Shown: positions 1 through 43,181 of the stretch, in pieces
How positions within the stretch are numbered: the first letter of the stretch is position 1
How the letters are laid out: every line of letters starts with the position of its first letter
Origin: Hyphomicrobiales bacterium
Lineage (GTDB): Bacteria > Pseudomonadota > Alphaproteobacteria > Rhizobiales > Beijerinckiaceae
NCBI GenBank assembly: GCA_028290705.1
Contig: JAQGJH010000146.1
Location: forward strand, 1-43,181
DNA: 43,181 bases
Reading direction: 5' to 3'
Notes under the pieces: generated by a model
Seen by the model: only the letters and a program-made list of their open reading frames with translations
Database searches by the model: none
What the model was told of the DNA's origin: nothing
Made by a program: the position numbers and the translations under genes

Positions 1-469
1 CCCAGAAGCTCATCTGGCCCCACGGCAGCACGTAGCCCATGAAGGCCGTGGCCATCATCAGCAGGAAGATGATGACGCCGAGAATCCAGAGAACCTCGCG
101 CGGCGCCTTGTAGGAGCCGTAGTAAAGCCCGCGCAGCATGTGGATGTAGACGGCGACGAAGAACATCGAGGCGCCGTTGGCGTGCGCATAGCGGATGAAC
201 CAGCCCCAGTTCACGTCGCGCATGATGTGCTCGACCGAGTTGAAGGCGTAGTCGACATGCGGCGTGTAGTGCATCGCCAGCACGATGCCGGTGACGATCT
301 GGGCAACCAGCATGAGCGAGAGGATGCCGCCGAAGGTCCAGAAGTAGTTGAGGTTCCGCGGCACGGGATAGGCCACGAACGAGCTGTGGATGAGCCCCAT
401 GATGGGCAACCGGCTTTCGAACCAGCGGCCGACGGCGCTCGTGGGGACGTAAGTTGAAGGTCCGCTCAT
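1..469 (-). CDS. petB: Cytochrome b of the bc1 complex (N-terminal part, cut by window edge)
   Basis: The first 156 residues of ubiquinol-cytochrome c reductase cytochrome b, the membrane subunit carrying hemes bL and bH and the quinone sites. The reading frame starts [16 protein letters not shown] and runs off the left edge of the window. Visible family marks are RYAHANGAS (His96) and YIHMLRG (His110), which match two of the conserved heme-ligand histidines of transmembrane helix B region, and PWGQMSFW near residues 149-156. Hydrophobic segments lie at about residues 44-66 and 126-146. The ATG at 469 is the only reasonable start, because the next upstream ATG on this strand (474) is followed at once by a stop codon. 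It lies 89 bp downstream of petA and is probably co-transcribed with it; cytochrome c1 (petC) would be expected beyond the edge. Confidence 0.96.
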
Positions 470-530
470 GTCATTCACTCTGTTCGCAGATCATCGGCGC
501 ATTCGGGCCGCAGGAGAGGCGCGTCGGCAG

Positions 531-546
531 CGCGGGCAAGCCCGCG
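531..546. other. Perfect 7-bp inverted repeat between petA and petB
   Basis: CGCGGGC, two bases, then GCCCGCG. In RNA it would form a small GC hairpin in the petA-petB intercistronic region. It has no U-tract, so an intrinsic terminator is unlikely. A role in mRNA stability or differential expression is only a guess. Confidence 0.4.
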
Positions 547-558
547 TCTCGCCGGAGC

Positions 559-1077
559 TTAGCCGATCCGCACGGTCGTGTCGGAAACGAACTGGTACAC
601 GGGAACCTCGAGGTTGCGCGGAGCAGGGCCTCTCCGGATTCGACCCGAGGTGTCGTAGTGGGAGCCGTGGCAGGGACAGAACCAGCCGGCGTAATCGCCC
701 TGCTGGCCGAGCGGCACGCAGCCGAGATGGGTGCAGACGCCGATCACGACGAGCCATTCCGGCTTCTTGACACGGGCAGCGTCGGTCTCAGGATCGGGGA
801 GTTCGGCAAGCGGAGTCGCCTCGGCGTCCTGGATCTCCTTCTTGGTGCGGTGCCGGATGAAGACCGGCTTGCCGCGCCACTTGACCGTCATGCTGCCGCC
901 TTCGGCCAACTGGCTGATGTCCACTTCCGTGGAAGCCAGCGCCAGCGTGGAGGCATCGGGGTTCATCTGACTGACGAGCGGCCAGACCACCGCGCCGACG
1001 CCGACTGCCGCCGTGGCGCCGGTGGCGATATAGAGGAAATCCCTGCGGGTCGGCTCGACCGTCGTTGCTTCTGCCAC
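559..1077 (-). CDS. petA: Rieske iron-sulfur subunit of the cytochrome bc1 complex
   Basis: Ubiquinol-cytochrome c reductase iron-sulfur subunit, 172 aa from the chosen start. It passes an electron from ubiquinol to cytochrome c1 on the periplasmic side. The N-terminus has a twin-arginine signal-anchor ([11 protein letters not shown], then a hydrophobic stretch to about residue 36). The cluster-binding boxes are complete: CTHLGC (Cys115, His117, Cys120) and CPCHGSHYD (Cys134, Cys136, His137); Cys115/His117 and Cys134/His137 hold the [2Fe-2S] cluster, and Cys120/Cys136 form the disulfide. I chose a GTG start at 1077 because a GGGGG run sits 5 nt upstream and it gives the usual family length; an in-frame ATG at 1131 would add an 18-residue non-conserved tail. 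First gene of a petA-petB operon. Confidence 0.95.
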
Positions 1078-1390
1078 GATAACCCCCAAAACCTTCTGTC
1101 TCGCGTCTGCTCTCGTCCCGGGACGGGCCATGGGGCCACGCGAACAGGACGCGTCTCAGGACCGGCCGCGCCGGTATCCCGTTGCACTTACGGTCCACGC
1201 CCAAGCGCCGCAATGCGACCCATCGCCACCATCATATGACCATGATGATGAGGCTGGCAGAACATGCCTTTTAGCGGGCGCTATTTCGCACCCTTCGGGG
1301 CGCTTGTCCATAGTCACGCCGCCGTGAGTTCGTCGCAATTCACGCCTGATCGCTGGCGCATGGCGCGTGCCGATGGTACGGGCTGGCGCG
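1078..1390. other. Divergent intergenic region between petA and trmL
   Basis: About 310 bp without a supported gene. It should carry the promoters for the bc1 operon (leftward) and trmL-hemF (rightward). I could not find a convincing -35/-10 pair on either strand. Short open frames here have no recognisable family or ribosome-binding site. Confidence 0.5.
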
Positions 1391-1891
1391 ATGATCGATG
1401 CTCTCCAAGTTCCAGCACCCCTGACGCTCGCGCTTTATCAGCCTGACATTCCGCAGAACGCCGGGACCATGCTGCGCGCCTGCGCCTGCCTCGGGGTCGC
1501 GGCGGCGATCGTCGAGCCGGCCGGATTCCCGGTGTCCGACAGACACTTCCGCCGGTCCGGCATGGATTACCTCGATCACGTGGACATCGTTCGGCACGTC
1601 TCGTTCGAGGGCTTCGAGCGATGGCGGGCGGAGCAAGGCGCGGCGGGCATTCCGCAGCGTCTGGTGCTGCTCACCACGGGGGCGGACATGCCCTATACGG
1701 ATTTTCGTTTCCGGGCTGGCGACATTCTCATGGTCGGGCGTGAGACGGCCGGCGTTCCCGCGCACGTGCACGGCGCCGCGGATGCGCGAATCACCATTCC
1801 GATGCGCCCGCCTTTGCGCTCGCTCAATGTCGCGGTGGCCGCCGCCATGGCAATGGGAGAGGCGTTGCGCCAGATGCGAGAGAACACATGA
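1391..1891 (+). CDS. trmL: tRNA (cytidine(34)-2'-O)-methyltransferase TrmL
   Basis: SPOUT-class methyltransferase of 166 aa that 2'-O-methylates the wobble nucleotide of certain leucine tRNAs, using S-adenosylmethionine bound in a C-terminal trefoil knot. Diagnostic stretches are [11 protein letters not shown] (residues 15-25), GRETAGVP (116-123) and [18 protein letters not shown] (136-153), which form the SAM-binding knot. The length fits the single-domain TrmL family; a general SpoU enzyme would carry an N-terminal extension. The ATG at 1391 is preferred because an ATG at 1367 would add only a non-conserved 8-residue tail. The stop overlaps the hemF start by 4 bp (ATGA), so the two genes are probably translationally coupled. 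Confidence 0.92.
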
Positions 1892-2802
1892 CCCATACCG
1901 AGACGACCGCCCGGCAGTTGCGGGCCAAGGCCTGGTTCGAAGAGTTGCAGGGCCAGATCATTGCGGCTCTCGAGGCGGTCGAGGACGAGTGCCACGGGCC
2001 GTTCGCCGACGAGGCGCCGATCACGCCCGGACGGTTCGAGCGCAAGCCCTGGACCCGCACCGACCATACCGGCGAGCCCGGCGGTGGCGGAACCATGGGC
2101 ATGCTGCACGGCAGGGTGTTCGAAAAAGCCGGAATCCATACCTCGACGGTCTTCGGCTCCTTCGCGCCGGAATTCGCCAAGCAGATCCCGGGCGCGGACG
2201 TCGATCCGAGGTTCTGGGCGTCCGGCATTTCGCTGATCGTCCATCCATGGAACCCGAACGTCCCGACCGTACACATGAACACGCGTTTCGTCGTGACCTC
2301 GAAGAACTGGTTCGGCGGCGGGGCGGATCTGACGCCGGTGCTCATGAAGCGGCGCACCCAGGAAGACCCGGACACCGTCGCGTTCCACGCCATTTTCAAG
2401 GACGTGTGCGAACGCCACGCCGGCGTGGCCGATTACGACAAGTACAAGGCGTGGTGCGACGAGTACTTCTTCCTCAAGCACCGGAACGAGCCGCGCGGGA
2501 TCGGCGGGATCTTCTACGATTATCTGAATTCCGCCGGTGATGCCGCAAACAGCGGCTGGGAGGCGGATTTCGCCTTCACGCAGGACGTCGGCCGGGCGTT
2601 TCTCGAGATCTATCCGAAAATCGTTCGCGCCAACGTGGACCGCTCCTGGACGCCAGGTCTCCGGGACGAGCAATTGATCCGGCGCGGGCGCTACGTCGAG
2701 TTCAACCTGCTGTACGACCGCGGCACGATTTTTGGCCTGAAGACGGGCGGCAACGTCGACTCGATCCTGTCGTCCATGCCCCCGATGGTGAAATGGCCCT
2801 GA
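1888..2802 (+). CDS. hemF: Oxygen-dependent coproporphyrinogen III oxidase
   Basis: Cytosolic enzyme of 304 aa that uses O2 to decarboxylate coproporphyrinogen III to protoporphyrinogen IX in heme synthesis. The family core is plain: HMNTRFVV (129-136), [11 protein letters not shown] (140-150), and near the C-terminus FNLLYDRGT and FGLKTGGN, followed by a SMPP ending. The length matches HemF; the anaerobic radical-SAM HemN is unrelated. It begins within the trmL stop codon. The adjacent leftward bc1 genes need heme, but the two sets are divergent, so co-regulation is only possible. It ends 4 bp from the convergent small gene at 2807. Confidence 0.97.
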
Positions 2803-2806
2803 GGGT

Positions 2807-3013
2807 TCAGCGCACGAGAATGCGGCTCGGACAGGTGCGGCCCGCGTCGATCTGAATGTCGAAGAGCCGGACCGGCGTGTAATATTTGCACAGGGTCTTG
2901 TCGCCCGAGGCCTCGCGGGTCGAATGGAAATTCAGCCCTTCGTTCTTATAGGCGAGAAATCCATTGAAGCCGACGATCACGGCGACGAGGACGACGAGCA
3001 GAAGCTTGAACAT
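2807..3013 (-). CDS. Small hypothetical protein with one N-terminal membrane segment
   Basis: A 68-residue protein that I do not recognise. It begins MFKLLLVVLVAVIVGFNGF, a membrane anchor or uncleaved signal, then has a polar, periplasm-facing tail with two cysteines (KTLCKYYTP and GRTCPSRI) about 22 residues apart that could pair in the periplasm. The ATG at 3013 fits the hydrophobic start; an upstream in-frame ATG at 3061 would add an Arg-rich leader. It lies 80 bp downstream of the GtrA-family gene on the same strand and may share its transcript. Confidence 0.6.
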   Translation of the reverse strand: MFKLLLVVLVAVIVGFNGFLAYKNEGLNFHSTREASGDKTLCKYYTPVRLFDIQIDAGRTCPSRILVR

Positions 3014-3093
3014 GGCGAGGCCGATCCGGACGGCGGCGCGACGGGCGCGGCGATGTCGCAAGCTCGCAGCCGAGGCTTAACATTCGGTTCGTC

Positions 3094-3480
3094 TCAGGAG
3101 CCGGTCGGCGCGAACGTCCAGAGCTTGTTGGCGAGAAAGCTCCAGACGAGCACCACGCCGGTCGTCAGCACCTGGGCCGGCAGGTAGGGAATGCCGGCGC
3201 GCTCGACGAGCAGGACCATCAAAACCCAGGTCAGGCCGAAGCCGACGCCAGCCACCAGGGCGAAGCGCCAGCCGGCCTCCCGGTGCGACCGATCGCTGTC
3301 GAAGGTGTGGCGGCGGTTGAGCACGTAGGACGTGAGGCCGCCGCAGACGTAGCCCACGAGCGTCGCGGGGACGGGCGCCCAGCCGGCGAGTTCGACGAGC
3401 CCGACCAGCGCCCCGTAGTGGGCGACCGCGGCGAAAACTCCAACGAAGACGAAAGCCGACATCTGGCGGGTGAGGGACAT
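3094..3480 (-). CDS. GtrA-family four-helix membrane protein
   Basis: A 128-residue integral membrane protein with four predicted helices (about residues 8-30, 37-54, 70-92 and 97-117). The family signatures are NRRHTF after helix 2 and NKLWTF near the C-terminus. GtrA-like proteins are thought to move or flip lipid-linked sugars for O-antigen or other surface glycosylation; the substrate cannot be told from sequence, and no glycosyltransferase partner lies beside it here. Divergent from the Tad-type cassette. The family call is fairly secure; the function is inferred from the family. Confidence 0.82.
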   Translation of the reverse strand: MSLTRQMSAFVFVGVFAAVAHYGALVGLVELAGWAPVPATLVGYVCGGLTSYVLNRRHTFDSDRSHREAGWRFALVAGVGFGLTWVLMVLLVERAGIPYLPAQVLTTGVVLVWSFLANKLWTFAPTGS

Positions 3481-3641
3481 GGCACCGTCCTAGCGACTTG
3501 CGGGCGACATGTCAGCCCCGAGGCCGGTGGACGGCGCGTGGTGTGTGCATCGATGTAAGCAATCCTTCACCTCCGGGCCTTATACAGGCGCATTGCCTTT
3601 TCCAGTCTGTTTTTCGAAGCATTTTTTTTTAGGTCTTTCCC

Positions 3642-4241
3642 ATGCGGTTACCTCGTCGCTTCGCGCGTTCGGCGTCGCGCTTCCGACACGAGACCAAGGC
3701 CGCCACGGCGGTGGAATTCGCTCTGGTGGGGCTGCCGTTCTGCCTTGTGATGTTCGTCATCATGGAAACCGGCCTGATCTCCTATGTGCAGAGCACGCTG
3801 GACGATGTCGCGACCTCGGCCGCCCGGCAGATCATGACCGGGCAGGTGCAAAGCGGCCAGATTCCAGGGCAGTCCTCGGGAGCCCGGCTGAATGGCTCCG
3901 GCTTTCGCAAGACCGTGATCTGCCCGAAACTATCCGCCTTGCTGGATTGCGACCGCGTCACCGTCAACGTCTTCGCGATGGCGGAGACGCGCGTCGGATC
4001 GAATGTCTTCTTCACCTCGGAGGGCGAGTTGATCGTCAGCACCAAGGACGGCGAGAGGATCTGCCCCGGGAAACCCGGAGAACTGGCGTATCTGCAGATC
4101 TCCTATGCGATGCCGGCGATCACCTCGCAATTGTCGCCGGCGATCCGCAACGGCGCGGGGACGCATGTCATCGTCAGCGGGCGTCCGATCAAGAACGAGC
4201 CCTACACCGTCAACCTGCTGGGTGGTTCATGCGCTTCCTGA
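3642..4241 (+). CDS. TadE-like pilus assembly protein (first copy)
   Basis: A 199-residue TadE/TadG-like protein. A basic N-terminus (to about residue 19) leads into KAATAVEFALVGLPF, a pseudopilin-like motif ending in Glu-Phe, then a hydrophobic helix to about residue 47 and a periplasmic domain with four cysteines. The usual Gly before the prepilin-peptidase cut is Ala here, so cleavage is uncertain. In Tad (tight adherence) systems these minor pseudopilins are needed for Flp pilus assembly. First of three such genes; the Flp pilin, TadV peptidase, CpaB-F and the ATPase are absent from this window. An AT-rich, T-run-containing stretch precedes the ATG. Confidence 0.85.
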   Translation: MRLPRRFARSASRFRHETKAATAVEFALVGLPFCLVMFVIMETGLISYVQSTLDDVATSAARQIMTGQVQSGQIPGQSSGARLNGSGFRKTVICPKLSALLDCDRVTVNVFAMAETRVGSNVFFTSEGELIVSTKDGERICPGKPGELAYLQISYAMPAITSQLSPAIRNGAGTHVIVSGRPIKNEPYTVNLLGGSCAS

Positions 4242-4885
4242 AATCACACGGGGCCAGCGGCTTCTCGCGATCGACGGGCGGGGTGGCCGCGGTCGAGTTC
4301 GCCATCATCCTGCCGCTCCTCCTGCTGTTGCTGCTGGGCGGCTTCGAGCTTTCGCGTTACCTGCATCAGAGTTTTCGGGTCAGCCAGGCGGCCAGCAACA
4401 TCGGGCTGATGCTGTCGCAATTCGACACCACGCTGAAGCCCGTCGACATCGAGATGGTGCGAAACGCGGCCTCGCTCATCGTGCCGCAGGTGCGGCGCGG
4501 ACGCGGGCCTGATTACGCCAATTGGCGGGACAGGATCCGGATCGATCTCGCGAGCGTCGAGATCCGCCCTGTCGCCGGCTCGAAGACGTTCGAAGCCAAG
4601 CCCGTGTGGATCACGGCGAACAGTCGGCGGTCCTGTTCCGTGCTGAAGCCGCTCAATGCCGTGAGCGACAATTACGAACCCGATGGACTGCCCTCGGCCC
4701 TGCTCACGGGCGCCGGATCGGTCGTCGTGGTGGACGTCAGCTACCCGTTCGTACCGGTCGTGGGCAACGCATTCTTCAGCCTGAACTCGAGACGGATCGA
4801 ACGGTCCGTCTACATCGAGCCCCGACAGGGCAATCTCATTCGCTACGACAACACCAACACGGGCGTTGCGGCCAATTGCACCTAA
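4229..4885 (+). CDS. TadE-like pilus assembly protein (second copy)
   Basis: A 218-residue TadE/TadG-like protein whose ATG overlaps the end of the preceding gene by 13 bp, which argues for translational coupling; a GGGTGG ribosome-binding site sits inside that gene. The N-terminus has a classical processing motif, Gly followed by VAAVEF, then a leucine-rich helix (about residues 25-40). The remainder is a periplasmic domain with Cys residues near its middle and a terminal NCT. It is divergent enough from the first copy that the two are probably TadE- and TadF-like partners rather than a recent duplication; I infer this by eye. Confidence 0.84.
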   Translation: MRFLKSHGASGFSRSTGGVAAVEFAIILPLLLLLLLGGFELSRYLHQSFRVSQAASNIGLMLSQFDTTLKPVDIEMVRNAASLIVPQVRRGRGPDYANWRDRIRIDLASVEIRPVAGSKTFEAKPVWITANSRRSCSVLKPLNAVSDNYEPDGLPSALLTGAGSVVVVDVSYPFVPVVGNAFFSLNSRRIERSVYIEPRQGNLIRYDNTNTGVAANCT

Positions 4886-4908
4886 GTCATTTTTCCGGAG
4901 TTTCGATC

Positions 4909-6228
4909 ATGGCGTTTCGCAAGTTTTCGAAGCCGCTCGCCGGGCTGGTTCACGATCGGCGGGGAACCGTGGTGCTGATCTTCGCGCTGGCGCTCGTTCC
5001 GATGCTGGGCGTCGTGGGGCTTTCGATCGACTACACGCTCGCGATGGTGTCGAAATCGCGCATGCAGACCGCGCTCGATGCGGCGGCGCTCGCGGGCGTG
5101 CGGGCTGCGCGCGTGGTGACGTCGGAGAAGGGTGGAACGCTCGAGAAGGCCAAGACGGCCGCGGCGGCTGCGGCGCAGCAATATCTGGCCACGAACCTGC
5201 CGAACATTTCCTATCTGGGCCAGCCCAGCAACAAGGTCGCGTTCGTCATCAAGGACGGCAATATCGACGCCAACCTGAGTTACGACGCCAACATGACGAC
5301 ATCGATCGCGCGGCTGTTCGCCATCGACTCCTTTCGGCTGAGGGGACAGACCGCGGTTTCCGTCAGCCTGCCGCGCTATGTGAACACCTATCTGCTTCTC
5401 GACAATTCCGCTTCGATGGGCCTGGCGGCGACCGAGGCCAGCAAGGGCGAGTTGCGAAGGCTGACGAAGGATCTGAAATGGTCGGTGGCGAAGAACTGCG
5501 AATTCGCCTGCCACGGACCGGGCCCGGAAACGGTGTCGACCGCCGACATCGCATCGAAGAACAACATCAAGCTCCGCATCCACACGCTGCGCGACGCGGC
5601 CATCGAGGCAGTGAAGAGCGCGGAGGACGCCCAGCGCGTGCCGGGGCAGTTCAAGTTCGAGGTACGGACCTTCGAGCGCCAGACGACCGTCCAGCATGCG
5701 ATGTCGGACGACTTCTCCAGTCTGGCGAAGAAGCTGGAGGCCATCGACATGACCCGGAACTCCACCCAGGGCAATACGATGCTGGACAAGGCCCTGGAGA
5801 CCTTCGCGGCGGATCTCGCCAGGACCGGCGCCACCTCGGGAGACGGCTACCTGGTCGACAAGCCCAAAATCGTCGTGGTGCTGGTCTCGGACGGCGTTTC
5901 GGACGACCGGACGGTCGACGAATACGAGTGGAAAAAGCCGCTTGGCGACCGGGCCAAGCCTTATTCGGCCGCTCTGGACACCCGGGCCTGTACGGACATC
6001 AAGAACCGCGACGTCACGCTCGTGGCCATCGAGACGAAATTTCAGGCCATCCCGGACAATACGTCCTACATCCGCTTCGTTCAGCCCTGGATTCCCAAGA
6101 TCAGCAGCCAGATGAAGGCCTGCGCCTCTCCGGACAATTACTATCTGGCGGACAATGCCGACACGATCCACGAGTCGTTCAAGACGGTGTTCGAAAAAAC
6201 GGTTCTCCCGACCCGCGTCACCCGCTAG
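4909..6228 (+). CDS. TadG-like pilus protein with von Willebrand factor A domain
   Basis: A 439-residue protein. Residues 17-45 (RRGTVVLIFALALVPMLG onward) are the Tad-type N-terminal anchor; the usual Glu of TadE is Ile. A large periplasmic region follows, with a vWA domain from about residue 158: a MIDAS motif DNSAS (Asp165, Ser167, Ser169), Thr290 in GNTMLD as a candidate third ligand, and Asp328 in VSDG. Four cysteines (about 197, 201, 361, 405) could make disulfides. TadG proteins are linked to surface attachment of Flp pili. The start has a GGAG site 9 nt upstream. It closes the three-gene cassette; a hairpin spans its stop codon. Confidence 0.88.
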   Translation: MAFRKFSKPLAGLVHDRRGTVVLIFALALVPMLGVVGLSIDYTLAMVSKSRMQTALDAAALAGVRAARVVTSEKGGTLEKAKTAAAAAAQQYLATNLPNISYLGQPSNKVAFVIKDGNIDANLSYDANMTTSIARLFAIDSFRLRGQTAVSVSLPRYVNTYLLLDNSASMGLAATEASKGELRRLTKDLKWSVAKNCEFACHGPGPETVSTADIASKNNIKLRIHTLRDAAIEAVKSAEDAQRVPGQFKFEVRTFERQTTVQHAMSDDFSSLAKKLEAIDMTRNSTQGNTMLDKALETFAADLARTGATSGDGYLVDKPKIVVVLVSDGVSDDRTVDEYEWKKPLGDRAKPYSAALDTRACTDIKNRDVTLVAIETKFQAIPDNTSYIRFVQPWIPKISSQMKACASPDNYYLADNADTIHESFKTVFEKTVLPTRVTR

Positions 6229-6240
6229 GGAGGGGTGACG
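6216..6240 (+). other. 8-bp hairpin spanning the tadG-like stop codon
   Basis: CGTCACCC (6216-6223) pairs perfectly with GGGTGACG (6233-6240); the TAG stop codon lies in the 9-nt loop. There is no U-tract after it, so it is unlikely to be an intrinsic terminator. It could protect the 3' end of the cassette mRNA. Confidence 0.45.
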
Positions 6241-6348
6241 AAGGCGTGCCCAAGCCTTCCAGAGCGCGTCGCCGGGGGTTCCCAGAGCCGAGCTTTTCGG
6301 CTAAACAGCCTCGACTTTCGGGCCGGGGCTCCCGCCTGAACGCCCTAC

Positions 6349-6405
6349 ATGGGTCTTCGGAGGACGCGCTCCGGCCATTCGAGGCCGATAGCGCGGCCTT
6401 TTTTT
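6349..6405 (+). promoter_or_regulatory. Attenuator-like alternating hairpins in the carB leader
   Basis: Four short complementary segments: 1 = CGGAG (6358-6362), 2 = CTCCGGCC (6369-6376), 3 = AGGCCG (6382-6387), 4 = CGGCCT (6394-6399) followed by seven T. Segments 1:2 and 3:4 can pair together, or 2:3 can pair and break both. An ATG at 6349 opens a 29-codon frame whose codons 4, 5 and 7 (CGG, AGG, CGC) are arginine and cover segment 1. The frame lacks a clear ribosome-binding site and reads through the terminator to 6438. The pairing is seen in the sequence; the regulatory role is inference. Confidence 0.4.
6382..6405 (+). terminator. Intrinsic terminator upstream of carB
   Basis: A 6-bp stem, AGGCCG (6382-6387) with CGGCCT (6394-6399), a 6-nt loop and a run of seven T at 6399-6405. 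This is the only textbook intrinsic terminator I see in the window. It ends about 50 nt before the carB ATG, so it could stop readthrough from the Tad-type cassette or act as the terminator of a carB attenuator. Confidence 0.62.
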
Positions 6406-6454
6406 GTGCGCTCGGCGGGCCGCGGCCTGCCGGCCTGACCAGACGCGGACGATC

Positions 6455-9400
6455 ATGCCGAAACGGACAGACATTTCGACCATCCTGATCATCGGAGCCG
6501 GACCGATCGTGATCGGCCAGGCCTGCGAGTTCGATTATTCCGGGACCCAGGCCTGCAAGGCGCTCCGAGAGGAGGGCTACCGGATCGTCCTGGTCAATTC
6601 GAACCCGGCGACGATCATGACCGACCCGGACATGGCCGACCGGACATATGTCGAGCCGATCACTCCCGAGATCGTCACCAAGATCATCGAGAAGGAGCGC
6701 TACGCCGTGCCGGGCGGCTTCGCCCTGCTGCCGACCATGGGCGGCCAGACGGCGCTGAATTGCGCGCTCTCGCTGAAAAAAATGGGAACGCTCGAGAAGT
6801 TCGACGTCGAGATGATCGGCGCGACCGCGGAGGCGATCGACAAGGCCGAGGATCGCGAACTGTTCCGCGACGCCATGACCAAGATCGGGCTCGATACGCC
6901 GCGGTCCCACCAGATCAAGACGCTGAGCCAGGCGCTGGGCATTCTGGACGACATCGGCCTGCCGGCGATCATCCGGCCGTCCTTCACCATGGGCGGCACC
7001 GGCGGCGGCATCGCCTACAACAAGGCCGAGTTCATCGAGATCATCGAGCGCGGCATCGACGCCTCTCCGACGAGCGAAGTTCTGGTCGAGGAAAGCGTGC
7101 TCGGCTGGAAAGAATACGAGATGGAGGTCGTCCGCGACAAGGCGGACAATTGCATCATCATCTGCTCCATCGAGAACATCGACCCGATGGGCGTCCACAC
7201 CGGCGATTCGATCACCGTCGCTCCGGCGCTGACGCTGACCGACAAGGAATACCAGATCATGCGCGACGCCTCGCTGGCGGTGCTGCGCGAGATCGGCGTC
7301 GAGACCGGGGGATCGAACGTGCAATTCGCGGTCAATCCGGAAAACGGCCGGATGATCGTCATCGAGATGAACCCGCGCGTGTCGCGCTCGTCGGCGCTGG
7401 CTTCCAAGGCGACGGGTTTTCCGATCGCCAAGGTTGCGGCCAAGCTGGCTGTCGGCTACACGCTCGACGAAATCGCCAACGACATCACCGGCGGGGCGAC
7501 GCCGGCTTCCTTCGAGCCGACCATCGATTACGTGGTCACCAAAATTCCACGCTTCGCCTTCGAGAAATTCCCCGGGGCCGAGCCGCTGCTCACGACCGCG
7601 ATGAAATCGGTCGGAGAGGCCATGGCGATCGGCCGCACGTTCGCGGAATCGCTGCAGAAGGCCTATCGCTCGCTCGAAACCGGCATGTCGGGCGTCGATG
7701 AAATGGAGATCGAGGGCCTGGGCAATGGCGACGACCGCAATGCGGTTCGGGCTGCGCTGGGAACCCCCACGCCGGACCGGCTGCTCGTCGTCGCGCAGGC
7801 GCTGCGGCTCGGCGTTCCGGAAGACGAGATCTACGAAGCCTGCAAGATCGACCGCTGGTTCATCCGCCAGTTGCAGCAGATCGTCGATCTGGAAAACAAG
7901 GTGCGCAAGCACGGGCTGCCGAAGGACGCGGTGAACCTGCGCATGTTGAAGGCCGCGGGCTTTTCCGACATGCGCCTGGGCTCGCTCTCGGGGCGCAGCG
8001 AGGCGGAGGTGCGCAAGTTGCGCCACGACCTCGACGTGCGCCCGGTCTACAAGCGGATCGACACGTGCGCGGCCGAGTTCGCATCGCCGACCGCCTACAT
8101 GTATTCGACCTATGAAACGCCGTTCGGCGGCGCGCCGGTGTGCGAAGCCCAGCCCACCACGCGCGACAAGATCGTGATCCTGGGTGGCGGACCGAACCGC
8201 ATCGGGCAGGGAATCGAGTTCGATTATTGCTGCTGCCATGCCTGTTTCGCGCTGGCAGACGCCGGCTACGAGACCATCATGGTCAATTGCAACCCCGAGA
8301 CGGTGTCGACCGATTACGACACGTCGGACAGACTCTATTTCGAGCCTCTGACCTCCGAGGACGTGCTCGAAATTCTCGACGTCGAGAAACGAGCCGGGAC
8401 GCTGAAGGGCGTGATCGTTCAATTCGGCGGCCAGACGCCGCTGAAGCTTGCCCACGCGCTCGAAGAAGCCGGCATTCCAATCCTCGGCACGTCTGTCGAC
8501 TCGATCGATCTCGCGGAAGATCGCGACCGCTTCAAGCGGTTGCTCGACAAGCTCGGGTTGAAGCAGCCCAAGAACGGCATCGCCTATTCGGTCGAGCAGT
8601 CGCGGCTCATCGCGGCCGAGTTGGGATTGCCGCTCGTCGTGCGCCCGTCCTACGTGCTCGGCGGCCGCGCCATGGCGATCATCCACGATCAGGCGACGTT
8701 CGACGATTATCTGCTCGGCACGCTGCCGGGCCTCGTGCCGGCCGACGTCAAGGCGCGCTATCCGAACGACAAGACCGGCCAGATCAACACGGTACTGGGC
8801 AAGAACCCGCTGCTGTTCGACCGCTATCTGTCCGATGCGGTTGAGGTCGACGTCGACTGCCTGTGCGACGGCAAGGATGCGTTCGTGGCCGGCATCATGG
8901 AACACATCGAGGAAGCAGGCATTCATTCGGGCGATTCTGCCTGTTCGCTGCCGCCGCGCTCGCTGTCACCCGAGGTGATCAAGACGATCGAGGAGCAGAC
9001 GCGCAAGCTGGCGCTGGCGCTCAACGTCGGCGGCCTGATGAACGTTCAATACGCGTTGAAGGACGGCGAGCTTTATGTGCTCGAAGTCAATCCGCGCGCG
9101 TCCCGTACGGTGCCGTTCGTCGCCAAGGTGGTGGGGCAGCCCATCGCCAAGATCGCATCGCGCATCATGGCGGGAGAGAGTCTCGCGAGCTTCAACCTGA
9201 AGTCCGGCGGCTTCGACCACGTGGGCGTGAAAGAGGCCGTGTTTCCATTCGCGCGCTTCCCGGGCGTCGACACGGTGCTGGGGCCGGAAATGCGCTCCAC
9301 GGGCGAGGTCATTGGCCTCGACCGCTCCTTCGAGGTGGCCTTCGCCAAGAGCCAGCTCGGCGGCGGCACCAAGGTGCCGACGGAAGGAACCGTCTTCGTG

Positions 9401-9778
9401 TCGGTGCGGGACGCCGACAAGCCGCGCGTGCTCGACACGATGAAACTCTTGTCCGGACTCGGCTTCAAGATTTTGGCGACGGGCGGCACGCAGAGGTTTT
9501 TGGAAGCCTCGGGCGTGCCGGCGGTCAAGATCAACAAGTTCTCGGAGGGACGGCCGCACGTGGTCGACGCGATCAAGAACGGCGGCGTTCAGCTGGTTTT
9601 CAACACCACCGAGGGCGCCCAGGCCCTGGCGGATTCCCGCTCTCTCCGTCGTTCGGCCCTCTTGCATAAGGTGCCCTACTACACCACTCTAGCGGGAGCG
9701 ATTGCAGCGTCGCAGGGAATCAAGGCCTACAAGGGCGGAGATCTCGAAGTGAGAGCGCTGCAGGACTATTTCACCTGA
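6455..9778 (+). CDS. carB: Carbamoyl-phosphate synthase large subunit
   Basis: Full-length 1107-aa synthetase subunit that makes carbamoyl phosphate from bicarbonate, ATP and ammonia supplied by CarA, feeding arginine and pyrimidine synthesis. It shows the internal duplication of the family: two ATP-grasp halves that begin [11 protein letters not shown] and [12 protein letters not shown], with matching [10 protein letters not shown] and [10 protein letters not shown], and [10 protein letters not shown] and [10 protein letters not shown]. An MGS-like allosteric domain forms the last ~150 residues (after [11 protein letters not shown]). The ATG at 6455 gives the usual start MPKRTDIS; an in-frame ATG at 6404 lies in the terminator T-run. 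carA is not adjacent but about 29 kb away on the other strand. The 226-bp leader is structured. Confidence 0.98.
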
Positions 9779-9956
9779 CGACGGACGGGCCTACGCCCTC
9801 TGCGCGTTTTTGATTGGTTGGCCAGAAAGGCCATCCGATCCCTGACATCTTCGTGGTTCGTAGGGTTTTCACCCTGCGGCCCGAGGTTCTTTTTGGCCGA
9901 CGGCCTGTCTGGCGGCCGCGCCGCCGGTTGGCGATGAATTCGGAAAGAGACGTGAT

Positions 9957-10430
9957 ATGGACAAGATCCCGATGACCGCCCCTGGATATGCGGCGCTCGA
10001 AGTGGAATTGAAGCGCCGCCAGCAGGAAGAGCGCCCGCGCATCATCGCAGCCATTTCCGAGGCGCGCTCCCATGGCGATCTTTCCGAGAACGCCGAGTAT
10101 CATGCGGCCAAAGAGGCGCAGTCCCTCAACGAAGGCCGGATCGCCGAGCTCGAGGACAAGCTGTCGCGCGCCGAGGTCATCGACGTGTCCAAGCTCTCGG
10201 GCAATACGGTCAAGTTCGGCGCTACGGTCACGCTGACCGACGAGGACACCGAGGAAGAGAAGGTCTACCAGATCGTCGGCGAGAGCGAGGCCGACGTGAA
10301 GGATGGCCGCGTGTCGATCACGTCGCCGATCGCCCGTGCGCTGATCAGCAAGAAGGTCGGCGATACCGTCGAGGTCAACACGCCCGGCGGCGGCAAGAGC
10401 TACGAAATCCTCAAGATCGTCTTCAAGTAG
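9957..10430 (+). CDS. greA: Transcription elongation factor GreA
   Basis: A 157-aa secondary-channel factor that stimulates RNA polymerase to cleave backtracked transcripts. The N-terminal coiled coil (about residues 12-75) carries the catalytic acidic tip in [14 protein letters not shown], and the C-terminal FKBP-like domain includes [10 protein letters not shown] and the closing [12 protein letters not shown]. The length is standard for GreA. It lies 178 bp downstream of carB on the same strand. The gap holds a small GGCC hairpin near 9821-9835 but no clear terminator, so readthrough or an own promoter are both possible. Confidence 0.97.
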
Positions 10431-10523
10431 GGTTTCCGGACGCCTCGGCCGCGCTCAGGCTTCGGCGAAATGAACTCCCGTGCGGTCTGCGGCGTTAAAG
10501 CTGCACACTGGCGGGAGATTTTC

Positions 10524-11015
10524 ATGCGCATGTTCTCGAAGATCATCGGAAATGGCAGCGCCGCGCTGCTGGCGGCGCTTGGCCTGATGGCGGCGGTGCC
10601 GGCCGCGGCCCAGGGGCAGGTTTTCAGCTCGGTCACGGTCGATACGTCGCCGCTGGCCGAGGCGGGGCGTCCGATCCACGCGCAGATCGTTCGCGCCGCG
10701 GTGTCGCCCGAAGTCAGCAAGGCTTTCGCCGATCGGATCAATCCGGGCGATCCGCGAGCGCCCCGACTGGTGATCCGCATCACTTCGGTGACCTTGCCGC
10801 TGGTGACCGGCAGTTCGCATTTTACCGACAATGACTTCATGCAGAGTGAAGCCCTTGTGGTGGATGGGCGCGGCCGGATCATCTCGGCCACGCCGCTCCT
10901 GTCGCCCGTGCAGGCCTGGACGGCTTCGCCCAACCTGCCGATCGACGCCGCCGAGTTTCAACGAATGCGGGCGCTGGGCCAGCACGCTGCCTATTGGTTG
11001 AAGCGCAAGGTTTAA
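10524..11015 (+). CDS. Secreted hypothetical protein
   Basis: A 163-residue protein that I do not recognise. An N-terminal signal peptide is clear: MRMFSKIIGN, a hydrophobic Ala/Leu core, then VPAAAQ with likely cleavage after AAA or Q. The mature part (about 135 aa) has no cysteine and no membrane helix, and includes RLVIRITSVTLPLVTGSS and a basic tail KRKV. The ATG at 10524 is chosen because GGGAG lies 7-8 nt upstream and the signal peptide follows directly; an ATG at 10470 would bury it. Probably periplasmic. It sits between greA and an ELM1-like gene; nothing in the context fixes its job. Confidence 0.68.
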   Translation: MRMFSKIIGNGSAALLAALGLMAAVPAAAQGQVFSSVTVDTSPLAEAGRPIHAQIVRAAVSPEVSKAFADRINPGDPRAPRLVIRITSVTLPLVTGSSHFTDNDFMQSEALVVDGRGRIISATPLLSPVQAWTASPNLPIDAAEFQRMRALGQHAAYWLKRKV

Positions 11016-11064
11016 CGCTTCGCATCAGGTTGGCGCGCGGCGGCGACCGGGCTAAACAGGCGTC

Positions 11065-12087
11065 ATGACTGACGATGAAACGGATGCGGCCTTGCCCGCG
11101 GGAACGCGCGCCTGGGTGCTCGGCTCCGGCAAGATAGGGCATGAAGTCAATTGCCTCGGCGTGGCGCGCGAACTCGGCTTGAACCCGGAGATCCGCGAAG
11201 TCCGGCCGAGGCTGCTTTTCCAGGGACTGGCGCCCTACGGGCCGGTCGACCCGCGAGACAGGCTGGGCCGGGCCGGCGGCGCTTTGGCCGCTCCTCTTCC
11301 CGATCTCGTCTTCGCGTCCGGCCGCACCACCGTGCCCTATCTCCGGCACATCAGGCGGGCCGGCCGCGGCCGCATCTTCACGGTTTTTCTCCAGGACCCC
11401 CGAGCCGGACTGGGTGTCGCGGATCTCATCTGGGTGCCCGAGCACGATCGCCTGCGCGGCGACAACGTCATGGTGACGCTCACCTCTCCCCACCCGATGC
11501 GACCGGGCGTGCTGAACGCGGCGCGGGCCGACATCGACCCGCGCCTCGCTGGATTGCCGGAGCCGCGCGTCGCCATGGTGCTCGGCGGTCATAGCGGCAG
11601 CCACCGCTTCGAGGCCGCCGACGTGACGGCGCTGTGCCTGATCGCGCGCGATATTCTGGAAGCTGGGCAGGGGCTGATGATCACGCCGTCCCGCCGGACG
11701 CCGCCGGAAGTCACCGTGGCCTTGCGTGAGGCCATCGAGGCGAGCGGGCGGGCAGCGCAGGCCTTCCTGTGGAGCGGCGCCGGAGACAATCCCTACACAC
11801 AGATTCTTGCGCTTGCTTCGGCCATCGTCGTCACGGGAGACAGCGTCAACATGGTCGGGGAGGCGGCGTCCACGGGCGCGCCGGTGCACATCTACGAGCC
11901 GACCGGCGGACACGCCAAGATGACGGGATTTCTCGACAACCTCGTCGCCACCGGCGCGGCGCGACGCCTCGATGCCGCGCGTCAGCCCGGCTGGAGCCGG
12001 CAGAGCTGGACCTATGCGCCGGTCGATGCGACGCAATCCATCGCGCGCGAGGTCGTGCGGCGTTTCCGCCTGTTCAGACAAAGCTGA
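11065..12087 (+). CDS. ELM1-like (DUF1022) protein
   Basis: A 340-residue protein of the mitochondrial-fission ELM1-like family, found widely in Alphaproteobacteria and plants. It has a GT-B glycosyltransferase-like shape by sequence pattern: an N-terminal AWVLGSGKIGHEVN motif (16-29), a middle RVAMVLGGHSGSHRF (about 167-181), and a C-terminal VVTGDSVNMVGEAASTGAPV that resembles a nucleotide-sugar binding loop. Plant ELM1 recruits dynamin to mitochondria; the bacterial role is not established, and an envelope-polysaccharide role is only a suggestion. It ends 10 bp before the convergent oxygenase gene. Confidence 0.8.
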   Translation: MTDDETDAALPAGTRAWVLGSGKIGHEVNCLGVARELGLNPEIREVRPRLLFQGLAPYGPVDPRDRLGRAGGALAAPLPDLVFASGRTTVPYLRHIRRAGRGRIFTVFLQDPRAGLGVADLIWVPEHDRLRGDNVMVTLTSPHPMRPGVLNAARADIDPRLAGLPEPRVAMVLGGHSGSHRFEAADVTALCLIARDILEAGQGLMITPSRRTPPEVTVALREAIEASGRAAQAFLWSGAGDNPYTQILALASAIVVTGDSVNMVGEAASTGAPVHIYEPTGGHAKMTGFLDNLVATGAARRLDAARQPGWSRQSWTYAPVDATQSIAREVVRRFRLFRQS

Positions 12088-12097
12088 GCGCGGGCGA

Positions 12098-12772
12098 TCA
12101 GACCCGGACGGTCTGGTCCGGAAACGACAATTGCTCACGCGCGCGCCAATCCTGCGTGACGTAATTCAGGATCACAGATTTGCGCAGTCCGGTGATCTTC
12201 CGTTTCACGAAGCCGTGCCAGGTCTTGTCGGACGGCACGAAGATCATGGCGGTGTTGCGCGTGAAGGGCGAGCGGCCCCAATGCTCGGTGGCGGATCTGT
12301 AAATATCGGTGCCGAGCGTCTCCTGCTCGTCGCTCTCCGGCAGATAAATCAGGCAGGTGAACTTCTTGACGCCGAGATCGGTGTGCGGCTCGAGCCAGAA
12401 GCCGTCGGTGTCGACCGCATATTCCAGGCGCAGATATGTGTCGTCGATCGGCGCGCCGAACGCCGACTGGATGGCGGACGCGACTTCACGCGATTGCAGA
12501 GCTTCGGCAACCGGGCGCATGACCGGAAAACGCGCCATGGCGTCGACGTCGAAATAGGATCGCTGGTCGTTGTGCAATTCGCGCTTGCCCGAGACGCCGT
12601 CGAGCGCCGGCGGCGCGAAAGGCAGGCTCGTCAATTCCTCGGCGACCGAGGCGGGCAGCACGTCCTTGATCAGGAAGTGACGGTAGGGCTCGTCGAAAGC
12701 AGTGCGGTTTTCGATGCTCGCGAGGAAAGTGCGGGCAATGTCGGCGGCGGTGACCGAATGCGTATCCTGCAT
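12098..12772 (-). CDS. 2-oxoglutarate/Fe(II)-dependent oxygenase, substrate unknown
   Basis: A 224-residue protein with the double-stranded beta-helix iron site. The facial triad is His130 and Asp132 in EPHTDLG and His186 in TWHGF, with Arg197 (GLRKSVI) as the probable 2-oxoglutarate anchor. LRLEYAVDTDGFWLEPHTD followed by LIYLP is typical of prolyl-hydroxylase-like enzymes. The substrate could be a protein or small molecule. The start at 12772 (MQDTHSV) is tentative: the ribosome-binding site is weak, and in-frame ATGs at 12805 and 12889 would add a Cys- and Arg-rich leader without family features. Divergent from trxB, 299 bp apart. Confidence 0.8.
   Translation of the reverse strand: MQDTHSVTAADIARTFLASIENRTAFDEPYRHFLIKDVLPASVAEELTSLPFAPPALDGVSGKRELHNDQRSYFDVDAMARFPVMRPVAEALQSREVASAIQSAFGAPIDDTYLRLEYAVDTDGFWLEPHTDLGVKKFTCLIYLPESDEQETLGTDIYRSATEHWGRSPFTRNTAMIFVPSDKTWHGFVKRKITGLRKSVILNYVTQDWRAREQLSFPDQTVRV
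12099..12121. terminator. Overlapping inverted repeats at a convergent gene end
   Basis: CAGACC (12099-12104) pairs with GGTCTG (12110-12115), and alternatively CCGGAC (12104-12109) pairs with GTCCGG (12116-12121). They lie where the ELM1-like gene and the oxygenase gene converge, partly inside the last codons of the latter. There is no U-tract, so a terminator role is weakly supported. Confidence 0.3.
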
Positions 12773-13071
12773 GATTTCTAGCCTTATCCGGGCGGGCGGG
12801 AGCATCGCGCCCTGCCGCGCCAGCACGCCCCCGCACAACACGCAGCGGAAGGCCTTCAAAACGCGCCGCCACACTAGTGCGCAGGCCATGGGCGGGCAAG
12901 CGCTTCTTCCCCGTCGGCGCAGTCTGGAAAGTCTCCATCAACGGCCAAATGGCCGCAGCGGAGGCAGCTCGGCAGTCGCGCCTTGCGAAGGAGCGGTGGC
13001 GTTCTTATACCTTGGTCTCCTGAAAACGCGCGGGTTCTGCGCACCGGCGCATGCGATCAGCAGAGACACAC

Positions 13072-14049
13072 ATGACAGAGACCGCCACTGCCCCTCAACA
13101 CGCGCGCATGATCATCGTGGGCTCGGGGCCGGCCGGCTATACGGCGGCCATCTACGCTGCGCGCGCCATGCTCGAGCCGATGATGATCTCGGGCTTCGAG
13201 CCGGGCGGCCAGCTCATGATCACCACCGACGTCGAGAACTACCCGGGCTTCGCCGATCCGATTCAGGGGCCGTGGCTGATGGAGCAGATGAAGGCTCAGG
13301 CGGAGCACGTCGGCACGAAGATGGTGTCCGACCACATCGTCAAGGTCGAGCTCGGGCGGCGGCCGTTCCTGCTGATCGGCGACAGCGGTGTGCACTACAC
13401 CTGCGACACGCTGGTGATCGCGACGGGCGCCAAGGCCAAGTGGCTGGAAATGCCTTCCGAGGAAGCGTTCAAGGGATATGGCGTCTCTGCCTGCGCGACC
13501 TGCGACGGATTTTTCTATCGTGGCAAGGACGTCATCGTCGTGGGCGGCGGCAATTCGGCCGTCGAGGAGGCGCTGTATCTGGCGCAGATCGCCTCGAAGG
13601 TGACGGTCGTGCATCGGCGCGACAGCTTCAAGGCCGAGCGCATCCTGCAGGAGCGGCTGTTCAAGCATCCGAAGGTGGAAGTCCTGTGGGACAGCGCCAT
13701 CGAGGAAATCTGCGGCGACCAGAACCCGCCGGGCGTCACGCATGTGAAACTCAAGAACGTCAAGACGCAGGCGATCACCGAACGCAAGGTCGACGGCGTG
13801 TTCGTGGCGATCGGCCACAAGCCCGCTTCCGACTTGTTCGTCGGGCAGGTGGAGGTGAAGCCCAACGGCTACATCCAGACCGCGCCCGACTCGACCGCGA
13901 CCAACATTGCCGGCGTCTATGCGGCCGGCGACGTCACCGACGACATCTACCGCCAGGCCGTCACGGCCGCCGGCATGGGCTGCATGGCGGCGCTCGAAGC
14001 CGAACGCTGGCTCGCCGCGCAGGACAGCATGCGGGAAGCCGCGGAGTAA
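13072..14049 (+). CDS. trxB: Thioredoxin reductase
   Basis: A 325-aa NADPH- and FAD-dependent reductase that keeps thioredoxin reduced in the cytosol. The FAD site is IIVGSGPAGYTAA (14-26), the redox pair is in ACATCDGF (Cys141, Cys144), the NADPH site is VVGGGNSAVEEA, and the closing AGDVTDDIYRQAVTAAGMG completes FAD binding. The length and Cys spacing are those of the low-molecular-weight bacterial type. The start is uncertain: the ATG at 13072 gives the family-like N-terminus, an ATG at 13051 adds seven residues, and neither has a strong ribosome-binding site. A LysR gene follows 36 bp later on the same strand. Confidence 0.97.
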   Translation: MTETATAPQHARMIIVGSGPAGYTAAIYAARAMLEPMMISGFEPGGQLMITTDVENYPGFADPIQGPWLMEQMKAQAEHVGTKMVSDHIVKVELGRRPFLLIGDSGVHYTCDTLVIATGAKAKWLEMPSEEAFKGYGVSACATCDGFFYRGKDVIVVGGGNSAVEEALYLAQIASKVTVVHRRDSFKAERILQERLFKHPKVEVLWDSAIEEICGDQNPPGVTHVKLKNVKTQAITERKVDGVFVAIGHKPASDLFVGQVEVKPNGYIQTAPDSTATNIAGVYAAGDVTDDIYRQAVTAAGMGCMAALEAERWLAAQDSMREAAE

Positions 14050-14085
14050 TCACCACGAGGCTCGTGCGGCCTTCAAGGAGCTGAC

Positions 14086-14976
14086 GTGGACTGGGACAAG
14101 CTGCGGATCTTTCATGCGGCCGCCGATGCGGGCTCGTTCACCCATGCGGGCGAGGCGCTTGGGCTCAGCCAATCGGCCGTCAGCCGCCAGGTGAGTGCGC
14201 TGGAACACGATCTGCAAGTCCCGCTGTTTCATCGACATGCGCGTGGGCTCATTCTCACCGAGCAGGGCGAGGTGCTGTTTCGCACCGTTCAGGACGTGCA
14301 GCAGAAGCTCGATGCGGCGCGGATGCGGCTTTCGGACAATCGTGAACGTCCGCACGGCGAGTTGCGCATCACAACGACGATCGGGGTCGGCACCGACTGG
14401 CTGACGCCGCGCCTCGGAGAGTTTCTCGAACTCTATCCCGACATCGAGTTGAAGCTCATCCTCAGCGACGAGGAACTCGACATCAGCATGCGCGAGGCGG
14501 ATGTTGCCATTCGCGTGAGAGAACCGGTGCAACCCGACCTCATCCGGCGTCGGCTGTTCACCATGCATTTCCACGCCTATGCATCGCCGGCCTATCTCAA
14601 GCGCTATGGCCAGCCCCGCACGCTCGACGATCTCGACCGGCACCGCATCCTGACCTATGGCGCGTCCAACGCGCATTACCTGACCAACATCAACTCGCTG
14701 CAATATTCGGGTCGCGCCTCGAAGACGCCACGGCCGTCGACGCTGACGTGCAACAACATTCCTGCTTTGCGACGCGCGGTCGAGGCCGGCGCGGGCATTG
14801 CCGTGCTGCCGGATTATCTCGTGGGCGCCGATACGACGCTGGTGCGCATCCTGCCGCAATCCGACATGCCGGAACTCGACTGTTATCTCGTGTATCCCGA
14901 GGAGCTGAAGAACGTCGCGCGCATCCAGGTGTTTCGCGACTTTCTCGTGCGCAACGCCCAGCGCTGGGATTACTAG
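14086..14976 (+). CDS. LysR-family regulator, LsrB/VtlR-like
   Basis: A 296-residue LysR-type regulator. The N-terminal winged helix-turn-helix is plain: KLRIFHAAADAGSFTHAGEA then LGLSQSAVSRQVSALE (residues 5-40), followed by a linker helix and a two-lobed effector domain from about residue 92. In rhizobia the LysR gene beside trxB is lsrB (vtlR in Brucella), a redox-linked regulator of envelope, symbiosis and small-RNA genes; I infer orthology from this context and the N-terminus. Cysteines are at 222 and 266 only; there is none near position 5 or in the 140s, where the Sinorhizobium protein is reported to have redox cysteines. It ends 21 bp from the convergent msrP. Confidence 0.9.
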   Translation: MDWDKLRIFHAAADAGSFTHAGEALGLSQSAVSRQVSALEHDLQVPLFHRHARGLILTEQGEVLFRTVQDVQQKLDAARMRLSDNRERPHGELRITTTIGVGTDWLTPRLGEFLELYPDIELKLILSDEELDISMREADVAIRVREPVQPDLIRRRLFTMHFHAYASPAYLKRYGQPRTLDDLDRHRILTYGASNAHYLTNINSLQYSGRASKTPRPSTLTCNNIPALRRAVEAGAGIAVLPDYLVGADTTLVRILPQSDMPELDCYLVYPEELKNVARIQVFRDFLVRNAQRWDY

Positions 14977-14997
14977 CGCCGGGCTCGCGACAGGGCG

Positions 14998-15960
14998 TCA
15001 GAAGAAGATCTTCTGGCCCTGCATGTCCTTGTAGATGTCGGCCACGTAGTCGCCATAGCCGTTGTAGAGCAGCGTCGGCACGCGGTTGCCCGTTCCCAGC
15101 ACTTCCTCGGTCGCCTGCGACCATCGCGGGTGCGCGACGTCGGGATTTACGTTCGCCCAGAAGCCGTATTCCGCCGATTGCAGCGACTGCCAGAAGTTCT
15201 TCGGCTGCGCCTCCACGAAGGAGATCCTGGTGATCGACTTGACGGATTTGAAGCCGTATTTCCATGGCACATGCAGGCGGATCGGCGCTCCGAACTGCTT
15301 GGCCAGCGGCTTGCCGTAAGCGCCCGTCACCATGAAGGACAGGTCGTTGGCGGCTTCCGCCATGCTGAGGCCCTCGACGTAGGGCCAGGGATACCAGCTC
15401 TGTTTCTGGGCCGGTCCCATCTTGGGGTCCAGGAAGGTCTCGAAGCGGATGTATTTCGCGGACGACAGCGGCCGCGCGAGATCGACCAGGGCCTTGAGGG
15501 GAAAGCCTGTCCACGGAATGGTCATCGACCAGGCTTCGACGCAGCGCAGACGATAGAGACGTTCTTCGAGCTGCACCTGCTTGAGCAGGTCGTCGATGCC
15601 GATGTCGCGCGGCTGTTCCACGAGCCCGTCGATCTTGATGGTCCAGGGCCTGGTCTTCAGCGTGTCGACGGCGGTGAAGATGCGCTTGTGTCCGCCGAAC
15701 TCGTAGAAATTGTTGTACTCGCTGTTGACCTTTTCGGGAGTCAGGTCGCGGTCGAGCTTGTAGGTTTCGTTGCGGCGCGCCGGGTAGAGACCGGCTGACG
15801 GGTCCTGCGCGGATTGGGCCTGCGCCGGAAGGCCGCTCAGGATCGCGCCTGCGCCAAGCCCGGCCCCCGCCCCGAGAAGGGCCCGCCGGTTGAGGAAGAT
15901 GGCTTCGGGCGTGGCTTCCCGCTCGGGAATTTCCCAGCCCTTGCGCTTGACGTAATGCAT
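14998..15960 (-). CDS. msrP: Protein-methionine-sulfoxide reductase catalytic subunit MsrP
   Basis: A 320-aa molybdopterin enzyme (formerly YedY) that repairs oxidised methionines in periplasmic proteins. A twin-arginine signal is visible (NRRALLGAGAGLGAGA, 24-39) with cleavage near AQA at 46-48. The molybdenum ligand is Cys140 in LRCVEAWSM, and RLHVPWKYGFKS is the conserved C-terminal core. The membrane heme partner MsrQ, often encoded next to it, is not present here; the neighbours are the LysR gene and mtnP. It would depend on molybdenum cofactor, for which moaD and moaE lie about 10 kb away. Confidence 0.95.
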   Translation of the reverse strand: MHYVKRKGWEIPEREATPEAIFLNRRALLGAGAGLGAGAILSGLPAQAQSAQDPSAGLYPARRNETYKLDRDLTPEKVNSEYNNFYEFGGHKRIFTAVDTLKTRPWTIKIDGLVEQPRDIGIDDLLKQVQLEERLYRLRCVEAWSMTIPWTGFPLKALVDLARPLSSAKYIRFETFLDPKMGPAQKQSWYPWPYVEGLSMAEAANDLSFMVTGAYGKPLAKQFGAPIRLHVPWKYGFKSVKSITRISFVEAQPKNFWQSLQSAEYGFWANVNPDVAHPRWSQATEEVLGTGNRVPTLLYNGYGDYVADIYKDMQGQKIFF

Positions 15961-16125
15961 GAAGCCCTCCCGCCGTGTCGAAGCACGCGGGCCGACTATC
16001 GCCCGGCGGCGGCGCGGTGCAAATCACGAGGCGGCGATGACCGGCGCGGCCCGGCAGGTTCATGCAATGCTGCCGCTTGCCAGATGGGCCGCCGCTCTGG
16101 AAACTGCAGGGCGACAGGAGACCAC

Positions 16126-17001
16126 ATGACCAAATCGATCGTCGGCATCATCGGGGGCTCGGGCATCTACGATCTTCCGGGCCTCGAGGACGTGCGCGAG
16201 GAACGTGTCGACACGCCCTGGGGAGACACGTCCGACGTGTTGCGCTCAGGCCGAATCGGCGAAACGCGAGCCGTCTTTCTCCCTCGGCATGGACGCGGGC
16301 ACCGGCTGTCGCCGTCGGGGATCAACTACCGGGCGAACATCGACGCGATGAAACGCCTCGGCGTCACCGACATCGTCTCCGTGTCGGCTTGCGGCTCGTT
16401 CCGGGAGGATCTGCCGCCGGGCACGTTCGTGCTCGTCGATCAGTTCATCGACCGCACCTTCGCGCGCGAGTCGTCTTTCTTCGGCAATGGGTGCGTGGCG
16501 CACGTGTCCATGGCCCATCCGGTCGCGCCGCGCCTGCAGGATCGGATCGCCGCGGCGGGCGCGGAGGCCGGCATCACCTGCGTGCGGGGCGGGACCTATG
16601 TGTGCATGGAAGGACCGCAGTTTTCGTCGCTTGCCGAATCCATGATGTACAAGACCATGGGCTGCGACGTCATCGGCATGACGGCCATGCCGGAAGCCAA
16701 GCTCGCGCGGGAAGCCGAGATCTCCTATGCGACCATCGCGATGGTGACGGATTTCGATTGCTGGCACCCCGACCATGATGCGGTGGACGTGGCCTCGGTG
16801 ATCAAGATCGTGCACGAGAATGCGACGCGCGCTTCCGGGCTGCTGGCGAAGCTGTTGCGCGATTTTCCGGCTGAGCACGAGGCCTGTCCGATCGGGTCGG
16901 ACCGTGCGCTCGACACGGCGCTGATCACCGCGCCGGGCGCACGCGACCCGGCCATGCTGAAGAAGCTCGAAGCCATCATGGCGCGGGTGTCGGCATCATG
17001 A
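16126..17001 (+). CDS. mtnP: S-methyl-5'-thioadenosine phosphorylase
   Basis: A 291-aa enzyme that splits methylthioadenosine, a by-product of polyamine and quorum-signal synthesis, into adenine and methylthioribose-1-phosphate. The family marks are [14 protein letters not shown] (7-20), [20 protein letters not shown], a phosphate-site VSVSACGSF, and the purine-site stretch [15 protein letters not shown], with [14 protein letters not shown] and TDFDCWH towards the C-terminus. AGGAG sits 5 nt before the ATG. The next gene, apt, follows directly and would recycle the released adenine, so the pair forms an adenine-salvage operon. Confidence 0.96.
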
Positions 17002-17018
17002 CCAAAGGATCTTCTTCG

Positions 17019-17558
17019 ATGAGTCTTTCCCAGGATCTGCGTGGCTCGATCCGCAGCATTCCAGATTATCCGAAGCCCGGCATCGTGTTTCGCGACATCA
17101 CCACTCTGCTGGGTGATGCACGCGCGTTCCGTCGGGCGATCGACGAACTCGTTCAGCCCTGGGCCGGCACCAAGATCGACAAGGTGGCGGGGATCGAGGC
17201 GCGCGGGTTCATCCTGGGGGGCGCGGTCGCGCATCAATTGTCGGCCGGCTTCGTGCCGTTGCGCAAGAAGGGCAAACTTCCGCACACGACCGTGTCGGTC
17301 GCCTATTCGCTCGAATATGGCGTCGACGAGATGGAGGTGCATTCCGATGCGGTGCAGGCGGGCGAGCGCGTGATCCTGATCGACGACCTGATCGCCACGG
17401 GCGGCACCGCGGAGGCGGCCGTGCGCCTGCTGCAACAGATCGGCGCGGACGTGGTGGCGGCCTGTTTCGTCATCGACCTCCCGGAACTGAAGGGCGCCGA
17501 CAAGATCAAGGCGCTGGGCGTGCCGGTGCGCACGCTGATGGAATTCGAGGGCCATTGA
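17019..17558 (+). CDS. apt: Adenine phosphoribosyltransferase
   Basis: A 179-aa enzyme that joins adenine to PRPP to give AMP. Family marks are [19 protein letters not shown] near the N-terminus, [22 protein letters not shown], and the PRPP loop [17 protein letters not shown]. The ATG at 17019 is preferred because AAAGGA lies upstream; an in-frame ATG at 16998 overlaps the mtnP stop (ATGA) and would add seven residues, so a coupled start is also possible. Together with mtnP it salvages adenine; prs, which makes PRPP, is about 4 kb to the right. Confidence 0.96.
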
Positions 17559-17574
17559 GGGAAGGCGGACGGCA

Positions 17575-17615
17575 CGATGGATTGCCGCGTCGCTTCGCTC
17601 CTCGCAAAGACGGGG
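17575..17615. repeat. Short dispersed palindromic-type repeat (one copy)
   Basis: In the 71-bp gap between the convergent apt and MaoC genes lies a sequence whose reverse complement contains TTTGCGAGGAGCGAAGCG followed by GGCAATCCATC. Translated on the minus strand it reads CEERSDAAIH, a phrase I know from a repeat scattered through many alphaproteobacterial genomes. Only one copy is in this window. The assignment is from memory of the motif, not from a search. Confidence 0.5.
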
Positions 17616-17629
17616 CGCGCGGTCGATCC

Positions 17630-18625
17630 TCAGTCCATCTTCCAGAAGGCGCTGCTTTCGAATTCGTAGACCTGGACGCCGAGCTGGTTCACGCCGCTGT
17701 TTCGGCTGCGCATCAGGCCCCAGCCGGGGCGTGAGGTGACGCGCTTTTCCAGCGGAACGGTGTCGAATGTGATGGTGTCGCCGGCATAGACCGGTTTCAG
17801 CCAGCGCAGGTTCGTGAAGCCCGGGGAGGGGCCGGAGACGAGCGGCTTCTCGCCTCGTGCGATGGCCGCGGCTTCGCTGCGCTGCTTGGTGTCGACCAGC
17901 GCGCGCATCCAGGAGGCGGCCGTGTGCCACCCGGAGGCTGCAAGCGCTCCGAAGGGGCCGGTCTTCGATGCCTCCGGATCGGTGTGGAAGGGCTGCGGAT
18001 CGTAGAGTTGCGCGAAGGCGATGATCTCGTCGCCCGGAAAGGTTTTCGAGCCGAGAACGATGCGCTTTCCGATTTCGATCTCGGCCCAATGGGCCGGGAT
18101 GAGGTCGGGCGTCACGGGAGGCGGCGCGGGGACGGGCTCGGGCGGCCCGGTGAGGCGCGTGACTTCGCTCTGCTGGCCGCGGCGGCCCATCATGACGAAG
18201 TTCGTCTGCGTCATCACGGTTGCGCCGCTCAGGTCATGCAGGTCGAAGCGGAAATGCAGAAGGCCGATGGAGGGGCGCGATTGCGACACGCGTGCGCCCA
18301 GCACTTCGGCGCGCACGCCCAGCATGTCGCCGGGCCGGACCGGCTTCAGCCATTTCACTTCCTCGACGCCCGGCGCGCCACGGCCGTCCGCGTTGTGCAG
18401 AAAGCCGTCGCAGGACAGCCGCATCAGGATGGCGCAGGTGTGCCACCCGGAGGCCGCGAGGCCGGCCAGCATGGAACGCTCGGCCACGGCCTCGTCGAGG
18501 TGAAAGGGCTGAGGATCGAACGCTCTGGCGAAGGCGAAGATCTCGTCCTTCGTGACCTCGTAGGCGCCGTATTCCAGAACCCGACCAACCGGAAAATCCT
18601 CAAAGCAGAGCAAGGTGGATTCCAT
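17630..18625 (-). CDS. Tandem MaoC-domain (double hot-dog) protein
   Basis: A 331-residue protein made of two MaoC-like hot-dog domains, about residues 1-150 and 183-325, joined by a Pro-rich linker (near 160-174). Each half repeats the same motif: FDPQPFH (36-42) with AASGWHT (58-63), and YDPQPFH (208-214) with AASGWHT (229-235). These Asp and His residues are the catalytic pair expected of (R)-enoyl-CoA hydratases. In many relatives the two halves are separate neighbouring genes. The substrate is unknown; a broad acyl-CoA hydratase role is the best guess. It is transcribed from the ychF side, with 33 bp between ychF's stop and its start. Confidence 0.87.
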   Translation of the reverse strand: MESTLLCFEDFPVGRVLEYGAYEVTKDEIFAFARAFDPQPFHLDEAVAERSMLAGLAASGWHTCAILMRLSCDGFLHNADGRGAPGVEEVKWLKPVRPGDMLGVRAEVLGARVSQSRPSIGLLHFRFDLHDLSGATVMTQTNFVMMGRRGQQSEVTRLTGPPEPVPAPPPVTPDLIPAHWAEIEIGKRIVLGSKTFPGDEIIAFAQLYDPQPFHTDPEASKTGPFGALAASGWHTAASWMRALVDTKQRSEAAAIARGEKPLVSGPSPGFTNLRWLKPVYAGDTITFDTVPLEKRVTSRPGWGLMRSRNSGVNQLGVQVYEFESSAFWKMD

Positions 18626-18658
18626 TCGGCGGCTCTCTCCGTCAGGTCAGGTCGCGGC

Positions 18659-19756
18659 TCAATTGGCGAAGCGGAAATGCAGGCAATCGCCATCCTGCAC
18701 GACATAGTCCTTGCCTTCCAACCGGAATTTTCCGGCTTCGCGTGCACCTGCCTCACCGTTGCAGGCGACGTAATCATCATACGCAATGGTTTCGGCGCGG
18801 ATGAAGCCCTTCTCGAAGTCGGTGTGGATCACGCCCGCAGCCTGCGGTCCGCGCGTGCCCTTTTCGATCGTCCAGGCGCGCGCCTCCTTCGGACCCACGG
18901 TGAAATAGGTCACGAGGTCGAGCAATTGATAGCCCGCCCTGATGACGCGATTGAGGCCGGGCTCCTCGAGGCCGACGGCTTCGAGATAATCTTTCTGGTC
19001 GGCAAGGGGCAGGATGGCGATCTCGCTCTCGATCTTGGCCGAGACCACGACCGCGACCGCGCCTTCTTCCCTGGCGCGCGCCTTCACCTTTTCGGAGAAG
19101 TCGTTGCCCTTGTCGGCGGCGGCTTCCTCGACGTTGCAGACATACAGGACCGGCTTGGACGACAGCAGGCCCAGGCCCTCGAAGGCCTTGCGCTCATCAG
19201 CCGAAATCTGTGCGAGCCGAGCCGGCTTGCCGTCGCGCAGCAGCACGAGGCAGCGGTTCATGATGTCGGACAGCTCCTTGGCTTCCTTGTCGCCGCCCTT
19301 GGCCTTCTTCTCCATGGCGACGACGCGCTTTTCGAGGCTGTCGAGATCGGCGAGCATCAGTTCGGTTTCGATGGTCTCGATGTCGTTGACGGGGTCGATG
19401 CGGCCCTCGACATGGGTGATGTCGCCGTCCTCGAAGCAGCGGACCACATGCGCGATGGCGTCGCATTCGCGGATGTTGGCGAGGAATTGATTGCCCAGGC
19501 CCTCACCTTTGCTCGCGCCGCGCACCAGGCCGGCGATGTCGACGAAGGTGAGGCGCGTCGGGATGATTTCCTTGGAGCCCGCGATGGCCGCCAGCTTTTC
19601 GAGTCGCGGGTCGGGCACGGCGACGTCGCCCACGTTTGGCTCGATCGTGCAGAAGGGATAATTCGCCGCCTGGGCCGCGGCGGTCTGGGTGAGGGCGTTG
19701 AAGAGGGTCGACTTGCCGACGTTCGGCAGGCCGACGATGCCACATTTGAAACCCAT
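18659..19756 (-). CDS. ychF: Redox-regulated ATPase YchF (Obg-like)
   Basis: A 365-aa translation-factor-related P-loop protein that binds the ribosome and prefers ATP to GTP. The Walker A motif GLPNVGKST is at residues 9-17, a [17 protein letters not shown] switch region follows, a coiled-coil insert lies about 125-175, and the C-terminal TGS domain includes [14 protein letters not shown] and [15 protein letters not shown]. The ATG at 19756 gives the canonical start MGFKCGIVG; the long open frame upstream on this strand is not family sequence. Usually clustered with prs-rplY-pth; here ychJ on the opposite strand lies between it and pth. Confidence 0.97.
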
Positions 19757-19899
19757 GGCTCGTCCGATGTCTTTGGGAGGGGGGCGCTTCGCGCCGGATT
19801 GGTCTGTCGTATGGATCGGGGAGGGCGAAAAGGCAAGCAAGCACGGTCTCGGGGCCGCCGGGTCTTGCCACTCGCGCCACGCCCGGGCTATGTGCGCAC

Positions 19900-20418
19900 A
19901 TGAACCTCGCGATCTGCCCCTGCCGCCAGACGGCCTCCACCCAGCCTTCCTACGCCGAATGCTGCCAGCCCTACGTCGAGGGAGCCGCCAAGGCTCCGAG
20001 CGCCGAGGCGCTGATGCGCTCGCGCTATTCGGCCTTCGCCGTCGGGGCGATCGACTATCTGGTCGAGACCGTCGCGCCCGAGGCGCGGGGCGACATGGAC
20101 AAGGCGTCGCTGACCGCATGGTCGAAGGAATCCCACTGGGGCGGGCTGGACATTGCCGAGACGGTCGATGGCCAGCCGGGCGACGCCACCGGGATCGTCG
20201 AGTTCGTGGCCCACTTCAGCCGCAACGGCAAGCGTGAGACGCATGTCGAGCGCTCGACCTTCCGGTTCGATGCGCCCCAGTGCCGCTGGTTTTTCGTCGA
20301 TGGCGAGAAGCCGCGCGGCAAGACCGTGGTGAAGGGCGCCCAGGCGGGCCGCAACGACCCATGCCCGTGCGGCAGCGGCAAGAAATACAAGAAGTGCTGC
20401 GGAGCCGCGGCGGCCTGA
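19900..20418 (+). CDS. ychJ: YchJ-family (UPF0225) protein with SEC-C motif
   Basis: A 172-residue protein. The N-terminus [20 protein letters not shown] is a cysteine-rich metal-binding-like segment, the middle (about 35-145) is the YchJ NTF2-like domain with [12 protein letters not shown], and the C-terminus [16 protein letters not shown] is a zinc-binding SEC-C motif like that of SecA. The molecular role is unknown; the SEC-C tail suggests contact with the Sec system or nucleic acid. Divergent from ychF (143 bp apart) and convergent with pth (7 bp apart), so it splits an otherwise common gene run. Confidence 0.92.
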
Positions 20419-20425
20419 AAAGGCC

Positions 20426-21022
20426 TCAGAGCTTCTTCTCGTCGCCGAAGCCTGCCGCCTCCATGGCGAGGTGGACGCGATTCTGGAAGTTCGCGTCTTC
20501 GGCGCGGGCAAGCAGATCGGCATGGCGCGCAACGGCGTCGCAAAGCGCATCGACCCATTGCATCTCGGTCTTGCCGAAGTCGTTCAGCACGTAGTTATGG
20601 ACCAGCGACTTGTCGCCTGGATGGCCGATGCCGAGGCGGATGCGGCGATAGTCGTTGCCCATGTGAGCGGTGATCGAACGCAGTCCGTTGTGGCCCGCAT
20701 TCCCGCCGCCGCTCTTGATGCGCAGCTTGCCGGGCGGCAGATCGAGTTCGTCGTGCAGGACCACGATGTTTTTCAGGTCGATCTTCAGGAAGCGCGCCGC
20801 CTCGGCGACCGAGCGGCCCGATTCGTTCATGTAGGTCTGTGGCTGGAGCAGCAGCACGCGTTCGCCCGCGATGACGCCTTCGCTCGCGAGCGCCTGGAAC
20901 TTCGAGCGGGCTTGCGGAAAGCGGTGCTGGCGCGCAATGGCCTCGATGGCCATGAAGCCGATGTTGTGGCGGTTGCCCGCATATTGCCGGCCCGGATTGC
21001 CGAGCCCGACGAAGAGAAGCAT
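20426..21022 (-). CDS. pth: Peptidyl-tRNA hydrolase
   Basis: A 198-aa cytosolic enzyme that frees tRNA from prematurely released peptidyl-tRNA. Family sequence: [20 protein letters not shown] with catalytic His19, YMNESG with Asn66, [18 protein letters not shown] with Asp91, and AGHNGLRS with Asn112, matching the four functional residues of the E. coli enzyme at a near-constant offset. It follows rplY (69 bp gap) on the same strand and probably shares the prs-rplY-pth transcript. Confidence 0.97.
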
Positions 21023-21091
21023 GGCGATCCCCGAAAGCAGAACCGCCCGCGCGAGGGGCGCGGGCGGGATGTGTGACGAGCCAGGAAGGAC

Positions 21092-21742
21092 TTACTTCTT
21101 TGGCGCAGCCTTGGCGGCCGGAGCGGCCTTGGCGGCGGGAGCCGCAGCGGCGGCCGCCGGAGCAACCTCTTCGGCACGGGCCGGCGGGGTGATGGTGGCG
21201 ATCGTGAAGTCGCGGTCGGTGATCGTCGGCTTGCAGCCTTCCGGCAGCTGGATGGCCGAGATGTGCAGCGAGTCGGCGATGTCGAGTTCCGACAGATCGG
21301 CCGTGACGGCTTCCGGAATGTTGTCGGCCGGGACACGCATTTCGATCGTGTGACGCACGACGTTCAGGGCGCCGCCCTTCTTGATGCCCGGGCAGGTTTC
21401 CTGGTTGATGAAATGCACCGGGACGTCGACGCGCAGGCGCGAACCCGGACGCAGACGCAGGAAATCGACGTGCAGCGGCGTGTCGCGCACGACGTCGAGC
21501 TGATAATCGCGCGGAATGACGCGTTCCTTGCGGCCTTCGATGTCGACCTCGAAAATGGTCGTCAGGAAGTGGCCGGCATAGATCAGCTTGTTGAGTTCAC
21601 GGTAATCGAGCGAGATCGACTCGGCGGGCACGCCGCCGCCATAGATCACGCCTGGAATACGGCCTTCACGGCGTACGCTACGGGCGGCCCCCTTGCCTGC
21701 CCCGCTGCGAACCGTGGCCGCGAGTTGCTTCATCGCTGCCAT
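21092..21742 (-). CDS. rplY: 50S ribosomal protein L25 (Ctc/TL5 type)
   Basis: A 216-aa two-domain L25 that binds 5S rRNA. The N-terminal domain shows [22 protein letters not shown] (just after residue 15) and [21 protein letters not shown], the C-terminal beta domain starts near residue 95, and the last ~35 residues are an Ala/Pro/Lys-rich tail. This longer Ctc form is usual in Alphaproteobacteria; the E. coli protein has only the first domain. The start MAAMKQLAA is the first of two close ATGs (21742 and 21733). It lies between prs and pth. Confidence 0.96.
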
Positions 21743-21862
21743 TGTCTTGGTCCTTTAACGGTCATGCGCCCGTGCCTCCAAGGGTGTCGGCGGGCGCAGG
21801 GCGGTTCATAGGGGAAAAGCGGCGGCCGGGCAATGGGGCGGGACGCGGCGTCGACCTCCGCC

Positions 21863-22804
<942 letters not shown>

Positions 22805-22940
22805 GCGCCTGCCCTCGTGCCGGACGGCTGCCCGGCTGCCGCCGCGCGCCCCCGTCAACTCGACCCCTATGGCGGGGGGTCTTAGCAGCGTTGCGCGGCC
22901 TGAACAACATGGCGCTGTCATGACGGTCGGCCATCCACCG

Positions 22941-22989
22941 TAAACCGCCGCTCGTGGTTTATGCTCCAAGGCCCCCCGAGCGGCGTTTT
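22941..22989. other. Two overlapping inverted repeats between prs and uvrC
   Basis: TAAACC (22941-22946) pairs with GGTTTA (22956-22961). Overlapping it, CGCCGCTCG (22946-22954) pairs perfectly with CGAGCGGCG (22977-22985) and is followed by TTTT. The two cannot form fully at once. They may be an operator or a leader structure ahead of uvrC. Confidence 0.45.
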
Positions 22990-23041
22990 CTGACAGGGCG
23001 CGTCGCCCGCGGGGGTTTCATCCGCGCGGCCCAGGCCCTAG

Positions 23042-25183
23042 ATGTCGGGCATGAGCCGCCCGCCGCATGCCCCCGATTCCAGTTCGTCTCCGGAGGATCC
23101 ATCTCCCGCGGACGATCTGCCCCAGGCCGATGCGCCTCCCGGGCCGGAGGCCTCGCTCGACGAAGCGCCGCCCATGGTGAGCGACATCCCGCCAGGAGCC
23201 GAGGCGGTTGTCGAGGCCGGACCGGAGAGCGAAACCGAGGAGGGGCTCGACGATGCCGAACTGACGTCCGGGGTCGACCTCGGCTTCGACGAGGAAGCCG
23301 CGCCCGCTTCCGTGCGCAGGGGGGCGGCCGTCATCCGAGGTTATCTACGCCATGCGCCCGCGGGGCCGGGCGTCTACCGGATGATCGCCGCTGACGAAGA
23401 AGTTCTGTATGTCGGCAAAGCCAAGAGCGTGCGCAAGCGCATCGCCAGCTATGCGCGCGCAGCGGGTCACAATGGCCGCATTTCCCGCATGATCTCGCTG
23501 ACGTGCAAGATGGTCTTCGTGTCGACCGCGACCGAGACCGAGGCGCTGCTGCTCGAGACGAACTACATCAAGCAGATGAAGCCCCGCTTCAACGTGCTGA
23601 TGCGCGACGACAAGTCGTTTCCCTACATTCTCGTGACGGGCGATCACGTGTCGCCTCAACTGACGAAGCACCGGGGCGCGCGCAACCGGAAAGGCGATTA
23701 TTTCGGGCCCTTCGCCAGCGTCTGGGCGGTAAACCGCACGTTGAACGCTCTGCAGCGGGCGTTTCTTCTGCGCTCATGCACGGACAGCTACTATGAAAAC
23801 CGCACCCGGCCGTGCCTGCTGCACCAGATCAAGCGCTGCGCGGGGCCGTGCACGGGGGAAGTCAGCCATGGCGATTACGCCGTGCTGGTGGAGGAGGCGC
23901 GCGGCTTTCTTTCAGGCAAGAGCCGGGCTGTGCGCGAGCGGCTCGCGCAGGAAATGACGGAAGCCGCGGAGGCGCTGGAGTTCGAGCGCGCGGCGCGGCT
24001 GCGGGATCGTATCGCGGCGCTGTCGGCCATCCAGGGCGAGCAGGGCATCAATCCCAAAACCGTCGAAGAGGCCGATGTTTTCGCCATCGTCGAGCAGGCC
24101 GGCCAGTTCTGCGTCGAGGTGTTCTTCTTCCGCACCTATCAGAACTGGGGGAATCGCGCGTATTTCCCGCGCGCCGACCGCAGCCTCGGCGAGAGCGAAG
24201 TGCTGGACGCCTTTCTGGCGCAGTTCTACGCCGAGAAGCCGCCGGCGCGGCTCGTGCTGCTGTCGCACGACATCGAGTCGCGCGGCCTCCTGGAGGCCGC
24301 CCTTTCGGAGCGAGCAGGACGGAAGGTCGAGGTCCTGACGCCGCAACGGGGTGAGCGCTGCGAGCTGGTGGCGCATGCAGCCAAGAACGCGCGCGAGACG
24401 ATCGGCCGGCGCTTGTCCGAGACCTCCGCGCAGGAAAAGCTGCTCGAGGCTCTGGCGGCGGGCTTCGGCATCGAGCGGAAGCTGCGTCGCGTCGAGGTCT
24501 ACGACAATTCGCACATCATGGGCACGAATGCCGTCGGCGCAATGGTGGTGGCCGGGGCGTCGGGCTTCATGAAGACGCATTACCGCACCTTCAACATCAA
24601 GTCGGAAGATCTGACGCCGGGCGACGATTACGGGATGATGCGCGAGGTGCTGCGCCGACGTTTCGCCCGGCTGGTGAAGGAGGAGGGCGCCACCGTGGCG
24701 CCGCCGCCGGAGGGCGATGCGTTCCCGTCGCGTCCTGACCTGATCCTGATCGACGGCGGGCGCGGCCAATTCGAGGCCGCGCGGGCGATTCTGGCCGAAC
24801 TCGCCGTCGAGGGGGTCGAGGTCGCATCCATCGCCAAGGGGCCGGACCGCAATGCCGGGCGCGAAACCTTCTTTCTGCCTGGCCGTGAGCCTTTCAAGCT
24901 CGCTCCACGTGATCCGGCGCTGTATTTCGTACAGCGGTTGCGCGACGAGGCGCATCGCTTTGCCATCGGGACGCACCGGGCCCGCCGCAAGAAGGATTTC
25001 ACGAAATCGCCGCTCGACGAGATCGGGGGCATCGGCCCTGCGCGCAAGCGGGCGCTGCTGCATGCCTTCGGGACCGCCAAGTCGATCTCCCGGGCAGGCC
25101 TGGCGGACCTCGAGAAGGTGCCGGGCATCAATGCCGCCACGGCAAAGCTGGTCTATGATTATTTTCACGAAAAGGGCGGATAG
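23042..25183 (+). CDS. uvrC: Excinuclease ABC subunit C with acidic N-terminal extension
   Basis: A 713-aa nucleotide-excision-repair nuclease that makes both cuts beside a lesion with UvrB. Order: GIY-YIG domain (about 104-185, GVYRM and [13 protein letters not shown]), UVR motif (about residues 303-325, [17 protein letters not shown]), the RNase H-like C-terminal nuclease ([26 protein letters not shown]), and a helix-hairpin-helix tail ([13 protein letters not shown]). The first ~93 residues are acidic, Pro- and Ser-rich and probably disordered; they are not part of the usual fold. If translation starts at Met45 (23174) the tail is half as long. pgsA, moaD and moaE follow on the same strand. 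Confidence 0.96.
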
Positions 25184-25255
25184 TTTGTCAGATCACGGCT
25201 TCGTTCGAACCGGCCTATTGACGCAGGGCCGCCCGGGCTGTTTCCCTCCCGGGCA

Positions 25256-25846
25256 ATGGCGATGAGTTCACTCGATCGCGGGCGCACCTGGAGCCTGCCG
25301 AACATTCTCACCTATGGACGGGTCGCGGCTGTACCGGTGGTCGCGGGACTCCTGTTCTGGCCCGAAATCCACTGGGTGCGATGGACCGCGCTCGGATTGT
25401 TCGCGCTCGCGGCCATCACCGATTTCTTCGACGGCTATCTGGCGCGTGTCTGGCAGCAGCAATCCTCGCTGGGCCGCATGCTGGATCCCATCGCCGACAA
25501 GCTGCTGGTTGCGGCATGCCTGCTGGTCCTGGTGGCCGACCAGACGATTTCGGGCGTTTCGATGTGGGCCGCGATCGTCATCCTCTGTCGTGAAATCCTC
25601 GTCTCGGGCCTGCGTGAATATCTGGCCGAATTGCGGGTGTCGGTGCCGGTCACGCGTGTGGCCAAGTACAAGACCACGATGCAGCTGGTGTCGCTCGGCT
25701 TTCTCATCGCCGGGCCGGCCGGCGAGCAGGTTCTGCCGTATACGGTCGAAATCGGGCTCGTGCTGCTTTGGACGGCCGCCCTCCTGACGCTGTACACCGG
25801 CTGGGACTATATGAGGTCGGGGCTGAAACACGTCAGCGACGGGTGA
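25256..25846 (+). CDS. pgsA: CDP-diacylglycerol-glycerol-3-phosphate 3-phosphatidyltransferase
   Basis: A 196-aa inner-membrane enzyme making phosphatidylglycerol phosphate, the first step to phosphatidylglycerol and cardiolipin. The CDP-alcohol phosphotransferase signature is complete: FDGYLARVWQQQSSLGRML followed by DPIADK, that is DG-x2-AR-x8-G-x3-D-x3-D. Five or so hydrophobic helices follow the pattern of the family. ATG codons at 25256 and 25262 are both possible starts; I list the first. It sits 72 bp after uvrC and 5 bp before moaD, an order I associate with rhizobia. Confidence 0.94.
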   Translation: MAMSSLDRGRTWSLPNILTYGRVAAVPVVAGLLFWPEIHWVRWTALGLFALAAITDFFDGYLARVWQQQSSLGRMLDPIADKLLVAACLLVLVADQTISGVSMWAAIVILCREILVSGLREYLAELRVSVPVTRVAKYKTTMQLVSLGFLIAGPAGEQVLPYTVEIGLVLLWTAALLTLYTGWDYMRSGLKHVSDG

Positions 25847-25851
25847 GCATG

Positions 25852-26103
25852 ATGAAAGCTGTATACTTTGCATGGGTGCGGGAACGCATCGGGCATGGCG
25901 ACGAAGAGATCGCGCCGCCCGATTCGGTCTCTGACGTGGCCGGCCTGATGACCTGGCTGATCGCGCGCGGCGAGCAATATGCCCATGCGTTCGAGAATCC
26001 GAAGGTGATCCGGGTCGCGATCGACCAGACTCATGTGAAGCACGACGCCAAGATCGCAGGCGCGCGCGAGATCGCGTTCTTTCCGCCGATGACGGGTGGC
26101 TGA
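25852..26103 (+). CDS. moaD: Molybdopterin synthase sulfur-carrier subunit
   Basis: An 83-aa ubiquitin-fold protein that delivers sulfur as a C-terminal thiocarboxylate to make molybdopterin. It starts MKAVYFAWVRERIGHGDEEI and ends FFPPMTGG, with the required Gly-Gly terminus. Tandem ATGs at 25849 and 25852 follow a GGTGAG site; either could be used. The stop shares one base with the moaE ATG (TGATG), so the two subunits are coupled. The product is needed for molybdenum enzymes such as the MsrP encoded near 15 kb. Confidence 0.94.
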   Translation: MKAVYFAWVRERIGHGDEEIAPPDSVSDVAGLMTWLIARGEQYAHAFENPKVIRVAIDQTHVKHDAKIAGAREIAFFPPMTGG

Positions 26104-26561
26104 TGGCGACCGTTCGCGTCCAGGCTGAGGATTTCGATCCCGTCGCCGAGGCCGGCGCGCTGACGCTCGGCCGCACCGACGTCGGCGCCGTCGTGACGTT
26201 CACGGGCCTCTGCCGCGACGAGGGCGGTCTGCTCGACACGCTCGAACTCGAACATTATCCGGGCATGGCTGAGCGCGAACTCGAGCGCATCGTCGCGCAG
26301 GCCGAGGAGCGCTGGTCGGTTCAGGGCATCGTCGTCATCCACCGCTACGGCGCCATCAAGCCCGGCGAGCGGATCGTCATGGTGGCGGTTTCGTCATTGC
26401 ATCGGGGCGAAGCGTTCTGCGCAGCCGAATTTCTGATGGACTATTTGAAAACGCAGGCGCCCTTCTGGAAGAGGCAGAAACTCGCCGACGGAACATCGGG
26501 CGGTTGGGTCGAAGGCAAGGAAGCCGACGACGAGGCGGCTGAGAAATGGAAGCGCGCCTGA
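26103..26561 (+). CDS. moaE: Molybdopterin synthase catalytic subunit
   Basis: A 152-aa large subunit that inserts two sulfurs into precursor Z (cPMP). Family features: GAVVTFTGLCRDE (28-40), LELEHYPGMAERELERI, HRYGAIKPGERIVMVAVSS, HRGEAFCAAEFLMDYLK, and FWKRQK with the catalytic lysines. It is translationally coupled to moaD. Its last 16 bases overlap the start of the DUF1232 gene. Confidence 0.95.
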   Translation: MATVRVQAEDFDPVAEAGALTLGRTDVGAVVTFTGLCRDEGGLLDTLELEHYPGMAERELERIVAQAEERWSVQGIVVIHRYGAIKPGERIVMVAVSSLHRGEAFCAAEFLMDYLKTQAPFWKRQKLADGTSGGWVEGKEADDEAAEKWKRA

Positions 26562-26986
26562 CGTCGCTTACTCTGCGCGTGAAGCTTTGGGCCGCAGCGG
26601 TCAAGCGTGACGTCATGGCGCTGTGGATCGCGGGCCGCGATCCACGCGTCCCCTGGGTCGCCAAGGCAGTCGCGGGGCTCGTCGCGGCCTATGCGCTTTC
26701 ACCGATCGATCTGATCCCAGACTTCGTCCCGGTGCTCGGCTATCTGGACGATCTGATCCTCGTGCCCGCGGGAATCATGCTGGCGGTAAGCCTTATTCCG
26801 CCGGCATTGCTGAACGAATTCAGGCTGCAAGCAGAGGCGCGCCTTGAGAGGCCGACGAGCCGTGCGGGCGTCGCGATGATCCTGGTTCTGTGGGTTCTTT
26901 CAGCGTTGTTGCTGTTTTGGCTGTTCACAGGAGAGGGCGCGGCGATCGCATCCGGACTCATCGCGATTGCATCGGCGCCGGCTTAG
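26546..26986 (+). CDS. DUF1232 (YkvA-like) membrane protein
   Basis: A 146-residue protein. The DUF1232 core is clear: AKAVAGLVAAYALSPIDLIP (about 39-58) then DFVPVLGYLDDLILVPAGI, typical of YkvA-family proteins. A second hydrophobic helix lies at about 107-126 (VAMILVLWVLSALLLFWLF). The function of the family is not established. The ATG lies inside moaE, so it is the last member of the uvrC-pgsA-moaDE run or at least starts within it. Confidence 0.83.
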   Translation: MEARLTSLTLRVKLWAAAVKRDVMALWIAGRDPRVPWVAKAVAGLVAAYALSPIDLIPDFVPVLGYLDDLILVPAGIMLAVSLIPPALLNEFRLQAEARLERPTSRAGVAMILVLWVLSALLLFWLFTGEGAAIASGLIAIASAPA

Positions 26987-27059
26987 AGGCATTCGGAGAA
27001 CGTTGGCCATGGTGCCGAGTCGGCTGCCGAAGGGCCTTCTTCTCATGAGAGTCTTTTAG

Positions 27060-27308
27060 ATGAAATCTTTTCTGATCTTTGCAGTGGCGACGCTTTTGGC
27101 CGGGCAGGTATCGGCGCAGGTGACGGATCCCGAGATGGATTGTGCCTCCTATCTCAAGGTCGCGGCTCAGGCGGGTCCGAGTCCGAAAACAGGCGACGCC
27201 GCGATGGACAAGATGGCGGCCGACGTCGACGTCAAGATGATGGCGTATTGCAAGGCCAATCCCAAAGCCAAAGCGATGGACGCCGCCATGAAGGCGATGG
27301 GCGGCTGA
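27060..27308 (+). CDS. Small secreted HdeA/HdeB-like protein
   Basis: An 82-residue precursor. Residues 1-19 are a signal peptide (MKSFLIFAVATLLAGQVSA). The mature part has two cysteines, Cys28 in MDCASYL and Cys64 in AYCKANPKA, 36 residues apart. This resembles the periplasmic acid-stress chaperones HdeA/HdeB, whose two cysteines form the single disulfide, with CxxYL-like and YCxxNP-like surroundings. The mature chain is shorter than HdeA, so the match is tentative. The sequence upstream is AT-richer than its surroundings. It ends 23 bp from convergent ilvE. Confidence 0.7.
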   Translation: MKSFLIFAVATLLAGQVSAQVTDPEMDCASYLKVAAQAGPSPKTGDAAMDKMAADVDVKMMAYCKANPKAKAMDAAMKAMGG

Positions 27309-27331
27309 TTCCTCACTTCAGGAAGTGGGCC

Positions 27332-28219
27332 TCAGGCGGCCCGCTTCTTCGGGTTCACCTCGAGGGCATAGTCCTCGATCAGCGTGCGTGAGATCTTGCC
27401 CGGCGTGAACGTGTACGGGCCAGCTTCAGACACCGGCGTGACTTCCGCTCCGGTGCCGCAGATGAAGCATTCCTCGAAGCTCGCGAGTTCTTCCGGCATG
27501 ATGCGGCGCTGCACGACCTCGATGCCGCGGCGCCTGGCGAGTTCGATCACCGTGTTGCGGGTGATGCCATCGAGGAAACAGTCCGCGATTGGCGTGTGCA
27601 GCACGCCGTCTTTCGAAAAGAAGACGTTCGCGCCGGTGCATTCCGCGACGCGGCCCTGCCAGTCCAGCATCAGCGCATCCGCATATCCCTTCCGCTCGGC
27701 GCGGTGCTTCGAGATCGTGCAAATCATGTAGAGGCCCGCAGCCTTCGAGTGACACGGAGCGGTCTGCGGATCGGGACGGCGGTAATCGGCGATGTCGAGG
27801 CGGATGCCCTTCATCTTTTCGTTGGTGTCGAACATGCTCGGCCAGTCCCAGACCGCGATCGCGACATTGATGGTCGCGTGCTGCGCCGCCACTGCCATCA
27901 TCTCGCTGCCGCGCCAGGCGACGGGGCGGACGTAGCAATCCGTCAGGCCGTTCTTCTCGACCGTCAGGCGCTTGGCTTCGTCCAGTTCGGCGACCGAATA
28001 GGGGATCTCGAAATCAAGAAATTCGGCCGACTTGCGGAAGCGCTCGGAGTGTTGCGTGCTCTTGAAGATTTGGCCGCCGTAAGCGCGCTCGCCTTCGAAG
28101 ACGCAGGACGCGTAGTGCAGGCCGTGCGAGAGCACGTGCAGCTTGGCGTCCCGCCACGGCGTCAAAACGCCATTCATCCAGATGAATCCGTCACGCTGGT
28201 CGAAGGGCAGGACTGACAT
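27332..28219 (-). CDS. ilvE: Branched-chain amino acid aminotransferase
   Basis: A 295-aa fold-type IV PLP enzyme for the last step of leucine, isoleucine and valine synthesis. The PLP lysine is Lys159 in HSKAAGLY, and Glu193 in VAECTGANVFF is the conserved partner. HYASCVFEGERAYGG near the N-terminus and CFICGTGAEVTPV near the C-terminus are family sequence. The ATG at 28219 has GAGGAG upstream; the open frame to 28318 extends into the promoter region. Divergent from the MarR gene. Confidence 0.95.
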   Translation of the reverse strand: MSVLPFDQRDGFIWMNGVLTPWRDAKLHVLSHGLHYASCVFEGERAYGGQIFKSTQHSERFRKSAEFLDFEIPYSVAELDEAKRLTVEKNGLTDCYVRPVAWRGSEMMAVAAQHATINVAIAVWDWPSMFDTNEKMKGIRLDIADYRRPDPQTAPCHSKAAGLYMICTISKHRAERKGYADALMLDWQGRVAECTGANVFFSKDGVLHTPIADCFLDGITRNTVIELARRRGIEVVQRRIMPEELASFEECFICGTGAEVTPVSEAGPYTFTPGKISRTLIEDYALEVNPKKRAA

Positions 28220-28285
28220 TTCGCGTCTCCTCGGAGCGGCAGCTTCGCTGCTCAACTCGAAATCTTTTAGGTCAAACTGCGGGCC

Positions 28286-28316
28286 TTGACGACTAGCAAC
28301 CAACCTGAAATATGTC
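28286..28316 (+). promoter_or_regulatory. Possible promoter of the MarR/response-regulator/kinase operon
   Basis: TTGACG (28286-28291) and TATGTC (28311-28316) with a 19-nt spacer, slightly long. It would start transcription near 28323, which fits a MarR start at 28344 rather than 28320. It overlaps the proposed ilvE promoter, so one operator could act on both. Confidence 0.33.
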
Positions 28317-28318
28317 AA
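28290..28318 (-). promoter_or_regulatory. Possible ilvE promoter
   Basis: On the minus strand a consensus -35 box TTGACA (28318-28313) is followed after 17 nt by TAGTCG (28295-28290), a poor -10. It would start transcription about 65 nt before the ilvE ATG. The -35 is strong; the -10 is weak. Confidence 0.33.
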
Positions 28319-28343
28319 TATGGCTGACGTAACGGGAATGGCG

Positions 28344-28910
28344 ATGGATCAGATCCTCCAGGCGAAGCCCGAAGCTCCATCGAAGCACGCCACGTCCGGC
28401 GTCGAGCCTGCTCCGATGTTCGACCTGATCGAGTTGTTCTTCTTCGCATACCGCGATTTCGTCGGCGACGCGGACCGCTTGCTGGAGAGCCTCGCGTTTG
28501 GCCGCGCACACCATCGCGTGCTGCATTTCGTGCATCGCCATCCTGGGCTGATGATTGCGGAATTGCTGGACATCCTGGGCATCACCAAGCAAAGCCTCAA
28601 CCGGGTGCTGAAGGAGCTTCTCGACGAAGGCTACGTGGAGGCGCGCCCAGGACCCAGCGATCGCCGGCAACGCCTGCTGTTCCTGACTCCCAAAGGTCGC
28701 CGCCTTGCACTCGATCTGTCGGTGCTGCAAAGTCGACGCTTCGCGCGTGCGCTCGATGAATTGCCGGCGGGGGCCCGCGATGGCGCCATCCAGTTTCTGC
28801 TGGCGATGATCGATCCGTCCGAGCGCGAAAAGGTCTCGGGTCTCGTCTGGAACGAGCCTGCGACATCTGGCGACAAGGCGGCTGAACCTGCGGCCGTTCA
28901 GGGAGGTTGA
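28344..28910 (+). CDS. MarR-family regulator, PetP-like
   Basis: A 188-residue winged-helix regulator. LFFFAYRDFVGDADRLLE and FGRAHHRVLHFVHRHPGL lead into the recognition region LLDILGITKQSLNRVLKELL and the wing DRRQRLLFLTPKGRRLA. The wording closely recalls PetP of Rhodobacter, whose gene also precedes an OmpR-type regulator gene (petR). The ATG at 28344 has CGGGA six nt upstream; in-frame ATGs at 28320 and 28338 are alternatives. Its stop is 1 bp before the response-regulator ATG, so the two are one operon. The ligand, if any, is unknown. Confidence 0.88.
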   Translation: MDQILQAKPEAPSKHATSGVEPAPMFDLIELFFFAYRDFVGDADRLLESLAFGRAHHRVLHFVHRHPGLMIAELLDILGITKQSLNRVLKELLDEGYVEARPGPSDRRQRLLFLTPKGRRLALDLSVLQSRRFARALDELPAGARDGAIQFLLAMIDPSEREKVSGLVWNEPATSGDKAAEPAAVQGG

Positions 28911-28911
28911 G

Positions 28912-29652
28912 ATGTCGGACGCGGCCGTGGTTCCGCCTGCCTTCAACCCGCCCGCCGACGATGCGCCGCATCTGCTCGTCGTCGACGACGACCGTCGCAT
29001 CCGGGCGCTGCTGTCGCGCTATCTCAGCGGGCAGGGATATCGCGTGACCACCGCGGGGACGGCGCTGGAAGCACGGGCGCGGCTGCAAAGCCTCGCGTTC
29101 GACCTGATCATTCTCGACGTCATGATGCCTGGCGAAAGCGGTCTCGAGTTCGCGGCCTGGCGGCGCGAGGAGTCGGACGTTCCGATCCTCATGCTGACCG
29201 CACGCACGGACGCCGAGGATCGCGTGCGAGGCCTCGAAACCGGGGCCGACGATTACCTGGCGAAGCCGTTCGAGCCGAAGGAATTGTCGCTGCGCATCGC
29301 ATCCATTCTGCGTCGCACGGCCGCGCGCGCCGAGCCGCCGCCGGTCGTGACCAGCGTGGCCTCCGTGCGGTTCGGCAGCTTTACGTTCAATCTGGACCGC
29401 GGCGAACTGCGGCAAGGGGACGACATCATCCGCCTGACGGATCGCGAACGCTTCATGTTGCGCCTGCTCGCCAATGCGACGGGCGAGCCCGTGTCGCGAG
29501 AGACGCTTGCCGGAGACGGGGGCGCGAACAACGAGCGCACCGTGGACGTGCAGATCAACCGGCTGCGGCGCAAGATCGAGACGGATCCCACCAATCCGCA
29601 TCACCTGCAGACCGCGCGTGGCGCGGGCTACCGCCTGATGCTCGATCGATGA
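28912..29652 (+). CDS. OmpR-family response regulator, PetR-like
   Basis: A 246-residue two-component regulator. The receiver domain (about 20-137) has the acidic pair Asp25/Asp26, the phospho-acceptor Asp69 in LIILDVMMPG, Thr96 in LTART and Lys118 in AKPF. The C-terminal OmpR-type winged helix (about 150-245) includes RLTDRERFMLRLLA, NERTVDVQINRLRRKIE and GAGYRLML. An N-terminal ~18-residue Pro/Ala tail precedes the receiver. It lies between the MarR gene and the kinase gene in one operon and is presumably phosphorylated by that kinase. Confidence 0.95.
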   Translation: MSDAAVVPPAFNPPADDAPHLLVVDDDRRIRALLSRYLSGQGYRVTTAGTALEARARLQSLAFDLIILDVMMPGESGLEFAAWRREESDVPILMLTARTDAEDRVRGLETGADDYLAKPFEPKELSLRIASILRRTAARAEPPPVVTSVASVRFGSFTFNLDRGELRQGDDIIRLTDRERFMLRLLANATGEPVSRETLAGDGGANNERTVDVQINRLRRKIETDPTNPHHLQTARGAGYRLMLDR

Positions 29653-29680
29653 GGAGCGTGATGCAGGAAAGGCGCGGACG

Positions 29681-31054
29681 ATGAGCCTCTCGGCTTTCCC
29701 GGCCTATCTCGAGAGGCCTCGTGCGGTCTGGCGCGGCGTGACGCGCCGCATCGCCGACTACATGCCCAAGGGGCTTTATGCGCGTTCGCTGCTCATCGTC
29801 ATCGTGCCGATGGTCGTGCTGCAGTCCGCAATCGCCTATTTCTTCATGGAGCGGCATTGGCAGCTCGTGACGTTCCGGCTCTCCACGGCCGTCGTGCAGG
29901 ACATCGGGAGCGTGGTCGATCTCTATCGCGCCGATCCGTCGCCGGCGCATGTGCGGTTGATCCAGAAGGTGGCGGCCGACCGCCTCGGGCTCGACGTGGC
30001 GTTCCTGCCCAAGGAGCCGCTGCCGCCGGCGCTGCCAAAACCGTTCTTCTCGATTCTCGATCAGGCCTTGTCGCGGGAAATTTCCACGCAGATCAAGCGG
30101 CCGTTCTGGATCGATACCGTGGGACGCTCGAGCCTCGTCGAGATCCGCATCCAGCTCGAAGACTCCGTGATGCGCGTCGTCGCCAACCGCAATGCCGCCT
30201 ATGCGTCGAACTCGCACATCTTCCTCGTCTGGATGGTCGGCACCTCGCTGGTGCTTCTCGCCGTCTCGATCGCCTTTTTGCGCAACCAGATCCGGCCGAT
30301 CCTGCGGCTGGCCGGAGCAGCGCAGGATTTCGGCAAGGGCCGCGACAGCGACTGGCGGCCGCATGGCGCGCGCGAAGTCCGGCAGGCCGGTTACGCCTTC
30401 ATGGAAATGAAGCGGCGCATCGAGCGCGCCATGGAGCAGCGGACTGCCATGCTCAACGGCGTCAGTCACGATCTGCGCACCGTGCTGACGCGATTCAAGC
30501 TTTCACTGGCGCTGCTCGGCGAAGGTCCTGAATTCGACGCCATGCACAAGGACATCGAGGAAATGCAGCGCATGCTGGAGGCCTATCTGGCCTTCGCGCG
30601 TGGCGATGCCGGCGAAGCCGCGTCGATGACCGACATGCGGGCGCTGCTGGAAGAGTTGAAGGCCGATGCCGAGCGGCACGGCCATGCGGCGCAGATCGAG
30701 GTGTCGGGCGAAACGAACGTCATCGTCCGGCCCGACGCGTTCAAGCGGTGTCTCGGCAACCTCGTGTCGAATGCGCTTCGTTATGGGGACCGCATCGCGA
30801 TCTCGGCCTTGCGGGACGCCCGGTTCCTCACCGTCCACGTCGACGACGATGGCCCGGGCATTCCCTTCGCGGAGCGCGAGGACGTGTTCCGTCCCTTCTA
30901 CCGGCGCGATGAGGCGCGGACGCTCGAAGAAGGTTTCGGGACCGGCCTCGGCCTGGCCATCGCGCGCGACATCGCGCGCTCGCATGGCGGCGACATTCAG
31001 CTCGGCACCAGCCCGATGGGCGGCTTGCGCGCCACCGTGCGGGTGCCGGTCTGA
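29681..31054 (+). CDS. EnvZ-like sensor histidine kinase
   Basis: A 457-residue membrane kinase. Two helices (about 33-54 and 179-200) bracket a periplasmic domain of ~125 residues; a HAMP region follows, then the dimerisation box GVSHDLRTVLTRFKL with His263, and the ATP domain with NLVSNALRYG (N-box), DDDGPGIP (G1), FRPFYRRD (F-box) and GTGLGLAIARDIARSHGGDI (G2). The H-box has Val268 where most such kinases have Pro after the Thr. It probably partners the response regulator 28 bp upstream. Its TGA abuts the stop of the convergent TetR-like gene. Confidence 0.94.
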   Translation: MSLSAFPAYLERPRAVWRGVTRRIADYMPKGLYARSLLIVIVPMVVLQSAIAYFFMERHWQLVTFRLSTAVVQDIGSVVDLYRADPSPAHVRLIQKVAADRLGLDVAFLPKEPLPPALPKPFFSILDQALSREISTQIKRPFWIDTVGRSSLVEIRIQLEDSVMRVVANRNAAYASNSHIFLVWMVGTSLVLLAVSIAFLRNQIRPILRLAGAAQDFGKGRDSDWRPHGAREVRQAGYAFMEMKRRIERAMEQRTAMLNGVSHDLRTVLTRFKLSLALLGEGPEFDAMHKDIEEMQRMLEAYLAFARGDAGEAASMTDMRALLEELKADAERHGHAAQIEVSGETNVIVRPDAFKRCLGNLVSNALRYGDRIAISALRDARFLTVHVDDDGPGIPFAEREDVFRPFYRRDEARTLEEGFGTGLGLAIARDIARSHGGDIQLGTSPMGGLRATVRVPV

Positions 31055-31894
31055 TCAGAGCGTGTGGGTGCGGCGGTCCTCGGCTTCGTCCAGCGGATCG
31101 CTCCAGCGCTCGCGCGTGCGCGGCGCGTCGCGGTTGCGACCGGGGTTGAACATGGCGCTGGCGATGGAGCGCAGGGGCGCGGTGAGCCGATTCACATCCT
31201 CGGCGCGGGCCACGAGCGTCGCGCCCCGCGTCAGTTCGCGATCGAGCGCCGCCATGGTGCGGGCGAAAGCCGGATCGTCGTCCCGGAACCAGACGTCGAG
31301 GATACGGCTCCAGGCCAGCACGAGGCCCTGGAGCTTCAGCGGACCGACCGGTCCCTCGGCCGAAATGTCGGCGGCTTCCAGCATGAAGCGCATGGAGTTG
31401 AGCGCGACCTGGTTCAGCGCGGCGGCCGAAATGGGATCGCGTCGCGCCCATTCCATCACGCCCTGCAGGCCCTCGCGATGCGGAGCCATGGCGTCCAGCC
31501 GCCGCATCAGTACGTCGAACAGACGTTCCTTGGCGGGCTCGGCATAGAGATCGTCCGTCGTACCCTCGAGAACGGTCTTGTCGATCATCCGCGAGTAGGC
31601 TGCGAGGATCGCCCCCTTGGAGGGGAAGAGGTCGCGGAACTCCGACAGTGTCAGCCCGGCGCGCGTCGCCACGTCGGTCATGGTGATGTCTTCCCAGCGG
31701 CGCTCGGCCGCGAGTTCCATCAGGGCGGCGATGACGTCCTTGCGCTTGTCTCCGGATTTCGGCCGAGCGCCGATGGTCGCGCCGTCATCGGGCGGGGGAG
31801 AGCCCGGCGTCCCGGCATCCAGAATCGCCTCGGCTGCGGCGGCGGCCTTGAGCGGGTCCGAGGCGAGCGGTTCGGGCGTGGGCTTCTTGGACAT
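31055..31894 (-). CDS. TetR-like protein with COQ9-like C-terminal half
   Basis: A 279-residue protein. Residues 1-48 are a Pro/Ala-rich tail; 49-112 form a TetR-type helix-turn-helix (ELAAERRWEDITMTDVATRA then GLTLSEFRDLFPSKGAILAA). The C-terminal half (about 122-224), with LMRRLDAMAPHREG, a middle AADIS, and VWFRDDDPAFARTMAALDRE, reads like COQ9, the ubiquinone-biosynthesis lipid-binding protein built on a TetR fold; a possible amphipathic helix follows (240-249). It could be a true repressor or a COQ9-type factor. GAGGAG precedes the ATG at 31894. It lies 73 bp downstream of proC. Confidence 0.8.
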   Translation of the reverse strand: MSKKPTPEPLASDPLKAAAAAEAILDAGTPGSPPPDDGATIGARPKSGDKRKDVIAALMELAAERRWEDITMTDVATRAGLTLSEFRDLFPSKGAILAAYSRMIDKTVLEGTTDDLYAEPAKERLFDVLMRRLDAMAPHREGLQGVMEWARRDPISAAALNQVALNSMRFMLEAADISAEGPVGPLKLQGLVLAWSRILDVWFRDDDPAFARTMAALDRELTRGATLVARAEDVNRLTAPLRSIASAMFNPGRNRDAPRTRERWSDPLDEAEDRRTHTL

Positions 31895-31967
31895 GTCGGC
31901 TCCTCGTCGGCGTCCTCGTGTGCGCAGGCCCTTATCTAGTCCTCGCCCGGGCGCTGTCCAAGGAGGT

Positions 31968-32801
31968 TCAGCCGGAAAGCTCGCCGGCCCGGCGCAGGGC
32001 CGCGGCAACGGCGTCGCGCATCAGCGGATCGAGACCCTCCGCGCCCATGAGCACGGCCAGGGCCGCCGCCGTGGTGCCGCCCGGCGAGGTGACGTTTTCG
32101 CGCAGCGTCGAGGGTGGTGTCCCGGGCGAAAGTCGCATCAGTTCGCCCGATCCCTCGACCGTGGCGCGCGCCAGCCGAAGGGCGAGGTCTGCGGGAAGAC
32201 CTGCGGCTTCGCCAGCCTTGGCGAGGCTTTCGGCAAGCAGGAACACATAGGCGGGCCCGGAGCCCGAAACAGCCGTGACGGCGTCGATGAGGCACTCGTC
32301 GGCCAGCCATTCGACCTGACCGACCGCGCCGAGCAAAGCTGTCGTGAAGCCGCGCTGGCACTCGGTGACGGCGGCATTGGCGGCCACGCCGCTGATGCCT
32401 CGCCCGATGGCTGCGGGCGTGTTGGGCATGGTGCGCACGATGGCGGCGGCCAGCGGAAAACGTGCAGCGAGGTCGGCGATGCGTTTGCCGGCCAGAATGG
32501 ACAGGACGAGCGTGCCTTTTCCGGCCAAGGGCGCCAGACCCGGCGCGGCGGCGTCGAGCATCTGCGGCTTGATCGCCAGCACGAGCACGTCCGGGGCGGA
32601 GGTCTGTTGCAGGGAGGGATTGAGGCGCAATCCCTTGTCGCTACACAAGGCCATGAGATCGGGCGACGGCGCGGGCTCGAAGATGCTCACGGCATCGGCG
32701 GGCAGGCCCATGGCGAGCCAGCCCTGCAACATGGCCGTCCCCATCCTGCCTGCCCCGACGAGCGCCAGGGAGGCGGGCAGGGCGGTCTCGCTGCTTGTCA
32801 T
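31968..32801 (-). CDS. proC: Pyrroline-5-carboxylate reductase
   Basis: A 277-aa NAD(P)H enzyme for the last step of proline synthesis. The dinucleotide site is LALVGAGRMGTAMLQG (12-27), VRTMPNTPAAIGRG is the conserved middle, and AVSGSGPAYVFLLAESLA with TSPGGTTAAALAVL near the C-terminus form the substrate and dimer region. Its ATG shares one base with the stop of the YbjN-like gene upstream, so they are coupled. Confidence 0.96.
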   Translation of the reverse strand: MTSSETALPASLALVGAGRMGTAMLQGWLAMGLPADAVSIFEPAPSPDLMALCSDKGLRLNPSLQQTSAPDVLVLAIKPQMLDAAAPGLAPLAGKGTLVLSILAGKRIADLAARFPLAAAIVRTMPNTPAAIGRGISGVAANAAVTECQRGFTTALLGAVGQVEWLADECLIDAVTAVSGSGPAYVFLLAESLAKAGEAAGLPADLALRLARATVEGSGELMRLSPGTPPSTLRENVTSPGGTTAAALAVLMGAEGLDPLMRDAVAAALRRAGELSG

Positions 32802-33301
32802 CAGGCCTCGCCGACGGTTTCGAACATGGCGGTTTCCAACGCCTCGCGTGCAGTCTTACCCGCCCACATGACGAACTGGAAGGACTGATAATAGCGCTCG
32901 CAGGCCGTAATGGCGGCCTTCAGCACCGCTTCGCACTGGTGCGGGTTGGGCTCCGCGCCGCCGGTCAATACGATGGCGTGGCGGAAGATCACGACGTTCT
33001 CGGACTCCCAAAGTCCGAAATGGCCGACCCAGAGCTGCTCGTTGATGAGCGCCACAAGGCTGAGGATTTCCGAGCGGCGACGCTCGGCGACCTTCACGTC
33101 GAAGGCGCAGGCGACATGCAACGCCTCGACGTTGGGAAGCCATGTGAAGGCGATGTGGTAATCCGTCCAGCCGCCGCCGACCGAGATTGAAATCTCGTCG
33201 TCGTCGTCGCGGTCGAAAGACCATTCGTTACTCGATGCGATGCGCTCGACGACATCGACCGGATGTTCGGCGCGTTCGATTTCGAGTTGCATGAATGACA
33301 T
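32801..33301 (-). CDS. YbjN-domain protein
   Basis: A 166-residue protein of the YbjN family, beginning MSFMQLEIERAEHPVDVVER. The central GGGWTDYHIAFTWLPNVEAL and the LVALINEQLWVGHFGLW stretch are typical. YbjN-like folds resemble type III secretion chaperones; in E. coli YbjN affects stress and motility, but no mechanism is known here. Start at 33301 has GAGG about 10 nt upstream; the frame extends to 33424 without family features. First gene before proC, to which it is coupled. Confidence 0.86.
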   Translation of the reverse strand: MSFMQLEIERAEHPVDVVERIASSNEWSFDRDDDDEISISVGGGWTDYHIAFTWLPNVEALHVACAFDVKVAERRRSEILSLVALINEQLWVGHFGLWESENVVIFRHAIVLTGGAEPNPHQCEAVLKAAITACERYYQSFQFVMWAGKTAREALETAMFETVGEA

Positions 33302-33650
33302 TGATTGAAGCCTCGGAAGCGGAGGGCTGAACGCGGTGAGACTCTCGACTGACGCGGCGCGCGAACCGGGGCGAAGCAACTTTCGCGAGTTCTTGCCGCT
33401 TGGCTGAAGATCCCGACGAATCAACTCGCTATCCGACTATACGCGGTAGTTGTCGAACACCTAGAAGCGCGTCCGACCGGTTGCACGCTCAAGGATTCGC
33501 GCCCTCGCGTCCATGCCGTCGCGGGAGGTGTCCACAGGTGAGACGCGGGTTGAGTCAATTCGCCGCGGATGGATCGCGTCAAACGCAGGTGTGCTCCGCG
33601 CGCAGCCAGGCTTCGCACGGTCAGGGCGTCTCAGTGGAGGAGGGATGCGA
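33302..33650. other. Intergenic stretch with four GANTC sites
   Basis: About 350 bp with no supported gene. It should hold the promoter of the leftward YbjN-proC genes. GANTC, the target of the alphaproteobacterial CcrM methylase, occurs at 33340 (GACTC), 33418 (GAATC), 33494 (GATTC) and 33552 (GAGTC). No tRNA or other RNA gene was recognised. Confidence 0.5.
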
Positions 33651-33947
33651 TCAGATGGACGGATCGTTGTCGGAAGCCGTCGGGGTTGCCGCGGTCGTGG
33701 ATGAAGCCGCAGCCTCGAGCGCGGCGATGCGAGCCTCGAGCCTGTCGTTTTCCTCCCGCGCCAGCAGGGCCATCTCACGCACGGCCTCGAATTCCTCGCG
33801 CGACACCACGTCCATGGTCGAGAGCAGGCGATCCAATTGAGTCCGGGCGATGGTCTCCGCCTCACGGCGCACCCCCTGAGCGAGGCCGGCGGCATCGGTG
33901 ACGAGGCGGGCGACGTCATCGAGGAGGGGACTGCGGGTCTGGGGCAT
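33651..33947 (-). CDS. ubiK: Accessory factor UbiK family (BMFP) protein
   Basis: A 98-residue protein. It starts MPQTRSPLLDDVARLVTDAA and contains LLSTMDVVSREEFEAVREMA followed by a C-terminal coiled coil (LLAREENDRLEARIAALEAA), the BMFP arrangement of YqiC/UbiK. UbiK helps ubiquinone synthesis in gamma-proteobacteria, through contact with UbiJ; in Alphaproteobacteria the role is inferred. The C-terminal tail is Thr/Ala-rich. Divergent from lgt. The neighbouring COQ9-like protein makes a shared quinone theme conceivable. Confidence 0.83.
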   Translation of the reverse strand: MPQTRSPLLDDVARLVTDAAGLAQGVRREAETIARTQLDRLLSTMDVVSREEFEAVREMALLAREENDRLEARIAALEAAASSTTAATPTASDNDPSI

Positions 33948-34112
33948 CGCTCTGGCTCTCGGATTGGGTTCGTGGCTTCCTCACATGGCCTTTGCGGCGC
34001 GGTGGCGCAAGGGCCTGGCCAGGGCAGCAGCTACGCCTCGCCTTGACCGCGCCACGCGAGCGTCGCATCAGGTTGCGGCGCGCGCCCTGCGCCGCGCCGC
34101 CGGAAGGAGCCG

Positions 34113-34937
34113 ATGCCTACACTCGTCCTGCCCTATCCCGTCATCGATCCAGTGCTGATCAACATTGGCCCACTGCCGATCCGCTGGTATGCGCTGGCCT
34201 ATATCGCGGGACTGGTGCTCGGCTGGTGGCTGGCGCGCCGCATTGCGGCGACGGACGCCTATTGGGGAGGCAGGCCGCGGCCCGCGGTCGTGAGCCTCGA
34301 CGATCTTCTGGTCTATGCCGCGCTGGGCGTCGTCGTCGGTGGGCGGATCGGCTACGTGCTGTTTTACAATTTCGCGCATTTCGCCGCGAATCCGGCGGAG
34401 ATTCCCGCCGTCTGGCAGGGCGGCATGTCTTTCCATGGCGGGCTCGCGGGCGCGACGCTCGGGATCTATCTGTTCGCGCGGCGTCACAAGGTTCCGGTGC
34501 TGTCCGTCGCGGACCTCTGCGCCGCCGTGACGCCGATCGGGATCCTGCTCGGCCGCATTGCCAATTTCATCAAGCCTGAGTTGTGGGGGCGCCCCTCCGA
34601 CGTGCCGTGGGCGATGGTCTTTCCGGATGCAGGCCCGTTGCCGCGGCATCCAAGCCAGCTCTATGAGGCTGCGCTCGAAGGACTCGTTCTTCTCATCGTG
34701 CTGCAGGTGGCGGTGCGAATGGGCGCGTTGCGCCGGCCCGGGCTCGTCACGGGGCTGTTCGCGATCGGGTATGGGGTCGCGCGCATCATTTGCGAATTTT
34801 ATCGCGAGCCCGATCCGCAGCTCGGCTTCCTGTTCGGCGGCGCCACGATGGGGATGCTGCTTTCGCTCCCGCTGATTTTCGCGGGCCTCGGCTTCGTGGC
34901 CTACGCACGCCGGAGTCGCATGGAGCAGGCCGCATGA
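34113..34937 (+). CDS. lgt: Prolipoprotein diacylglyceryl transferase
   Basis: A 274-aa inner-membrane enzyme that moves diacylglyceryl from phosphatidylglycerol to the lipobox cysteine of prolipoproteins. Signature sequence: VGGRIGYVLFYN, MSFHGGLAGATLGIY and the Lgt box GRIANFIKPELWGRPSD. About seven hydrophobic helices. AAGGAG lies 5 nt before the ATG. The stop overlaps the next ATG by 4 bp (ATGA), and the three genes lgt, midA and pgeF form one coupled operon. Confidence 0.97.
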   Translation: MPTLVLPYPVIDPVLINIGPLPIRWYALAYIAGLVLGWWLARRIAATDAYWGGRPRPAVVSLDDLLVYAALGVVVGGRIGYVLFYNFAHFAANPAEIPAVWQGGMSFHGGLAGATLGIYLFARRHKVPVLSVADLCAAVTPIGILLGRIANFIKPELWGRPSDVPWAMVFPDAGPLPRHPSQLYEAALEGLVLLIVLQVAVRMGALRRPGLVTGLFAIGYGVARIICEFYREPDPQLGFLFGGATMGMLLSLPLIFAGLGFVAYARRSRMEQAA

Positions 34938-36052
34938 GCAAACTCTCGAAGATCCTGCGCGAGTCGATCCTGCAGGACGGCCCGCTGACGGTCGAGACCT
35001 ACATGGCGGTGGCGCTCGGCCATCCGCAATATGGCTACTACACCACGCGCGATCCCTTCGGGGCGTCGGGCGATTTCATCACGGCGCCCGAAGTGTCGCA
35101 GATGTTCGGCGAATTGATCGGCATCTGGGCCGTGGAGGCCTGGACCGCGCTGGGCTCGCCCGGGCGCGTCGCGCTGATCGAACTCGGCCCCGGGCGCGGA
35201 ACGCTGATGGCCGACGCCTTGCGTGCGGCGCGCGTGGCCCCAGCCTTTCGCAGCGCGATCCATGCGCATCTGGTCGAGACCAGTCCGGTACTGATGGAGG
35301 CGCAGAAGCGTGCCTTGTCCGCATCGGGCGTACCGGCAAGCTGGCATGCCAGCATCGAGGACGTGCCGGAGGGGCCGGCCATCGTCATCGCCAACGAATT
35401 CTTCGATGCGCTGCCGGTGCGCCATTACGTCCGGACGGGCGGCGGATGGCGTCAGCGTCTCGTCGGGCTGACCGAGACCGGCGCGCTGGGCTTCGGCGTG
35501 TCGAGCGAGCCCGAGCCCTATCTGATGGCGGAGGCGCCCGAGGGCAGCGTGCTCGAAATCAGTCCGATGTCGCATCAGATCATGAACGTGATCGCGCAAC
35601 GCATCGCACAGCAGGGGTGTGCTGCGCTGATCATCGACTATGGACACGTCGAGACAGGGCTCGGCGAAACGCTGCAGGCTTTGAAGAACCATCGGTCGGT
35701 CGATCCGCTGGGAGAACCCGGTGAGATCGACCTGACGGCGCATGTCGATTTCGCCGCGTTGACGCGTTCCGCGCAGGCCGCGGGCGCGGATGTTTTGGGA
35801 CCGGCAACGCAGGGCGAGTTTCTGATGCGTCTGGGGCTCGACCAGCGCGCGACGGCGCTCAAGCGCAACGCGACGATCGAACAGGCGCGCGCCATCGACC
35901 AGGCCTTCGAGCGACTCGTCACGTCGGAAACGTTCGTCGGGCCCGGCGGGGTGAAATCGCACGGCATGGGCAGCCTGTTCAAGGCGCTGGCCGTGGTGCC
36001 GCGCGGCAGCGGGGTGTTGCCAGGTTTCGTGCGCGAGGTTCCCGATGTCTGA
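34934..36052 (+). CDS. SAM-dependent methyltransferase of the MidA/NDUFAF7 family
   Basis: A 372-aa class I methyltransferase (COG1565, DUF185). It shows HPQYGYYTTRDPFGASGDFI then TAPEVSQMFGELIG at the N-terminal side, SAM motif IELGPGRGTLMAD, ANEFFDALPVRHYV, and IIDYGH. The mitochondrial homologue NDUFAF7 dimethylates an arginine of a complex I subunit; by analogy the bacterial enzyme may modify NuoD, but no nuo genes are in view. Coupled to lgt upstream and overlapping pgeF by 8 bp downstream. Confidence 0.93.
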   Translation: MSKLSKILRESILQDGPLTVETYMAVALGHPQYGYYTTRDPFGASGDFITAPEVSQMFGELIGIWAVEAWTALGSPGRVALIELGPGRGTLMADALRAARVAPAFRSAIHAHLVETSPVLMEAQKRALSASGVPASWHASIEDVPEGPAIVIANEFFDALPVRHYVRTGGGWRQRLVGLTETGALGFGVSSEPEPYLMAEAPEGSVLEISPMSHQIMNVIAQRIAQQGCAALIIDYGHVETGLGETLQALKNHRSVDPLGEPGEIDLTAHVDFAALTRSAQAAGADVLGPATQGEFLMRLGLDQRATALKRNATIEQARAIDQAFERLVTSETFVGPGGVKSHGMGSLFKALAVVPRGSGVLPGFVREVPDV

Positions 36053-36824
36053 GGCCATGTCGTTCGCGCTGCAGTCCGGTCTCCTGGCGGATGGGGGCGT
36101 GCGGCATGCCTTTTTCACGCGCCAAGGTGGCGTCTCGACGGGCGTGTACGCGTCCCTCAATGGCGGCACGGGCTCGCGCGACGATGCGGACCGCGTCGCG
36201 CAAAACCGGGCGCTGATGGCCGACGCTCTGGGCGTGACGCCCGAACGCTTTCTCGTTCCCTATCTCGTGCATTCGCCCGATTGCCTGATCGTCGACGCGC
36301 CTTTTTCGGGCGAGCGGCCGAAATGCGACGCTCTGGTGACGCGCCGGCGCGGCCTGGCGCTCGGCGTGACGGGCGCCGACTGCGGCATTCTCCTGTTCCG
36401 CGACGTCGGCGCAGGCGTGATCGGGGCGGCGCATGCGGGCTGGAAGGGGGCGCTGACCGGCGTTCTCGAATCGACGCTGCAGGCGATGGAAGAGGCTGGC
36501 GCGTCGCGACCCGGCATCGAAGTCGCGCTGGGGCCGACGATTGCGCGCGCCTCCTACGAGGTTGGGCCGGAGTTCCGGGACCGCTTCGTCGCAGTCGCTG
36601 CCGACTACGCCGCGTTCTTCCACGAGTCCGGAAAGCCAGGGCATTCGCTGTTCGACCTGCCGGGCTTCATCGGTCTGCGCCTGCGTGAGGCTGGAGTCGG
36701 CCGGTTCGAAGATCTTGGCCAGGATACTTACGCGGACGACGCGCGTTTTTACTCCTACCGCCGCAGCGTGCATCGCGGAGAACCTGACTATGGACGTCTC
36801 GTCGCCGCCATCGTGCTGGAGTGA
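36045..36824 (+). CDS. pgeF: Peptidoglycan editing factor PgeF (laccase-domain)
   Basis: A 259-aa YfiH-family protein. FFTRQGGVSTGVYASLN at the N-terminus, the metal-site stretches VHSPDC, TGADCGI and AAHAGWKGAL, and the ending FYSYRRSVHRGEPDYGRLVA are diagnostic. E. coli PgeF removes L-Ser wrongly placed in peptidoglycan precursors; older names call the family multicopper polyphenol oxidase. It starts inside the midA gene and ends 3 bp from a convergent methyltransferase gene. Confidence 0.94.
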   Translation: MSEAMSFALQSGLLADGGVRHAFFTRQGGVSTGVYASLNGGTGSRDDADRVAQNRALMADALGVTPERFLVPYLVHSPDCLIVDAPFSGERPKCDALVTRRRGLALGVTGADCGILLFRDVGAGVIGAAHAGWKGALTGVLESTLQAMEEAGASRPGIEVALGPTIARASYEVGPEFRDRFVAVAADYAAFFHESGKPGHSLFDLPGFIGLRLREAGVGRFEDLGQDTYADDARFYSYRRSVHRGEPDYGRLVAAIVLE

Positions 36825-36827
36825 TCG

Positions 36828-37517
36828 TCAGATCGGCGTTGCGACGAACATCATGCGCGATTGATTGTGCCCGATGTTCGGGTGCGTGCGCGTCGCCTTG
36901 AACGCATGGGCCGAGAACAAGGTCTCGATGTCCTGCTGGGCATAGCGGGTCAGGCCGATCTGTTCGCGCAGCTTGCGATAGTCCGAGAAAAAGGTGGAGA
37001 CGAGTCCGACGCCCGCTGCAACGAGAAATCCGCCCTGCCAGGCGAAACCCAGAAGGGCCTTCACGTCGTCCACCGCCGTGGCGTCCGCCGGGATCACGTC
37101 GGCAACGACGAGCTTTCCTGTCGGCTTCAGCTTGCGGTGCGCCAGCGCCAGAAGGCTCTCGAACTCCGCATGGGTCAGATATTGGATGAGCGAATTCGCC
37201 ACGATCATGTCGAGCGAATGATCAGACAGCGCCTCGAGGGCCGCGGTGGAAAGCACGACGATGCGGTCGTCACGCCCAAAGCGCAGGCGAAGGCGCTCCT
37301 GCACGTTAGGAGCGGCGTCGTAAAGATAGAGCATGCCGCATCTGCGGGCGACGAGATCGGCGGATTCGGCCTGGCCGCAACCGTAATCGAGCACGCATGC
37401 GTCGGGCGTGGGCACGAGCGCCGCAATGTCCTTCGCGATGCGGTCATAGTGAAGCGCCTGATGGCGCTCGTTCACGTAGATCGCATGCGAGCCGTTCCAG
37501 AATTCACGCCAGTTCAT
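36828..37517 (-). CDS. Class I SAM-dependent methyltransferase, substrate unknown
   Basis: A 229-residue protein with a Rossmann methyltransferase core: motif I VLDYGCGQAE (42-51), LYLYDAAPNVQERL as the acidic-loop strand, MIVANSLIQYLT as motif IV, and KLKPTGKLVVADVIP. A hydrophobic stretch at about 155-175 (FAWQGGFLVAAGVGLVSTFF) is unusual for a soluble enzyme and may be a membrane-touching insert. The substrate cannot be told. It lies 81 bp downstream of carA on the same strand. Confidence 0.83.
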   Translation of the reverse strand: MNWREFWNGSHAIYVNERHQALHYDRIAKDIAALVPTPDACVLDYGCGQAESADLVARRCGMLYLYDAAPNVQERLRLRFGRDDRIVVLSTAALEALSDHSLDMIVANSLIQYLTHAEFESLLALAHRKLKPTGKLVVADVIPADATAVDDVKALLGFAWQGGFLVAAGVGLVSTFFSDYRKLREQIGLTRYAQQDIETLFSAHAFKATRTHPNIGHNQSRMMFVATPI

Positions 37518-37598
37518 GGATGCTCCGCCCGATGGCCCGGCTGATCAGATCCGCCGGGCTCTTGCGCCATAGCATGGCATGGCGCGCGATGTCGCGCC

Positions 37599-38846
37599 TC
37601 AGCTTTTGGGTGCGGGCGAAGTGGCCGGGGCCGCCGGCGTCTTGCCGTCCATCATTTCGACGAACCGATGGAAGAGATAATGGCTGTCGCGCGGGCCGGG
37701 AGACGCCTCGGGGTGATGCTGGACCGAAAAGGCGGGGCGGTCGGTCAGCGAGATGCCGCAATTCGACCCGTCGAACAGCGAGCGATGCGTCTCGACGGCG
37801 TTTGCCGGCAGGGTTTTGGGATCCACCGCGAAGCCGTGGTTCATCGAGACGATTTCCACTTTGTCGGTGGTGAAATCCTTGACCGGATGATTTGCGCCGT
37901 GGTGCCCCTGATGCATCTTCTCGGTCCTGGCTCCGACGGCGAGCGCCAGCATCTGGTGGCCGAGGCAGATGCCGAAGGTCGGCACCTTCTTGTCGAGCAA
38001 TTCGCGGATGACCGGCACGGCATATTTGCCGGTTTCGGCCGGGTCGCCCGGGCCGTTCGACAGAAACACGCCGTTGGGCTTCAGCGCCAGAATGTCCTCG
38101 GCGCTGGCGGTCGCGGGCACGACCGTGACGTCGCAGCCGGCATCCGTCAGAAGCCGCAGGATGTTGCGCTTCACGCCATAATCGATGGCCACGACCTTGT
38201 ATTTGGCGTCACCCGCCGGGCCGTAGCCTTCGCCAAGTTTCCACGTCCCCTCGGTCCAGCCGTAGCGCTGTGTCGTGGTGACGCCCGGCACGAGATCCAT
38301 GCCGTCGATTCCGGGCCAGGCCGCCGCCTCGGCTTTCAGCGCCTCGATGTCGAACTTGCCGTCCGGCGCATGGGCGATGACCGCGTTGGGCATGCCTTTT
38401 TCGCGGATCAGCGCGGTGAGCGCCCGCGTGTCGAGGCCGCTCATCCCGACGATGCCGCGGGACTTCAGCCACTGATCGAAGTGACGCGTCGCGCGATGGT
38501 TCGCCGGATCGGTGATCGGCGCATGCACGACGACGCCGCGGATGCCCGCGTCCGCCGCCATGTTGACGGTCTCGATGTCTTCGTCGTTCGTTCCGACGTT
38601 GCCGATGTGCGGGAAGGTGAAGGTGACGATCTGGCCGGAATAGGACGGATCGGTCAGGATTTCCTGGTAACCCGTGATGGCGGTGTTGAAGCACACTTCG
38701 CCGACCGAATGGCCCGTGGCTCCGAGGCCGAAGCCCTCGATCACCGTGCCGTCGGCAAGAACCAGAACGGCGGTCTGGACGGGCGTGGTCCAGCCGTCGC
38801 CATTCTGGGCGTGCTGGGCGGCTTTGTCTTGAACGGGCGTGGTCAT
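37599..38846 (-). CDS. carA: Carbamoyl-phosphate synthase small subunit
   Basis: A 415-aa glutamine amidotransferase subunit that supplies ammonia to CarB. The N-terminal domain has [20 protein letters not shown] then [15 protein letters not shown]; the class I amidotransferase domain has Cys294 in GICLGHQML and His378/Glu380 in [17 protein letters not shown] is also present. A ~20-residue Gln/Asp-containing N-terminal tail precedes the core. It stands apart from carB (about 29 kb away, other strand). A promoter-like pair lies about 140 nt upstream. Confidence 0.97.
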
Positions 38847-38993
38847 GGCTCTACACCGTGGTTCGCGCGAGCGGGCGCGGCGCGTGAGATCGCGGGCGCG
38901 GCCGGGCGGTTGAATTCGAGAGTTTGGGTTTGCGCCGGTCGGTCAAAACGGGCGCGGGTCCGGGGTCTTGTCGCAGGGTTTTGGCTCGCGCGG

Positions 38994-39022
38994 AAGCTAG
39001 GCGAGCGGACGTTGATCGTCAA
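38994..39022 (-). promoter_or_regulatory. Likely carA promoter
   Basis: On the minus strand TTGACG (39022-39017), a 17-nt spacer, then TAGCTT (38999-38994). Transcription would start near 38987, giving carA a leader of about 140 nt. The -35 lies within the inverted repeat GTTGA-TCG-TCAAC (39011-39023), a possible operator. Confidence 0.5.
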
Positions 39023-39112
39023 CCCCGCGGGCTAGTTCGAAGGCTGAGACTTATCAGTCGGTTATCAATTTCGCCGCCATGTTTTGCACAGGGGCGGCCT
39101 GGGAGATCTGTC

Positions 39113-39562
39113 ATGCGCGAGCGTTTCACCACGATGATGAAAGAGTCGATGAAGGCCGGAGACAAGCGCCGGCTCGCCACGGTTCGGATGATCCAGGCGG
39201 CTCTGAAGGATCGAGACATCGAGGCGCGCGGGCAGGGCAAGACCGTATCGGACGAGGACATTCTGGCGCTGCTCCAGAAGATGGTGAAGAGCCGCCAGGA
39301 GTCGCTGGGGATTTACGAAAAGGCCGGACGCACCGACCTGGCCACGCAGGAAAGCGAGGAAATCGCGATCATTTCCGAGTTCCTGCCGGCGCAACTCGAC
39401 GACGCCCAGATGAAGGCTGCCATCGACACCGCCATCGCGGAGACGGGCGCGGCCAGCATGAAGGACATGGGCAAGGTGGTCGCGAGCCTCAAGGCCAAGT
39501 ACACCGGACAGATGGACTTCGCCAAGGCGAGCCAGCAGGTGAAGGCGGCGCTGAACGGGTGA
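39113..39562 (+). CDS. GatB/YqeY-domain protein
   Basis: A 149-residue protein of the YqeY family, which resembles the tRNA-binding tail of GatB. Typical sequence: MRERFTTMMKESMKAGDKRR, ATVRMIQAALKDRDIEARG, EISEF-like IISEFLPAQLDD, and KDMGKVVASLKAKYTGQMDF. A role in tRNA-dependent amidation is assumed for the family but not shown. GGGAG sits 7 nt before the ATG. Repeated TTATCA boxes (39051 and 39062, 11 bp apart) lie upstream. In many bacteria yqeY sits beside dnaG and rpsU, as it does beside dnaG here. Confidence 0.92.
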   Translation: MRERFTTMMKESMKAGDKRRLATVRMIQAALKDRDIEARGQGKTVSDEDILALLQKMVKSRQESLGIYEKAGRTDLATQESEEIAIISEFLPAQLDDAQMKAAIDTAIAETGAASMKDMGKVVASLKAKYTGQMDFAKASQQVKAALNG

Positions 39563-39584
39563 GACGGAGGCTCGCCTGTGGATA

Positions 39585-39615
39585 GCGGGAACAAGGGTTT
39601 CGTGTTTGTTCCCGC
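39585..39615. promoter_or_regulatory. Perfect 10-bp inverted repeat over the dnaG -35 box
   Basis: GCGGGAACAA (39585-39594), 11 nt, TTGTTCCCGC (39606-39615). The right arm contains the -35 hexamer of the proposed dnaG promoter, the expected place for a repressor operator. Without a U-tract it is not a terminator for the YqeY-like gene. Confidence 0.55.
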
Positions 39616-39634
39616 GGGCTTCGCATTCTATACT
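39606..39634 (+). promoter_or_regulatory. Likely dnaG promoter
   Basis: TTGTTC (39606-39611), a 17-nt spacer and TATACT (39629-39634), close to the housekeeping consensus. Transcription would start near 39641, giving dnaG a leader of only ~17 nt. Confidence 0.6.
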
Positions 39635-39657
39635 GGTGTTATCTAACGCGAGCCCCC

Positions 39658-41601
39658 ATGCGATTCACACCGTCCTTTCTCGATGAGATCAAGGCGCGGC
39701 TTCCGGTGTCGGAGGTCGTGCGCCGGCGCGTGAAGCTGACCAAGGCGGGACGCGAGTTCAAGGGCCTGTCGCCCTTCACGTCCGAAAAGTCCCCGTCATT
39801 CTTCGTCAACGACCAGAAGATGGCGTGGTTCGACTTCTCGTCCGGCCGCAACGGCAACGTCTTCGACTTCGTCATGGAAACCGAAGGCCTGACCTTTCCC
39901 GAAGCGGTGGAAAGACTTGCGGCGGAGGCAGGTCTGGCGCTGCCGACCGAGACGCCGGAGACGCGCGCCCGCGAGCAGCGCCGCGCCACCCTCACGGAGG
40001 TTCTCGAACTCGCCGCGGCTTTCTTCGAGACGGAATTGCAGGGCAGGGCGGGTGCGCGCGCCCGCGGCTATCTCGCGGACCGTGGCCTCGGAGCCGCCGC
40101 CCAGAAGCAGTTTCGTATCGGCTATTCGCCCAACGAGAGATACGCGCTGCGAGAACATCTCGCCTCGAAGGGGGCGAGCGTCGAGACCATGTGCGAGGCG
40201 GGCCTGCTGGTGCACGGCGACGAGATCCCCGTGCCGTACGATCGATTCCGCGACCGGGTGATGTTCCCGATCTGCGACCGGGCAGGCCACGTCATCGCCT
40301 TCGGGGGGCGGGCGCTCGACAAGGAGGTGAGCGCCAAATACCTGAATTCGCCCGAGACCCCGCTCTTTCACAAGGGCTCGGTGCTGTACAACCACCACAA
40401 TGCCCGCAAGGCCGCGCACGATCGCGGTTCGATCATCGCGGTCGAGGGCTATGTCGATGTCATCTCGATGACCGTCGCGGGGTTTCCCAACGTCGTCGCC
40501 CCTCTGGGAACCGCCCTGACGGCGGATCAGTGCGACCTGCTCTGGCGGATGGGTGAGGAGCCGGTCCTGTGCTTCGACGGCGACCGCGCCGGCCGCAAGG
40601 CGGCCCATCGCGCCATCGACACGGCGCTGCCGCTGATCGGTCCGGGCAAATCATTGCGCTTCGCCTTCCTGCCTGAGGGGCAGGACCCCGACGATCTGGC
40701 GCGATCGGGCGGGCAGACGGCCATCGCGGAGGTTCTGGGCGGAGCCAAGCCGCTGGTCGACGTGCTCTGGACGCGCGAGGCCGAAGCCGGGCCGCTGGAT
40801 ACGCCGGAGCGGCGAGCCGCGCTGGAGCGGCGTTTGTCCGATCTCGTCAAAGAGATCAAGGACGAGACGCTCCGGAAATATTACCGCGACGAGATCATGG
40901 CGCGGCTGGACGCCATGCAGGGCCGGCAACCGGGGGGCGCGAGCGGGCGCGGCCGGGGCGGCGGCAAATGGTCTGGGCGGCCCGCCCAAGGGGGAGGCGG
41001 CAAATTTTCGAAGCGCGACTTCGGGCAGCCGGCCGGGTATCTGTTCTCGCCGCCCTCCATCAGCCCCAGCCTGGCGCACAGCCAGGTGTTTTCCCGGGGC
41101 GCGGGCATTCCAAGGCGCGAGGCCGAGATCCTGGTCAACGTTCTGCACCACCCCGGGCTGCTGGCCCGGCACTTGGAGGACCTGGCCGAGGTGGAATTCA
41201 CCAGCCGCGACGCCGAAAAGCTCAAGGCGGCACTGACGGCTCTGGCGGCGGAAACTTTTGCCGACTTCGTCGAGTTGCGGCTCGCAGTCGATGCCTGCGG
41301 CCTGCAATCTACCCGCGAATTGATCGAAACGGCGGCCCAACCCTACCCTTGGAGCATCAAGCCGGAGGCCGCGGAGCTTGACGCCGAGCGCGTTTTGCAA
41401 CAGGCACTGGCCTTGCATCGCCGCGCCCGGGCGCTACATAGGGAACTGAAATCCGCAGAAAGAGCGCTCGGCGAGGAAGCCAACGAGCAGAACCTCGCAA
41501 GGTTGCGCGAAATTCAGGCGGAACTCACCGGGATCGAGGGTCGCGAGGCGGCGGTGGAAGGTTTTGGTCTTTCCTCCGGACGCCAGGGGCAGGCCCTGTG
41601 A
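39658..41601 (+). CDS. dnaG: DNA primase, zinc-ribbon ligands lost
   Basis: A 647-aa primase that lays RNA primers at the replication fork. The N-terminal domain keeps the primase shape (FLDEIKARLPVSEVV, EKSPSFFVNDQK), but the four zinc ligands are replaced: Ser38, Thr41, Asp59 and Ser62 stand where Cys-x2-His and Cys-x2-Cys would be. The RNA polymerase core has the TOPRIM marks VEGYVDVISM and CFDGDRAGRKAAHRAID. A Gly/Arg-rich linker (about residues 422-450) leads to the C-terminal DnaB-binding region. This ligand loss is, as I recall, shared by related Alphaproteobacteria. A strong promoter with an inverted repeat lies upstream; rpoD follows. Confidence 0.96.
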   Translation: MRFTPSFLDEIKARLPVSEVVRRRVKLTKAGREFKGLSPFTSEKSPSFFVNDQKMAWFDFSSGRNGNVFDFVMETEGLTFPEAVERLAAEAGLALPTETPETRAREQRRATLTEVLELAAAFFETELQGRAGARARGYLADRGLGAAAQKQFRIGYSPNERYALREHLASKGASVETMCEAGLLVHGDEIPVPYDRFRDRVMFPICDRAGHVIAFGGRALDKEVSAKYLNSPETPLFHKGSVLYNHHNARKAAHDRGSIIAVEGYVDVISMTVAGFPNVVAPLGTALTADQCDLLWRMGEEPVLCFDGDRAGRKAAHRAIDTALPLIGPGKSLRFAFLPEGQDPDDLARSGGQTAIAEVLGGAKPLVDVLWTREAEAGPLDTPERRAALERRLSDLVKEIKDETLRKYYRDEIMARLDAMQGRQPGGASGRGRGGGKWSGRPAQGGGGKFSKRDFGQPAGYLFSPPSISPSLAHSQVFSRGAGIPRREAEILVNVLHHPGLLARHLEDLAEVEFTSRDAEKLKAALTALAAETFADFVELRLAVDACGLQSTRELIETAAQPYPWSIKPEAAELDAERVLQQALALHRRARALHRELKSAERALGEEANEQNLARLREIQAELTGIEGREAAVEGFGLSSGRQGQAL

Positions 41602-41819
41602 GCCCGTCAGGCACGGCGACTTTGACTGTCGACCCCGCGTTGCGGGTCAGATTCGCCCTCCGGCGAGTATTTGTTTAGTTAAGGCACGTTTAATGCCGAT
41701 CAGGCCAAATGTGTGGCAGTGCGATTCGAGATGTGGGCCCCCGTCCGGGCCTTGCTCTGGAACGTGGCGCCAGAGGCCAGAAGGCAAGACCGGCCGGCAA
41801 CGGCGCGATGGAGTTTAGA

Positions 41820-43181
41820 ATGGCGAAAAAGGACGAAGAGAAGCGCGAAGGCGAAGGCGCAGTCCCGGATACGTCCGACAGCCCGTTGCTCGACCTTTCC
41901 GATGCCGCCGTCAAGCGGATGATCAAGCTCGCCAAAAAGCGTGGCTACGTCACCCATGACGAATTGAATGCGGTGTTGCCGTCCGAAGAGGTATCGTCGG
42001 ACCAGATCGAAGACATTTATTCCATGCTCAATGAAATGGGCATTACCGTGTCGGAGGCCGAAGAGGCCGAAGAAGGCGAGGGTGGCGAAGAAGCCGCCGC
42101 CGAGGAAGAAGAGGCCGAGAGCACCGATCTCGTCGACGTGGCCCGCCCCGCGCCCGTGGTGGCGACCCGTTCTTCGGAGCCGGCCGACCGCACCGACGAT
42201 CCCGTGCGCATGTACCTGCGCGAGATGGGCTCGGTCGAGTTGCTGTCGCGCGAAGGTGAAATCGCGATCGCGAAGCGCATCGAGGCCGGCCGCGAAGCCA
42301 TGATCGCGGGCCTCTGCGAGAGTCCGTTGACCTTCCAGGCCATCATCATCTGGCGCGACGAACTCAACGACGGCAAGGTTCTGCTGCGCGACATCATCGA
42401 TCTCGAGGCCACCTACGCGGGTCCCGACGGCAAGAACACGCCCAAGATCGACCACACGGCCGGCGACATCGCGCCCGCGACAGCGCCGCGCACGCCGCCG
42501 CCGGGCCTGGACGGCGAAGCGCCCATTCCCGAGGACGCCTTCGACGACGACGAGGACATGGAAAATTCCGTGTCTCTCTCGGCGATGGAAGCCGAATTGA
42601 AGCCGAAAGTGCTCGACACGTTCGATCGTATCGCCGACGCCTACAAAAAGTTGCGCCGGCTGCAGGACCAGAACGTCGAGAACAAGCTCAAGAACGAGAC
42701 GCTGACTCCGGCGCAGGAGCGCAAGTACAAGACGCTCAAGAAGGAAATCGTCACTGACGTGAAGTCGCTGTCGCTCAACCAGAACCGCATCGATGCGCTG
42801 GTGGAGCAGTTGTACGACATCAACAAAAGGCTGATCGGTCTCGAGACCAAGCTGATGCGGCTCGGCGAGTCGCACGGTGTCGGCCGCGAGGATTTTCTGA
42901 AGAACTACCAGAACTCCGAACTCGATCCGAAGTGGCTGCTGCGTGTCGGCAAGCTCGGCACGCGCGGCTGGAAGGACTTTATCGCGAAGGAAAAGGATCC
43001 GATCAAGAACCTGCGCGGCGACATTCATGCGCTGGCGACGGAGACGGGCCTCGAAATTCTCGAGTTCCGCAAGATCGTCCAGATGGTGCAGAAGGGCGAG
43101 CGCGAAGCCCGGCAGGCCAAGAAGGAAATGGTCGAGGCCAACCTGCGTCTCGTCATCTCCATCGCCAAGAAATACACGAAT
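41820..43181 (+). CDS. rpoD: RNA polymerase primary sigma factor RpoD (sigma-70), 5' part
   Basis: The first 454 codons of the housekeeping sigma factor, cut by the window's right edge. Region 1.1 is at about 25-75 (LLDLSDAAVKRMIKLAKKRG), followed by an acidic Glu/Ala stretch (80-100), region 1.2 (DDPVRMYLREMGSVELLSRE), the large non-conserved insert, and region 2.1 starting at EMVEANLRLVISIAKKYTN. GGAG lies 6 nt before the ATG at 41820; an in-frame ATG at 41808 is less likely. The 218-bp gap after dnaG has a CTCTGG/CCAGAG hairpin (41755-41775) but no clear promoter. dnaG-rpoD is part of the macromolecular-synthesis operon. Confidence 0.97.
   Translation, partial: MAKKDEEKREGEGAVPDTSDSPLLDLSDAAVKRMIKLAKKRGYVTHDELNAVLPSEEVSSDQIEDIYSMLNEMGITVSEAEEAEEGEGGEEAAAEEEEAESTDLVDVARPAPVVATRSSEPADRTDDPVRMYLREMGSVELLSREGEIAIAKRIEAGREAMIAGLCESPLTFQAIIIWRDELNDGKVLLRDIIDLEATYAGPDGKNTPKIDHTAGDIAPATAPRTPPPGLDGEAPIPEDAFDDDEDMENSVSLSAMEAELKPKVLDTFDRIADAYKKLRRLQDQNVENKLKNETLTPAQERKYKTLKKEIVTDVKSLSLNQNRIDALVEQLYDINKRLIGLETKLMRLGESHGVGREDFLKNYQNSELDPKWLLRVGKLGTRGWKDFIAKEKDPIKNLRGDIHALATETGLEILEFRKIVQMVQKGEREARQAKKEMVEANLRLVISIAKKYTN

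Follow-up and report, generated by a model that had tools for sequence, protein, structure and literature searches.

What does a perfect 10-bp inverted repeat at the -35 hexamer of a primase gene represent? The repeat lies upstream of dnaG in the Hyphomicrobiales contig analysed here (the whole stretch of 43,181 nucleotides, hereafter the window), and the original prediction held that the symmetry is the operator of a dimeric regulator that would block RNA polymerase. The features of the locus are collected in Table 1, in which rpoD scores under the full-length cut-off of its model because the gene is cut by the window end. A sigma-70 consensus scan of the region did not report the dnaG promoter (0 found), and the two hexamers were assigned from the sequence.

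Table 1. Features of the dnaG locus, with coordinates in the window.
Feature	Position	Strand	Remarks
carA	neighbour of the dnaG locus	-	
yqeY	39113..39562	+	gene upstream of dnaG; Pfam PF09424, 162.5 bits
Site 1, 21-bp element CCTGTGGATAGCGGGAACAAG	39575..39595	+	consensus CCTGTGnATAnCGGGnAyAAG; common to dnaG and dnaB promoters
DnaA-box-like 9-mer CTATCCACA	39577..39585	-	one mismatch (first base) to TTATCCACA
Left arm GCGGGAACAA	39585..39594	.	3' part of the 21-bp element
Site 2, LexA-like box GTTT-CGTGTTT-GTTC	39597..39611	+	7/8 to GTTC-N7-GTTC; weak copy, 3.9 bits
Right arm TTGTTCCCGC	39606..39615	.	spans the predicted -35 and one half of the LexA-like box
Predicted -35 TTGTTC	39606..39611	+	from sequence
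Predicted -10 TATACT	39629..39634	+	from sequence; 17 nt beyond the -35
dnaG (DNA primase)	39658..41601	+	TIGR01391, 411.7 bits; Pfam primase domains
rpoD	41709..43181	+	NF004208 RpoD, E 7.6e-115; cut by window end; start codon uncertain

The repeat, GCGGGAACAA-N11-TTGTTCCCGC, is exact, with arms that are 100% complementary and separated by 11 nt (39585-39615), and both the TTGTTC and TATACT hexamers and the GTTT-N7-GTTC near-match to the LexA box were found where they had been described. When up to three mismatches were allowed, no second copy was found in the window, none in 100 shuffles, and none elsewhere in the source assembly (3.02 Mb, 73.9% complete), making the repeat a single copy within that assembly. 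Three inverted repeats with perfect arms of at least 10 bp and loops of 3 to 20 nt are present in the window, compared with 0 to 4 (mean 1.8) across 10 simulated windows; the second lies at 21043 (CCGCCCGCGC, loop 5) and the third at 26623 (GTGGATCGCG, loop 3). For any single promoter such a repeat is thus out of the ordinary, yet as a family the dnaG promoters are not marked by inverted repeats, as described below.

The two arms fall on two different elements, site 1 and site 2, and both were followed in relatives, which as found with DnaG were mainly Beijerinckiaceae and other Hyphomicrobiales MAGs. From 74 relative loci, L084, L093 and L100 were left out because the 5' end of dnaG is missing, and the remaining 71 together with the window gave 72 upstream regions; as these loci are related, with many close relatives and MAGs among them, counts across the 72 regions are not independent.

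At site 2, a GTTY-N7-GTTY word with at least one GTTC was found over the -35 in 17 of the 72 dnaG regions versus 11 of 1,544 background windows; most of these 17 regions, like the window, have GTTT as one of the two halves. The perfect GTTC-N7-GTTC word was detected only in two of the 72 regions, L033 and L095. The original prediction had set the LexA near-match aside, and it is precisely this near-match that forms the conserved part of the right side. We built a LexA matrix for the genus from sites upstream of recA and lexA. Upstream of recA, GTTCTTTTTTTGTTC was present in 24 of 26 cases and GTTCTATTTTTGTTC in one, with no box in the last; all 30 lexA upstream regions carry at least one LexA box, and six genomes show the GTTT-N7-GTTC form there. 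In 28 of these 30 lexA regions there are two boxes, on opposite strands and spaced by about 25 bp; one box of the pair usually has GTTT as a half-site. By this matrix, 13 of the 72 dnaG regions exceed the 99th percentile of background. The box in the window reaches the 96th percentile, a score equalled by 4.2% of background windows; it falls below all training sites, the weakest of which scores 12.0 bits, and at least 8 other places in the window outscore it. The LexA reading of site 2 is better for the clade than for the window species.

Conservation of TTGTTC or CTGTTC at 17 to 18 nt from the -10, as seen by eye, can stem from sigma-70, and together with the weak LexA match of the window copy this would fit a site 2 that is merely a -35 hexamer in its preferred context. 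Such a hexamer would not account for the GTTT or GTTC half upstream of the -35, which is conserved at the 15-bp LexA phase in those 17 of 72 regions, nor for the perfect words in two relatives or the GTTT-N7-GTTC form at lexA promoters of six genus genomes. We consider the -35 explanation possible but less likely than a LexA-type box.

When up to five mismatches are allowed, 42 of the 72 dnaG upstream regions contain the 21-bp element of site 1, and none of 1,344 background windows does. Its DnaA-box-like part follows the same pattern: 22 of the 72 regions, and 0 of 1,542 background windows, contain a perfect TTATCCACA; with one mismatch tolerated the counts are 38 of 72 and 14 of 1,542, and all 38 words share one orientation, on the gene strand. 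The shorter word TGTGNATA occurs 46 times in 45 of the 72 regions, 45 times on the gene strand, and is missing within 150 bp from the other 27; NCGGG follows in 20 of the 39 gene-strand boxes that are distinct. No TGTGNATA was found on either strand of the 338,608 bp of DNA flanking the 71 dnaG loci (L032-L105). The tetramer TGTG occurs 1,010 times in those flanks, counting both strands, yet never as TGTGNATA, and DnaA-box-like words are possibly depleted there outside control regions. The logo instances and the profiles R1 and R2 were chosen by likeness to the motif and so the logo and the R1 and R2 tables overstate conservation, whereas the TGTGNATA counts were chosen by that word alone. The consensus of the DnaA box is TTATNCACA, and the variable base within TGTGNATA coincides with the free base of that box. 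CGGGnA is conserved in site 1 as well, though no DnaA box requires it, and a second, paired DnaA box was not recognised by eye at dnaG, where the adjacent TTGTnCCCG is at best weak. Literature searches of partial coverage returned nothing on DnaA boxes at alphaproteobacterial dnaG promoters or on CTGTGGATAACGGG, and the 21-bp element is undescribed as far as that coverage goes.

The same element is located upstream of the helicase gene dnaB. A search of 38 genus genomes for CTGTGGATARCGGGNAYAA, with one mismatch allowed, gave 13 sites, 11 upstream of dnaG and two between rplI and dnaB, the latter being contig ends of one genome that resemble one locus; the reversed control gave 0 sites in the same genomes. 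Exact CCTGTGNNTARCGGG gave 20 sites in the genus (7 for the reversed control), of which 10 are at dnaG, 7 at dnaB, one past an L9-like frame at a contig end that by eye is a dnaB upstream region, and two elsewhere, L314 (G004) and L316. The R1 profile produced 23 genus matches at E<=0.05, 21 at dnaG, as expected because R1 was built from dnaG copies, and two at dnaB, and no origin-like cluster with the full element was seen at this threshold. Between E 0.05 and 1, a further 24 matches comprise 7 at dnaG, 4 at dnaB and 13 elsewhere; none of these 13 is upstream of dnaG or dnaB, most are within ORFs, and their number is as chance should give at E<=1 over 38 genomes. For 30 genomes of the genus, the DNA upstream of dnaB was compared with CCTGTGNNTAACGGG; contig ends shorten two of these regions (G008 and G013). 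The closest match always lies on the gene strand (30 of 30). Seven genomes have it exact, 18 have it at two mismatches or fewer, and in 5 it is poor, at 4-5 mismatches. The genome of the window itself carries CCTGTGCGTAACGGG upstream of dnaB, and dnaB copies drift at the TTAT end of the DnaA box. In the genus, site 1 is near-exclusive to the upstream regions of dnaG and dnaB and lies in gene orientation.

Among 29 dnaB upstream regions from other genera of the order, 18 score above the 1% level set by 203 background windows, and in 17 of these 18 the element is on the gene strand. G216 was left out of this test, as its dnaB is split across contigs, and G224 and G367 had been chosen by their dnaB matches; omitting both gives 16 of 27. 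At dnaG, the corresponding level is exceeded by 5 of 22 regions from the remaining genera of the order and, beyond the order, by 1 of 38. This background comparison is the systematic test, as the genomes of the order-level scan were chosen by match: that scan, over 199 genomes at E<=0.05, gave 11 matches where chance alone could give up to about 10, namely the dnaG of the window, three further dnaG, three dnaB, one B12-dependent ribonucleotide reductase and three others. The element is a replication-gene feature in part of the Hyphomicrobiales, and outside the genus it is strongest at dnaB, where further families of the order often carry it.

Two copies of the element lie near genes for B12-dependent ribonucleotide reductase, one 467 nt upstream of the gene start (L325/L345, G301:C41:959-976) and one 8 bp downstream of the ORF (L331, G004:C14:524-540), the latter being one of the 13 weaker matches elsewhere and identical with the L314 site; this enzyme could be a third target or a chance association. 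At another site, L344 (G279:C1:2074540-2074557), TGTGGATAGCGGGGACAA is followed about 50 bp downstream by a LexA-like GTTC-N7-GTTT word, and the fragment of the divergent ORF that was tried there had no NCBIfam match.

Since the conserved CGGGnAyAA half is left unexplained by a DnaA box, site 1 may be read by a dedicated, undescribed primase-helicase regulator that recognises the whole 21-bp sequence, rather than by DnaA. Besides the TGTG core, CGGG and the A-rich tail are conserved, at dnaG and at dnaB alike; genus matches at E<=0.05 fall on dnaG and dnaB only, with no origin-like cluster of the full element; and dnaB copies, e.g., CCTGTGCGTAACGGG, retain CCTGTG and CGGG as they drift from TTATCCACA. 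A regulator of its own would leave to coincidence that the free base of TGTGNATA is that of the DnaA box and that perfect DnaA boxes occur in 22 of the 72 dnaG regions. The accessible part of one study also reports Caulobacter dnaB under DnaA control (PMC8203912). Taken together, these observations make a dedicated regulator the main alternative, a possible but less likely reader of site 1, and we retain DnaA as the preferred one.

The symmetry that joins the two sites in the window is not kept upstream of dnaG in relatives. Both flanking sites could be located in 17 relatives; the perfect repeat was present in none of these, and 3 to 8 of the 10 arm pairs were left. In the closest relative (L032, DnaG 89% identical), both underlying sites are kept and the arms pair at only 5 of 10 positions; 7 of 10 pairs are kept in L067 and 8 of 10 in L050. 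In the six relatives whose spacing is likewise 11 nt, five or six of the seven inner pairs persist, because GGnACAA and TTGTTCC are each conserved. Inverted repeats were not enriched in the 150 bp upstream of dnaG, whether with arms of 10 (2 of 72, the window and L068, vs 14 of 1,544 background windows) or with arms of 8 (6 of 72 vs 132 of 1,544). The repeat in L068 differs from that in the window and consists of opposed DnaA-box-like words, AGTTATCCACAGC ... GCTGTGGATAACT, which form a perfect inverted repeat. Most likely, the perfect palindrome is a one-species coincidence of two adjoining, separately conserved control sites.

As an operator, the palindrome was rejected on conservation, given 0 of 17 relatives and no inverted-repeat enrichment, and the regulatory role first proposed for the 10-bp symmetry was not supported. 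A dimeric regulator over the -35 survives in another form, as a LexA-like site of the dimeric-repressor type overlaps the -35 in a sub-clade, and not by way of the 10-bp symmetry. The broader view of the dnaG promoter as a conserved regulatory region was borne out, with the flanking sites recurring upstream of dnaG in relatives. A true operator of a dimeric repressor, specific to this species, would be compatible with a repeat that is exact over 10 bp per arm, is centred close to the -35 and has no second copy in the genome, and with the pairs kept in L067 and L050; with the symmetry lost in all 17 relatives and halved in the closest, no enrichment of inverted repeats upstream of dnaG, and other conserved sites accounting for both arms, we regard such an operator as very unlikely.

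Another candidate is DriD, a WYL-domain, ssDNA-activated regulator that activates Caulobacter dnaG after damage via a pseudo-palindrome over the -35, according to the portion of PMC12340889 available. In all 72 dnaG regions the best fit to the DriD sequence ATACGAC-N7-GTCGTAT differs at 5 or more of its 14 positions (at 7 in the window), which does not surpass background; on this absence of the motif, a DriD operator was rejected as highly improbable here. The strand could also form an 11-pair stem, and an RNA hairpin or yqeY terminator is scarcely credible and was rejected, as 9 of 200 shuffles fold equally well (z-score -1.86), the terminator scan found no terminator-like site, and arm pairing is lost in relatives.

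With moderate confidence, and from sequence comparison, we therefore read the palindrome as accidental, arising where a site 1 probably bound by DnaA, common to dnaG and dnaB, adjoins a putative LexA-type site 2. The reading takes in the conservation of both sites, the near-exclusive location of site 1 at dnaG and dnaB in the genus, its orientation, and the loss of symmetry in relatives; from the same data we infer the binding proteins, the sign of regulation, the promoter and the transcription start. The two sites are spaced by 19-20 bp at 8 loci and by 30-32 bp at 10 others, among them the window; these spacings, about one helical turn apart, are no more than a hint, as the loci are related.

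Activators often bind at about -65 to -45, and repressors over the -35. If the promoter is as predicted, site 1 would be located at about -65 to -45, a position that suggests activation. DnaA would most probably bind site 1 at both dnaG and dnaB, and this binding would link expression of primase and helicase to replication initiation. Site 2, most probably a LexA-type box, would cover the dnaG -35, where LexA would hinder RNA polymerase until DNA damage occurs. The arrangement suggests that replication control and DNA-damage control converge on the primase promoter. More speculatively, and on present indications rather doubtful, the Hyphomicrobiales may possess a small replication-fork regulon, in which a new regulator, or DnaA with a CGGG-reading partner, would act on the oriented 21-bp element to set the supply of DnaG and DnaB together, with the dnaG copy beside a LexA-type box and perhaps with B12-dependent ribonucleotide reductase included. 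Primase and helicase pair at the replication fork, and dnaG and dnaB lie apart in these genomes; if true, the oriented element shared by dnaG and dnaB would offer a direct handle on the matching of their supply.

The locus can be compared with several known systems. The rpsU-dnaG-rpoD operon of E. coli carries a LexA box. Like that operon, the window has dnaG beside rpoD and a putative LexA-type control of primase; unlike it, the window has yqeY instead of rpsU upstream, and the box is of another type. Among alphaproteobacterial LexA boxes, the SOS consensus in Caulobacter is GTTC-N7-GTTC, as given in the accessible portion of PMC4211646. Site 2 resembles such boxes in its 15-bp phase, its position on the -35 and the presence of the same form at lexA of relatives, and differs from them in being weak in the window, with one half-site GTTT. 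In Caulobacter, DriD acting at the -35 induces dnaG upon damage (PMC12340889, in part); the window shares with this system a regulatory site over the dnaG -35 and lacks the DriD motif at dnaG.

Site 1 finds its closest counterpart in DnaA-box promoters of replication genes. As far as the available text of PMC8203912 extends, DnaA boxes are described in the promoters of Caulobacter dnaB and dnaQ and of E. coli nrdAB, and Caulobacter dnaB, with predicted DnaA boxes, is a member of the DnaA regulon. E. coli DnaA favours paired boxes 2-3 bp apart, according to the part of PMC11317965 that is accessible. Like the promoters described in PMC8203912, again in the part available, site 1 places a 9-mer of the TTATCCACA type upstream of a replication gene, with dnaB as a common target; unlike them, it consists of a single oriented putative box joined to a conserved CGGGnAyAA half, at both dnaG and dnaB.
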